A stretch of 64,000 bases of DNA from Phytopythium helicoides (lineage: Eukaryota; Oomycota; Peronosporomycetes; Pythiales; Pythiaceae), in the NCBI GenBank assembly GCA_024867545.1, contig JANFNE010000022.1:1-64000 (forward strand), given 5' to 3'. This document shows, one piece after another, positions 1 to 64,000 of this stretch (positions within the stretch are counted from its first letter, which is position 1; every line of letters begins with the position of its first letter). Both the position numbers and the translations under genes were made by a program. The notes under the pieces were generated by a model. It saw only the letters and a program-made list of their open reading frames with translations, did not search any database and was not told where the DNA came from.

Positions 1-8
1 GCGCAGCC

Positions 9-676
9 ATGAACGACGACATGCTGCGCATGATGCTGCAGGTGGAGAGCTTTGAATAGTCGAGGCGGGGGACGCGTGGACTAACGCATCGGACGGAGGG
101 GCCCCGCAGATGGACAGCCTTGTTGACTCGGTGCCGCTCGTGCTCAACACGCGCGACGTTGGACACGTAGGTGTCAACCTGTACGTGGACGACAAGGGCA
201 CGGCCAAGCAGCTCCCGGTCAACGCGCGCGCGTCGGCCATCGTGCAGGCATGCGGAAAGATGCTCGAGGTGCGCGGTGACGCCTTCATCGGCCGCGTCTT
301 CGACAACGGTGCGCTCGCTGCTGCTAGCGTGATTTTCCCACTCGGAGAGGACCCCAACGACTCACTTACTGCCTACCATGCAGACGACGACTTTATCCGC
401 ATGGACTTCACCCTGGACGAGGTGTCCCCGGATGCATCGTGGGTGCAGCTGGCCAGGCAGCAGGCGGCGAGTGGAGCGTCGGCCTCTGCGGCATCGGTGG
501 TGGCGGCTGCCCCCAAGCGCCATGTCGCGGCTTCGCTCAGCCGCGTGTGCGGCGCCGCCATGTGCTCCAAGGACGGCACGCTGCGCTGCTCGCGCTGCAA
601 GAACCAATACTACTGCAGCCCCAAGTGCCAGAAGGCCGACTGGAAGACGCACAAGCCAACGTGCACCAAGGCGTAA
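9..676 (+). CDS. MYND zinc-finger protein (two exons, possibly 5'-truncated)
   Basis: The C-terminal ~40 residues form a MYND zinc finger: the cysteine pairs CGAAMC, CSRC and YYCSPKC are followed by DWKTHKPTC, matching the C-x2/4-C...C-x2-C...C-x3-C...H-x3-C pattern. MYND fingers bind proline-rich partner peptides. The ~150 residues before it are not recognised. I read two exons, 9-41 and 110-676, joined across a 68-bp intron (42-109) with donor GTGGAG, a CTAAC branch-like motif and acceptor CGCAG. Exon 1 gives MNDDMLRMMLQ and leads in frame into the ATG at 110. Without the splice the protein simply starts at 110. The reading frame is open to the window edge, so the true start could lie further left. 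Gene identity is good; the start is uncertain. Confidence 0.75.
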
Positions 677-1436
677 CACGACTCGCAATTTGGCTTCGAT
701 TGTCGGGTTCCTGTCGGCTTCTCTTTTGCTTTGTTGGTTGGCACATGCCTGTGGCAAGGGCCTTCCTTGCCGTGCCTACTCGTGAACCACAGAGCCACGA
801 GTCGGAGCTCTTCCTACAGTAAAACCCACCGGCACCGCACACTCCACAAGAAGCAGCGTATGGCGAGCCGGTGTCCTTGGATGTCATCCATGGATTTGAC
901 CGATCAGCGATGCCACGTCGGAAATAACAGTAGAAAAGCTTGACACGATTCAGTCACCTACCGAGGCCATCATGCAGCTTCTACCTCCTGCCACGGGTCA
1001 AGGAATCATGTAAGTATCTTTGGAAGACCAGACAATCCGCAAGGAGCATGTGAAACGCCCGCGCCAATTCCTCCGTCACTCGTTGCAGCCTTTGAGACTT
1101 TTCAACTTGGCGACCCCGCGCTGTCCCAGCCGACCACATCGCGTTTGGAACGTTCCTGTCCCTGTCTGGCCCTGCGATGGTGGACGCCACTGCGATGCCA
1201 ACCACCTCCACCGCTAATTCGGACTGTTCGAGAGGGGGCTGTCGATCTGACTGTGCGCGGCTCCACGCGAAGCTGCCACTGGCTTGACAGTCCTGAGCAG
1301 CAAGTGCATGGGAAATGCCATATCGAGGCTCTCTCTTTTCTTCCTCGATCTCATTTGCGTTGTTTGTGTTTCAACCGTGCCTTGGCATCCGCACTCTCAC
1401 ACTCGACAGTGCGTCTTGCTGGAGTTTTTGGCAACA
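677..1436. other. Intergenic region between MYND and HECT genes
   Basis: About 760 bp with no reading frame I can support. The HECT frame is open from 1284, with an ATG at 1309, but I placed its start at 1437; the interval probably holds the 3' flank of the MYND gene and the promoter and 5' UTR of the HECT gene. Confidence 0.5.
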
Positions 1437-4019
1437 ATGGCTCAAAAGCAGGCGTATAATAAGTCAGCGTGGATGATACAGCCAACCAAGGCAATCCTCG
1501 CCATCACTGTGTGTATCTGGCTGAGTGTTGTCAACGCCCTGCCTAATGAGAGCAGTAACGCGACCGCGACTGTGAACCCCAACGTGATCACCAATGCCAC
1601 GTGGACGCCAACGGGCCAAGAACAGTCGACAACTGCAGTAAGCGAAAGCAAGTCATCATCCTCTACGCTTCGAACCACAGTGCTGTTCTTGTGCCTCTTG
1701 ATGCTTATCGTGGCAGGCGCTAGCTGCTGTGTGTACTCGATATGCGGACGCTGGAAGTTTAAGGTGTCCGAGTCCGGCATCACTCCTTCAAATCGCTGGT
1801 CGCGTCGGTCTCGCCGAGCTCGACGAGCGAACAGTGGGTTCTTCCGAGAAGATCTACTCGATGACGATGAGATACTGCGTCTGTGGGTTTGCTGGTACTG
1901 CGATTTCGCCAACTACGAAATGAAAACCCACTGCGCATTGTGTGGACATCAAAAGCGAGATAAGCGCTTAAGCGGTGCGGCTGGGGACGGGAAGAATCCA
2001 TCGACACGCCCAGCTACACTCACATCTATGTCCGTCGCGTCGACAGCCATGTCTCCGTCACGAGGAAGCTCGGTCGGATCGGCATCATTCACCAACAATG
2101 CAATGGACGCGTCCACAACTCTCCAGACTCTCGAAGAAGCACTTGCATCGCCTCCTTCACCAGTATTCTTTTTTGCATCGTCTCCATCCCTTGATATGTC
2201 CTACGCATTCGGACAAACTCCTCCATCGCCATCACCCCTGACATCTACACCCGTGCTCGTCTGTACACCAAGATCTCAGCGGCGGAAAGAGTGGCTGCCA
2301 ACCCTGAATGGCAAGAATGAACTGGTATGGAAGCGGCATGCATCCATTGACGGTCCCTCACCAGTGGGAGCATCATCGTCTACATCTAACTCGCTAGCAA
2401 TCACTGCTAGCGGCGGTGCAACATCCCCATCACCTTCGGCATCGACAACAGTACGAGCCTCGCCGACATCAGCACCATCAGCAGCCCGGTCAGTGCTTGC
2501 AGTTGACACACTCATGGATGAAATCGTCAACGCTACAGCGTTTGTGGGCCGAAATGATGTATCATCGGAGCATCCTCACGGTCGAATTACGATTTCACCC
2601 GCTGATCAAGCACCGGCATATCCTCCATTTCAACCAATTCCATTGTTTGCGAGTCGCACAAGCCAGCAAACGACTCGGGCATCGTATGAGGTAGAAGATC
2701 GATTGTCAGCAGGCATGGACCCTTTTGCCCTCGACTCGTTGCGAGCGATGCTTTTCCCCGAGAAGCATCGCTGGTTCATGCAAGAAACGACGTCAATGCT
2801 CAACGTTCGGTGGCCTTGCCCTCCACCAACATCTCCACCTCGCATTGGCAGAGCTGGTGGTGCTTTCTCAAACGATATGGTCCTGCTAGCCTCTCGTCAA
2901 GACTTGGTGCACTCCGCGGTTTCGGGGCTCATGTCCGTGTCTAAGGACCAGCTTCGTCACCGTCCTTTGCGCGTTCAGTTTGCCGGTGAGCCTGGTATTG
3001 ACGCAGGTGGAGTTGTTCGTGAGTGGTTTGCGTTAGCCGTCGAGGCGTTCATGGATGAAAGCGCTGGTCTCTTCCAGCGAGTTCACTCTCCCGTGGACGG
3101 CCTCTCGTTTGTTGTGAACCCGAACGCCAAGGCAAAAGCCGCGGGTGGCGAAGACGCGGAGTACTACCTGCTGCAGTACCGCGCGTTCGGTCGGCTGCTC
3201 GGCAAAGCCCTTCTCGAAGGCCACCTCGTACCGGCTCCGCTGTCCGACACACTATTCAAGTTGATGCTGGGCACTCCGCTCTCATTCGCCGATCTCGCTG
3301 CGCAGGACCCGACGGTCGCCCACAACCTGCAGCAGCTGTGGGAGACGGAGCTGGTGAGCGAGGCCCACGAAGTCGAGAACGACGCGTACGGGCTGGACTT
3401 CTCCGTGTACCACCCGTCGACGGGCGTGGTGGACCTCAAGCCCGGCGGCCGCGACATCCTGGTGCGCGAGGGCAATAAGCGCGAGTACGTTTCTCTGTTC
3501 GTGCAGTGGCAGCTCGCGCTGTCGTCACGCGAGGAGGTTGGCGCGCTGGTGAGCGGCGTGCACGACGTGCTGCCTGCGCACATGCTGGCCCCGTTCGACT
3601 ACCAGGAGCTGCGGCTGCTGCTGTGCGGGTCCCCAGCCGCGATCGACATGGACGACTGGGAGGAGCACTCGACGCTCGTGGTGGCCAAGAAGTGCCCATA
3701 CCAGCGCGCGGCGCGCGTGGCTCGCTGGTTCTGGCGCGTGCTGCGCGAGGAGATGGTCGCCGAGGAGCGCGAGAGGCTGCTGCAGTTCGCCACTGGCTGC
3801 GCGCGCGTGCCCGTGCTGGGCTTCCGGTCGCTCACGGCCAGCGACGGCCGCGTTTGCCCGTTCACGCTGCACGTGCTGCCGCGTGGCGAGTGTGCCAGCC
3901 CACGCGCCTTCACGTGCTTCAACCGTCTGGACCTGCCGGCCTTCCGTAGCGAGCAGGATCTCCGCGCGGCGCTCGAGCTCATCGTGCGCGCCGACGTGAC
4001 AGGCTTCTCGATCCAATAG
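1437..4019 (+). CDS. Membrane-anchored HECT E3 ubiquitin ligase with RanBP2-type zinc finger
   Basis: Predicted E3 ubiquitin ligase of 860 residues. From the N-terminus: a signal-peptide-like hydrophobic stretch (about residues 17-35), a short N-glycosylation-rich segment (NES, NAT, NAT), a transmembrane helix (about 80-105), a basic stop-transfer region rich in Arg, a RanBP2-type zinc finger (about 150-170; C-x2-C-x10-C-x2-C), a long Ser/Thr/Pro-rich linker, and a HECT domain from about residue 480 to the C-terminus. The HECT C-lobe has the catalytic motif TCFNRLDLP with Cys about 827, where ubiquitin is held as a thioester. RanBP2 fingers often bind ubiquitin or RNA. This predicts a type I membrane protein with the ligase in the cytosol (inference). 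The ATG at 1437 has a good context; ATGs at 1309 and 1473 are in frame, and the one at 1473 would place the signal peptide at the very N-terminus. No intron is needed. Confidence 0.88.
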   Translation: MAQKQAYNKSAWMIQPTKAILAITVCIWLSVVNALPNESSNATATVNPNVITNATWTPTGQEQSTTAVSESKSSSSTLRTTVLFLCLLMLIVAGASCCVYSICGRWKFKVSESGITPSNRWSRRSRRARRANSGFFREDLLDDDEILRLWVCWYCDFANYEMKTHCALCGHQKRDKRLSGAAGDGKNPSTRPATLTSMSVASTAMSPSRGSSVGSASFTNNAMDASTTLQTLEEALASPPSPVFFFASSPSLDMSYAFGQTPPSPSPLTSTPVLVCTPRSQRRKEWLPTLNGKNELVWKRHASIDGPSPVGASSSTSNSLAITASGGATSPSPSASTTVRASPTSAPSAARSVLAVDTLMDEIVNATAFVGRNDVSSEHPHGRITISPADQAPAYPPFQPIPLFASRTSQQTTRASYEVEDRLSAGMDPFALDSLRAMLFPEKHRWFMQETTSMLNVRWPCPPPTSPPRIGRAGGAFSNDMVLLASRQDLVHSAVSGLMSVSKDQLRHRPLRVQFAGEPGIDAGGVVREWFALAVEAFMDESAGLFQRVHSPVDGLSFVVNPNAKAKAAGGEDAEYYLLQYRAFGRLLGKALLEGHLVPAPLSDTLFKLMLGTPLSFADLAAQDPTVAHNLQQLWETELVSEAHEVENDAYGLDFSVYHPSTGVVDLKPGGRDILVREGNKREYVSLFVQWQLALSSREEVGALVSGVHDVLPAHMLAPFDYQELRLLLCGSPAAIDMDDWEEHSTLVVAKKCPYQRAARVARWFWRVLREEMVAEERERLLQFATGCARVPVLGFRSLTASDGRVCPFTLHVLPRGECASPRAFTCFNRLDLPAFRSEQDLRAALELIVRADVTGFSIQ

Positions 4020-4102
4020 CGTCAATTCCAATGTCTATACTGAAACCCAGTCTCGCGGAGCGCTTCCTCACTCGAACGTTTCCCTTTCCGCCTTCAGGCA
4101 GC

Positions 4103-5455
4103 ATGGAGATCCTGGCGCTTAACGAGCGCCTGCGCGACGCCTTCTCGCCGGTTCTGCGCCACGTCGCGCGCCTACCGCCGCCCGCCGCGCGCTCCGCTCC
4201 GCCTGCCGCCTCCGCGGGCTCCGCAGCCGCCTCAGAGCCGACGAACGGCCCCTCCAAGGACGCGACCGACGCGTACAGAGCGCACGCCGCGACGGTGCTG
4301 CGCCGCGTCAACACGTTGCAGTACGGCGCCGTGGCCGCGTTCGTGCGCGACCTGCAGCAGCTGCAGCCGCTGGCACCGCCCGACGCCGCGCGTATCATCC
4401 AGGTGCGGTCTGCCTGGCGGGTTGGGCGGATGTGAGGGGATCTGCTGACGCTGGATGCCGCGCAGAACATCGTCGACAGCCTGGAGCTTGGCGCCAAGCA
4501 GGAGGAGGCGAGAGAGCAGGCTCAAAACAAGGCGACGAGCAAGGCGCCGTCTTTGGCCATCCATGGTGTGCGCTTTGTGACCTCAGGCGTGCCGGGCGTG
4601 CAGCTCGTGCGCGGCGCTCCCGGCGCCGACTCGAAGCGCTGGCGCGTGAATGTCAACGTGCAGGACGCCGTGCTGACGATGGGCGAGAGCGACTCGCTGG
4701 ACGGCGCGCGCGCGCTCTATGAAGCGCGGCGGGCAGCGCTGGCTGACAGCACGCAGGGTCTGGCGTCGCTCATGAAGCTCAGTCAGCAGGTGCGCGACGA
4801 GCAGCGTCGGAGCGACGAGCAGGTGCTGCGAGAGGCCCTGGCGCTGTGTCACCCGCGCTTGGCCACGTCGACGGCGGTGCGAGTCCCCGATCTGGTGGCT
4901 CCTTCGCGGCCGTCAATCGCGATTCCAGCCCCAGCTCCGACCGCAACGGCTGCATTAACGCCTGCCCCCAAAGAGGAACGCCCAGCCGTGAGCTCGCCAA
5001 CTTCCAGTGTGGCGTCGTCCATGTCCTCACGCGCGGGCTCGCGCAACGTCAAGCGCAAGAAGCCGGCGCACCGCCTGGCGTTCCTGCGCCTACGCCGCCT
5101 CATCCAGAAGAAGCTGTGCGTGCACTTGCGCGGACAGTCCGTGTGCGTCTTCGGACGGCCAGACACCGCACTGCGGGAACCTGACAGCGCCTGGGTGGCT
5201 ACGGGGAGGCTCGAAAACGGCCGCATCTTCTCCTTCAAGTTGCGCAAGCAGGTCACGTTCGCCGAGTTCGTGATGGACGCCATCGGCCGACAGGCGTCTG
5301 CCTGCCCACACATTTTCCTCGTTGACACGCGTGAGAGCATCGACGACCACCTCAAGGTGTGCGATGCCTTCTCCGAGGACGACCGCATGCAGCTCGGCTA
5401 CGACCTGTACGGCTCCGTGCGCAACTACATGCAGTCGAAAGAGGAGCGGCGTTGA
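4103..5455 (+). CDS. Unidentified protein, two exons
   Basis: Not recognised. Two exons, 4103-4402 and 4466-5455, flank a 63-bp intron (donor CAG/GTGCGG, acceptor CGCGCAG) and give 429 residues. The splice joins ...DAARIIQ to NIVDSLELGAK in frame. The N-terminal ~150 residues look helical with an Ala/Pro-rich stretch, the middle is low-complexity Pro/Ala/Ser, and the last ~120 residues (from RLRRLIQKK) are the best-ordered part, with a probable beta-rich fold. The gene begins only 83 bp after the HECT stop on the same strand; an in-frame ATG at 4031, 11 bp after that stop, would add 24 residues but leaves almost no room for a promoter. The splice and reading frame are well supported; the function is unknown. 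Confidence 0.65.
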
Positions 5456-5612
5456 GCGGAGCGAGTGAGCTAGCATCAACATCAGACATCAATTGACTTC
5501 TCGCACTGACTGGCGGGGTATCATGCGCTTTCTTGTTGATCATTAGGAGTGAGCGCCCCCACTTGATGACACCTACAGACGCGAAACAGACCAGTAGCAA
5601 AATGCAGTGCGT

Positions 5613-8609
5613 CTATGCGAACTTCTCCCCCGTGACAGGGCACACCTCGAGGTTGCCGCCTGTGCAGTTGTAGTGCACCACGACACCGTTCGGATACACT
5701 GCGAACACGATGTCGCCAATACGTTTCTTGCACGCCTGGCAGACCGACCCGGGGTCGATCTCGACGCTTGCACTCAGCTTCTCGACGCGATCGCACTGCA
5801 CTTGCAGGTTGTAGATATTTGATAGGGACTTGGCGATGTGTCGCTCGCGGACATTGTGCGCGCTGTGCGGCAGCATCTGCGCAAAGTACTCCGAGAGTTT
5901 TGAGAGCGGCGTCGAGGGCGGCACAAGGTCCAACACAGCCTTCCCGTCCATGCTCTTGCCGTGGCGCGCCAGCAGCTGGAACCCAAAGTCGTGGAACGTT
6001 GTCTTCTTGGACTCATCCTGTGGGTTGAAGCAAATCTTGAGCAACTCGAGCAGAGCGTCATTGCGCTCGGTCGCCGACGAACCCTTCTTCTTTGACGAAT
6101 TGTCGCGAGTTCCATACTTGACGGAGTAGCTCTCGGCGCCGCGTAAATCATTGAGCTCGTACACGAGCGCGCGAACAGCGTCTTCATGCAGTCCGCCACG
6201 ACCGCACAAAATCACAAACTCGTTGTAAAGCGTGGAGCCCTTGATCTTAGCGACTAGCGGCTCGACATCGTAACGTGATGAGCTCGACTTCAAGAACTTG
6301 AGTAAGCGCTTTCGAGCGTCACCCAGTGCACCCTGTTCTCGTCCTGGATGAGACTTTGACGGCACCTCGCCGGCAGCAACCAGTTTCAACGTTTCTTCAA
6401 CATATTCCAGCGCAAGGCGCGTGTGATGGGGCTCCACAGTAGTGCTCTCAGGGACTAGCGACTCATCGTCGTCGTTGTCGCCCGCCAAGAAGTGGCTGTA
6501 GCTATCGTTGACACCAAGTGGGTCGGCACTTGAAGCTCCGCGATCACGAGAGCTCACGCCAGCACCACCACTACTGCTCAAGTAGTTATCGCGATCGCTC
6601 TTGACGAGAGTCTCGAGGTACTTTTGCACAATTGCCGGGTCGTCTGAGTGCTTACGTAGGTGTGCCACAACATCATTTGAGGGCATCGGCGGCCGACGCT
6701 CGGTGAATATCCGCAGCGCAACCTTTGGTGGCGTGGCCTTCATAATCCACACGGATTGCTGGAATACAAACTCGTTCTCGTCCTCAGGCATCCCAACCAA
6801 GACATCGATGGCAGCCTCAAGCGGAGACTTGGGGAGGTTTGACTGTTTGTACTCGCCGTGGTGTAGCAGCGCGAACAACTCGAGACACTCATCGTACTTG
6901 TGATGTGCAAGCAATAGCTGCCCGCACTCATAGTACAGCTTATTCTTGATAAGCAGGGCTCGGCACGACTCTAGTTCCAGGGCCGAGCCACCGCCCTCGG
7001 CATCCGGATTCGGCTCTGTGATCAGCTGCACCAGCTCTTTGTACCTCTTAAACTGCAGGTACAAACGGAACAATGCCGTATCAATGGCTTCCACGCGACG
7101 TGTGTCCTTGGCATTCATCGACGAGCTCGATAGCGACCGCGACCGCGTCGATTGGGAGCGAGTGCGCGCACGGTACTTGTCTTTGACGTGTTTCTTGTAC
7201 GCGACCAAAAACTTCATTAGCGCCTTGTTGGCTGTAGTCATCAGGTCGTTGGGATCCATCCGCGCGACCTCCGGCGTTAGCGTTGAGCGCGATGTTGAGA
7301 GTGTTTCTTGGATGACAGCCTTGATATCTGGAGAACCACTCGACCCACGTGGGAGCACTTCCGGCTTGAAGATTGCAGGCTCATAAGCGAACGACTCGCA
7401 CTGTAGCTCAGGGAAGAATGCAATAAACTCGCATGGCTCGACTGCTGCGCGGTACATAAAGTCCGCAGCTGAGTCAAACTCCAGTCGTCGAAGCAGCGCC
7501 ACTGTTGCTTGGCGCTGGAAACGCTTAATCTTGCTGCGCTGCTTATCCGATGAAAGCCCCGAGATCGACTTGCGCACAATGTCCTGCGCCTCGTCAATGC
7601 GACCGCGGTCAAGTAGGTCGGCAATTTGCTGGTCGAGTGGCATCTGCTCCACCTTGACAACCGACGAGGTATTGTCCGAATCGCGCACGCCGACGATCAC
7701 CACGTCTTCGTTGTCTCCCTGCGGCCGCGGATCCATGTCCCACTTCATACCGTTGCTGAAAATGCACGCCGCGCGCGGGAGCGACAGCGTCTGCACGAAG
7801 CTCTGGTCCGTGATGCTGTGGATCTCGACACCGACGTGAGGGATGAGCCCGACAATGTACGGTGCCGTGAACTCAACCGTGCGCGGGGACTGGGACCACG
7901 TGATGGAGTTCTTAGCCACTGCGTCGCCCGTGAAGCCGACAAATACGCCGACGCGATCCATGACGGAGAGCAGGATCTCCTCCTTGGGGAGCAGCTTGAC
8001 GACGGGGTAGACCTTGGGGTCCTGGATGCCGGGCGAGTTGATGGGTGTGGCGTCGCCCGACTTGTCGTTGAGCAGGTAGTAGTCCTTGCGGAATCCGACG
8101 ACGACCTTGTTTCGGTACCAGGCCATTGCCTCCGGCACGTCCTGCGTGACGAACTCGCGCAGGAAGACGTACGACTTGTCTGCGCTCTGGTACTGGTATA
8201 TGGCGATTGCTTTGCGGCGCAGCATGGCTACACCGAGGCGGAAGTGCGGCGGTCCGCGCTGGTTGATGCACACGAGGCGCACCTTGTGCTGGTTGACGCG
8301 CGAAAAGTCGAAGCGCAGCGGCTGCAGGTCGGTGGCTCCGTGCGCCGAGAGCTCGCCGTTGGAGACCACGATGAGCATGCGGATGTGCGGCACGGCCAGC
8401 AGCTGCTCGACGGGCTGCCCGTGCTCGAACGTGTACGACGCGCCGGCCGTGGACGTGCCCTTGCGCGTGTCGTACATGACGAGGCGGCCGTCGCGAGAGC
8501 CCACGACCACGCGCGACGAGTAGTGCGTCACGCACTCCACCTTCCCATCGAAGCCAGCGACCAAGGTCGTCGACCGGAACGCCGCGCGCTGCTGCCCGTC
8601 GCCCTCCAT
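5613..8609 (-). CDS. VPS39: VPS39/VAM6-like HOPS tethering subunit
   Basis: Single-exon gene for 998 residues. The N-terminal ~300 residues form a CNH (citron homology) beta-propeller, starting with FDGKVECVTHY and SRDGRLVMYDT. The middle is an alpha-solenoid with clathrin-repeat-like character. The C-terminus carries the VPS39-type zinc ribbon: CQACKKRIGDIVFAVYPNG, then HYNC, then CPVTGEKFA. VPS39 is the Rab7/Ypt7-binding end of the HOPS complex, which tethers late endosomes and autophagosomes to vacuoles or lysosomes. The length is similar to animal VPS39 (about 880-890), with extra low-complexity Ser-rich inserts. TGFBRAP1/VPS3 shares the architecture and is the main alternative, but the C-terminal motif favours VPS39. 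The gene is convergent with its right-hand neighbour 4103-5455 gene side and lies tail-side of the dynein gene. Confidence 0.88.
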   Translation of the reverse strand: MEGDGQQRAAFRSTTLVAGFDGKVECVTHYSSRVVVGSRDGRLVMYDTRKGTSTAGASYTFEHGQPVEQLLAVPHIRMLIVVSNGELSAHGATDLQPLRFDFSRVNQHKVRLVCINQRGPPHFRLGVAMLRRKAIAIYQYQSADKSYVFLREFVTQDVPEAMAWYRNKVVVGFRKDYYLLNDKSGDATPINSPGIQDPKVYPVVKLLPKEEILLSVMDRVGVFVGFTGDAVAKNSITWSQSPRTVEFTAPYIVGLIPHVGVEIHSITDQSFVQTLSLPRAACIFSNGMKWDMDPRPQGDNEDVVIVGVRDSDNTSSVVKVEQMPLDQQIADLLDRGRIDEAQDIVRKSISGLSSDKQRSKIKRFQRQATVALLRRLEFDSAADFMYRAAVEPCEFIAFFPELQCESFAYEPAIFKPEVLPRGSSGSPDIKAVIQETLSTSRSTLTPEVARMDPNDLMTTANKALMKFLVAYKKHVKDKYRARTRSQSTRSRSLSSSSMNAKDTRRVEAIDTALFRLYLQFKRYKELVQLITEPNPDAEGGGSALELESCRALLIKNKLYYECGQLLLAHHKYDECLELFALLHHGEYKQSNLPKSPLEAAIDVLVGMPEDENEFVFQQSVWIMKATPPKVALRIFTERRPPMPSNDVVAHLRKHSDDPAIVQKYLETLVKSDRDNYLSSSGGAGVSSRDRGASSADPLGVNDSYSHFLAGDNDDDESLVPESTTVEPHHTRLALEYVEETLKLVAAGEVPSKSHPGREQGALGDARKRLLKFLKSSSSRYDVEPLVAKIKGSTLYNEFVILCGRGGLHEDAVRALVYELNDLRGAESYSVKYGTRDNSSKKKGSSATERNDALLELLKICFNPQDESKKTTFHDFGFQLLARHGKSMDGKAVLDLVPPSTPLSKLSEYFAQMLPHSAHNVRERHIAKSLSNIYNLQVQCDRVEKLSASVEIDPGSVCQACKKRIGDIVFAVYPNGVVVHYNCTGGNLEVCPVTGEKFA

Positions 8610-8831
8610 GGTGTCCCCGATGCTTGGGCTCGGCTGGACTTTCTCGCTACTGAAGCTTTCCCCCTTGTCACCGCAGCTTCATCTCGGCTTCAGTATGGAG
8701 GGGGAAATCGTACTTTGCGCGGACAGAGTTTGTAACTGCGGCGGGAATGACTGTTATGGGTTCAATCGGCGAACTTGAAGTTGTCTTCAACTCGAACTAC
8801 CCTACGACGTGACATAGGATATATGATACAA

Positions 8832-11800
8832 CTACGAGTCCGTGTTGAGGCACAGAGCGACGCCCTGTAACACCCAGTGGCTCGCGTGCTCGTGTGAGAA
8901 CAGGTCGGCCTCGAAAACGAGCCCCACGCCCATGGCGTTGCGCCGCGACTGCGTCACGTACACGGGCGTGCGGAACGTGTTCTGCAGCTTGAGTCGGCTG
9001 GCCTCGATCGGGATCACCTGCAGGATTGGCAACTCCTCGACGAGCTGCTTGGGTCGCTGCGCCGCTAGGCAGCCCTTGTCCAGGTCCCACGACGCGCCTT
9101 CAAGGTACAGTCCACGCACGTAGCACCCGGTCTCGGGCCGCTCAGTCACCTGCGCCTCGTTCGTAAATGACGTCACGCGCGTGTACAAAGTTGACTTGTC
9201 GAGCGACCAGTTCTTGGCTCGACAAGTCGCCTGCACGAGCGCTGTCAGGTACGATTCCGGGATGCCCAGCCCCGAGAGCCACATCACTTTTGGATCTCCG
9301 TGCTCGACCCAGTCCATGTATTGTACGAATCGCTGGGTGAAGTGCTCCATCCAGCTGCCTAGAGGTTTCTCCGTCTTGGGGCACAGATTGCGCCACATAT
9401 TGGGCAAGAAGCCGTCGTACACGGCATTTCCCAGCGCGTCTAGCTCGTCGCTCATGCCAATTTCGCCCACGAGCGCCTTCTGCAAATCGCTCAACGACGC
9501 CGTCATGCGCGCAGTGAGCAGATTCCATCGATCCAATTCCTGCAGGAGCACGACTTGAGTGGGTGTAGGTGTACCGCCCAGCTTCTTGCGAATCAAGTCC
9601 ACGTCTACTTGCTCTGGCACCTTGGACTGAATGTCGCTCGCGACTCCTCCAATATACTCTTCACGAGAGATGCCAGCACCAGATTGTGCTGACCTCGGCT
9701 GTAGCGAGATGAGGTCTCGCCACACGGACTTGGACATATTGGTGTAGTATCCAATCTCGGCATTCGGATGGAGCCCAAACACAGCTGGACTATTGGTCAG
9801 TGGCAGCGTCTCAACCGTGTCGACGTACGTCTCAAGTCGCTGCGGGCTCTTCGTATCCGTGCCGCCGCCAGGGAGGCAGTAGTCAAAGCCAGAGCGACTG
9901 AAGTAGAATCGCTGGCAATCGTCAAACAAAAAGTCACCCATGTACTCAGATAAGTATGTCGTGAGGATGCGACGATCGTAGTCGTCGCTAACACGCCCAC
10001 CATACATGGCATCGCCAATCAAGTACTTGAGAGACCCCCACGGGAGCTGCTCGTCCTTGTCAACGAATGCCTTGTACAAGTACAGACTCAGCAACTTGCG
10101 TGAAATATTGAAATCCGACTCATTGAAATCGTAGCTCACGTTCCAGCCGATTTTGCCGTACTTGCGGCGCTCTAGTACCACAGCATGTAAAAAGCACAAC
10201 ACATACACAAGCGCTTTGAACGACGGGTTCGGACACTCGTCGAGAATTGACTGGTCCAGCTTGGAATACATGCTGCGCATGTTTTGTTTGAGTCCATCAG
10301 GCGGCTCCGTGACGACCTTGAGTGATCTCTGAAGGATACCGAGAGGAAAGCGATCCGTCGGTTCAGTAGTCAACCAAAGTCGGAAGTCCTTATGAGGCTT
10401 GTGCATCGCCAGTAGCATTTTCTCTAGGGTACGTAGCCAGCTAGCGAGTAAATGGCAATTTTGGAGCAGTACCCAGTGCCCGCGGGTGTAGCCTGCCTCA
10501 AGCATTTGCTCAGCAAGTGGCCCTTGACCTTGACCAAGAGCCAAGAACTTAAATCGATGTCCCGAGAAACCAAGCTCATCACCGAGCGTTTGAATATCGC
10601 TTTGAGGATCAGCTCCTGGACTCAAAATGCAGACAATTGGAGAGGTAGGAGCACTTTGATTGTAGATCCGAGCGTAGTCGAGAACAGGTGGCTGGACATA
10701 CTTCTCACCCATCACACTCACGACGAACAGTTTCATAGCATTGTAGACACGATCTTGCCGGAAGCAACGGAATACGAGTAGCTTTTGCAGATCCGACAGC
10801 TTTTCCGAGTAACCACACGGCAACTCGGCAAGTTCGGGTGCTTCAAGGTCGTACCATTGCTTCCACGCGTTCGTATTCTTGGTGAAGTCCTGCAGCAGCG
10901 AGCTGAATGAGTCATTTAGCTTGTTGAGACACAAAAGGTCCTTCCACCCCGCGCCAGACATCCATGTGATTGAATCAGGCTTTGGCTGCGCTGCCGCATC
11001 AAGAGAAGTATCGCCCTTAAGAAAGAAATCGAGTTCGGCACGGTCAAGTTCATCTGCTGAGCTCATGATCATGCACGTCATCTGGAACGAGAACATCAGC
11101 TTGTGACGCTCAAAGATTCCAGTGCAAGTGTAGTCGTACATCATATCCGTGATAGACTGGATCATGAACTTGAGGCGCTTTTCGAGAACGACGTCGCGCT
11201 TGGCATTGTCCAGTGCATTGTAGAAGACGGTGAGAAAGCTGGCGAGAGAGATTTCATACATTTTCATGATGGTAGAGAGCGCTGACATGGCGAAATACAT
11301 GATGGAGCCACGGAGAGCGACTGGTGTATAGACAGCACGTGCCTTGGTGATTTCGTCCTTTGTGAAACTAGACAACTCCAGCTTTGTACCAATCTCTGTC
11401 GCCTTACTCTTTGTTTCATCAAGCGTTGCGATGAGCTCCTCGTTATCCAAAATGTTGCCTGTGCTGTTCGAGAGTTCACGCAGCAGCGTGTCTTCGAGCT
11501 CGACCATCATCTGGGTATTCTCGGACATCTCTGTCACTAGCTCGCGATATTGATCTTCAAGATCAGGACGCTCGTGAGCTACAACAACGTTCAGTAACTG
11601 GTTGGCTAGACCGTTCTGGGTGACACTGTAATTGACAATCATCGTTTTCCCCATAACCTCGGGCGAGTAGTGCGGATTAGCCAATTTAGACGTGAAGTAG
11701 AGGCGGAAGTTTGAGTCCCACTCGACGTTTTTATCACCTAGCTTGATCATCCGCTGCGACCCCTCCATAAACGTACTTTTTTCCAAGACAGGGTCGAGAA

Positions 11801-14800
11801 TGGGGTCGAGCTCTTCGTCAACACTCTCGAACAGGAACGGGTTACCGAATTGGATAGCTAGCTCCAAATGCTTCATAAAGTCCGAGTCGCTCAGTGTTTT
11901 GATAGTCAGATTGTTCTTCTCCTCGCGCTTCTTGATCCAGTTGACAGCTTGTTGCTGCGGATCAATACAAAGCGGGAATCGACTTGCCTTAGTTGTCAAG
12001 ATACCGTTCTGAACTGAGTGTTCGTCCGCTGGTAATCCTTCCGACACCCATTTTTGAATGGTTGCATCATTGGTGAGAGATTTCTCCAAGCGGAAAGGTG
12101 ACGTGACAGGCAATCCGCGCGATTCAATGTCCGAGAAGAAGTCACGATAAACGAGGTCTGAGCGATAATCAAAGCTGAACGCTCCAGCATAACTGAGAAA
12201 GCTCGCAGTCAGTAAGCAGTCACCGGTTAGCCTCTCACCCTGGAGGTGCAACGCCTCGACATCTTTTGTCCATCGGCCTCTCTCCGATGCGAGACCCGCC
12301 AAAAGTTTGCTTGCGGCTTGAAGACGCTTTTGCATTTGGTCTGCTTGTGTCTTAAGCCCCTGAAGCTCTGTATTTGCTCCTTGGAACTGTTGAGACAAGC
12401 TATCGAGCTCAGTTTTGAGACGTGCGAGAGTATCCTTGAGATCTGCAAGCTCTTGCTCCTTCGCTGCTTGCTCTTTCTCCATCGTCTTGACTTTCAGTCG
12501 CAAAGGCTCGACATTCCTTGCTACATCGTAGTATTTGGTGATTGCTACCACCCACACGAGCAGACCGGAGCCAGCCTTGGAGATGGACTTCATGTTTTCG
12601 ACGTTCAAGTCGGGATTTTTGAAAAACGTCTTGATTTTCGTAATCATCTTGGGCGAGATCTTGTCCTTTTCGTACTCTTTCAGCAGCGTGAGAAGGTTGG
12701 GGTTGCTCAGCATGACCTTGGCACCCTTCCAGTCCAGATCGAGCTCTTGGCCTGTGGGTTTGAGAATCAGCACACACATACATACAGACATCACAAGAGG
12801 AGGGGGAGACGCAAAGGACTTGATCTCGGTCAAATCCGCTTTCGAAAGCTCTTGTAGAGCAGCGGCAGCTGCTTCAACCGCTGGTAGTGCCTCGAGCAGT
12901 GCAGCATCAGCCTCTTCTTTTTCACGGGCAATCAGCTCGGACGCCTTCTCACATTCAATCTGCGTAGCAGCAGCAACCTCTTGTTGCTTGGTTGCCACGA
13001 CGGACTTCTCTTCGATTGTTTTAATGAGTGCCTCGCATGCAAGCGTCTTCTCATCCACTACTATTTTCTTTTCTGACAACTCGATTTGCATGCGATCGAC
13101 CGCCTCGGCTGCTTCGACGAGCTTTGCCAAGCCGCCTTTGAGACGCAAGACGCTTGCTGTCACCTTGGCAGTGTTTTCTTTCAGTTGAAGACGGTAGTTA
13201 GCCAGGAAATCAAGGTAGTTCTTGGGAGTAACATAGTAATATCTGCGCAACTCCTCTGCAAATTTGTGTGCAACCTCTACGACGCGTAGATGTGCGTGCA
13301 CTAAGTGATTGGTCACCTGTGCGCGATGAGCGTCCGGGAGTTTCTCTTCCGCTAGAAAATATTGCGCCACACTTCGTAGAGCATCCTCTGGCCACGGGAA
13401 AAACCAGTCAATGACTGTTGCCGAGACGAGGCCTGGGAAATTACGGCATCTTGTTCGCAGGGTGCTCCCCGACGGAGACATTGCCAGCACGATATGCAGA
13501 TTTTGTCGACACAAGTTGACATAGAACTTCCAACAGTTCTCGCTTGTCTCTACGAGCCCTGCGGCTTTTACACGGTCACGAACAGTTGATGATAGTGCAT
13601 CCTTCTCGTCCTGCTCGAATAGTGCAGGGACCATTCCTGTTGTGAGCATGTTGTTGATAAACTCGAGGAAGCCCTCTTCAACAGCGTGAGCATCAGTGAA
13701 CAAGAACACGACAGGTTGCTTTCCCAACTGACGATATAGGTCTTTCAGGTTCTCGCGGAATTCAGTCTCTCCATATCCACGTGTTAGGAAAATCTCAAAT
13801 AGAGAGTAACCTGCTGTGAAGGCGGCGAGGCGGGATAGGCTCTGTTTGCCGCTGCCACCAACACCAATCAAAAGGGCATGACCCAATGGGTTCCGTAATA
13901 TACGGAGGATTCGCGACAGGTGTTCGAGTGCCATCTCAAACAACACGAGCACCATTGGCTTGTTATCCAGGTTGTACGTCTCGAGGGCCTCGTCAAAGAT
14001 GCCACGAATGCGTTTGTAAGACTCCATATCCTGGTACAGCCGTGGGTCTTCGGTAGATTGACCAGTGAGCCGACCAATACAATCGGCGTAATCGCCGAAG
14101 ATAATGGGATCGGCACTTGCATACTCGACTTCCTGTGGAAAATGTGCTTTAAGAATCGTCACGACTGCGCTGTCCACCAATGCGTTGTCAGTAGCGCTTG
14201 TGAGCCGATCGCAGAAAATGCGCTTGATCTCATTTCGCCAGAGCCGCACAATTCCAGCTCCTTTGTCGAACTTATCGGGCGTTGCTAGGCAGATACCCTC
14301 GCAGACTCGTCCAAGATCACGGAGGTTGAAAATGTAATGGAACTTGGATGGCGTAGGCGGTAGCTTTTCGAGTACGAATTCGAAGAGCTGCAACAACGCC
14401 TCTGTCATTCGTGTCCCTTTTTCTTTGATATCCTCGGTGAAATTGCGCAAGTACGTCGTCACGATAGACCCGTAGATCTGTTTGAGCACGTCGCGAGTCG
14501 GAGGTGTCAAGTTGTACACATTGAAGAGCGCGGTGAACCGTGGGTCAACCTGGTTGCGTCCTCCACCCGGTGGTCCCATGGCTCCTATGAACTCTAAATC
14601 CTTGAGAATGCGAAGGTCGAGTTCTTTGCCGCGATCATAGATACTGCCTCGGCTCATCACAAAATGCAGCAGTGCAATTGGCTGCTGAGTGCCGTACAAA
14701 TCAACCTTCGGCATGTTCAGGTCGTCAATGAATATGATCAGTTTCTTTCCGGCTGGAGGACCATAAATCTTGCCGGATCGCTTGTCGACGTTGGCTTGGA

Positions 14801-17800
14801 TGTTTGTCTGCACGTCAAGACTACTTGTTCGACTCGAGAAGTTGATGTTCAGCGCCGAGAATGCTTGTGCATCAAGATCCTTCAGGTAGCTCTGAATCGT
14901 GACCGTTTTGGCAGTGCCGCTTTCTCCAACAAACAAGATTGGTCGCTCGGTTTGCATGCAACGCGCAAGAAGAAAGCTGTAGAGTACCGAATCTGTCGTG
15001 GGAACGAACACGTGCGAGAAATTGAATGGACCAGGCTCGACATACGGTGTCACGCGTGACTCCCACGCCTGCCATTTGTGCGTGTCAGTGTTGTAGAAGT
15101 TCTGGTAAAGGCTCGTTGTAGGCATAGGGCACTCGGCTATCTTCTTCACAAACTCGTCAAATCGTGCGCGACTGGAGCCAAGCAACGCTGCACCAAGCGA
15201 CCAGACCATGCTAAAGATGAAGACACCTTCAACAGCAGACCGATCACTTGCGACGTCCAACTCCGGCGGAAAATATGCATCCAGAGCGTTGCAAAGTTGT
15301 TTGCACATCTCCATATTGCTAACAGGTATAACTTGCTGGCATTTGGCTACGATCTCGTCTTTGCTTATGACACCTTCGAGGATGTAATCTACACAGCGTG
15401 GAACATACTTGTCAAATAGTTCTAGTAACAAGGTTCGCTCAGGCGGAGGTCCTGTAATAGCAGCACCGTCTGGAGATGGCGCTGATGGTGCAGTCGGCAT
15501 AGGATACTTCTTCTTGAGCCACCGCTCATAATACGGTCGATACCCAAGGTTTTTGGGGTCTACCCACACCATACCACAACGACTAATAGTTGCAGGTGAT
15601 GCGTACTGCAGATCAAACGTCTCACAAATCATGCAACAGTGTGTCTGCAGACGAATGCGCTCGCCGTTCGGCAGCGTCAGCAATTTGTTGTCATCCATAA
15701 CACTGTTCATGTTTTCGACCCACACGGCATCCACGTCGCCGTCGTATATGAGCCATCGTTTCTCGTTCTCACGCCCCACAGGCAGCGGTTGGTTCAGCTC
15801 ACGGAAGAGCTTTGAGAGCACTCCATCCGTCCAGTCACGCGTCACAGGATCCATTGTTCCGTACAGCTCTGCAATCGGCTGTGCCTTTGGGTTGAGTACA
15901 AAAATCTTCACAACTTCATCCAACGCCGCCTTTGAAGCGGCAGCCAGTGTGTTAAGTACAAGAGATTTTCCGCCTCCAGTTGGCCCAACAATCATTGTCG
16001 TGTGTCGAACGAGCATCGTTTCGTACATTTGAATGATCTTGTCCACTTGTTCGTTGTACACTCGTGAATCGGTAGTGTTGAACTCACCCGCAACAAGTTC
16101 GTCTTCGATCGCGTCTTTGAGCGCTGCATATCCAACACGTGGACAATCGAGACCCGGAAAAAGGTCGTTGATGAGACCGCGAAACAGTGGCACATCTTCG
16201 AACACGAACTTGGGCATGTTACTGTCTCGCAACGCACGCATGAGCACCAAATCTTCACTCATATCGCTATACTCACGCTTGAGTGCACCCGCCATAACTA
16301 ACACACTCTTTAGCGCACGTAGTCCGAAATCGTAGTGGTACTGCTTGGAGAGCTGCTCTCGAGACAGTTTGTACAGCACGGTCATCTTCTTTGCAAGTGT
16401 GACGGCAAGCTCAAAACCCTCAGAGAAAAGCATGATCTGGCAAATCTGTAGGAGATCTGGCACAATCATTGTTACCGGTCGGAATAGCGCCTTGAGATTG
16501 TCTGGGAGCTCTGTACGGCCGGCGTAGCCTGGGTTCATTGTGATGAAGAACCCACACGTCGCAAACCCTGCCGTCCTGTGAATCGAGATTTCTGTTCCAA
16601 AGCCGATGTCGACCGTCGGCTTATCGTAATTTAAGGCATTCTGAATCGCGCGTAGCTGCGCGGACACAACAGACAGCACTTCGATATTGATGCGGTTGAA
16701 CTCGTCAAAGCAACCCCAGGCACCAACCTGGACTAATCCTGAAAAGATACTGCCCATAGCCTTGTAGTCCAGGCCCTCGCCGCAATTGATAACGTAGCAA
16801 GGTAGTGCAAGTGACTTGGCCAAATCCTTGACGGTTTCAGTCTTGCCTGTACCGGCTGGACCCGCAGGTGAACCACCAAGCTTGAAAGTCAGTGCCTGGG
16901 TGAGCGTCATGTAGCAACGGTCAGTCAGTGGGGTGATGACAAGCCGTCCATTCAACCCCATGTACTCGTAACCGTAGCGAAAGTTGCCCGTGCACTGACT
17001 AATCACGACATCATCTACCTCCTTCTTCCAATAGAAGCGTAGTTGAGATTCCCACGCAAACTCCTTTTCGTGCAGGATGCTGTCACGTACAAACGAATCA
17101 ACAATGTCTCGTGCGTGCACATCAATGATCAGCAGTGTGTTGACTTTCTTTCGGGAAAGCTTAGCGAGTGGCTCCCGCACGCGACGCACAAGTTCGTTTA
17201 GCTGAGTTGTGAGTTTCCCCTCAAGCTCTTTCATGGCGTACTTGTTCCCATTTTTGACCCTCCGAAACACGTCTTCGACTTCCCACGTCCACCAAATCTG
17301 ACTGCCAACAAGACTCACCATACCTAAAACATCGTCAAGCCATTGAATACGGTCATTATTGGCGTACTGGAAAACGCCTTCTTTGGCAATTCTCTGCAGA
17401 GTTACACGCATCTCGTCCTCGACTCCCGTCATCCAGGTCTCAACTGGGCCTTCGACGTTAGATAACGTGCGGAAAGTAAAACTTTCTCCCTCTGCGCTCT
17501 CCATCGCACTGACATTCTTGTTATTGCGAACAAAGGAGAGCAGCTTAACATTATCAAAGAGCTTCAGCATATGGACTTGGATCGAGGTCGGGTCGGAAGA
17601 ACCGAGTACACTCAAGAGTTCATCGTCTGAAATAAAGAAAAACCGTGGAAATGAGTTTCGTTTAGTGTCAAGGTAGTCACTCAGCGATTTTTGACATCTG
17701 TCTAGTCGCTCGGACAGCGAGTGGAGTGTCTCGACACGATTTTCGGCCGTGCATGCCTCTACAGCGTTGGCGTTTTTGTACGTTGCTCCCATGATCGTCT

Positions 17801-20800
17801 TCCACGTTTTGTCCACAGCATCAAACTTCTTCGCCTCCTCCGGCAATTGCTGCCGGATGTCTTCGGCCCCAACGAAGATACTTTCCAGGTACATCCATTT
17901 GCGTTGAACAACAAACCAAATATCGATACACTCATTCACGACACCAAGTTTCTTCTCCCACTTGCGCACACGCTCCGCAAAACTCGCAATAAATCGTGAT
18001 CCCGACATTGTTTGGAGGTTTAGCATGTGGTCCTCCAAGGTTAGCTTGAGTTCGTCAGCTGCACGCAGTACCCAACCGCGATCTGCACCATTCTTCTTGT
18101 ATTTAACAAGCTCTAGCACAGCCTTGGCCCATACGTCTTCAATTTTGATAATTTCCTGCTCGATCTTCTGTTCTTGCATAGCAGCATTCACGATCTCACC
18201 AATTTCTGATGAAAACCGATGCAGCTCCATGGCAAAGAGGTTCCCAAGCGTGAACGTCTTCAGATTCATTTCAAAGCGCACCTTAGTAACCACCATGAGT
18301 TCCTCCCAGTGTCGCGGCTTCATCGCGTCGTTTTTGAGACTCTGAATCAGTGGGATACTATCCTTGAAAGCTGTGATTTGCTTCTCCACTTCAATGAACG
18401 TTGACATCGCTTTGAGGTCCTTCGGAAACTTCCGGCAGCGCTTCTCAAGCTCGTCAATACCCTTGTTCATCGCAGGCACATCGAGCTCAGCCCACAGCAT
18501 GCTTGCTAGATTCCCAATGAACTCCTTTTCTTCGGTGTATAGCGAAAAGATGAGATCTTGCTTTTCAAGTGCCTCTGTGATTTCCTGAAGCTCGGGGTAC
18601 GATGTAATCGGCAATGCAAATAGATTCTCTGCATTTGCAAGCTCTTGTCGCTTGGTTTTGAATGCTGTAAGACGCTTTTTGAACGCTGATACTAACTCTA
18701 GACCTGCATCCAGGTCCGTCGCGCACGTTCCAGGTCCTTTTTCTAGGAACTCCTTCTTCATATCTTTACATTCCTGCGCAAAATTTGATGCGTCTTGCTG
18801 GGTCACTCCACGGAACTGATCCTTAACCCGCACGAGTCGTAGATCTTTGGTCTTGGACGAAACAAACAGGTCTTTCCAACGTTTCTCGAGTGAAAAGGCT
18901 TTTTCGTATTCGGCTGCATCGACCGCGATCGAGTAGGTTTGAAGCGTTCGATACCGTTCAATGATGTCCGCATATTCTAATTCCATTTCCATGCTCATAT
19001 CGCTGATACGTGCAACGGTATTCAGAACCTTCTTCAGTGACTCTAGATCTTGTGGAGTGACGTCCAGCTCGGCCTCGAGTTGATCCATCGCCGCGCTGAT
19101 CGATACAAGCTTCTTGTTGGAGACCTCGAGCAGCACGCGACCATAGTCATCTTTCCACATCTCGGCCTGCTTGGCAATTGCTATAGCCACAGGTAGGCAG
19201 TTGATTTGCAAAAAGTCGGTGTCTTTCTCAGGTGGCTGGCTGCGCACCGATTCTGCTAAACGCGTATACTGCGCCATACGCGTATCAAAGTAGACGCATG
19301 GTGGCTTCTTGTCCGCAAGCTTTTCAAGTGCGCTGCGCCGCTTGGCGTTCCATAGGTTGTACACTGTATCGTATCGCCGCCAACTGTCGAGGTATCGATT
19401 GACGATGTTGAATACCTTGTGAATCTCCTGGTTAAGGGACAGCGTCATCTTGATCACATACGGGTTTTGCGATATATCTGAGTAAAATGTGAATGTGATG
19501 GGTTCTTCATCCTCACTGAGCACAAGTGGCGCTGTCTCTCGACATGTGCCGTGCATCCATCGGATAAAGGCTTTGGCGCTCTCGACAATGTGCTTGACTG
19601 ACTTGCTCAAATACTTGTACATATCCGACAGTGACGGCGTGACGACGATATCTTTACCGTTCATGGTAGTTTTAACCTTACAAAGTGGCGGACGTTTGAG
19701 CTTACTTCCCTCTTCCGACCTACCTCGACTACCACCGCTAAGACCATTCGCAGATGACATACCCATATTCGTGAGTGCGCTACTAATATCCTTGGTGTGA
19801 ACATTTAGCAGCGCTTGGAAAGTGGTCATGGATGCAATAATCATCTTGGTGATGGCGTTGAAGATTCGTCGCTCCCAATACATGTAATATGTCGACATCT
19901 TTGGACTCGTGCCGGTGTTGACACCCGCAACAATTTCTTCGACTTTGATTAGTAGCGGACCAATCGACCGGTAGCTCTGTACGAGATCTTCCAGGCGCTG
20001 CATTCGGTTTCGCTCAACGAGCTCGTAGAATTCGCTAACCTCGGTCACAACGCCTTCTTCAAAATCCTCGATCTTGATCAGCAGAGCATTTTCGATCCCC
20101 CAAACAATTTCTTCGACCATCTTGCTACTTTTGTGAATCTGACTCACAATGTTGGAAAACTGGTTCAGAGCCTTGTTGCAGTTTTCGATGAAGCTGATGA
20201 TGCGCTGGGAGTTCCAGTTGAGAGGTGAAAAGCCAATGCGCAGAACATCCCCAAGGTCTTTGAGCTGAGCCTTGAGCAGATGCGTCTCAACAGGAGAGAG
20301 GTCTGTCAAGAGTTTGTCGTAGTGGCGAAGCATCTGTGTCAGCTCTTGCACATAGTGGTGGTACTTATCCTCCTGGAGAGTGACGTTCAACGCCTCTTCC
20401 GGGATTTCAAAGCCGAGTCGATCCAAATATTTGGACTCCTTGATGATCATCTTGAGCTCTGGTGCAAAGTTGGCATAGAATGGTGGTGGTGGCAGCTTGT
20501 ACATCATGGCACCCGTCTCGGATTTTCCAGCCTCAATCAATTTTGGTCCCAAAATTGACTGCTTGAGGCACTCGTTCGTAAGTGCTGGTACTTTATCCTT
20601 CCAGTCTTTGTGTAATTGCTTGATGTATGCATCCACAGCTCTCGCAAAGGCTAGGTATTTTTCTTTCACCTCCTCTCCGAGAGGGCTTTTGAGCAAGTCA
20701 TTCATGGCTCGGAAGCGCAATATCGGCTTCTTGGCTCGAAGGTATAACGCCCGTGCCCAGCTAATCGCCCCTGCCACAGGTGGGTGGTTCTTGAAAACAG

Positions 20801-23055
20801 GTGGGCTGTGCTTGTACCGCTGAAATTGCTCGTCCAGCCGCTCGAGCTCTTTTGTATATTGCATCAGGATGTCCTTGTACTTCTCCATCATCTGCTTGTT
20901 GATGGACTCGCGCGATTGGATATTCTGAAAGTTCTGTAGCAAATCGAAGGCCCCCTCTGCTGACCGTAATTTCTGGAACGACGTATCAATGAACTTGCGC
21001 GTCATGAGCTCAATTTCGCTCACCTTGTCGCGAAACTGCACCATGACTGATTCCCAGCTAGTCTTGTATCCGCGATCAAAAATCTTGAACGGAACGCTCT
21101 CAAACGGTGCAATGAGACCATCAACGCGAGCTTTCACCTCGTCAATACCGGCAGAGTCTCCCGTGACGGACTTGAGTTCTGGTCCAAGGAACTTGTTGAA
21201 CTGGTCCAAAACAGTAGCGACTTCCTGCAGATTCTCGCAGATTTTGGCCATGTAGTTGGTCTGCTCAAACAGGCGCTTCCGGTCAAACTCCCATCGGTGG
21301 TCCGTACCACTAGCCTCAATACGCTCGCGAACTTTCATGTATGTTGAATGCCAAAGCTCCAACACCATTTTGGCTTCTCCAATCGCCAGCAAAGCGCTCT
21401 CGGGTGTCTTACGTAAAATGGTTTGAATGTTGATCTCCATCGCGACCTTGTCCACAATCTCGGACGCGATTCGCTCCATGAGCGGTACCATACGCTCATC
21501 GGTGTTGTAATGCCGGGAGATGATCCACACCATACGAATTGCATTCATCATGGATGGTAGTGTATCGGCAATGGTCGAAAACGACCCGCTTGCAATGTTT
21601 TTAAAGTGTCGTTCCAGTGTCGTGAGGAATTTGACGTTATCCTTCGCTTCAATGTACAGTTTGCTTAGCTCCGAGAAGTGGTATTTGAAGGTGAGTAGCA
21701 TACTAGCCTCGACGAGTTCGAGCAGTTTGAGCATTTTCTGCACCGTCGGCATGTTGATTTGCTCGTAGATCGTACTGAGCGTAGCGTTCCGCTCACGCCA
21801 AAACTCAATCTCGGCGAGTGGTCCCTTACGCTTTGGCGTTTTGCGGGTCTCCTGTTCGACTACGCTTGCCACGCTCTTGGACCACTCCTCGAGCGCTTGC
21901 TCGAGCGTATTGATCAGCTCGTAGTCATCCAGATGCGACTCGGGTTTGGTGATGACAACTTCGGGGATGTTCAGGTGGATGTCTCCCTGGATTTGGTGGA
22001 TCGCGTTGATGATCTGTGTCGAGAACTTGACAAGGTTGCTCTTGAACTCGCTGCGGATGGCATCGATCACCTTGAGTGCTTGATGCGCGCCTGTCGAAGC
22101 GCTCCCGTTCAAGCTGTTGCTAGAAGACAACAGTGCTTTTGATGAGGATTTAAGCGAAGTTGTCGACTGATTATTGTTGCTCTCAGAGTTCAATGCCATG
22201 TATCCGCTCGAGTCGCCACGTGAGAGGTGCGGGTCGAGCAACGGAACAAACACATGGCAGATGATGCCCTCGAGGTTTGCGAGCAGGTCGCCAGTCGAGC
22301 ACCCAATCTCGATGTTGGAGTGGTGGACTCTCTCAAACGAGTCCTGTAGAGCGCTCTTGACTGCAACGGGTCCCGGGGCCACTTTTATCAAAAACACTGT
22401 CGTCGCCTCGATGAATGCTCCCGGCAGTGCGTTCAGAAAGACGTTGCACACTTGCCGGACCGCCGAGCGTGTCACCATTCGCGTGCGAATGACCGTCTTG
22501 GTACGCTGTGGTAATGCCGTAGTAGCATCAAGGAACATCTGGTCGTCTGTGAGTTGGGTCTGAGCGAAGTCTGCCGCTTGCTGGTCCGCAGGAGGCGCCT
22601 CTCCCTCAGCAGGCGGCTCTTCCTCGTCTGGCACCTCGACCTCCTCCTCGACCTCCTCTGTGTGCGTTGGATTGCATGTGAGCTCCACCCCAATCACAAG
22701 TACTGTGCGCTGTCAAGCCACTCCTGCTGCGTACCTTGTGTCTCAAACTCTTCCTCTGCGAGGCAGAAGAAGAGCACGCTGCCCGCCTCGATCGCCGGGT
22801 CAAAGAACGACCGCGTAATGTCCGCTGGTGCCACGTCCGAGTTGAGCGTCTGGAAGCGAAGAGCGTCACGTCAGCTCCTCCAGCTCGCCTCGTCTCGCCT
22901 CGCCACCAGCCGTCACGCACCTCGAGCTGGTTGTCTGCGCTGCGGAACGACGCGCGGCGCGCCTTGGACGCCAGCATCGCGTCGAACACCGCAGGCTCCA
23001 CGTCCAGCGCGCGCGCCACGAGCCGCCGCAGCCACGCGACCGCCGACTCGTCCAT
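8832..23055 (-). CDS. Axonemal dynein heavy chain, inner-arm DNAH10-like
   Basis: Motor subunit of a flagellar dynein, 4,691 residues. Three exons read on the minus strand: 22921-23055 (start MDESAVAW), 22735-22849, and 8832-22657; the introns are only 71 and 77 bp, both GT-AG, and phases match. The last exon is 13.8 kb without interruption. The AAA+ ring is complete: P-loops GPAGTGKT (AAA1, about residue 2013), GPTGGGKS (AAA2, about 2304), GESGTAKT (AAA3, about 2657) and GVGGSGKQS (AAA4, about 3014), followed by the coiled-coil stalk with the microtubule-binding domain and AAA5-AAA6. The C-terminal cap, with FGLHPNAEIGYYTN and LKLQNTFRTPVYVTQS, resembles DNAH10, the I1/f dynein 1-alpha chain. 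Family and axonemal class are very secure; the DNAH10 assignment is from remembered motifs. The region after exon 2 is an acidic Glu/Pro/Ala-rich linker. Confidence 0.93.
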
Positions 23056-23167
23056 GGCGCTAGCTGGTCCTGCTGCTTCCTCAGCCGCCGCTGCTTCCTC
23101 AGCCCAGGCAGGAGCTCGAGTGGTCGGGCGGCGCTTCAAGGTTGAAGTCGACAGGTCACGGCGTCTG

Positions 23168-23233
23168 TGATTGGCCGAAACCATCTGGTAAAAACGTTTG
23201 ATTGGCCAGATGGGATCCCAACCAGCCAATCAC
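23168..23233. promoter_or_regulatory. CCAAT-box cluster in divergent dynein/importin-alpha promoter
   Basis: The 467 bp between the dynein start (23055, minus) and the importin-alpha start (23523, plus) contain ATTGG at 23170 and 23201 and CCAAT at 23226. The outer pair forms a 9-bp inverted repeat (GTGATTGGC at 23168-23176, GCCAATCAC at 23225-23233); an inner 8-bp inverted repeat (CCATCTGG 23181-23188, CCAGATGG 23206-23213) sits between. This layout suits an NF-Y-type bidirectional promoter. The motifs are seen; the function is inferred. The rest of the interval holds an A/T-rich stretch near 23260-23290 and no supported gene. Confidence 0.5.
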
Positions 23234-23522
23234 ACCGCGCCCAAATCACTAACCGCAAACCCCAATATAATATCGCCACTACTACTATGTATGCTAAACA
23301 CACTCCCCATTTTGATAGCAGCACTGCCTGCGTTCCAGTTTCTGCAAGTGCGGCACGAACTCGCTCGCCGCCGCCGCGCTCGCCTCGCCTCGCCGCCGTC
23401 GCGCCGCCCGCAGGCCCCGCGCGCCTTCCTGCCCGTCACCTGCGCCTCCAGCGGGCCCTGAGCTGCCTCTCGGTGTCTTTTCGGCCTCCCATCGACCTCC
23501 AGAGCCCCGCGAGCGCGCCGAC

Positions 23523-25475
23523 ATGCTGGCCATGGGCGCCTCCTCGCGCGCGGCGGACCGCCAGCGCAGCTTCAAGAAGACGATCGACAGCGAGATGAGC
23601 CGCCGCCGACGCGAGGACACGACCATCCAGATCCGCAAGTCCATGCGCGAGGACCGGCTGAACCAGCGCCGCCGCATGAGCCTCGTGGTGCGTGGGATGG
23701 ATGGCAGCTGCGTGGCGACAGGCGCTGACGGGTGTTGTTCAGGCGGAAGACGCCGCCGCGGCCATCACCGACGCTAGCATGGCTGCCGCGGACCAGCCGG
23801 CGACCGGAACCCGCTCGCTGAATGGCGTGAGCGTAAGCTGCTTGGCTGGCTCCGAGTGCTCAGAGAGTGAGTGATGCTTATGCTGTGGACGCAGATCTCC
23901 GACCTGCCCAAGATCGCGGCCATGATCCAGTCGCTTGACCTGCTGGAGCAGACGACGGCTGTCTCCCAACTGCGCCGACTGCTGTCGCTAGGTAACGGGT
24001 TGGAGCCATGCAGAACACGATGGAATGTCCCGCACTGACGCCTGTCCTCCATCAGAGCACAGCCCACCAATCCAAGAGGTGATCAACTTGGGCGTCGTGC
24101 CGCTACTGGTCGAGTTCCTGAAGCGCCATGACAAGCCCGAGCTTCAGTTTGAGGCGGCGTGGGCGCTCACCAACATTGCGTCCGGGACGACCGAGCACAC
24201 ACTTGCGGTCGTCACCAGTGGGGCCGTGCCGCTGCTGTGCAGCCTGCTTCTTTCGACAAACGATGATGTGTGTGAGCAGGCAGTGTGGGCCCTCGGTAAT
24301 ATTTCTGGTGACTCACCCCAGTATCGCGACCACGTGCTGAACGCCGGCGCCATGATGCCGCTGCTGATGGTGCTGCGCAACAGCTCCAACAAGCCGAGCG
24401 TGCTGCGGAACGCGACGTGGACGCTGTCCAACTTTTGCCGTGGAAAGCCCAAGCCCGAGTCCTATCTGGTGACGCCTGCGCTGACGCTGCTGCCGCACCT
24501 CATCTACTCACCAGACGAGGAAGTGCTGACGGATGCATGCTGGACGCTCTCGTATCTCTCGGACGGTCCAACCGAGTGCGTTCAAGCTGTCATTGATGCT
24601 GGTGTGTGTCGACGCGTGGTCGAGCTGCTTGGACATCGACAGCCATCCGTTCAGACGCCAGCGCTGCGGACAGTCGGCAACATTGTGGCAGGAAATGAGC
24701 AGCAGACGCAATGCGCGCTGGACGCCGGCGCACTGACGTACCTGGTACCATTGCTTAAACACCAGAAGAAGCTGACGCGCAAGGAAGCGTGCTGGACGAT
24801 CTCTAACATCACAGCGGGGACGCGCAGCCAAATCCAAGATGTAATTGACGCGAACGTGATCCCGCCCCTGCTACAGCAACTCTCGTCGGAGGAGTTTGAT
24901 GTCAAGAAGGAAGCGGCGTGGGCCATCTCGAACGCCACATCTGGCGGGAGCACTGAGCAGATCAAATATTTAGTGGATGAAGGTACGGCGAGCACGTCCT
25001 CGGTATTTGCTCAACTGATAGGATGCTAATGCGCCGAGTTGGACAGGGTGCGTTCCTCCGCTGGTAAAGCTACTGGATTCCCAGGACGCGCGCGTGATCA
25101 ACGTGGCACTGGACGCGCTGGAGAACATTCTGAAGGCTGGCGACGCCGCCATGTCCCTCGATTCGACGGAGAACGAGATGGCGCGCGTGATTGAGGAGGC
25201 CGAGGGCATCGAGCTGATCCAGAACCTGCAGTTTCACCAGGAAGAAGGTTGGTAGGCGGAACTTGTCGTCCCATGCACGAACTCTCTGACGCTCTGGACA
25301 TGCATGCTGTACAGAGATTTACGAAAAGTCCCTGCGGCTGATCCGGGATTACTTTGACGGGGAGGATGAGGACGACCTGGATTTGACGGCACCCGACACG
25401 GACGTTGCCTCCCACCAGTTTTCCTTTGGCGTCGGCGCGATCCCCGACACGGCTGGCGGCCATTTCTCCTTCTAG
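23523..25475 (+). CDS. Importin alpha (karyopherin alpha)
   Basis: Nuclear import adaptor that binds classical NLS cargo and hands it to importin beta. Six exons: 23523-23687, 23743-23826 (or to 23832, where a second in-frame donor GTAAGC lies), 23895-23991, 24056-24982, 25047-25247 and 25315-25475, giving 544 (or 546) residues, the usual family length. The N-terminal importin-beta-binding domain is the Arg/Lys-rich stretch at about residues 13-54 ([18 protein letters not shown] and onward). The ARM repeats follow, with the typical [38 protein letters not shown] and [10 protein letters not shown] helices whose Trp/Asn ladder forms the NLS groove. The exon 3/4 join gives [14 protein letters not shown], matching the family. 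The acidic C-terminus ([10 protein letters not shown]) matches the CAS/Cse1-binding tail. Phases agree at all five junctions. Confidence 0.95.
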
Positions 25476-25867
25476 ATCCCTCAGGTCTTTTTTTTATTGT
25501 ACGACAGACAGATCGAGAACTCTGGCAACGCCGCGTCCGCGACGTCCCACCGCTGCATTAGTTGTAAGACGAGAGCGAGTTGAATGCACTGGCGCCTCAC
25601 GATTTCGTGGGTGCCAATGGCAATGCCAACTTTTGCTTTCCTTCACTTCCTGTAGACGGCGTTGCTCGCTCCTTTGATGGCGGAGCGAGTGCCATGCTCT
25701 CTACACAGAAACGTCCATCCAAGCCCACGCAAGACGTCGATACAAAGTGGCGTCTTCATTGCGCTCGACCGAGCCTCGCAGGCTCGATCCGGTTACTAAA
25801 TCTCTTTCTCTCGTGTCGAGCGGGGCTCATTGAGAGCTCATTGGGAGCTCCGTCGGCCTGGTCGCGC
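25476..25867. other. Convergent intergenic region
   Basis: 392 bp between the 3' ends of importin alpha and V-ATPase subunit e. It has a T8 run near 25489-25497 just after the importin-alpha stop, and otherwise nothing I can support as a gene or repeat. Confidence 0.4.
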
Positions 25868-26249
25868 TCACTCACTGCCGTAGGTCGGCACCACGAGTAT
25901 GTGCCACTGGTGCAGCCAGCAGCAGGCCCTGTAGGTCGTTCACGCGGTTCCCCCGTACCGAGCGTCAGTCAATACTCGTCCAGTCGCTGCGCCAGGAAAG
26001 AGGCGCCACGCACCAGAACATCCAGAGGCAGAGGCCCGTCATGAACGAGAGCAGCGTGAAGATCCTAGAGAGCAAGCAGCGCGAGAGTCAGCGACCGGCG
26101 AGAAGTGAGGCGGCCACAACGAGTCCGTACGAGGCGTTCTCGCGGTTGAGCTTGCCGGTGATGCCCATGCCCACGCCCGCGCAGCACGCGAGCAGCGTGA
26201 GCACGAGGTACGTGATGGACCCGTTGAGCAGCGGCGCGGGGATCTCCAT
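25868..26249 (-). CDS. V-type proton ATPase subunit e (VMA9-like), three exons
   Basis: Small membrane subunit of the V0 sector of the vacuolar proton pump, 76 residues. Exons on the minus strand: 26131-26249, 26014-26064 and 25868-25928; introns of 66 and 85 bp, both phase 2, with donors GTACGG and GTGCGT and acceptors CTCTAG and CTACAG. The protein has two hydrophobic helices, first about residues 10-30 (SITYLVLTLLACCAGVGMGI) and second about 41-63. The second ends in LWMFWACCWLHQWHILVVP, which lines up with the conserved Cys/Trp...Ala-Gln-x-Asn-Pro...Pro end of yeast, plant and animal subunit e (73-81 residues); Asn-Pro is Trp-His-Ile here. Each exon alone is too short to notice, but the phases and family length agree. 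I am fairly confident in the splice model and moderately in the family. Confidence 0.7.
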
Positions 26250-26673
26250 GGCGACTGCGGCGGCTACTCTGGCTCGGACGCTCGGGTGCAGAGAAGGCGG
26301 CGGGAGAGCGGTATGATGAGGGCAAGAGGAAAAGCGGTATAATTAGCGCAAGAGGAAACCGACGAGGATTTTTTTATAACTTTGCTTGTTGTTGCGTGCA
26401 AGCTTGAGCATTCTCGATGTGCCGTGACCTCGTTGACAGACGGATGGTACGACCTGAAAATGTGCTGCACACGCATCACGGCCATCACACTCGTAAATGT
26501 AGCAAGCAAAATCTCACTAGCTGCGTGAGCTCAACAGTTCCATCGTCGATGCCACAGTGCTTCTCCTGCTTGTAAAAAGGGGAAGCGTCTGCAGAAGCGC
26601 ATGGCAGTCATGCCCCCTGCTGCTTCAAACCCTGAATGAGCACATCCCAATGCCGCAACTTCATAGCTTTTAT
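26250..26673. other. Upstream region of V-ATPase e, left flank of inverted repeat
   Basis: 424 bp with the V-ATPase e promoter side on the left and the decayed outer edge of the left inverted-repeat arm on the right. A T7 run lies near 26370. I see no gene. A direct copy of GGTATAATTAGC/GGTATGATGAGG-type sequence appears twice around 26310-26350. Confidence 0.35.
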
Positions 26674-29535
26674 GGCGAGCTCCCGCGTCAGCGGTATCAC
26701 ATCGAAAAAGCCCCTAATATCTTTTCAAAGAGTGAGGTTTCCCAGCTTTTTCGGCAATTGCTTGCGGCGAGCATCAAATCCAGCAAACGCATTGCTCATG
26801 CTTTGAACAAACATTGGCGCTAATCTGCGACCATAGCAGAGCATGGAACGCAGTCAGCGCGCAGTCGTGACGTCCATGCTAATTCTATCTTGGTCCGAAT
26901 GGGCTCTGAATACTCGGCGAAGACCGCAAACCCAATAGCGGAGCTACGTAGTCAACAAGTCGACTCGATCTCGACCACGCTCCGATCAAAGCGCAGGCGC
27001 AGCTGCTACTCGACGATGGGTAGTACCGCTTGCATCTGCAGTTGGATCTTGACGATCTCTGTCTGCTCGTAGCCCCACGCCAGCTGCATCAACTTCGATC
27101 AGCGCAAGGAGCAACAGGATGGTGAGGACGTACCGCGTTGGTGGCAGGGACCTGGGCGAGGCTGGCGTCACCAAGTACGAGTGGGAGGCATCGATCCCGT
27201 CGACTGAAATGGATGCCATCAGCGTCTATGCCTCCACCACCAGCATGCATTCGTCCGTCGTTGGGTCGAAAAACTAGTCTGGGTGGAAGCGTAAGAAGAT
27301 GACGGGAACCCCGAGGTCGACAAATAGCTTCACCATTCTCAAACATTCGGCTTCTGGCGAGTGGCGAATTCGTCGGTCTCTAAGATGGCTGCGTGAAAGA
27401 GGAGATACTTCAAGGCATCAGGTCGAAATCCACCCTTCACTCGCTTGCCAAGAATCATGAATGGGAAGAATAGCGTCAGCAATGAGACGAACAGAGATCT
27501 TCGCGAGGATACTGGGAATGTCCAGGCGTGGATTCGGACTCGGCTTCTGGAGAATTTTCTTCATCGTGCTCAGCGCGGTAGCTTAAACAACTGCATAGCT
27601 CTCTCGAGCAAAGCGTGCGGAGATAGCCCTTAGCTTGTATTCATCTCACGAAGCTGGGTGGCTCCGGTTGACACTACTTGAGCATCTTCTGAACGCATTG
27701 CTCGGTGCAGCGGACTTCTTCCCAATGAGGCTGTGACTCACATTGTCTTCAAGTCCCAGATGCACTTGCACTTCTCTAGAGGAAGCGCAGGCGGCATGAT
27801 GCCGATGCCGGTGCCGCCGTTGCGCTGATGCTGCCTTTCGCCGTATGGGGGAGAATACCTGAGCAATGCTGCTTGAATAAGTTGACACGCCTCGAAAGAG
27901 TTCCGCTTCATGACTACCTGGTTGCCCAATATGTGCCATCGTTTCCTTGCATTTCATTGGCTTATAACAATTACTACAGGCCAATCAAATACCACAACAC
28001 GCTTTTGAAATATTTCACCATCTTCGGTAACTTACATGTAGATTACTGACGGAAACATTCCATAAAATATAACATTCGAGACTTATGACTCCTGGGGAGT
28101 CCATTTTAGAGTGTTTTACATATCGGCAATGACATCGGTTGCTAACAGAGCATCCCGTCGCGTGCACAAATCGCGTCCTGTCGCCCTCACGAACGCAGAC
28201 AAGACAGAACCCTCATAAACGGCAGTGCGACAACCACCGATCCAACGTGTCCGTCCGTCCGCCGGACACGACACGAGAGATTCCTCGACGTGCCCGCGCT
28301 CGCCACGCTCATCTCTCTCTCTCTCTCTCTCCCTCCCTCCCTCCTCCTCTGCTCCTGCTCTGCTCTGTTCTGCTCTGTCCCCCATGATCTTCTCGGCGCT
28401 GCGTGTCCACGTCGACCTTCCCCTCGAGGGAGCCTTGCCTTGCCTTGTCTTGCCTTCGTCCGGCCGTCCATCCATCCGAATCGCAGGCATAGCGCTCTTT
28501 GCAAAAGACTCCCTCCGATTAAGGCTGCGGGCCAACCTCTCTTGGCTGCGAGGATTGGCGTGCGAGCCGAGCAACGAGTGGTTGATTGGCTTCGATGACC
28601 CTGACGCGGAGAGCGCCGACGACTGGACTCCGGTCTGGAGGTGTAGCAGGCATCGTCCAATGCAAAGGATAGATCTGCTAAAGCCTAATGATGATGGAAG
28701 GCCAAGGCTTTGTAGAGAGGTCCACGAGCATTGGGGGTCCTCCTCGTCACAAGCAACACACCACCGTCGGAAAGCAACCGCGATCCATCTCTCGTGGTCA
28801 CGCAGCACGCAATCACAAACACATGCAAGCGTCTCGACCGACTGCATCGACATATAGGATAGATCGCAGCACTTGAAGCTGCTGCAACCAGCTGCACAGT
28901 AGATATCTATCTACATAGCTCCCTTGCAGGGAGCGGCGCAAGATCGCCCCCGTTTCAGTACGTTACTCGGTGCAGGTCCAAAGCCTTTTACCTTGATCGA
29001 TGTATGCCGCATACTGAAAGGCAACATACACCATGACTTGTGTGCTCTGCTGAAGGACAACAACGGCTTGGCTTGGACGCAGACCACCATCTTCCTCCTC
29101 CTCGCGCTCTCTCTCTCTCTCTCTCGGTGGTGCGGCGCTGTCCGTGCGTCACGGAGCCCGCCCGCGACGTTGCACTAGTCGTCATTCGATGTCCATGCCG
29201 AGTCGCTCGAGTCGCTCGCTTGGTGACCAGCGTGGTGCTCGAGGTGGCCAACTTCAATAACACATCGTGGATGTCGAGTACTGATGCTGACTAACATCGA
29301 TTTCTGCACCAAGTAAACGGCGCCGCACCATGCGACCAGCGAACGTTCGTGTCTCCAAGCGGCATGAGATGCGCTGGTGTAGCTATCTGCAGCGGATCGG
29401 CGCGCGGCGGGCGCGAGTGAGCTGCTCCGGGGTCTGCATGGCGCCGAAGGAGGTCGGAGTGGCTGACTGGCTGGCGTCTTGGTGCATGGTCCAGTATTGA
29501 GGGTATGGTTCTTGACTGTACTAATGCAGTACATG
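26674..29535. repeat. Left arm of a ~2.85-kb inverted repeat
   Basis: Reverse-complement copy of 32114-34949. The innermost match starts exactly at the shared stretch CATGTACTGCATTAGTACAG (right arm orientation). From about 27000 to 29535 the copies differ only at scattered bases and small indels, for example a 2-nt difference near 28147 (TGTTAGC against TTAGC in right-arm orientation) and a single base near 29415. The outer ~350 bp (26674-27000) is much more diverged, with indels of 30-45 nt. The arm holds a (TC)n tract near 28311-28331, a (CT)n tract near 29108-29126 and a TAGATATCTA palindrome near 28900. Several overlapping reading frames exist on both strands, but none has convincing coding character; reading right-arm-sense DNA gives protein-like pieces interrupted by stops (such as VIFLRFHPD followed by a stop), suggesting decayed coding or mobile-element sequence. 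Confidence 0.9.
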
Positions 29536-29756
29536 ATCATCTGCGCCACATACAGATTCCATTACTAAATAGGCTCCGCCGCACGATCTATCCACAGTCG
29601 TGCGCTTCATGGAGAGCTTGACGCATTTTGCTAGAGCGTGTGGTGATGAATGGAATGGAATGCAACATCATGTGTGGTATGGAAACAGTGACAATTATTA
29701 CTGAATAGGAGCGGGGGAGCTTCGCCATGCCCCGCTAGACGACTCGCGGCTGACGT

Positions 29757-31310
29757 CTACTGGCGCGAATCAATCTCGGACGCGAGCTTGTTCTCAAGCA
29801 GCATGTGGTTCTCCGCCGGGAGACCCACGCACGCGCGGAACAGGTTGAGCATGCACTCACGCTGCGCAAAGAGCGCGTTCACGACGGGCGTGCCGCGCGG
29901 CACAAGCGGCGCCTTGAGCATGTAGCTCAGCAGCGACAGCACCGAGTGCAGGCGCTCAAAGCCAGCGGCGCCCTCCTTCTTCAGCTGGATGCGCTCCGCG
30001 ATCTCGCACACGATCACCAGGTCCAGGATCAGTGGCGTCGCAAGCAGCGAGTCCTCGCACGTGTTGTGCATCGAGATCGTGTTGTTACCGTTCATGAAGA
30101 TCTTGGACGTGTACTCGTCCAGCGCGCGCTTGCTGTCGCCCACGAATGGCACGTACTTGATGACCACGACGTGGTCAGGGTGCTCGTTCTCCTTGTACAG
30201 CAGCTTGTTGGACGCAACCATGTCGTCGACAACGTTCGACTTGGAGATCTCCTTGGAGCGGAACTGCTGAGGCGCCGACAGGTTCTTGCCGTCGTTGTTG
30301 CCCAGGTGGTTGTAGCTCACGATCGACGTCGGCTTGATACCGGCGGATACGAGGAAGTCCACGAGCACCGACTTCATCTTGGTCTGGCCCGACTTGAAGT
30401 CATCACCGCCGATGAACACGTTCTTCTCCTCTGCGAGGTCCATCACGCCCGGCACGAACGTGTTCTGCGGGCTGCCGTTGATGTACGAGCAGCCCTCAAG
30501 GATGGACGCGACGGCGAAGATGGTCGAGGGCGACACCTCGTCCTCACCGGCACGGATCGACTCGAGCAGATTCGCCGACGTGTCGTTGACACCCTCGATA
30601 ATGTCCGAGAAGCGCTCCGTGTTGGCCGACCAGAGCACGATGACCTTGTCGAGACCATTGCTCTGCTTGAAGTCGCGGATCTGCTGGCGCACCTGGTCGA
30701 GGTTCTCCTGCTTGGAGCCCTTGAGCAGGTTGTCGGCGCGGTCCGCCTGGTTCGCGGCGATGAAGTCCGGGTAGTAGATGGAGGGCAGCGGCTTGATGTT
30801 CTCCATGAGCGGCACGAGCTGGCGCTGCAGGTCGAAGTCGAGCACCTTGGCGCGCTTCATGGCCTCGGCGAGGTTGAGCGAAGAGATGTCCCATCCGCCG
30901 ATGACGAGGTCGTTCGGGTGCACCATGGGGAGAATGTTGGAGAAGGGGATGTAGACGCCCTCGCCGTTGGCGTTAGTGCCGAGGCGCACCGTGGAGGCCT
31001 GCGTGACGGAGCCGAAGTAGTTGGGCGTCTGCACGCCCTCCTTGGTGGTCCACGACAGGTTGTTCTTGTTGGCGAGCACACTGGCCACAAGCGTGGAGCC
31101 GTTGTTGCCGCCGATGCCGACGATCATGACGCCGAGCTTGGGCACTGTGCGCTTGGTCTTGATCTCGTACTTCTCGACCACGGGCGTGGCCACGTTGCCC
31201 TCAACCTTGGTCACCGTGTAGTCGTACTTGGCCACAATCTCGTCGTCCGTGTACGTCACGTTGGGGCTGTTGACCGTGAAGGGCTCACGCAGGAACGCCG
31301 ACGAGGCCAT
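29757..31310 (-). CDS. INO1: myo-Inositol-1-phosphate synthase
   Basis: Converts glucose 6-phosphate to 1D-myo-inositol 3-phosphate using bound NAD; first and committed step of inositol synthesis, feeding phosphatidylinositol and phytate. 517 residues, the usual eukaryotic length, in a single exon. The NAD-binding loop GIGGNNGST lies at about residues 65-73; the [15 protein letters not shown] stretch, the [11 protein letters not shown] loop and the family signature [14 protein letters not shown] (about 325-340) are all present, as are [16 protein letters not shown] and the Lys/Arg residues around the active site. I chose the ATG at 31310 ([11 protein letters not shown]) because the open frame upstream to 31484 is a Lys/Pro/Arg-rich read-through of the GC-rich 5' UTR. 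The gene lies alone in the loop between two large inverted-repeat arms. Confidence 0.97.
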
Positions 31311-32113
31311 CTTGACTGGGCGGGGCTTGGCTTGGCGGGGCTTGCTTGGGGCTTGGCGGATTCGGAAGTGAGCGTCCTCTGCTCCCTCCGCCTGCGGACC
31401 AGAGCGCGCGGCGCGATGGCTGCGGCGGCTGTCGACGACGGCGACGCACGCGACGCATCCCCTTGCCGCAACGGACGCGGACAAGATTTTGGCTGGGGGT
31501 TTGTATGCCGCATAGAGAACTTCAACTGCGCCTGGCTTGCGCGGTTTGTTACGTGGCGGTTAGGATGACATCTTGACGTTTGTATGCCGTGAGGTGAAAT
31601 GCATCGGCTCTGACGTGGCCGGAGCTGTGGCATCATCTGGCGGCGCCGCGCCAGGTTCGATGTCATCACCGCACTCCCTCACGGAGCCGTGTGCGACAGC
31701 AGGACTGCAGGATGCGCTCGCAGGATGCGCTCGTAGGATGCGCTCGCACCGCGTTCCCGTCGAGCACCCACCCACCCGGCCGCGCTTCTAGAAAAATCCA
31801 GGCATGAACACGCCATTGAGGTGCTGTTGACCAACAACCGCGACGTGGATTCGACGTTCGATCATTCGACGCTCGGTACTGGGTGCCGCGATGGATGCAT
31901 TGCTTTCCTGAAGGCGTCGAGCACGTATGACCCCCTTCCTCTAGACTCTAGAACGTTCCATTCGGATCCACCTCGAGCGAAAGCAGTTGTACTCGAGTCG
32001 ACTGCAGCAGCCAGCAAGCAGAGCGAGTGATGATGCTCGGCGACCATCAGCAATGGCGTGTGGCGTCGTCGTCAATCGCGTTAAGGTCGATCGAGGTCGA
32101 GACGGTATTGTTC
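31311..32113. other. INO1 5' region and loop side of the inverted repeat
   Basis: About 800 bp upstream of INO1 with no supported gene. Next to the start is a G/C-rich CTTGG-repeat tract (31321-31361). Further up is a short tandem array: AGGATGCGCTCG three times at a 13-nt period (31709-31746). The region ends where the right inverted-repeat arm begins. Confidence 0.5.
31709..31746. repeat. Three-copy 13-nt tandem repeat
   Basis: AGGATGCGCTCG occurs at 31709, 31722 and 31735, with the 13th base varying (C, then T). It lies about 400 bp upstream of the INO1 start codon. Confidence 0.8.
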
Positions 32114-34949
32114 CATGTACTGCATTAGTACAGTCAAGAACCATACCCTCAATACTGGACCATGCACCAAGACGCCAGCCAGTCAGCCACTCCGACCTCC
32201 TTCGGCGCCATGCAGACCCCGGAGCAGCTCACTCGCGCCCACCGCGCGCCGATCCGCTGCAGATAGCTACACCAGCGCATCTCATGCCGCTTGGAGACAC
32301 GAACGTTCGCTGGTCGCATGGTGCGGCGCCGTTTACTTGGTGCAGAAATCGATGTTAGTCAGCATCAGTACTCGACATCCACGATGTGTTATTGAAGTTG
32401 GCCACCTCGAGCACCACGCTGGTCACCAAGCGAGCGACTCGAGCGACTCGGCATGGACATCGAATGACGACTAGTGCAACGTCGCGGGCGGGCTCCGTGA
32501 CGCACGGACAGCGCCGCACCACCGAGAGAGAGAGAGAGAGAGCGCGAGGAGGAGGAAGATGGTGGTCTGCGTCCAAGCCAAGCCGTTGTTGTCCTTCAGC
32601 AGAGCACACAAGTCATGGTGTATGTTGCCTTTCAGTATGCGGCATACATCGATCAAGGTAAAAGGCTTTGGACCTGCACCGAGTAACGTACTGAAACGGG
32701 GGCGATCTTGCGCCGCTCCCTGCAAGGGAGCTATGTAGATAGATATCTACTGTGCAGCTGGTTGCAGCAGCTTCAAGTGCTGCGATCTATCCTATATGTC
32801 GATGCAGTCGGTCGAGACGCTTGCATGTGTTTGTGATTGCGTGCTGCGTGACCACGAGAGATGGATCGCGGTTGCTTTCCGACGGTGGTGTGTTGCTTGT
32901 GACGAGGAGGACCCCCAATGCTCGTGGACCTCTCTACAAAGCCTTGGCCTTCCATCATCATTAGGCTTTAGCAGATCTATCCTTTGCATTGGACGATGCC
33001 TGCTACACCTCCAGACCGGAGTCCAGTCGTCGGCGCTCTCCGCGTCAGGGTCATCGAAGCCAATCAACCACTCGTTGCTCGGCTCGCACGCCAATCCTCG
33101 CAGCCAAGAGAGGTTGGCCCGCAGCCTTAATCGGAGGGAGTCTTTTGCAAAGAGCGCTATGCCTGCGATTCGGATGGATGGACGGCCGGACGAAGGCAAG
33201 ACAAGGCAAGGCAAGGCTCCCTCGAGGGGAAGGTCGACGTGGACACGCAGCGCCGAGAAGATCATGGGGGACAGAGCAGAACAGAGCAGAGCAGGAGCAG
33301 AGGAGGAGGGAGGGAGGGAGAGAGAGAGAGAGAGAGATGAGCGTGGCGAGCGCGGGCACGTCGAGGAATCTCTCGTGTCGTGTCCGGCGGACGGACGGAC
33401 ACGTTGGATCGGTGGTTGTCGCACTGCCGTTTATGAGGGTTCTGTCTTGTCTGCGTTCGTGAGGGCGACAGGACGCGATTTGTGCACGCGACGGGATGCT
33501 CTTAGCAACCGATGTCATTGCCGATATGTAAAACACTCTAAAATGGACTCCCCAGGAGTCATAAGTCTCGAATGTTATATTTTATGGAATGTTTCCGTCA
33601 GTAATCTACATGTAAGTTACCGAAGATGGTGAAATATTTCAAAAGCGTGTTGTGGTATTTGATTGGCCTGTAGTAATTGTTATAAGCCAATGAAATGCAA
33701 GGAAACGATGGCACATATTGGGCAACCAGGTAGTCATGAAGCGGAACTCTTTCGAGGTGTGTCAACTTATTCAAGCAGCATTGCTCAGGTATTCTCCCCC
33801 ATACGGCGAAAGGCAGCATCTGCGCAGTAGCGGCACCGGCATCGGCATCATGCCGCCTGCGCTTCCTCTAGAGAAGTGCAAGTGCATCTGGGACTTGAAG
33901 ACAATGTGAATCACAGCCTCATTGGGAAGAAGTCCGCTGCACCGAGCAATGCGTTCAGAAGATGCTCAAGTAGTGTCAACCGGAGCCACCCAGCTTCGTG
34001 AGATGAATACAAGCTAAGGGCTATCTCCGCACGCTTTGCTCGAGAGAGCTATGCAGTTGTTTAAGCTACCGCGCTGAGCACGATGAAGAAAATTCTCCAG
34101 AAGCCGAGTCCGAATCCACGCCTGGACATTCCCAGTATCCTCGCGAAGATCTCTGTTCGTCTCATTGCTGACGCTATTCTTCCCATTCATGATTCTTGGC
34201 AAGCGAGTGAAGGGTGGATTTCGACCTGATGCCTTGAAGTATCTCCTCTTTCACGCAGCCATCTTAGAGACCGACGAATTCGCCACTCGCCAGAAGCCGA
34301 ATGTTTGAGAATGGTGAAGCTATTTGTCGACCTCGGGGTTCCCGTCATCTTCTTACGCTTCCACCCAGACTAGTTTTTCGACCCAACGACGGACGAATAC
34401 ATGCTGGTGGTGGAGGCATAGACGCTGATGGCATCCATTTCAGTCGACGGGATCGATGCCTCCCACTCGTACTTGGTGACGCCAGCCTCGCCCAGGTCAC
34501 CGCCACCAACGCGGTACGTCCTCACCATCCTGTTGCTCCTTGCGCTGATCGTAGTTGGTGTGACTGACGTGGGGCTACGTGCAGACAAAGATCGTCAAGA
34601 TCCAACTGCAGACGCAGGCGATGTTGCCCATCGTCGAGCAGCAGCTGTGCCCGCGCTTCGACCGGAGCGTGGTCGAGATCGAGTGCGACTTGCTGAGTAT
34701 GCAACCCCGCTATTGGGTATGCGGTCCCGCCAAGCTCATTCGGACCAAGATAGAGTTAGCACTACCTACTGGATCAACTTGACAGCATCTGCATGGACGT
34801 CACGACTACGCTGACTAAAGCTCTGCCGTGGTCGCACATTAGCGTCAATGCGCGATACGTTTGCTGTTTGCTGGATTTGATGCTCACCGCAAGCAAATTG
34901 CCGAAAATCTCCCATTTCGATGTGCTACCGCTGATGCGGGACCTCGCCG
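32114..34949. repeat. Right arm of a ~2.85-kb inverted repeat
   Basis: Mirror image of 26674-29535. The inner 2.5 kb is nearly identical to the left arm, including the (AG)n tracts near 32522-32541 and 33318-33338. The outer end is diverged: around 34756-34790 this arm has about 32 nt absent from the left arm, flanked by GCA, and near 34910 it lacks about 45 nt that the left arm has. Recognisable similarity ends near 34949 (CGGGACCTCGCC against CGGGAGCTCGCC). As in the left arm, reading frames are many but none is convincing; the 34579-34740 stretch reads well (KIVKIQLQTQAMLPIVEQQL and onward) while the matching left-arm stretch has a stop, consistent with a decaying gene. Confidence 0.9.
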
Positions 34950-35467
34950 TTTGAAGCAGCGAGTAAAGCTACATGTACGCCGCGTGCGCACTCAAGTCCT
35001 GTCAACGAGGATGCAACAACAAGAAGGAGTATTGGCCTCCAGGTAGTCCACCGAATGACTTCCGGGTAGTCTGTAACCGACGGAAACCGGTACCCTGTTG
35101 TGGGATTCCTTGAAGCGGACACCGTGTTTTGGCACCAGCCCCATGGGAGGAGTATACGTAGTATAGTATACATAAAGTATACTTCATGTTCCAGAACACG
35201 GTGCAAAGCGGGACTTTTCGGCGCATGTGATTGGCCGGCCGATGCTCTGGACCACCAATCCGATACGCCGAAAAGTCCCGCTTGTTTTGACTACCAGGTA
35301 CGACTAGCAGGTAGTCGTAACACATTCGTAACACGTATTGTGTGCCCCACACGAAGAGCCACGTGGCCGACACGCTCGCTCGATCTTTTCGACCGAAAGC
35401 CGCTCGCATTCCCTCCCGTTCCCACTCGCCGTCGCTCCGTCCTCTTCCTCCTCCTCTAGCACCACCC
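34950..35467. other. Intergenic region with MITE-like element
   Basis: 518 bp between the right inverted-repeat arm and RAMP4. It holds the hairpin-rich element at 35039-35298 and then about 170 bp of ordinary sequence, with C/T-rich stretch 35400-35460 directly before the RAMP4 start, which is likely its core promoter or 5' UTR. Confidence 0.45.
35039..35298. mobile_element. Candidate MITE with imperfect 12-bp TIRs and two internal hairpins
   Basis: The ends match in inverted orientation at 10 of 12 positions: CCAGGTAGTCCA (35039-35050) and TTGACTACCAGG (35287-35298). Inside are two hairpins. The first pairs 35121-35132 with 35191-35202 (11 of 12) around an AT-rich core rich in GTATAC. The second is a perfect 18-bp stem, AAGCGGGACTTTTCGGCG at 35206-35223 with its complement at 35266-35283. 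No transposase frame is present and I see no clear target-site duplication, so the element call is inference; the hairpins themselves are certain. Confidence 0.45.
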
Positions 35468-35822
35468 ATGGTGCGTGCGTGAGCGCCGTGCTGCTCTCCT
35501 GTCGACTTCGCTAACCCTCCAATGCTGTACCAGGCCGCCCCTGCCAAGATGCGCCTGCGCTCCGAGAAGCACTCGGCCAACATCACCAAGCGCGGTCTCG
35601 TGTCCCAGCCCGAAAAGGTGCGAGTCGTGCGCTCTCTCTCTCTCTCTCACTTGCTCGCGCTCGCTTGCTCTCTCTGTCCATAGATCGCTAACGCTCAATA
35701 CGTGAACCGTGCAGAAGGAGAGCGGCTTCCAGGTCGGCCCGCTGCTCATGGGCTTCCTGCTGTTCGTGCTCGTGGGCTCGTCCGTCATCCAGATCCTGCG
35801 CACGGCGCAGCTGGGGCTGTGA
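35468..35822 (+). CDS. RAMP4/SERP1-like stress-associated ER membrane protein
   Basis: Tail-anchored ER protein of 64 residues that associates with the Sec61 translocon and stabilises membrane proteins during ER stress. Three exons: 35468-35470 (just the start codon), 35534-35617 and 35715-35822, with 63- and 97-bp GT-AG introns, all phase 0. The spliced protein has the family signature MRLRSEKHSANITKRG (animal RAMP4 has R-x-R-M-A-N-E-K-H-S-K-N-I-T-Q-R-G), a short linker, and a C-terminal membrane helix (VGPLLMGFLLFVLVGSSVIQ) ending QLGL. Animal RAMP4 is 66 residues. If the single-codon exon is wrong, translation could begin at the Met inside exon 2. A C/T microsatellite lies in intron 2. Confidence 0.9.
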
Positions 35823-36046
35823 GCGCTGGCTCCCCATGGCCGACTCGGCGGGCTCCGAGCTCTTTGTCGGGCGCGTGGTCGTCACCTATTTTGTAATTCA
35901 TATGAAGCAGAGCCCCTCGCGTTGTCCATCCGTTCTGCGTTCGCCATGACCGCCAAGAGAGTAGTGGCATGTGATTCGTATATTTATCGAGCAGGCTCTT
36001 CGTGTGGGCTGCCGCCGAGCGCCAGCCACCACACCGACCCGCCCAT

Positions 36047-36784
36047 CTACAGCTCCGAGTGCAGGTGCTCCGTCTCCTTGATCTTGGCGATAAAGTCCGC
36101 CTTCTCGACGCAGCCCACGCACTCGACGCCGCGCTCGCCCAGGATCTTCTTGAGCTGCTTGACGCGCATCTTCGAGTAATCCGTGTTCGAGTCCGTCTTG
36201 ACGGCTGTCACCACCAACTCAAAAGTAAGCAACGAGCGCACGAGACGAGATCTACCGCTGCGAGGAGTCACGTACGATAGCGCATGGAGCAAAAGTCCGG
36301 GTTCTTCTTCTCGAGCGACTTGCAAATCTTGAGCGACTCCTTGCCGTACGTCACCTGGCGCGCGACGTCCTTCTTCAGCGGCTCCAGCGAGTAGCACTAC
36401 GCACGCACACACAGCAAGCGAGAAACTCATCAGCAACGACAGCCCTCTCTCCAAGCGCAAACTGCTCGTCCGCACCAGCTTGTGGTCCTTGCCGCCGAGG
36501 CTCTTGAGCCCGCAGTGCTTGCTCAGCGCCTTCTCGGCCAGGTCAATCTTCTTGCCCTTGGGGTTCTCCTCCACGAGCTTGCCGAACGCCGTCTTGATGT
36601 CGTCCACCACCTTGACACACACTGCAAATGCCGCACCTCAACGTCAGTTTTCGCGCCTTCTCAGCGCTCGCAGCGACCGCAGCCGCGCACCTTCACACTC
36701 GGCGTCGCCAGCGTTCACGGCGGGCGTCACGGCCAGCGCGACGGCCACGAGGGCGAGCAGCAGCGCACGCTTGAGACCCAGCAT
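36047..36784 (-). CDS. MANF/ARMET-like ER-resident protein
   Basis: Homologue of mesencephalic astrocyte-derived neurotrophic factor, an ER-stress protein with an N-terminal saposin-like and a C-terminal SAP-like domain. Four exons on the minus strand: 36691-36784, 36476-36621, 36276-36396 and 36047-36204; introns 69, 79 and 71 bp; 172 residues (human precursor 182). The N-terminal signal peptide is LKRALLLALVAVALAV and onward. After splicing there are eight cysteines in the family order: C-E-V-C, HC, CY, IC, FC and the C-terminal CVGC (the CXXC of animal MANF, CKGC). The stretch MRVKQLKKILGERG matches LRVKELKKILDDWG of animals. The protein ends HSEL, resembling a KDEL-type ER-retrieval tail (human RTDL). 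Phases agree across all junctions; the exon 3/4 acceptor was chosen to match the family. Confidence 0.9.
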
Positions 36785-37204
36785 CGCGTCGATCTTGCAG
36801 ACAATTCCAGAAGTGGTGTCTGTCCGGATCGCGACGCATGTCCGCTGGATCAAAGCGCGCTGAAGCAGTGAGCATACTGAATCCAAGTTGAAAGAATTAA
36901 GCGCGCTTAAATAGGTGGATCAAAGTGTAGAACTGATTTTGAACAAAGAATGCAATATCAAAGGTATTCAAACATTCAATCCAAAGTTATTTGATCCATT
37001 GGAGCATATCACTTGTAGCTATATACTGAACAGTAGAGGTATTTTGGAGGTTGCCACGTGGACGTGTTGTTCGTTTGACAATTGTGAAGCCATTCCGGGT
37101 TGAAGGCAGATTGATGCAAGTACATTTACGACTTCTCTCGCAGTCTCTCTACGGATCTGAAATGAGTCAAAGAAAGAGAGACTGTCACTTGGAACAATGG
37201 CCCT
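36785..37204. other. MANF upstream region
   Basis: 420 bp between the MANF start and the ArfGAP stop. The central part (36890-37050) is A/T-rich. A perfect CCACGTGG palindrome lies at 37054-37061. No gene seen. It should contain the MANF promoter and the ArfGAP terminator. Confidence 0.4.
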
Positions 37205-38951
37205 CTACGAGTAGCGAGTTTGCAGGTCCGAGAAGAAGCCGCTCGTCATCTGCTTCAGCTGCTCGCGATCACAACAAAGCCTTGGTTAGTGCTGGCCGAC
37301 CACGACAAAAAGCAAGTGCGATAGCTCACCTTGGTGGCCTTGTTCGCCATGCTGTCCTTGATCTGCTGCAGCTGGTATGCAGCCTCGTCACTCACTGCAC
37401 AAAAATAAAGCAACTCAGCAAATACCCAACACGAAGCCAACAAAAAACCCACACAATCAACGCACGCTCAGAGGATGGCGAGCGTCCACGACCGCTACTG
37501 TTGTTGCCGTAAAAAGCGTCGCTCGAGATCGACTGTGCACCTTGGAAACGGTTCAGCTGCGAGTTGTCGGCCTGAACGGCTTCGCCGCCAAAGAAGTTGT
37601 CCGACGAGATGGACTTGGAGTTCTTGTACTTGTCGAGCGTTGCCGTTCCCAGCGGCGCCGACTGATACGATGTTGGTGCAGCCGCGGGACGCTGACGCTC
37701 CGCAACGCGCTCACTGTTCAATCACGCCCATCAGTTGAAGAGCCGAATGCGATCACTTGCAGCGAAGCACCACGCACTTTTCTGCCTCCTGAAGAGCCCG
37801 CGCCAGTGCCTCGTCGTCCTCAATCTGCTTCTTCTCTGATGGCTCCGGACCAGTCGGTGCAGGCGGGTTCTAAACCACAACAATGAGCCCCTCGATGCTC
37901 AGGCACCATTCGATAACGATTGCTGTCTGGAAAAAGTAACTACGAACCTCAAAGGGAATGTCGTCAAAGTCGAAATCGTCGTTCCCCGTTGAGAGCTTGG
38001 TCGCTCCAAGACGCGTTGACTTCTTCGCTCCCGACGCCGACGCCTTCTGCTTGCCTTCATTTGTCAGAAGCCTCTCCATCATATCAATGCATCAAAAACC
38101 GTACCGTGAGACGCGTCTGCAATCGGCCCGACGAAGGCACGGAGGTTGAAGCCTCGGCTGCCTTGCCCAGCAGCACCACCGGGCGGTTCACTTGCAACAG
38201 CCCCGATGGGGCGGCAGGTGGAGCGCTCACGGTCGGCGTGGCCGCAGGAGCAGGCACCACTGGTGCAGCCGCCGGAGTCGCACCCAGCGCCGTGCGCGGC
38301 AGGTGACCGCACGCCGTCTGGGCGGTGGCGCTCTCACTCGTGATCTCGACGTGCTTGACGAGCGCCTCGAGGCCGTCAATATCGTTCGCCTGCTTATCGG
38401 TCTGCGCAGCATCATCCTCGGTGAGAAACCCAGCACCCGGCATCCGTGGCAAGCAAGGATGCGACTCGACCTCGACGGGCTCGGGCATGGTGACCTGCAT
38501 GGTGGACGCCTTGACCTTCTTGGCCAGCGCGACCTTGTACATCTGCGCGCCCTTGGAGTTGTACTTTGCCTCGATCTGTGGAGCAGCACGCGGCACGTCA
38601 GAAGCTGCCGGAATTCCGCCCCGCCCCGCTCGCACGCACGCTGGTGGTGTCGGCGACGCCGTACTGCTTGAAGAACTTGCGCGCCTCGTTGTTGCCGCCC
38701 AGCGCCATGATCTTGAGCTGCTCCTCGGTCCACTCGTCCATGTCGATGGAGCGCACGAACGACAGGTGGACGCCCAGGCGCCGGTGGTAACCCGAGCAGT
38801 CGAGGCAGATGAAGACGCCGTACGAGACCGTGGCCCACGTCGGGTGGCGCTTGCTGCAGTCGAAGCAGCTCTTGTTGGCCGTGGACGTGCGTAGCTTCTG
38901 GAACCACGCGTCGCGCACCTCGCTCGGCACGTACGCGGGCTTGGCGCTCAT
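37205..38951 (-). CDS. Arf GTPase-activating protein, ARFGAP2/3 (Glo3) type
   Basis: Stimulates GTP hydrolysis on Arf1 in COPI vesicle traffic. Seven exons on the minus strand: 38640-38951, 38141-38575, 37948-38073, 37778-37869, 37466-37713, 37330-37394 and 37205-37258, giving about 443 residues. Exon 1 carries the ArfGAP zinc finger [24 protein letters not shown] (C-x2-C-x16-C-x2-C) and the catalytic Arg in the following [13 protein letters not shown]. The C-terminal half has two copies of the ARFGAP2/3 repeat motif, [11 protein letters not shown] and [11 protein letters not shown], which target coatomer. Phases agree at all junctions. The donor of intron 2 is uncertain: GTGCCT at 38140 gives a 67-bp intron, while the stronger-looking GTACGG at 38104 would leave only 31 bp. 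The gene is divergent from the IQ-protein gene, 111 bp away. Confidence 0.88.
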
Positions 38952-39062
38952 GGTGCTCGCGGAGGTTTCGCTCGCTCTCGAATATGCAGCCAGCTCGCTA
39001 CACGTCACCTCGGCTCGGTGGTGTGGTAGACATGACGGCGCTTCAACCGCCGCAGATCGCAA

Positions 39063-42000
39063 ATGGAGCCCAGGAGGAGGCCCGTCGGGCTGCCCTCGGC
39101 GCGCCAGCCCTTCTCGCTAGTGGACGTCGAGCGCTACGAGTCGGTGCTCGCGGTGTCTGCGCGGGTACATGCGGGTCAAGACGGCGCGGCGTTGCTGCAG
39201 AGCGAGGAAAACGCGGCGCCGAGGGAGGCTTGCAAGCCTCGCCCTCCGCAGACTTCAAAGAGAGGCAAGGATGGAGCGACGGCATCGCCGAGGAGGCCCG
39301 TGAGGCCGCGAATGCCGCCGGTCGGCATCGCTGCTCGCGCGGATGTAGACATATACAGGTACAGTCAGGCGGCGGAGCAGCGCATGCGCATCCGACCACT
39401 GTTCGAGAGCCGCCACGAGTTGGGAGCAGCGGTAACTACAGCAGTGGCTCAAGATGACGATAGCGAAGAGGAAGGAGAAGCCATTGCGTTCGATACCGAG
39501 GTCATTCTCGACTTGGACTCACAGGATGATGGGTTGGAACTCGGTCAGGAACACGAGTCGCCACTTGATTTGCATGATGGAATGGATGAACCAGCCACAG
39601 AAGCAAGCTGCAACCTTGATACAGTGACGGATGTTTTCTGCTCTAGTGATGATAAAGTGGATGTGGATGAGTGCATGGAGGCGATTGCCGAAGAAGATAT
39701 ACCGATTCAAGTCGCAGAAGATGTTGTGGTTTCCCCCGCGATGAATCTAACACTGGCAAACTGCCACGAGGCGTTCATCACCGACAATTTCACGGTAATT
39801 GAGGCAGTGCGCTTTGCTACACAATTACCATCAAAGCGTGTGCGTACCCAAAACACCATTTGCGAGCTTGCTTCGAATAGCTACAAGAAGGTCTGGAATG
39901 GCGCTTGCACTGTTGGAGAGCGCCAGGTTGATGTTGCGTTGGTGCTAAGTTCGGAGGGTAACATTTGCGTTGCGTGTGGGGATATTGACACCAACGAACC
40001 CGCAATGATCACCCTAAGCGATGCTGTGCTGGCACGGGCAAAAGAGCTCCGGGGTGATTTGGTCGTGATGAGTGATGAATGGGCAAGCTGGCTTGTCAGT
40101 AGGCTACTACAACGCGAAGACGGCTCCTTTCACATAGATTTAGGAAATGTTGTACACGAAGTAGAAAATCAGACTGGCACTTCAAGTATGCAGCACATTT
40201 TCTCCAAGGCACTTCTACTTCGCCTCAGGAATGATGATAGTGACGACCGAGAAGTATGTGTTGAGGTGTTTCTTCACCGATTGGAAGAAAGAGTTACAGT
40301 TCGGGTGGTCGATAAAAGTTCCAAAGCAACCACAGAGATGCATCTGAGTAATGAAGAGATCATGAATCTTGCTGCTTTGATGAGTCTTGTTGATGCGAAT
40401 AATAGCGAAGAAAATCCTGAGCAGAAACCAGCATCGGCGAGCGCATTGGCAGTCACCAATGAATTCTTGGAAGGTCTCTGTCAGTCCAATATTATTCGGC
40501 TGGCGATAGAAACACTGGAGCCGAGTTCATCCAGTAGAGCTGAACAGGGCGTAACAGACGTTTGCGAAGACTACCCACTCTCTACCAGCGATTATGTGAC
40601 TCTACGGCAAATTGGTTTGAGTTCAAACCCAGTAATCGACTCTGACGGAGATTGGGGTGCAAGTAACCCACTCGCAAGCATTGCGATCTTGGCCAAGGCA
40701 CACGCGGACGATCGAATCCACGCAGCAATTCGAACTCTATCCCAACAAGCTGCTATCCAAATGCACTCCGGCGGCTACATTGCACGGACCAAAGATACCG
40801 AAACTGGTGAGCTCAGATTCCAAGAAAATGTGTGCAAGCTCATGGACACCGCTCAAGAAGACATACTTCATGTAAGTGCGTTTATTGAGTTGAATCGTGT
40901 TTGTAGATGTACTGTAACGTATTTGCCATTTCAGAGACTTGCATTCTCATCAATTCTAGACGATCTAGTCATCAATCAGCTCCGAGCCGAGTGTGGCCTG
41001 GCACTTCAGAAAGCTAAACACTCGAGTGAGTTTCAAGATCATTATGCTACGAAGCTACAAGCCACGTTTCGCATGAGTACACAACGAAGAGCTTATCGTT
41101 TGCTTCAGCACAAGCGGATGGCGGCGGCAAGAACGATTCAAACACGCCACCGGGGCATCATGGCGCGATGCCGCTATCGAATTCTTCGGGTACAAGACGA
41201 ACAATTCCAGCTGTTTGGGTTTGCTGAGTCAAAGCCTCAGTTTCGATACCTTCACAAAGACATTGCCAAGCTGGAAATTGCTAATGATGCAGCACGTCGA
41301 GTGAGGCTTCTAGAAATGGAAGAGCAGCGACGGCAGGTTGGGCAGCTAATGCAGATAATTTGTGGATCATCGACCAATGAAGGCAATGCAATCTCGTTTG
41401 ATACTGTGCAAAACGTGCTCGGAAAGTTTGGTATTCTTGCAGGACATGCATCTGGTCTCGATGAAGAAGTTGCAAACTTGCTGTATGACACTGTCAAGTC
41501 TGACAGCGAAGATTCCTCGGCGTTGCTGATGGTATCAAAAAACCTGATCAGTGCAGCGCTGCTACTCGCTCTTCGCGTAAAAGATAATTCGTGTCCGTGG
41601 GACCTACTTCCCGAAAAGAAACACGGAAGTGGACACAAATCGCAAACAGCAATGCAAGCCTCGCTGCGTTTTGGAAGAGACCATAATCCACCTAGGTGGA
41701 CTCTCAAGGCTAACATTGGCATTCGTCGTGCGAATCGAGAGCGGCAAGATCGAGCGCGCCTTGCACGTCACGAATCTGCTATTGAGGCTGCCAAGTTCAT
41801 CGCAGTCAACTATCGACGTTTTATTGACGAATTGGTGGTGGAATTCGAAGAGAGCCGGCACATTTGGGCAGCTACAATCGATGCCGAGGAGCGTCGCGTG
41901 GCGGATGCTCAAGACTCCAAAAAGCTAACGCAGCGATGTCTTGACCTGTTGTTGTTATCAATCAGAGGTAGGAGCCCGACTGACTCCGTGACAACTTTGC

Positions 42001-42957
42001 TTTCATCTCTGATAATGTGATGTTGCAGGCAATGGTGTGGATCCTGAACATTTGCTGGAAGCGCTCAATTTGTGCTACCATTCCAGTCATGGACAACACG
42101 CTGTTGCGATCGCCGAGCAGAGATTCAATCGTTTGGCATTGAGCGTGGCAGCAGGTTGCGAGTATGTGCAAGTTTTGCCACTAAGAGATGAGATTGAGCA
42201 AGAGCTGGGAGAGTTTGATAGGCTGTTGGCGCTGCGCTGCCTTGACATTGCGGCACACGGCGAGAACTACTGTCAGCTCGTGCCTGCATCGGCCCTTCTT
42301 CATTTCGTGCTGTGGGGGAATATCAAGGACTGGCAAGCTCGACTCGCAATCCCTGCCATCCTGCCGATCGCCAGCGTTGCGGACAAGTACGAGCTCGCTA
42401 AACGCATGGTGCGCGGATATGCCGGCCCCAAGTTCGGTGACGCCCTCAACGACGTGTGCTGGAGCAGCTTGGACTCCTGTGAGGCTGTGAGCGACGGCGC
42501 TGCTCGGTTGGTCGACCTGCTCACAAGCCTAAGCTTCCTGGGCAATGCTCAGCTAACCATTCCGACAGATGCAGAGCTCTCAGAAGGACAGGAGAAGCAG
42601 GACGAAACAGTGGCATCGGCGGCATTGCGGCTGCTCACCGGCGCTCAGAGCGTTCGGTTCCTGCAGTTTCTCGCGCGAGCGGCGCACGCGACCCCCGCTC
42701 TGCAGCGGCGTGTGCGGCTGCTGCTGGCCCCGCTGTCCGCCGAGCTCGAGGTGGCGCGCATCGCGAGCGCCATGAGCCAGCTCGAGAGCGAGCGCGACGC
42801 CCGCGCACTCTTCGCGCGGCGGTTCTCTCGCGGGGCCGTGGGCGCCTGCGCCGCCTTCTGGGTGCAGTACCAGGCGCTGTTCGGGCTCGAGCGCGCGCAG
42901 GAGAGTCGTGCGTCATGCTCACGGTCGTGGGGTCAGCTACGTGTATTTGGCTCTTGA
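39063..42957 (+). CDS. Large IQ-motif protein, function unknown
   Basis: 1,256 residues in three exons: 39063-40871, 40935-41967 and 42029-42957. Intron 1 is 63 bp (donor GTAAGT, acceptor TTTCAG) and lacks an in-frame stop, so an unspliced reading also stays open; intron 2 is 61 bp (GTAGGA...TTGCAG). After a long acidic N-terminal half without recognised domains, tandem IQ calmodulin-binding motifs appear around residues 635-680: [18 protein letters not shown] and [18 protein letters not shown]. Coiled-coil-like stretches follow (LRVQDEQFQ..., [13 protein letters not shown]), and the C-terminal ~300 residues are helical. IQ proteins of this style are common in flagellated protists, so a calmodulin- or axoneme-related role is possible but not shown. 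No homologue recognised by name. Confidence 0.75.
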
Positions 42958-43001
42958 GCGCTTAGCTTGGGGGTGAGGAGGCGAGCGAAGTCGCGCGCGG
43001 C

Positions 43002-43211
43002 CTACTCCTGCTGCGCGAGGTGGCCGCGCGACTTCTGCATGAAGGCCGGGACCTTGGGGCCGTCGTACTGGTCCGTGGGCAGCCCCATGGACCGCCGCAG
43101 CGGGACCACCACGAGCGGCAGCGCCAGCGCCACGGTGCCCAGCGCGAACGACGCCACGACGAACGGCTCGCGGTCCGTGTAGAAGCGCAGGAACTTGCCC
43201 ACGCCCGCCAT
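43002..43211 (-). CDS. Probable NADH dehydrogenase (complex I) accessory subunit, NDUFA3-like
   Basis: Small mitochondrial inner-membrane protein of 69 residues, MAGVGKFLRFYTDREPF and onward. One membrane helix (about residues 17-38, PFVVASFALGTVALALPLVV) follows a basic N-terminus, and the tail reads TDQYDGPKVPAF. Animal NDUFA3 has the same plan: short N-terminus with Lys-Glu/Arg-Glu-Pro, one helix beginning ...PVLVVSFVVGGLA..., and a polar C-terminus. The match is by eye and short, so the family is probable rather than certain. Its stop is 44 bp from that of the IQ gene (convergent), and its start is 247 bp from the PIH1D2 start (divergent). Confidence 0.6.
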   Translation of the reverse strand: MAGVGKFLRFYTDREPFVVASFALGTVALALPLVVVPLRRSMGLPTDQYDGPKVPAFMQKSRGHLAQQE

Positions 43212-43458
43212 CTTCGCTGCTCGACGCTTGCTTCCGGTGGTATGGGGGCGAGTATGGGGAGGGGACTTTTCCCCACCGCTCGATGTCGCCCCTCTATTCG
43301 GGACGTTGACAGTAGTTTAGGAGTATCTGTTCAAGGGGATAACATATACAAGATCATTCATTTTCTAGTATAAACGGAAACTTTATAAAGGCGAACGGCA
43401 CCTTCACGCGCAACTGGAGCTTGAAGAGACGCGATGCCCGTCAAGGGGCGCTGGCTGC

Positions 43459-45054
43459 ATGAGCCCCATCGAGCGCGAGCCACTTCCAGAACGAGCGAGC
43501 GCCGCCATGAACTACGGCATCCTGCACAACAACCGCCGGCGAGCGGGTGAGGCCCCCGAGGGGATGCAGGCGCTCCTGGCGGACCCGCGACTGCGGGGCA
43601 TCGCGCAGCAGATGGGGCTGCGGCCCGAGGACTTTGGCGCCGAGGCGCAGCAGCTATGGGGCGCGCTAGACAGCATGGCGACGAGCGACCCCAAGCGCTA
43701 CCAAGAGTTCATCCAGGAGCAGCTGCAGGACGGCCCGCCCTCCAACCAGGCCACGCACGACGGGGGAGATGGCGAACAGTCGAGTGCAGCGAAGGAGCAA
43801 AAGGCTGCGGCTCGCCCGCGCTTCTTCATGCCGCGGGCGGGCTTCGTCATCAAGACGGTAGCGTTGCACACGATCAAGTGCCAGCGAAAGGAGACCAAGC
43901 TGTTCCTCAACTGCTGCGCACACGAGATTGTAGGCGCTCCGACAAACCCGAACAACGGCAGGCCAGTGCCCGACGACACCCGCGGCGTCCCGACGACCAA
44001 CAACCTCGAGATCCCACTGATTGTTGGCAAGCCGCGTGAGCTGCGCGATACCAACGGAGCAGGCACTTCGCTCGTAATTGACGTCGTCTTCCACGACTGG
44101 GTCATGAAACGGTGCGCGTGGGACGCCAACTTCAAGCGCGAGATACTGAAGCTAGCCATCCACTGGGTGCAGCAGGACGCCAAGGTTCAGCTTGCTGCTC
44201 CTACGGGAAAGTTCATCAAGAGTCGTTACAAGGGCGGCGTGGCCGTTGGCACGGATATCATCACGTCCAAGTTCTACATCGACTCGAAAGATGGCGGCAG
44301 CCAAACTGAGAAAGGTACGATTGCCAGTCCATCGGATCTTCTCAAGCGTATGGATGCCAACGTCGCAGAGGAAGAGAAACTGGAGGAGAAGATTGTGATA
44401 TCAGCACCATCTTCGACACTTGCTCCTTCTACACGAAAAGCGAATGCACTGGAAAAAATCCAAGAGAAGTCGCCTGAGGTCAAGCTGTGTGGATCAGTCG
44501 AGCTGGACTTGACCAAGACACCAGCAAAACCATCCGGAAAAGTACTCATTGAAGAAATTGGTAGTAGCTCACAGTCAGCACCGGAATTTTCGCAAACAAA
44601 GCTGTCCGCGTGTGCAACATCGTCAAGCAAGCTGTCGGTTGAAGAGCCAACGAAGAAAACAGGCAAGAAGACCGAGGTCGTCAAGCGCGGTTTCTTGAAC
44701 TCGAGCAAGACAAAGCTCTATCCAACTGGATCGAACGAGGGGCAAAAAGCCTCTGCCTACGTAAATCTATTGCATCGCAGCAAAGTCGTTGATGTGCGAG
44801 AGCACGAGGTACAAAAGCAGCAACAGCTGCAACAGAAGCAGCAACGTGAAGCCGAGATTCGCTCAATGCTAGGGGACTCAGACAAACAGGCATCGTCTAC
44901 GGGGGATGTCGACTTCGGCGACTTTGAGTTTGAGCAGCTGTGCATGGAGGCAGATCCTGATCTGAAGCTCAATGCTCAACGGAGCGGCCATGGTTCAGCA
45001 CACGATCTACTCGGGGACAACTTCAATGATCTGGCACGTTTTCTAACATCGTAA
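43459..45054 (+). CDS. PIH1-domain protein, PIH1D2-like dynein-assembly co-chaperone
   Basis: Member of the PIH1 family, HSP90/R2TP-type co-chaperones that help pre-assemble axonemal dyneins in the cytoplasm. 531 residues from ATG 43459; an in-frame ATG at 43507 (MNYGILHNN) is an alternative start. The segment LWGALDSMATSDPKRYQEF (about residues 68-86) matches the PIH1D2 start region, and the PIH1 domain follows (about 125-285) with FVIKTV, KLFLNCCAHE, IPLIVGKPRE, LVIDVVFHDWV and KFIKSRYKGGV. The C-terminal 240 residues are Ser/Lys-rich and low in structure, with a Gln-rich coiled coil (QKQQQLQQKQQRE), and end in an acidic stretch. Single exon. It fits the presence of a dynein heavy chain in the same window, though the genes are 20 kb apart. 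Confidence 0.85.
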   Translation: MSPIEREPLPERASAAMNYGILHNNRRRAGEAPEGMQALLADPRLRGIAQQMGLRPEDFGAEAQQLWGALDSMATSDPKRYQEFIQEQLQDGPPSNQATHDGGDGEQSSAAKEQKAAARPRFFMPRAGFVIKTVALHTIKCQRKETKLFLNCCAHEIVGAPTNPNNGRPVPDDTRGVPTTNNLEIPLIVGKPRELRDTNGAGTSLVIDVVFHDWVMKRCAWDANFKREILKLAIHWVQQDAKVQLAAPTGKFIKSRYKGGVAVGTDIITSKFYIDSKDGGSQTEKGTIASPSDLLKRMDANVAEEEKLEEKIVISAPSSTLAPSTRKANALEKIQEKSPEVKLCGSVELDLTKTPAKPSGKVLIEEIGSSSQSAPEFSQTKLSACATSSSKLSVEEPTKKTGKKTEVVKRGFLNSSKTKLYPTGSNEGQKASAYVNLLHRSKVVDVREHEVQKQQQLQQKQQREAEIRSMLGDSDKQASSTGDVDFGDFEFEQLCMEADPDLKLNAQRSGHGSAHDLLGDNFNDLARFLTS

Positions 45055-45145
45055 TCGCAGAACTTTTTTCCGTGTTTTGCATAAGGAATCAAGCTACAAA
45101 TGCACCCACCAGAAATGCCTCTTGAGATTCGAACTCGTACCCACA

Positions 45146-47282
45146 TCATCCGCGCACTTCTGGTGCGACGATGCTGTGGATCCGCTGGTAGCTCATGAGC
45201 AGGAATGAGTTCAGTCGGTGCAAACTTGAGGCGGTAGAAGGAAACTTCTCGAGTCGCTTGAGCAGAATGACCGTGTTGTACTTGACACCGATTGAAGGAT
45301 GGAAGATGCCCTGGGCGATCGTCTGAAGTCCGCCACGCAGTACCGGTAGATAGCTGAGAAACTCCTGTAGCTCCTGCTCACTATGTAGCAGTGATACAAA
45401 ATCCGTGTAAATGCGCTCCACTTGTGTGTCGTCGAGCACCACCATGTCGCCCTGGAGACTGCGAATATGTTTCTTGAGATCCACGCCCGTCTTGTCTACG
45501 TGCACATCACAAATGCCAAGCAAGCCATCATCGGTTAAGGAAGCTAGTCCAGTTAGTGTCACCTGTGAGTCCGTCCATCAACATGCAAGATTGCTCTCTA
45601 TGAGAGCGAGCAGGCGCGTGAGAAGGATATATTGAAAGCTGGCGACAAGAAATCGCGGCGCTTCCGTGCGTCTGTGAACAGCTTGTAGTTGTCTGTTCGA
45701 GCCCACTTGGTGATGCGCTTGTTGTTCATGGCCGTACGCTTCACCTGCGTCTCTTCGTCCATGTAGTTGGCTTCACCCATCGCAATATCCACCACGTTCT
45801 ACACACAGAATGTTAAAGCGCAGCAGGACCCCATGCCAGGCATTTTGCTCTCACCTTTCGTGTATACTCCTCAAACATGCAGCGCACCCACTCTTCGTCA
45901 TACCCGGCACCAATTCCATCCAACACCTATCGTGAAGACGGACACGGACGCGTTAAGAATGGTATCTCAAGGGTTACGATAAAACAGCCCAGCCACCTCC
46001 TGCACAAACAGCCGATCGGAGCTTTCGTAGTCATCCTTCTCGATTGGAGAAGATACAGTGATCTCGCCCGTCGAGATATCGCACAGCACATCCCACCACT
46101 CCTTTTTAGTCTTGAACATGGGGTTTGTCACGCCCGCAATGTAGCCGGGGGTTGACAAGAACCCTAGGTCAGTTAGGTTGGCATAGCTGCACACATACAA
46201 CATCAGTTTAGCACCTTGATGAACTAGCTGTAGTATTCTAGAGAGGCACATACGGAAATTGGCGGTGGATGAGACCAAAGAGTGGCGGACAGACCAGTGA
46301 GCTCGTTGATAACACGTAGTTGCATACTTCGCCTAAGAGGAACAACACAATTCCGCTCAACACCACATCTGCATGACTGGGCTGTGCGCGTACTTACCTG
46401 CAGGCTGGTTATAGCCGAGGATCAGGATGCGCGCGCCGGTCAGAACGGCGTTGTAGATCACCATGGTCTGCTCACCAAATTTGAGCAATAGCTTTCGCAG
46501 CAGACCATCGTCGTGCTGGTCCTCCGTACTGCATAGCTTGAACTGTAGCGGGATACTCTGCTCCTGCCACTGAACGGCAGTGCGGAAGAACTGCGCGTCC
46601 TGGAGTTCCTTAGCGTCGGCCGGGTTTGCAGCCGCTCGTCCCGTGCTGCTGATCGTGCGCTTCATCAACCGCCGCTCCATATCTGACAGGTTGCGGATGC
46701 TGCTCGTATCAACAGCGTTGATGACATCGAAGAGCTCTGACAGGATCGCACGCGACTCGTCCGACGACTTGGCCGCCGCGATCTTGGACACTGCCACGTC
46801 CAGCACGTCCCGAAACGCGAAGCAGTACTGCGACAGCAAGTCGTAGTCAGTACATGCATCCAAGTAGCGCTATTCACCATCGTACGCACCTTGTGGCGCG
46901 AGCATAACGCGACGGCCTTGACGGTCGCACCGCGGCGCGCCGACGCGTCGTGGATGGTGCGCACGACGCTGAGGCAGTACATGAACTCGCGCAAGGGCTC
47001 GTCCGCCGCGTCGGTCTGCTCGTCCGCCACCTTGTCTCCGTCAGCCGGGAGCGCCTTCTTGCGCGCATTCTGGCGGTTGAGAAAGAAGACGGTCGAGTCG
47101 CGCGCGCGGTTGTGCACGCCCTCGGGAAGCATCACGTCCGCGAAGAACTCGGGCGAGTAGTGCGGCACGGCGCGCGGGAAGCTCTCGCGCAGCGTGCTGC
47201 CCTTGTCAATGTCGAACTCGGCGAACAGCACGAGCTCCGCGAGACGCCCCAGGCCCTCGGGGGCCGCCGCGCCGTCGCTCAT
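45146..47282 (-). CDS. DENN-type protein of the AFI1/SPA family, seven exons
   Basis: Predicted Rab/Arf trafficking regulator of 582 residues. Exons on the minus strand: 46890-47282, 46398-46827, 46254-46332, 45997-46186, 45855-45926, 45631-45798 and 45146-45562. The N-terminus (LAELVLFAEFDIDKGSTLRE) matches the AFI1/longin-like DENN start; spliced joins recreate the conserved LGYNQPAGEVCNYVLST, the PPLFGLIHRQFPYANLTDLG block and TPGYIAGVTNPMF...WWDVLCDI. Exon 4/5 reads RLFVQE/VLDGIGAGYDEEWVR. All phases agree. The intron between exons 6 and 7 has no usable GT donor but a near-perfect U12-type ATATCCTT donor (see the separate entry). The C-terminal exon is an all-helical stretch. Yeast Afi1 is an Arf3 partner in polarity; DENND6 of animals is another possible relative. 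Divergent from TrpE, 184 bp away. Confidence 0.8.
45563..45630 (-). other. Probable U12-type (minor spliceosome) intron in the DENN/AFI1 gene
   Basis: Exon 6 continues in frame to ...CCA GCT TTC AAT and is followed by ATATCCTTCT, which matches the U12 AT-AC donor consensus ATATCCTTT at eight of nine bases. No in-phase GT donor exists in the last third of the exon. A branch-like TTGAT lies about 15 nt before a CAG acceptor (exon 7 from 45562), or about 9 nt before a GAC acceptor (exon 7 from 45568); both keep phase 0. A stop codon (TAG) lies inside the interval, so it must be removed. Length 68 or 62 nt. Confidence 0.6.
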
Positions 47283-47466
47283 GGCTCCTCCGGCCTTTCT
47301 CGTCGGCCCTTCAACCGCGGCAGATCTCGCCGCGCTGTGGTCCACATGCGCACATTTTCTTGTGGCGCTCGCCACCTTCGCACGACCTCGAGGATGAACC
47401 ACCACACAGCAGCAAAGGCGCCATCACATCACATTGCGGCAGGCGTCAGCGACGTGAGCGAAGACC

Positions 47467-48987
47467 ATGGCGTTCCGGCCGAGCCTGGAGCGCGTGCAGA
47501 CGCTGGCCGCGCAGCCCGAGAATGCGCACAAGAACCTGGTACCCGTGTACCTGGACGCTGTGGCGGACCTGGACACGCCCGTGAGCGTGCTGCTCAAGCT
47601 GCGCGAGGGCAACTCGCACTCGTTCCTGCTCGAGTCGGTGGCGCCCGGCGAGAAGATCGCGCGCTACTCGTTCATCGGCAGCGGCCCGCTCAAGGTCATC
47701 GCCACGGGCAAGGGCCTCGAGTTCGAGGGCGACCCGCTCACCTACCTCGAGCAGCAGATGCAGGACTTCCGCGTCGTCGACCTGCCCGAGCTCGCGCTGC
47801 CAATGACGGGCGGCGCCGTCGGCTACTGCAGCTTTGACGCCATCCGCCACTTCGAGCCCAAGATCGCGCCATTCATCGACAAGCAGGTCGACGTGCTCAA
47901 GGTGCCCGAGAGCATCTACATGTTCTTCGACACGGTCGTCGTCTTCGACCACGTCTTCCACTCGCTCAAGATCGTCTCGCACTGCCGCCTCGACACGGGC
48001 GACCTCGCGCAGGCGTACGAGGACGCCAAGCAGAAGATCCTCAAGGTCAATGAGGCGCTCGAGCGCCCCCTTGTGCGCTCGTCCAGCGGAGCACACGCCA
48101 ACACGCCGTCGACGGCCCAGCCGATCGACCTCGAGGCTGTCTCGAACGTCGGCAAGGCTGGCTACATGGGCTTCGTGGACAAGCTCAAGGAGCACATTGT
48201 GGATGGCGACATCTTCCAGGCCGTGCCGTCGCAGCGCCTGGCCGTGGACCTGCCGCCAAATGTCAAGGCGCTCGACCTGTACCGTCAGATGCGCGCCATC
48301 AACCCGTCGCCGTACATGTTCTACCTCGAGATGGGTGAGGACTTCCACGTCGTTGGCGCGTCGCCCGAAATGCTAGTCAAGGTGAGCAGCGAGCGCGTGG
48401 TGGAGACGCACCCGATCGCCGGCACGCGCCACCGCGGCAAGACGGACGCCGAGGACGAGGCGCTGGCGGCGGACCTTCTGTCGGACGAGAAGGAGCGCGC
48501 CGAGCACATTATGCTCGTGGACCTTGGCCGCAACGACGTGGGTCGCGTGGCCGAGCCCGGCTCCGTGCGTGTGGAGGCGCTCATGCAGATTGAAAAGTAC
48601 TCGCACGTGATGCACATCGTGTCGGTCGTGACGGGCAAGCTGCGCCAGGACAAGACGGTGTACGACGCGTACCGCGCCATGTTCCCCGCGGGCACGCTTT
48701 CTGGCGCTCCCAAGGTGCGCGCCATGGAGCTGATCTGCTCGCTCGAGCACGAGCGGCGCGGCGTCTACTCTGGCTCGGTCGGCTACGTGAGCTTCAGCGG
48801 CGTGCTGGACACGGCCATCGCGATCCGCACGATCGTCGTCAAGGACAAGAAGGTCTACTGCCAGGCCGGCGGCGGCATCGTCTACGACTCGGACCCGTTC
48901 GCCGAGTACATGGAGACGGTCAACAAGCTCGGGTCGGCCGTCAAGACGCTCGAGAAATGCGCCGGCCACCTGTCGGGCGACAAGTAG
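47467..48987 (+). CDS. trpE: Anthranilate synthase component I
   Basis: Converts chorismate to anthranilate, the first committed step of tryptophan synthesis, using ammonia from a separate glutaminase subunit. 506 residues, single exon. The N-terminal regulatory domain contains the LLES motif (FLLESVAPGEK, about residue 55) that in TrpE proteins forms part of the tryptophan feedback site. The chorismate-binding domain spans about residues 230-490, with GDIFQAVPSQR, PSPYMFYL, the THPIAGTRHRGKT loop, DEKERAEHIMLVDLGRND, FPAGTLSGAPKVRAMELI and the C-terminal CQAGGGIVYDSDP. No TrpG glutaminase domain is fused. High GC (third-position bias to C/G) compared with its right-hand neighbour. Divergent from the DENN gene. 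Confidence 0.97.
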   Translation: MAFRPSLERVQTLAAQPENAHKNLVPVYLDAVADLDTPVSVLLKLREGNSHSFLLESVAPGEKIARYSFIGSGPLKVIATGKGLEFEGDPLTYLEQQMQDFRVVDLPELALPMTGGAVGYCSFDAIRHFEPKIAPFIDKQVDVLKVPESIYMFFDTVVVFDHVFHSLKIVSHCRLDTGDLAQAYEDAKQKILKVNEALERPLVRSSSGAHANTPSTAQPIDLEAVSNVGKAGYMGFVDKLKEHIVDGDIFQAVPSQRLAVDLPPNVKALDLYRQMRAINPSPYMFYLEMGEDFHVVGASPEMLVKVSSERVVETHPIAGTRHRGKTDAEDEALAADLLSDEKERAEHIMLVDLGRNDVGRVAEPGSVRVEALMQIEKYSHVMHIVSVVTGKLRQDKTVYDAYRAMFPAGTLSGAPKVRAMELICSLEHERRGVYSGSVGYVSFSGVLDTAIAIRTIVVKDKKVYCQAGGGIVYDSDPFAEYMETVNKLGSAVKTLEKCAGHLSGDK

Positions 48988-49494
48988 GCGGCTGGGCCTC
49001 TGCCGCTCGCGGCGCCGCAGCTTCCGCGCAGGTTGATAGCTGCCGTTTATACACTCGTAGCTCCCGCGTCCTTTCTTCTTATCTGGCGATCTTTGCATGA
49101 CGAAGGCGGCGGCGGCCATCGATCGCCGAGCGAGCGCGTTGCTCACTGCCAGCGGCCTCAGCTGCAGGCGCTCGGCAGTTCGTTCCATTGCGGCCGTCGT
49201 TACACTTGAGCCGCGAGAAACCACAGCTGCCCCTCAGCTGCGCTCAGTATGTCCTACAAACGTCAAGTCTCGCCACGTCGAGGCCGCGTCAGCTATCACT
49301 GTAGTGTCCGCAGCCCTCCCCTGAACAAAAGCCCGCATACTGTACCGCAGCCAAATCGCTCCTCGACGCGTGCATACCAATTCTCGGCCGTGCCGCTACC
49401 ATTCCAGGAAAGTCGGGCTTTCCCCCGCTGGGTGTCGGGGGCCGCCTGCCGCCGAGCGCGGCCAGTAGCAAATTCGCCGCCCGCCGCGCAGCTG
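48988..49494. other. Intergenic region between trpE and the 49495 gene
   Basis: 507 bp. The reading frame of the next gene is open from 49249, but the translated stretch before the ATG at 49495 has no protein-like character, so I treat it as 5' UTR or promoter. No repeat or RNA gene seen. Confidence 0.4.
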
Positions 49495-52400
49495 ATGGGC
49501 CGACAGGGCGCCGACCGCCCCGACGCGCGGCCCGCCAAGATGAAGATGGAGTCGCTGATCGCGGCCGCCGACTCGGCCGAGGCGCAGGGCGGCGCTGCGC
49601 CGCCGCTGCCGCTCGGCGCCAAGCGCAAGCGGGCGAGAAAGGCGCCGCCGCCCACTGATGACGCCTGGCGACCCGACTTCGCGCGCGCCTCGGCGGGCGT
49701 CGCGATCCTGAACCCCGCGCCCCCGGGCGCCAACGGCGACGCGCTCGCCTTCCAGCCGCCGGGATCGGTTTTCCACGAGATGCCCGCGATCCAGAGCTTC
49801 GCCGAGCGCCGCACCGCCGACAGCGCCGAGCCGGCGCCTGTGGCCGCGGGCGACTTGACGCCCAGGATCTCTAGTAGCGCGGCTAGCGGGCAGTCGGTGT
49901 TCGAGATCTACTTCCCGCTCGCGAAGAGCCCGAGGAGCCAGGAGGCGAATGGAAGCGCCGGGAGGTCGCTCAAGCGCAAGCGCAGAGGCGATCTTGGAGG
50001 CGGAAGATCCAGCCGCAGAGGGGGGAAAGACGAGGAAGCGAGCGGAGTGTCCAAGTACGACCTGCTGCGGTTCGAGGTCGACTCAGTCAAACTCGTGCCT
50101 CAGGGGCTCGTAGACCGCGTGGAACCCAAGATGAGCAGCGCCTTCATCGCCAAGGTCATCCGGAGCCACGTTGAGAACTGGTGCAGACGCTCAGGTTTCG
50201 GCAGCAACTTTGTGGCGGAAGTCACGACGCTGCTGACGGCGTACTATCCTTGCAACTACCCGACTTTGCTGGACGAAGTGCTCGCCGGGTTTCTGTTTGC
50301 CCGCCCCGAGTATATCGACAAGTTTCTCCCACCAATGGTAGCCAAGTACCAGAAGATTGCAGAATCCGTCACGAGCTCCAAGCATCCCGTGATAGACGCG
50401 CTTGCTCGACAATGCATCAGGATGCGAGGACAGTATGAGACGCGGCATGACTTAGCGTGCTTGGCACTGTTGCGGTGTCTTGTTGAAGCAAATAACGACA
50501 AGTTCCTGCTGAGCCCATCGGTCGCAATTTGTGCGGTCGAATGCAGCGATGCGGTACTGAACCAATTTTGGCGAGCGCTGGTGGCAGCGATGCAGCTGCG
50601 TCCGAGTGAACACGGCAATAACGACAGAGGGTCTGCTTGGAAAGTTCACGATCCTAGCCATCAAGTGTACGAGCTCGTTTTATATGATGGCAAGCTTCGA
50701 CCGCGCGGCGCCTCCAATTCGCATCGACTGGCCGAGTCCTTTGCTCGGGTAGTTTTATTTAATGAGCCCCTACGGGACCAGGTCGTGGCGTCAAACTCCG
50801 ACTTGTTGCAGCTAGCAGTGGGTAGCCTCTTTGCGGACTCCCAAACCACTTACTCGTCCGCACTATTCAAAGATTGGATCGCGAAAGAAGACTCAACGAC
50901 AAGCACATACCCGCTGGAAAAGATGGTTTCGCACCTCGTCGAACTCTCCCCAGGCATGCATTCTTTGAAGCCCAACTGGTTTGTGAATCACATTCTCGGC
51001 TTCTTCCTCTCCAACCAGTACCCGTCTTCGCATAGAGAGCAAGCACTCCGATCGGTAGTAGAAAGCTACGTACCTCTGATGGTGGGTACTTCAACGGAAG
51101 GCTCTTTTACACCTGCTGTCCCTTTCTCAACTACAGATGACTCCAAGACAAATGGCCACACAGCCAGCCAGCTCCCAACAAAATCTCCATCAGGTGAAAA
51201 GGCTCTTGACTTCATTGCCGATCGTTTCGACCATTTGCTGTTGTTTCTCGGTGGCTGTGATGCGCACAATGTTGGCATGTTATTGAAGGTCTGGGGAGAG
51301 TTGGGCATCACCAAATGGTGTATTGTCCGTGCCGCAATGCTTTCATGGTTGAAGATTCGTCGTGACCAAGAGTTCGCGGGTCGCCTGAATCCAATCACGG
51401 CTGTATTTGCAGAGTTTGCTGAGCAGGCAGCGTGCTCCTACTTTAGCGAATTGCAGCGCTCGATCAAGATCGAACACCTAGTGACACCATACACCACAGC
51501 CATTTTGACTGAGAGCCTTAGCTTGATGTTGCGAGCTGATGGTCACCGAACGCGACGTGTCCTGTTCTCGATAATGAGCACTCTCCAAGTCTGTCAAAAC
51601 GGTGGTGCGATATTCTGTAACTCTATGAAGGTTTTACTTGATGGTCGAAGTCAAGGTCTCTCTTCATCGGAAAGCGCCCCCAAACGCCGAGCAATCGAGT
51701 CGAAGCAACCGGACTCTTCCACGATCGCTACCGCCAGCAAGACGCACCCCTCCTTTGATCTCGGGTTTGACGAAGCAAACTCCTTGAAGTCGCTGCTAGT
51801 ACTCTTAGCGAGTTCTGACACAAGCGCATTCGTTCGCACCCAGCTCTCGAGTCCGTCACTCGTGCGTTTCCTCGTCGGAAAATTGGAAACGTGGGGAAGA
51901 TTCCAGCACGCCGCCTTTAGTGAGCAAATGCTGGCGTTGATGGACGTCGTCGATAAGGCAGTGAGTGGCAGCGGCAAGAACGCACCTCAGATCGAGTGGG
52001 TACAACCATACGTTGTTCAAGATGTCATCCGGTTTGTATATCACGCCCCGCATGATGTGACTGTGCATGCCGTTGCCATTTTACGAAATGCACTGGCAAT
52101 CAGCAAGGGGTCGAACTCGGAACGAGGGCTATGGGAAGTCGTTCGTCAGTGCACAAAGACTTGCTGCGGCTGCTCCACACTGCCAAGAACGCGCAATCCG
52201 GACGAAACTGTGACTCCACGTGAGGCGACAGTCGGCATCTGTGCGGATCTTGTCGCGTCGATGCTGCTTCAAGTTTCCGAGCGGACGTTATCGCAAATCG
52301 GCGCGTTCATCGAAGCCAATATGCTGTCGTGTCTTGCTGGCACCACTCGCATTAACTTGTTCCTGCTCTCTCTCGTCCAGAGATTGATCGAGAGCAGAAA

Positions 52401-52767
52401 CGCGGACATCCGATGGTCGCTGCTCGTGTCGGCAGTCCAGCTCAGTGTCTCATCGTTGACTGGTCCGCAAAGCGACCGAATCCGTGTGCGGCAGCTCCAG
52501 CTCTTGCGCGCAGTGTGCTCGCTGGTGCTTTCGCTGGCGCATCGTAGTGTTAGAGTTAGTCACAAGAGTGAGGTCGTAAAGTCATCGCGCCAGGCCGAAG
52601 AGCTGTCGCAATGGCGGCGTGTGGTGTGTAGCGAGCGCGTGCAGTCAGATCTCCGCGTCCTCGTTACTCCTGCGCGAGGTAGGCAGCACTGCAGTCGTGC
52701 GGCGATCGAACTGGCACGAGGAGTGCAGACGCTCTCTGCTCGTGTCGAGAAGTTGGCACCGCTGTAA
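49495..52767 (+). CDS. Large unidentified, probably nuclear protein
   Basis: 1,090 residues from the ATG at 49495 (MGRQGADRPDARP); the same frame is open 82 codons further up but without protein-like content. Not recognised by name. Two nuclear-localisation-like clusters are visible: KRKRARK (about residue 42) and LKRKRRGD (about 160). The first 200 residues are low-complexity Ala/Pro-rich with one ordered block (DDAWRPDFARASAGVAILNP...FHEMPAIQSF). From about 200 to the C-terminus the protein is almost entirely alpha-helical, reminiscent of HEAT-like solenoids or large Mediator-type scaffold subunits (for example QLRPSEH, LLKVWGELGITKWCIVR, SLVRFLVGKLETW). No catalytic motif found. Single exon. 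Function unknown; a Mediator or chromatin role is only a guess. Confidence 0.65.
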   Translation: MGRQGADRPDARPAKMKMESLIAAADSAEAQGGAAPPLPLGAKRKRARKAPPPTDDAWRPDFARASAGVAILNPAPPGANGDALAFQPPGSVFHEMPAIQSFAERRTADSAEPAPVAAGDLTPRISSSAASGQSVFEIYFPLAKSPRSQEANGSAGRSLKRKRRGDLGGGRSSRRGGKDEEASGVSKYDLLRFEVDSVKLVPQGLVDRVEPKMSSAFIAKVIRSHVENWCRRSGFGSNFVAEVTTLLTAYYPCNYPTLLDEVLAGFLFARPEYIDKFLPPMVAKYQKIAESVTSSKHPVIDALARQCIRMRGQYETRHDLACLALLRCLVEANNDKFLLSPSVAICAVECSDAVLNQFWRALVAAMQLRPSEHGNNDRGSAWKVHDPSHQVYELVLYDGKLRPRGASNSHRLAESFARVVLFNEPLRDQVVASNSDLLQLAVGSLFADSQTTYSSALFKDWIAKEDSTTSTYPLEKMVSHLVELSPGMHSLKPNWFVNHILGFFLSNQYPSSHREQALRSVVESYVPLMVGTSTEGSFTPAVPFSTTDDSKTNGHTASQLPTKSPSGEKALDFIADRFDHLLLFLGGCDAHNVGMLLKVWGELGITKWCIVRAAMLSWLKIRRDQEFAGRLNPITAVFAEFAEQAACSYFSELQRSIKIEHLVTPYTTAILTESLSLMLRADGHRTRRVLFSIMSTLQVCQNGGAIFCNSMKVLLDGRSQGLSSSESAPKRRAIESKQPDSSTIATASKTHPSFDLGFDEANSLKSLLVLLASSDTSAFVRTQLSSPSLVRFLVGKLETWGRFQHAAFSEQMLALMDVVDKAVSGSGKNAPQIEWVQPYVVQDVIRFVYHAPHDVTVHAVAILRNALAISKGSNSERGLWEVVRQCTKTCCGCSTLPRTRNPDETVTPREATVGICADLVASMLLQVSERTLSQIGAFIEANMLSCLAGTTRINLFLLSLVQRLIESRNADIRWSLLVSAVQLSVSSLTGPQSDRIRVRQLQLLRAVCSLVLSLAHRSVRVSHKSEVVKSSRQAEELSQWRRVVCSERVQSDLRVLVTPARGRQHCSRAAIELARGVQTLSARVEKLAPL

Positions 52768-52807
52768 GTGCCTTCGTGTACAGGGATGAACATAGAACCA
52801 ACTCAAT

Positions 52808-52827
52808 TGCCTGCCTGCCTGCCTGCC
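52808..52827. repeat. (TGCC)5 microsatellite
   Basis: Five perfect copies of TGCC between two convergent genes (49495-52767 plus and 53025-58928 minus). Confidence 0.85.
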
Positions 52828-52898
52828 TACCTCTGTGTGCTTCCTGGTGGACAAGAGTCCACAAAGGAGCATTTGCGATGGGTTGCAACGAAAGGTAC

Positions 52899-52918
52899 AC
52901 CAAACGCGCGTTTGGTGA
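52899..52918. repeat. Perfect 20-bp palindrome
   Basis: CACCAAACGCGCGTTTGGTG reads the same on both strands. It lies in the 257-bp gap between two convergent 3' ends, with T/A-rich DNA after it, so it could fold as an intergenic hairpin in either transcript. Confidence 0.85.
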
Positions 52919-53024
52919 TTTAACTAACGACGTTTTCTCATGAGCTATTCAGGCGAAGCAAGTGGGCGAGTCCAATGGCATGCGCCTGTCAGGATATTGA
53001 GGAAAAATCGGTGCGCCGCTGGAA

Positions 53025-56000
53025 CTAGCGCTGACGCATCCTCCATTTCCCGCCAGTCTCCGTCGTGCGAGACTTCCTAAATCCAAGCACCAAGTTAGAG
53101 CAGAACCTCTGGGGTAGTTGGTATGCAGAAAATGAGAACCGTACAGAGGCTCGAGCTATCGCAACTTTGCCTGGGCCAGCACTCTCGTATAGCCCTCCAG
53201 GTGCACGCTCGGAGCGAAGCCGCTTGTAGTTCTCGACGATTCGCTCATTTGTCGGATCACAGTCGAGTCCTCGGCGGTAGAGCAGTTCTGCCTGATTAAC
53301 CCACACAACTCGTGAGCACACGCATTCTCTGTGCTACATTAGGATTGTGATGGCAACACACCTTGTCCATTTCGTGCCGCACACACTGCAGGAACACTGC
53401 ATAATTGACAATTGCCTAGTTGAAGCGACAGTTAAGCACTGATTGAGTGGTAAGATGCTCAAGGCTCGCTCACCTCTGGATTGCGTGGGTGCAAAAAGAG
53501 TGCCCATCCAAACCACACATCTTCGAGATCAGAAAATGCCTGGTCCATGGACAAACCTTTGCTTGATTCCAAAAGATTCTGCACTTCCTGCAGCAGCATC
53601 TGAGCCCGAGCCCACGTTTGCTTGATCGGGTAACGGCAGGATGCAATCAGCAGCACCGCAAGGCATACGAGAATCTCAGGGTCGCGTGGAGTGATCTAAC
53701 AAGCAAGGTAGTCCGTTGAGCTCGCAAGTCAGCCAGCGAATGCAGGGTGCAAGAACTTACCTTGATGAGATTTTCATAGAAGGGAAGAGCTGATTTGTAC
53801 TAGACGGGATGTGCACTGTGAGTCAGTGATCACACCAAAATGCTATGTTCATCACGTACATCGTGATGAATAGCGTGGAGTTGCATAGCATACAGCTTCG
53901 TATTCTCCAAGTCACGGGCATCGGACTCGACTGTCAACTTAATTGCTGCTGGTGGCTTTTCAACGTGTTTATGAAACTGAAGTGCGGCCACTAGCTCTCG
54001 TAGACCCCACGGTTTAATGGCCAGCCACATGAGGCGTCGAAACCAACTCTGAAGTACTCGGGATGCCTGCCCGGGATGTAATGAATTAGAGTGTCGCTGA
54101 GCACTTGACATAGTCTACGATCCCGGCTACTTACCGTTTCCTCGTTGTAAGGACTGGTGACACCACGAAAGTCGTTGACATAATGCAGCACACGATTGTT
54201 TGCACCATCCATGACAGCATACCACTCATCACTCGGTTCCTCAATGTCGTCGCCAAACAGGCTCCATGGTTTGCGCTTATATCGCACCTCCTCGCTTCTC
54301 TGATCTGCAATTAAAACATATATAAACGCGTTGCTGCTGCGATCAAACCGCTTCCGATATCTTGCCTGCCGATTCAGTGCATATCAGCCATAATAAATGG
54401 ACAACCATCCGCATGAAACATAATTGTACCTGCGCGAGTCTCTGTCTAGCACGCTTTGCCAGCAATTGCCTCGCGCGTGCTTGCACTTTGACGATGCACT
54501 CGGTTTCGCGAGCAATTGCTTCTGCTCGTCGTCGTTGCTGGTTTTCAATCTCTAGTTGTCGCCGCTTTGCTTTGACTTCAGGAGTCATCTCGAACTGAGG
54601 ATCGACAGCTTGATACTCTGTTACGTACGTTATGATTTTGCGAAGAGCATCGAGCCGCGACGACCCGCGCAATATCTTATAAGCTGCTAACAGATCTTCG
54701 CCCGTGGTACTTGTAGGTCGGGCAGAGCTAGTATTGGCTCCAAGCGTTGGAAGTGGCAAACGCATACCTTCAAATTGCATGCACTGTAACACGCGAAGGA
54801 TGAAGGTTGCGGTTACATCAAATCGCGTCGTTGTCGCGACAGTCGATGCGAAGATTATAAGTGTAAACGCGTCTGCGTTTCGGAGCACCTTCACCACACG
54901 ATAGCTTGAAGAGCAGTTGGTGACCTCATGATCAGGTTCGTGGTTGCACCGAATAGCGCCATAAAAGACGAGCTAGACACGGTACACATTAGACATAGAG
55001 CCAGGTAAAACAAGTTGACGCTTCGGTACACTTACCTTACCAAGGGAGGTTTGAACAGGATTGGAGTAAAAGCGAGTCTCACTTGGTTTCTTTCCAATAC
55101 GAATTCTACCAGATACAGTAGTCAAGATGCTGTTTGGTCTGGGTTTCGGTCGCCGCGATCTCAATCCCGGAGCAACACAATTTGAAGTCGTGTGGTCTGA
55201 CTCTGCATTCGATTGTAGGGGAAAAGAGGATAATGAACGAGAGTTAATACTTGAATTATCGATTTGAGATTGGACCTGTAGAGCCAATAGTCGGTCTGCA
55301 GAGAAAAACTGGTTTGAATGCTGTTGTCTTTCTGATGATTGGATTTTGAACTCAAAGACCTGTGCCGTTGAGATTACAGATGACAGACACAAGGAGTCGT
55401 TAGAGTCGAGAATTTCCAACTCGTAGCACAAGTTATGATCGATATCTGCATCACCATAACGTGCTTCCAGTGTGTACAAGTAGAATCGGTAGCATCGAGT
55501 TTCAAGGTAATAAGCACCTGCTGAAAGAAGTCTCTGGCGCTTTGCCCAGATACGGTCTCGGCGTGCTACCCAGAGCGCATTAATCTGCTTCCATGCACGT
55601 AAAACTCTCAGCCTCTTCTTCATCCACCGCACTAAGCGCACGCGCATTTGCTCGATAAATTCTAGACGGGTTTGCCGTAAGTACCGCAAACGCCTTCGGG
55701 CCTTAATTCGCAATTGAACCTCCACTGTCCGACGTTTTAGATATGTGAAGCCTCTATGGTCGCAGTGCATCCTGAACACACTCTGAATCCTAGTCGCGGC
55801 GAGTCGCTCCTCTTTCATGCGTTGGAGAGTGGAAAGGTGTATCCTTCGCGTTTTTACTTGTCTCCAACGTGCTTGGATGCGGGTCGCAGCACAGTACTTG
55901 TCAGCAAAGTCATTTAGCCGAGAAAGTTTTTCAGCTCGTCTCCACTTTTCAATGATACCTTTCCAAATCAGTAGCACCGACGGCGCGTGGACAAGGTGGT

Positions 56001-58928
56001 GGAAACAAAAGTGTTTTAAAGCTGAGTTGTGGTGAGGATACATAATACAGGATACTCGCTCGAGCGCAAGAAGAAAACCATCAAATATCATCTCGTAATG
56101 CGAACCAGGAGCTAGATTACTCATGAAAAGGAATGCAGCATCCCCAACACCAAGAAACCATGGCTGCGCACCGCACTCACGTAAAAGCTTGCTGAATTTG
56201 ACACTGTCAATCGCAAATGACGGCGGGTGAGAATGACACAAATGTTCGTATGTCTGGAGTAGAAGATGCTCATGAACATCCTCTGCATGGATGTACGATT
56301 CCCAATTGACATCCTTGCTCCAAAATGCACTTTCAATTTCACTCTCTACAAATCGCTTGCTGATTTTCACTCTAAATCGACTGAAATATTCATGCTCCCT
56401 AAACTCGATGATAGGGTGAACAACATAGCGATAGACGGCGCACAGCCATTGCGGTGGCCATTTTTCAGCCTTCAGCAGACTGGTACCAAGGTTATTGTCG
56501 CTAGCAATACGAGTAGTTGAGCGTGGTAGGATCTGCCACACGAACACACCTCGAAAGCTTGCAAGAGTCTCTATAGGGCAGCTCGCATCTCGCTCAAACT
56601 TTACTTCAATACTGCAACCATCAATGAGAGCTGGGGTATTGGATTGATCGGCCGAGTCGTGCTGAAATATTTCGTGAGTTGATTGGGCGTTAAGTTGAAT
56701 AGACCGCACACGAACAACGTGATACTCGTCATAAAGAGCAAGGCGAGATCCTGGCAATACCTTATTGAAAGAAAAGCTACCAAGTGAGAGCGTCGATGAC
56801 GACGTCACATCTGCTGTCGTGTACAGTGGCATTAAGAATTCGCGCCTCGGGTCAAATTTCTATATGCATCACGCCAAGTGAGTTTCAGTAAATATCTGTA
56901 TCTAGGGGAAATAATACAAAGTTGTATGCATTGACGTACAATGCGGGGTAACGGTGGCACGATGTCTTCAGGATGAGGAATTGCTTTTTGGAAATTCATC
57001 TGGATGTAGTCGTCAAACGATGGGCGTTTGCGTGGGAATTTCATTTTCTTCGGAGAAACATTGATTATAGTCCCTGATTTCTGTTGTAGCTGTTGTAGCT
57101 GAACAAACGACCCCCAGTTACGAAAAATTTCGGTCACAGACGGTGTTTTCAACTCAATAGTCGAGTCCTGACGCAAAATTGGTTCGTGAACTGCTACCAA
57201 CTCAACATATGGCGGCTTTGAATCGCTTAGGATTAAGTTCTGAGTGCCACAGTTACGCAGTTGACGTGCAACATCGCACTCAAGCTGAACTACAACAGTG
57301 GATGCCATATCCCGGTTTTGAGCTCCAGCAATAGATACTAATACAGCGAGAGGAAGAAGGGCTGCTACAGGTATATGCTCTTCTTGGCTAAGAGAAAGTG
57401 GAGATCCTCTATACAAAAAGCGAAACTTATCGAAGCCACTCCTGCTTTTCTGCTTGCTCGAGTTGAGATGTGACAATTCCAACGTGAGCTGATTTCGAAG
57501 AGCCGATATTGCTGTGTTTTGGTGTATCAAAGCTAGTCCTACAAAGTTGATGTTTTGCCGCGTCGTCCGTGCGTGGGTTGACTTCCCAGGGTCGAGCCAC
57601 ACGACCAATATGTGTAGTTGCAATACAATTGAGCTCTCTGTCTGTTTGAGTAATGGCATCGATAGTAAGCTTGGACGCGAGGTATGAGCCTCGAAGAGCC
57701 CGATACGAAATGCCAACTGGACCAACACACTTTCTAGCGCATATTTTGGGAGAGTTGAATGCAGTAAGCAGCATAGCTTCCACGTACTTACATCATTACC
57801 GTGATTGCATGGGTCCAGTTTCAACATGTGAAATAGAACCCATTGCTCTGGTTGGAATTGTGTTTGATTTGTACCATGTATTTGCCGAAGTATCAATCTT
57901 CTGTCGAGACACGTTAGAGACCAGGATATCTGCTGTTTGTCATGCTCCATCTGCATGCGAAGCAAAACAAAGCGTCCACCGATTTTGAGAGCCCTTCTAA
58001 ACGACTTTACCATCCCTGGTTTTCTTGGAATAACTGATGGGCATTTCAGTATCTTTCGTGTTCGTAAACGTTGATCTAGAGACCCCTGAGGTCGACGCCA
58101 GCCTAACCACGAACGAGATGGACTTGTAGCTTCTTTGCCACTCTCAGAGCGGGATTCAGAAACCAGAGAACACTCGATTTCACTACTACCATAGCGATAA
58201 TCTCGCTGAAGTTTACTGAGTGATGCAATCTGTATTTTAACCGGAGAAGCTGCGCCTTTGCGTTGTTGACACGAGAAGTAAAGACACTGACATATCCACG
58301 CCCCCAGCGCAGCCGTAATCGTGCTGACGCGAGCTAATCGCCCAAGATTCAAGACAAAGTCTGCTCCAGTACCAGCAGACCCTGAGCGAGCAGGCTCATC
58401 ATTTTCGTCAATATGGAAGTTTTGCTCTCCTGTTCCACTTCGATCTCGTCTCCAGTTTCTGTGTTTGACTTCTTCAAAATCGTGGCGGAAGTTATTAGCC
58501 TTTGGTAGTAATTTCGAGCGGTGCTCGATAAGAAACTGCAAAAGCTCCACACAAACAAACCGAATTTGTACGGGCGAGAGGCAGCGATCGCCTTTTTCCA
58601 AATCGTAAGCTCGAGAGCGCATTCGGCGCCAGAGTGTGAGTGGATCTGTCAGCAGCTCAAAGCGTAGGACAGCCCAAGGGCGCAGGTACAACATGTCTCC
58701 GCCTGTGTCTCCACGCTTCGGTGCAAGCGATAGCAGCATTACTGTAACAGCTGCAACAACGCGGTGTACCAACGGGTGTGGCTGCGTTGCGAAGCTTCCG
58801 AGCGCTCGCAGGTCCTCAACTTCCAGTATTTCTGCCTCCTCTCGAAGCGAAGCAACTTCAAAGGATGCATTGAGAAGTTTACGGAGGGGGATATACACCG
58901 GATTGGAGACATCAGATGCTCGATCCAT
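53025..58928 (-). CDS. IQ-motif and TPR-like protein, nine exons, function unknown
   Basis: 1,769 residues. Exons on the minus strand: 56940-58928, 55036-56859, 54430-54972, 54135-54299, 53860-54066, 53761-53799, 53474-53695, 53362-53415 and 53025-53291; introns 58-130 bp, all phase 0. Exon 1 (663 codons) has no recognised domain. Exon 2 holds tandem IQ-like, Arg-rich helices (AATRIQARWRQVKTRR, AATRIQSVFRMHCDHRG, then a long basic helix), and exon 3 another (CIVKVQARARQLLAKRAR). The C-terminal exons read as short TPR-like helical repeats: YKSALPFYENLIK, DPEILVCLAVLLIASC, AIVNYAVFLQCV and AELLYRRGLDCDPTNERIVENY. I joined the parts because every junction has a canonical donor and acceptor and keeps phase. 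Exon 1 may hide a further in-frame intron near 57706-57786 (donor GTAAGTACG). An axonemal or cytoskeletal scaffold is possible. Confidence 0.7.
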
Positions 58929-59180
58929 TGTCTTGAGTAGTCCCAGTTGGGATCGCGCCCTTTCCTGCTATAGCTGTCCAAATCATATGCACACTTCATC
59001 AATAAAGATACGAATGAATTTGTTATTAGCTGCTTTCGAGCACGCTCAGATGCGCTCTACTCCTGACGCTCTAGCTGTCCAATGCAGCTAGCGATGCATG
59101 CTGGGCAGCGAAGTATAATGAATTGAATGCAGTATATCCGCGGCGCTTTACCTTGAAGCGTTCCTGCGTCCCCCGATAGT

Positions 59181-61015
59181 TTATACGCTCTTGGAGACGA
59201 AGAGCTGGTCGCTGTCAACCGCGATTCCCACGAGAGAGTCTGCTGTGACGAGCATTTTATCACTGTTTGCGTAGAAGAACTCGGTCGAGTTCGAAGGCGT
59301 ATCACTGTCGGTCGATACAGCCACGACTGCGCCACTGGTAGTTCCGTAGTAGCGAACGCCGTTGGTAAGGCCCTTGACTTTAGCCTTTCCGCTCACGTCG
59401 ACTGTAGCCTTGCCCTTGCCGTTGTAGTCGCGCAGGATACCGACAGGGTCACCGAAAGCCTCAACGACGGAGAAGTATGACGCCTGCTCCAGGTCTCGGT
59501 GGGTGATGTAGCCCACCATAACGCCGTCACCACTCACAGGCACAAGGTCAGCAGTCACGCCGCCGATGTATACCGTATCGGATTGGGTGGTTGCAAGCGT
59601 GAAGTCGAGTGGGCTCACAGGCATCACTGGCGTGGCCTCACGGAACGTCAGAGTCGAGGGTGAAAAGCGCAGGATTTTCACGCTGTACTTTCCCGACTGG
59701 GACGGATTGAAGAAGCCTACAGCAAGACGATTGCCGTTGAGCACACGCATCGTCGGCTGCACCGAGAAGCCGTACGGGTCCTCGCCCCACTCAAAATCGC
59801 CACTAACGTCCGCGAAGACGAAGTTGCTGTGGAAGCTGAGCGATCCATCTGACTTGGAGTAGGTGACCGTGGCAACCGTGAGAGCGTTGTTGTTATTCAT
59901 GTCGTAGAAGATGATCACCATAGCGGTGTCTGAGATGAAAACCGAGTCGACAAAGTTCGATGGCACGAACTTGGTCTGACACACGGCATCTGAAAAATCT
60001 GAGATCGTGTTCGTGCTGGAGGAAAATGAGCTGCTGGTGACACAGAGACCTGTGGCAATGGTCGAGTTGGTTGTTGAGCGGTAAAACGGAATAATGAAGC
60101 TTGAAGTCGACGGCACACGGCGAGGCGCGCCAAAGTTCATGTAGCCGACAGTATTGGACACGCCAAATTCCTTGGCAGTAGTGTAGGTGATGGTGTTATC
60201 ATCGCTGTTGACAATACCGACAGCAGCTTTCTGCTTATAGTCCGACAAAAGATAGCTCTCGTAGTAGGCGACAACAAAAGTCGAGGCCGTAAGCGCACCA
60301 ATCGTGTTAGATCCAGACGTGGTTGTAAACTGTTCGATCTTGATAATAGAGTTGGGGTGATTCCATCAATCGTGATGGGGATTGCGTAGCCAGTAGACGA
60401 CCAAGGGCCTTGAAGAAGAGTAAGAGCGACAGCAAGCGTATCGGAGAGCGTGACAACATCAGTGATCCTGTAGCCAGAGAGAGTATTCGCGGTAGTCACC
60501 GCAGCTGACGTAACCCCCTTGGTCTCTGGGTCGAACGTCGCAGTCGTCACGACGCTCTCCATGACTTCCTTCGTCGCATTGAAGCGGACGTAGGCCATGA
60601 GGTTCGTCGTGTAGTAAGCTGCAGTTGTTCCCATCGAAGACAGCGACAGGTAGTTCATGTAGCCATAAGTTTCGGTATCTCCAGCCTCGAGTGTGACGTC
60701 CGAGTTCAAGTACGCAGTCGTTCCAGCGCCGTTGCGGAGAATAGAGCTGGCATTGAAGCTAACAACGTCACTCTTATAAGCGGTCGTTCCGGGATTCGCA
60801 GCAAAGCTGTTGAAAGTAAACCGAGTTGTTGGGCTGGAGCGGTCCACAAAGTGGAGCACATAGAGCGCCGTCACGTTGCCGATCACGAAGAGCACACAGA
60901 GTCCGATAAGTATGAGCTTTCCCATGCCAACGCCAGCTCCTGCAGCTTTTCCCGCACTCGCTGTCGATTGGATCTTGACCTCTGCCGGGTCGACGGTCTT
61001 TTGTGCCGCCGACAT
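59181..61015 (-). CDS. Type II membrane protein of an unrecognised family, frameshifted copy
   Basis: Paralogue of the gene at 61588-63402. Start chosen at ATG 61015 (MSAAQKTVDPAEV); an open frame upstream has low-complexity content. N-terminal cytosolic stretch, one membrane helix (about residues 33-55, LILIGLCVLFVIGNVTALYV) ending LHFVDR, then a large extracellular or lumenal part rich in Thr, Ser, Ala and Val with beta-strand periodicity. Shared motifs include GAGTTAYL, NRLAVGFFNPSQSGK, PVMPVSPLDF and DSLVGIAVDSD. The frame changes at the G4 run 60354-60357 (C4 in the coding strand): upstream the reading frame ends in an unlikely Arg/Leu-rich tail, while the next frame continues the family sequence (IIKIEQFTTTSGSNTIGAL). 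One more base there would give about 611 residues, against 604 in the paralogue. Sequencing error or recent mutation cannot be told apart here. Confidence 0.7.
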
Positions 61016-61587
61016 CTTGACTTCAGTTGAAGAAGGCTGACCTGGTTTGCTTGCTTTTGCTTGGTGTGCTCCTTGGTCAGATGCTGTGCTTGTGGTATGC
61101 CGGGCGAAATGCGGAATGAGCAGACTCGACGACAGCTTCCAATCCACTCAAAGCATCAAAGGCTCGATCTTTTTTGGCTCAAGATGAGCTTGCAGCCAAT
61201 CTTATCGAGATCAGCGGTTCAGGCAAAGCTTTTCCTGCCGACTCACAATTTTGCAGTTACCTCTATTTCGAAGGCAAGACGGCCAAGATGGCACCAGAAC
61301 AGACGCTTCTCGACTAGCGATGATATGCCAAGGACGAACACGTTCCTGCGGCTCCTGTGGTTGGTTGGCATTCTTAGATCGCTTGGATGCAACTCCCAGC
61401 CACTTTCGCATGATGAAACGACGGTGCACGAGATTGTACGAGCTTATAACAAAATGTTTAGGTAATTACCGATGGTGGAAGCCCAACTTTGTCGTGAGAG
61501 CTGCTCGAGCTCATGTAATGAGAGTCTTGCTGTTCTCCAAGCGCACGAGCATGTTGCCTCAGCACACGATACGCCATAGGATCCAAC
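61016..61587. other. Intergenic region between tandem paralogues
   Basis: 572 bp upstream of the first paralogue and downstream of the second. Several short open frames on both strands look like chance. No repeat found. Confidence 0.4.
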
Positions 61588-63402
61588 TTAGACCGTGACG
61601 ATGAGCGAGCTGTCGCTGACGGCAACGCCGACCAGCGCGTCCTTGGAGATGACAACCGTGTTGTCGTCCGCCAGGATGTACTGGTCCGCAGTCGTGGTCG
61701 TAGCCGCGTACAGAGTGCCCGAGGTCGAGGCGTAGTACGAGGTGCCCGCCGTGTAGTCGGAGCTGAGGTCGACAACGCCGGACATGGCAACCTTGAGGTC
61801 CGATCCGCTGGCGTCCGAGACGACACCGATGGGCTTGCCAAGGGACTCGACGAGAGCGATGCGCTGGTTCTGCGAGCCAGCCCACAGACCAGCGTACGAA
61901 ACCACGAAGCCAGAGGCGACCGCCAGCGTGTCGAGAACGATGGCACCGTAGGCGTTCGGGTCAGCCGACGACACCGAGAAGTCTTCGTTCGACACTGGAA
62001 GAACAGGCGAGACCTCCCGGATGGAGTAGTCCGAGCCGTACTGGAGGACCTTGACGCTAGGCTTGCCCGAGTTGGACGGGTTCAGGAAGCCGACGGCGAT
62101 GCGGTTGTTGGGCAGCACACGGATCGTCGGCGTGGGGTAGAAGCCGTAGGCCGAGCCAAAGTCGTAGGCGCCAGCTGCCTCCTCAATGACGTACGAGCCG
62201 CGGAACGTCGGCGTTCCCGTGACGCTCGAGTACTCGGCGATGAGCACAGTGAGCGCGAAGTTGTCGGCGCGGTTGAAGAAGATGAGCGCAATGGCGTTGT
62301 CCTCGAGGCGCTCCGAGTCGATGTAGTAGGCGGGCTCGACGGCCGTGTCGCATGACTCGTCGATCTGCGCGATGGCGCCGGCCGTGTAGTTGGCCGTGTA
62401 CAGGCAGAGGCCGACCGAGCCGGCGGTGGTCTGGTTGTTCTTGGTGGCCGTGGAATCGTCGACGAACCACGGGACCACGAACTCCTGGCCAGTGCTCGTG
62501 ATGGCCTTGGGCGTACCGAACGTCGTCAGGAGCACGGCGCCGTTGACGTCGCCGAACTCGACGCTCTTCGAGAGCGTGATCGAGCTGTCGTCCGCGACGC
62601 TGCCAACCACGAGGCGCTGGTAGTAGCCATCCGTCGTGTACGGCTCGTAGTAGGCAATGGCGAAGGCCGAGTCCGAGAGGCGCGTCATAAAGTTGGTGGC
62701 CGAGTTGTTGATGGCGAACGTGGTCTGGTCCTGGTTGAGCGCCACCTTGTCATCCGAGATGGCCGCCGGCGTGACGTAGACCGAGTAGGACATGCCGTCG
62801 GAGCTCGTGATAGACGAGAGCGCAATGGCGGTCGAGTCGGAGAGCGTGGTGAGGCCCTTGATGGTGGCGCCCGAGATGGTGTTGGCGCTCTCGGCGTCGG
62901 CGAGCGTGACGGTCTTGCCGCTGGCGTCGACCGTGAAGGTGGTGAGCACGCTCTTGATGTCGGGCGAGGTGCCGAGCTGGTAGGACACGAGGTTGGTGGC
63001 GTAGGCGTCCTCGCTCGTGCCGAGCTTGGCGAACTTGATGTAGGCCATGTACTGGTCCTCGGACGGCAGTGTGGCGGCCGCGAGGTATGCGGTGGTGCCG
63101 GCTCCGACGGTGAGCTTTCCGCTGGCGTCGAGGCTGACGGCCTGGCCCTTGCTGGCGTCAACGCTTGCACCGGAGCTCTCGCTCGCGAGCGTGGTGGCCG
63201 TGAACTTGGAGGTCACTGCATCGCTGCTGCTGCTGCCGCGGTCGGCGAAGTGCAGCACATACAGCACGATGACGTTGAGCAGCAGGAAGACGGCGATGAG
63301 CTTGGCGTGGTGGCGCGCCAGGAAGCTCTTCTGCGGCGGCTGCTCCTGCCCGGCGTAGTCGACGTCGCCGGGCGTCACGGGTTCGTTGTCCTTGCCGCCC
63401 AT
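61588..63402 (-). CDS. Type II membrane protein of an unrecognised family, intact copy
   Basis: 604 residues from ATG 63402 (MGGKDNEPVTPGD). The frame is open upstream to 63849, but that part is Arg/Pro-rich and reads like UTR. Cytosolic N-terminus with Pro/Gln-rich stretch, a membrane helix (about residues 33-52, AKLIAVFLLLNVIVLYVLHF) followed by ADRG, and a ~550-residue extracytoplasmic domain with repeated short beta-strand-like segments and potential N-glycosylation sites (NNQT, NYT, NNS). Few cysteines (one pair around LCLYTANYT...ESCDT). The same helix ending (YVLHF-V/A-DR) and the C-terminal NRIAVGFLNPSNSGK, VLPVSNEDF and ALVGVAVSD motifs occur in the neighbour, so this is a tandem duplication. 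I do not recognise the family; a secreted-path or surface beta-propeller is suggested by the strand periodicity. Confidence 0.8.
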   Translation of the reverse strand: MGGKDNEPVTPGDVDYAGQEQPPQKSFLARHHAKLIAVFLLLNVIVLYVLHFADRGSSSSDAVTSKFTATTLASESSGASVDASKGQAVSLDASGKLTVGAGTTAYLAAATLPSEDQYMAYIKFAKLGTSEDAYATNLVSYQLGTSPDIKSVLTTFTVDASGKTVTLADAESANTISGATIKGLTTLSDSTAIALSSITSSDGMSYSVYVTPAAISDDKVALNQDQTTFAINNSATNFMTRLSDSAFAIAYYEPYTTDGYYQRLVVGSVADDSSITLSKSVEFGDVNGAVLLTTFGTPKAITSTGQEFVVPWFVDDSTATKNNQTTAGSVGLCLYTANYTAGAIAQIDESCDTAVEPAYYIDSERLEDNAIALIFFNRADNFALTVLIAEYSSVTGTPTFRGSYVIEEAAGAYDFGSAYGFYPTPTIRVLPNNRIAVGFLNPSNSGKPSVKVLQYGSDYSIREVSPVLPVSNEDFSVSSADPNAYGAIVLDTLAVASGFVVSYAGLWAGSQNQRIALVESLGKPIGVVSDASGSDLKVAMSGVVDLSSDYTAGTSYYASTSGTLYAATTTTADQYILADDNTVVISKDALVGVAVSDSSLIVTV

Positions 63403-64000
63403 CGTGGGGCTGCGGGTCGTAGCTGGGGCTGAAGAGGCTTGCGGGGCGCCGCGCGACTTGGGAAGTGAGCGCCACGGACGGAAAACCCGCGCACAGAAGA
63501 GAAAGGCGGCGCCATGGAGCGTGGTGATGCCGACGCTGGCCAGCCACGCCTGAGGTATACTGAGGCCAAGTGAATGCGCGCGGACACCGGCGGAAACGCG
63601 GACTCCGCGGCCCGTTTGCGGCCGTCGAGAGAGTTCAGACGGTGGCCGGAGCCGCGGCTGGCCCGCTTCGAATTGGCCAATCGAAGCGCGAGAACGTCTG
63701 GGCACGCTCCTGCGGCTCGTTTGATTGGCGGGCAGGCGATCTACTTGAGTTGGAGTGGCTTTCGCGAAACGCGGTGCGGATGAACAAGTGTTGGGTGGAT
63801 GTTGAAGTGGGAGATGCACCAATGTTTCGAACATTTTCATCGGTCTCACCTGATCATGGCACGACGGTTGCCAATGACAACGATGGAAGTTCTCTATGCA
63901 CTTTTGATGACCGGGCGCTTCGATGATGGAATCGACCAGACAGACAAGTTCATCATGGAAGCATTGGTGGTGGTGGTGGTGCTACTGCTGCTGGTGTTGG
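63403..64000. promoter_or_regulatory. Upstream region of the membrane-protein gene with CCAAT palindrome
   Basis: About 600 bp with no supported gene. A near-perfect palindrome at 63664-63688 contains ATTGGCCAAT (both CCAAT orientations) flanked by CGCTTCG/CGAAGCG arms, and another ATTGG lies at 63725. This resembles the CCAAT cluster of the dynein/importin-alpha promoter. A (GGT)5 tract lies at 63966-63980, at the window edge, followed by GCT/GGT-rich DNA. Confidence 0.4.

Follow-up and report, generated by a model that had tools for sequence, protein, structure and literature searches.

The window analysed here comprises the first 64 kb of contig C16 (860,687 bases), which belongs to an oomycete genome of 49.06 Mb in 100 contigs. 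It contains the gene INO1, encoding a myo-inositol-1-phosphate synthase of 517 amino acids in a single open frame. INO1 is located in the loop of a long inverted repeat, composed of the following features (positions in the window):

26675-27161, plus strand: left arm, diverged outer part (global alignment)
27162-29535, plus strand: left arm, inner part, probably homogenised (global alignment with the reverse complement of 32114-34485)
29517-29533, no strand: hairpin of 17 nt with a 6-bp stem and a 5-nt loop (read by eye)
29536-32113, no strand: loop of 2578 bp, holding INO1
29757-31310, minus strand: INO1 (Pfam matches PF07994, 5.5e-144, and PF01658, 2.3e-38)
32114-34485, minus strand: right arm, inner part, probably homogenised (BLASTN, repeat search and global alignment)
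34486-34948, minus strand: right arm, diverged outer part (global alignment)

The window was compared with itself by BLASTN. The sole non-self match at E <= 1e-10 is the inverted pair 26748-29535 / 34907-32114, which displays 96.1% identity over 2814 columns; chance is excluded because a match of this length has an E value of 0.0. Arm columns were counted in a global alignment of both arms, where the homology extends outward to about 26675 / 34948. The repeat search delimits arms of 1389 nt (28147-29535 / 32114-33502, one mismatch in the global alignment) and, outside them, a second arm stretch of 1186 nt at 98%. The two arms are thus present in inverse orientation on one molecule of the assembly. 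The first-pass annotation had positioned them outward from 29535 and 32114, with INO1 alone in the loop. BLASTN and the global alignment bear out these positions, and INO1 is indeed the only ATG-started ORF of at least 200 amino acids in the loop, which leaves 803 bp upstream of this frame and 221 bp downstream of it. The hairpin stops 2 bp short of the inner end of the left arm and has its mirror copy at 32116-32132.

Beyond the arms, the flanks show no mutual match in the BLASTN self-comparison or in the global alignment. The right flank carries a short dispersed repeat (35037-35150, with matches on C49, C7 and C24) and a palindromic, MITE-like dispersed repeat (35189-35283, with matches on C46, C24, C9, C59 and C27).

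The homologue search with INO1 yielded 7996 scored candidates, of which 7311 pass E 0.001. In the 120 matches listed of these 7311, the named oomycete homologues are 77-88% identical to INO1; the best named ones, at 87-88% among the matches listed, come from Pythium oligandrum, Plasmopara halstedii, Phytophthora infestans and Peronosclerospora sorghi, among others. Other database sequences reach up to 96% identity among the matches listed. Judged by INO1, the genome is that of an oomycete related closely to Pythium. No second full copy of INO1 was found in the 49-Mb genome. The segment C24:59687-59921 was rejected as a second gene, being a match of 66 residues only (43% identical) whose frame is interrupted by a stop codon. 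With 73% DNA identity over 243 columns, this segment looks like an INO1 relic.

Identity and coding content of the arms

The arms had been described as near-perfect. This description suits the inner 2.37 kb (27162-29535), where 2364 of the 2372 aligned bases are identical (99.66%), with eight mismatches and one 2-bp indel. It does not suit the outer ~0.49 kb, where identity falls to 359 of 429 aligned bases (83.7%) and 91 gap columns are distributed among 6 indel events. From the outer end inward, the identity is 77.6% at 26675-26878 (121 of 156 columns), 84.2% at 26879-27002 (96 of 114), 86.1% at 27003-27110 (93 of 108) and 96.1% at 27111-27161 (49 of 51). In the inner part, four of the eight mismatches are clustered within nine bases (27818-27826), and the 954 columns of 28147-29100 contain no difference. 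In the inner arms, both (CT)n tracts are as long on the left as on the right (20/20 and 18/18 nt), as expected under very recent copying. At 99.66% against 83.7% in the outer part, the inner part is much more similar than a duplication of this age should be.

The ORFs of the arms were scored with a codon model trained on 13 ORFs, INO1 being left out of the training set. The ORFs of at least 60 amino acids located wholly inside the inner arms obtain scores from -0.55 to +0.04; by comparison, INO1 scores +0.69 and the 13 training ORFs score from +0.28 to +0.85 on their own model. The inner-arm frames score as non-coding and were rejected as genes. The outer frame 34564-34779 scores +0.34, which is consistent with the pieces of carrier and dynein genes that it spans (see below). 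Ten arm ORFs were compared with Pfam: nine are without a family at E <= 1 and the tenth has one weak match (E 0.21). Two of these ten ORFs lie on the carrier and dynein pieces; Pfam therefore misses such pieces, which are named here after the C46 and C58 genes that their DNA resembles. For the longest ORF of the inner arms (297 aa), 1621 candidates yielded no homologue at E <= 0.01, and the ORFs 33694-33906 and 34065-34226 match, at E <= 1, the arms alone.

Searches in the genome itself rank the best candidates only, and the DNA search is not exhaustive (it missed the relative on C25, later found by protein search). Within this scope, the DNA query 27150-29535 matches just the two arms at E <= 1. 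The arms were accordingly rejected as a repeat family, the inner arm having no third copy in the genome. They were also rejected as a known RNA, with no Rfam match across the window at gathering scores.

Decayed gene copies in the outer half of the arms

In their outer half, the arms consist of decayed gene copies joined into a mosaic, all of them pointing the same way (along the plus strand in the right arm). The order C25-type gene, mitochondrial carrier, dynein is the same in both arms, reversed on the left:

26410-26551: dynein scraps of the left flank (matching C46:1382973-1383282 and 1387752-1387782)
26621-26878, minus strand: decayed dynein heavy chain piece, left arm (75% DNA identity to C46:1394030-1394292)
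27003-27160, minus strand: decayed mitochondrial carrier piece, left arm (73% to C58:158787-158952)
27272-27658, minus strand: decayed C25-type gene copy, left arm (position derived by mirroring the right-arm alignment)
33989-34375, plus strand: decayed C25-type gene copy, right arm (DNA and protein matches to C25)
34487-34644, plus strand: decayed mitochondrial carrier piece, right arm (75% to C58:158787-158952)
34733-34957, plus strand: decayed dynein heavy chain piece, right arm (match to C46)

Among the best-scoring candidates, the same combination of C25-type, carrier and dynein pieces occurs nowhere else in the genome.

The C25-type copy of the right arm displays 69% (33989-34093) and 63% (34145-34375) DNA identity to C25, and its protein match reaches 70% of amino acids over 47 query residues (E 4.7e-14). 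On the left arm, protein matches are located at 27363-27503 and 27262-27369. The family is small and divergent: 12 matching rows correspond to 10 places, both arms included, and the members outside C16 are C25:398101-399200 and seven further places. Two members lie back to back within 1.2 kb on C24. The gene belongs to no Pfam family, and none of 37 candidates is homologous at E <= 0.001. From its motifs, it may resemble the PD-(D/E)XK nucleases of large viruses.

The carrier piece has the structure exon, intron, exon when read by eye, and the C58 ORF that it matches contains Pfam PF00153. The step in identity at 27111-27161 falls inside this piece, or at its edge. The original duplication did not end there, since both arms share the carrier piece.

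The C46 frame matched by the dynein pieces contains Pfam DHC_N2 and AAA_6. The right piece is 72% identical to C46 across 34733-34907, followed by a further match of 40 columns at 34919-34957. Some scraps of the left flank match the C46 dynein locus outside its large open frames, near and past the 3' end of the dynein gene as judged by eye. The decayed copy therefore seems to be genomic rather than spliced.

With the C46 dynein as outgroup, the right arm retains about 30 bases missing from the left arm, and the left arm retains stretches missing from the right arm. These dynein-derived bases, private to each arm, indicate two genuine old copies rather than a mirrored assembly; the divergence of the outer part is then the decay of real copies. 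The first-pass annotation had named an assembly artefact as the result that would overturn the repeat. Such an artefact could be a mirrored contig, a chimeric fold-back read or polishing that equalised the arms, and the almost identical inner arms, with equal (CT)n lengths too, would agree with it. Mirroring cannot yield the observed differences, namely the dissimilar flanks, the diverged outer arms, the private indels and the distinct dynein-derived bases. This objection is largely answered; over-polishing of the inner arms is possible. We consider an artefact as very improbable.

Long inverted repeats around a gene, with pieces of host genes in the arms, also resemble fold-back or Pack-type mobile elements that capture genes or fragments, here INO1 or the gene pieces. 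Other copies with the same ends were not found, the DNA search at E <= 1 having shown no third copy of the inner arm. The outer ends are moreover ragged: the left dynein piece overruns the shared arm end by about 50 bp, and further scraps continue outward. A mobile origin is extremely unlikely.

Origin of the arms and possible inversion of the loop

The earlier suggestion that the arms recombine with each other is supported, since similarity is much higher between the inner than between the outer arms. The locus probably arose by an old inverted duplication, after which gene conversion from arm to arm recently homogenised the inner parts. The whole ~2.85 kb would once have been duplicated in inverse orientation around INO1, since both arms share the order of the pieces. 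The outer 0.49 kb would then have diverged to ~84% (70 mismatches in 429 columns), and ectopic gene conversion would have recently homogenised the inner 2.37 kb that adjoins the loop. Gene conversion would be the simplest cause because no coding signal explains the identity by selection on a protein; selection on non-coding sequence is possible. A tract of 2.37 kb is long for a single conversion event, which weighs against this explanation, conversion tracts in mammals being usually of a few hundred bases (PMC3961182). Several conversion events, or one copying event, would be expected to leave the same 2.37-kb pattern.

The main rival is a duplication in two steps, where just the outer pair of ~0.5 kb is old and a break-induced or template-switch event, anchored in this pair, recently copied the adjoining 2.37 kb across INO1. 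The change of identity is fairly sharp (from 86% to 99.7% over a 51-bp step at 96%), as such an event would leave it, and the single-pair status of the inner 2.37 kb and the small hairpin at the inner arm end point in the same direction. However, the C25-type piece in the near-identical part is itself decayed (63-69% to its relative) and continues the outer mosaic in the same orientation, and inspection by eye showed no junction signature. The evidence does not firmly distinguish the two explanations; we consider the two-step duplication as rather unlikely and retain homogenisation by gene conversion.

If the arms exchange sequence by conversion, crossovers between them may flip the loop as well. 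Such an inversion could be neutral for INO1, as the 803 bp upstream and the 221 bp downstream would move along with the gene. Flipping of INO1 and small RNAs from the hairpin are both possible. The stronger proposal, where INO1 belongs to an invertible cassette in which continuing recombination both preserves the identity of the inner arms and flips the gene, with both orientations present in natural populations and double-stranded RNA of the arms perhaps tuning INO1 expression, is unlikely.

The arms could alternatively form a functional hairpin locus, where their transcription gives long double-stranded RNA and small RNAs and where selection keeps their identity. The genome encodes RNA-silencing domains, with six RNase III matches in four places, three Piwi matches, and three RdRP matches in one place. 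Two Pythium species are likewise reported to have genes for Dicer, Argonaute and RdRP (PMC10080066). In Phytophthora infestans, inverted repeats are described as strong sources of small RNAs, transposons and genes having 4.6-11.4 times fewer small-RNA reads per Mb (PMC3804510). However, an RNA containing both inner arms would cross INO1 and exceed 7 kb, and no trans target is evident, as the inner arm has no other DNA match in the genome. A hairpin function as the reason for the identity is highly improbable, and conversion between the arms is preferred here too.

Other inverted pairs and comparison with known systems

A near-identical inverted pair around one gene had been presented as uncommon. 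The examples collected here are convenience samples (214 kb of C16, and parts of C42 and C22) and not a census. The C16 sample contains three inverted pairs, the INO1 arms included, made up of four matches at E <= 1e-10. The first of the other two is a pair of DUF7492 genes (C16:120078-120847 / 126752-127497), inverted and 94% identical over 770 columns, the Pfam match coming from the one member scanned. Their loop of 5.9 kb contains other frames. The cores of the two genes are near-identical and their tails have diverged. We take DUF7492 to be lytic-polysaccharide-monooxygenase-like. The last pair consists of an element with a hAT-type transposase domain (C16:151168-155418) and of its internally deleted inverted copy (117930-118952), about 32 kb away and 97-98% identical in two pieces. 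On C42, two Argonaute genes (452229-456122 / 499109-503002) are inverted, ~46 kb apart and 96% identical over 2561 columns. This match may be longer, since it stops only ~30 bases before the compared pieces do. A pair of RNase III genes on C22 is inverted but diverged, with short patches at 67-81%. The DUF7492 and Argonaute pairs weaken the claim of rarity as far as near-identity in inverse orientation is concerned; neither these two nor the RNase III pair has a single-gene loop, as far as was looked.

Two other features of C16 were recorded. A tandem array occupies C16:192661-206356; its unit measures 1.69 kb and is repeated about eight times at ~99% identity or higher, and the two copies looked at have an open frame of 401 amino acids. 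In the window, positions 8832-22538 contain an uninterrupted open frame of 4568 amino acids on the minus strand.

In the open-licence literature, searched by title and start of abstract, we found no report of an oomycete locus of this type. For the study of gene conversion between inverted repeats, the INO1 locus provides a compact test case from an oomycete: a single pair of copies offers both diverged and probably homogenised sequence at one locus, and related genes elsewhere in the genome serve as yardsticks. If the loop flips, a core metabolic gene would be shown to tolerate recurrent inversion, which would be relevant to the assembly and comparison of oomycete genomes.

Three known systems can be compared with this locus. 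As in the case of the small-RNA inverted repeats of Phytophthora, the arms are from an oomycete whose genome encodes silencing domains. The Phytophthora repeat pin-IR2758 is a 714-nt inverted repeat (PMC3804510), whereas the loop of INO1 measures 2.6 kb and contains a protein gene. The second system is that of human inversions mediated by inverted repeats, which are polymorphic and recurrent and include HsInv0389 (PMC3961182). Like HsInv0389, the INO1 locus has inverted repeats around gene content; both orientations were genotyped in the human case, whereas the INO1 loop is seen here in the orientation of the assembly. The inverted segment of HsInv0389 contains FLNA and EMD. The third system is represented by the palindromes of mammalian sex chromosomes. 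Contrary to these, the INO1 arms are short, have no intact gene, are homogenised, on our reading, in their inner part only, and have no known sex-chromosome location. In X-chromosome palindromes, arm identity above 99% is described as maintained by gene conversion (PMC8981503), and the inner arms of INO1 are likewise more than 99% identical. The INO1 locus thus appears to be a local case of a known genome structure, the long inverted repeat homogenised by gene conversion.
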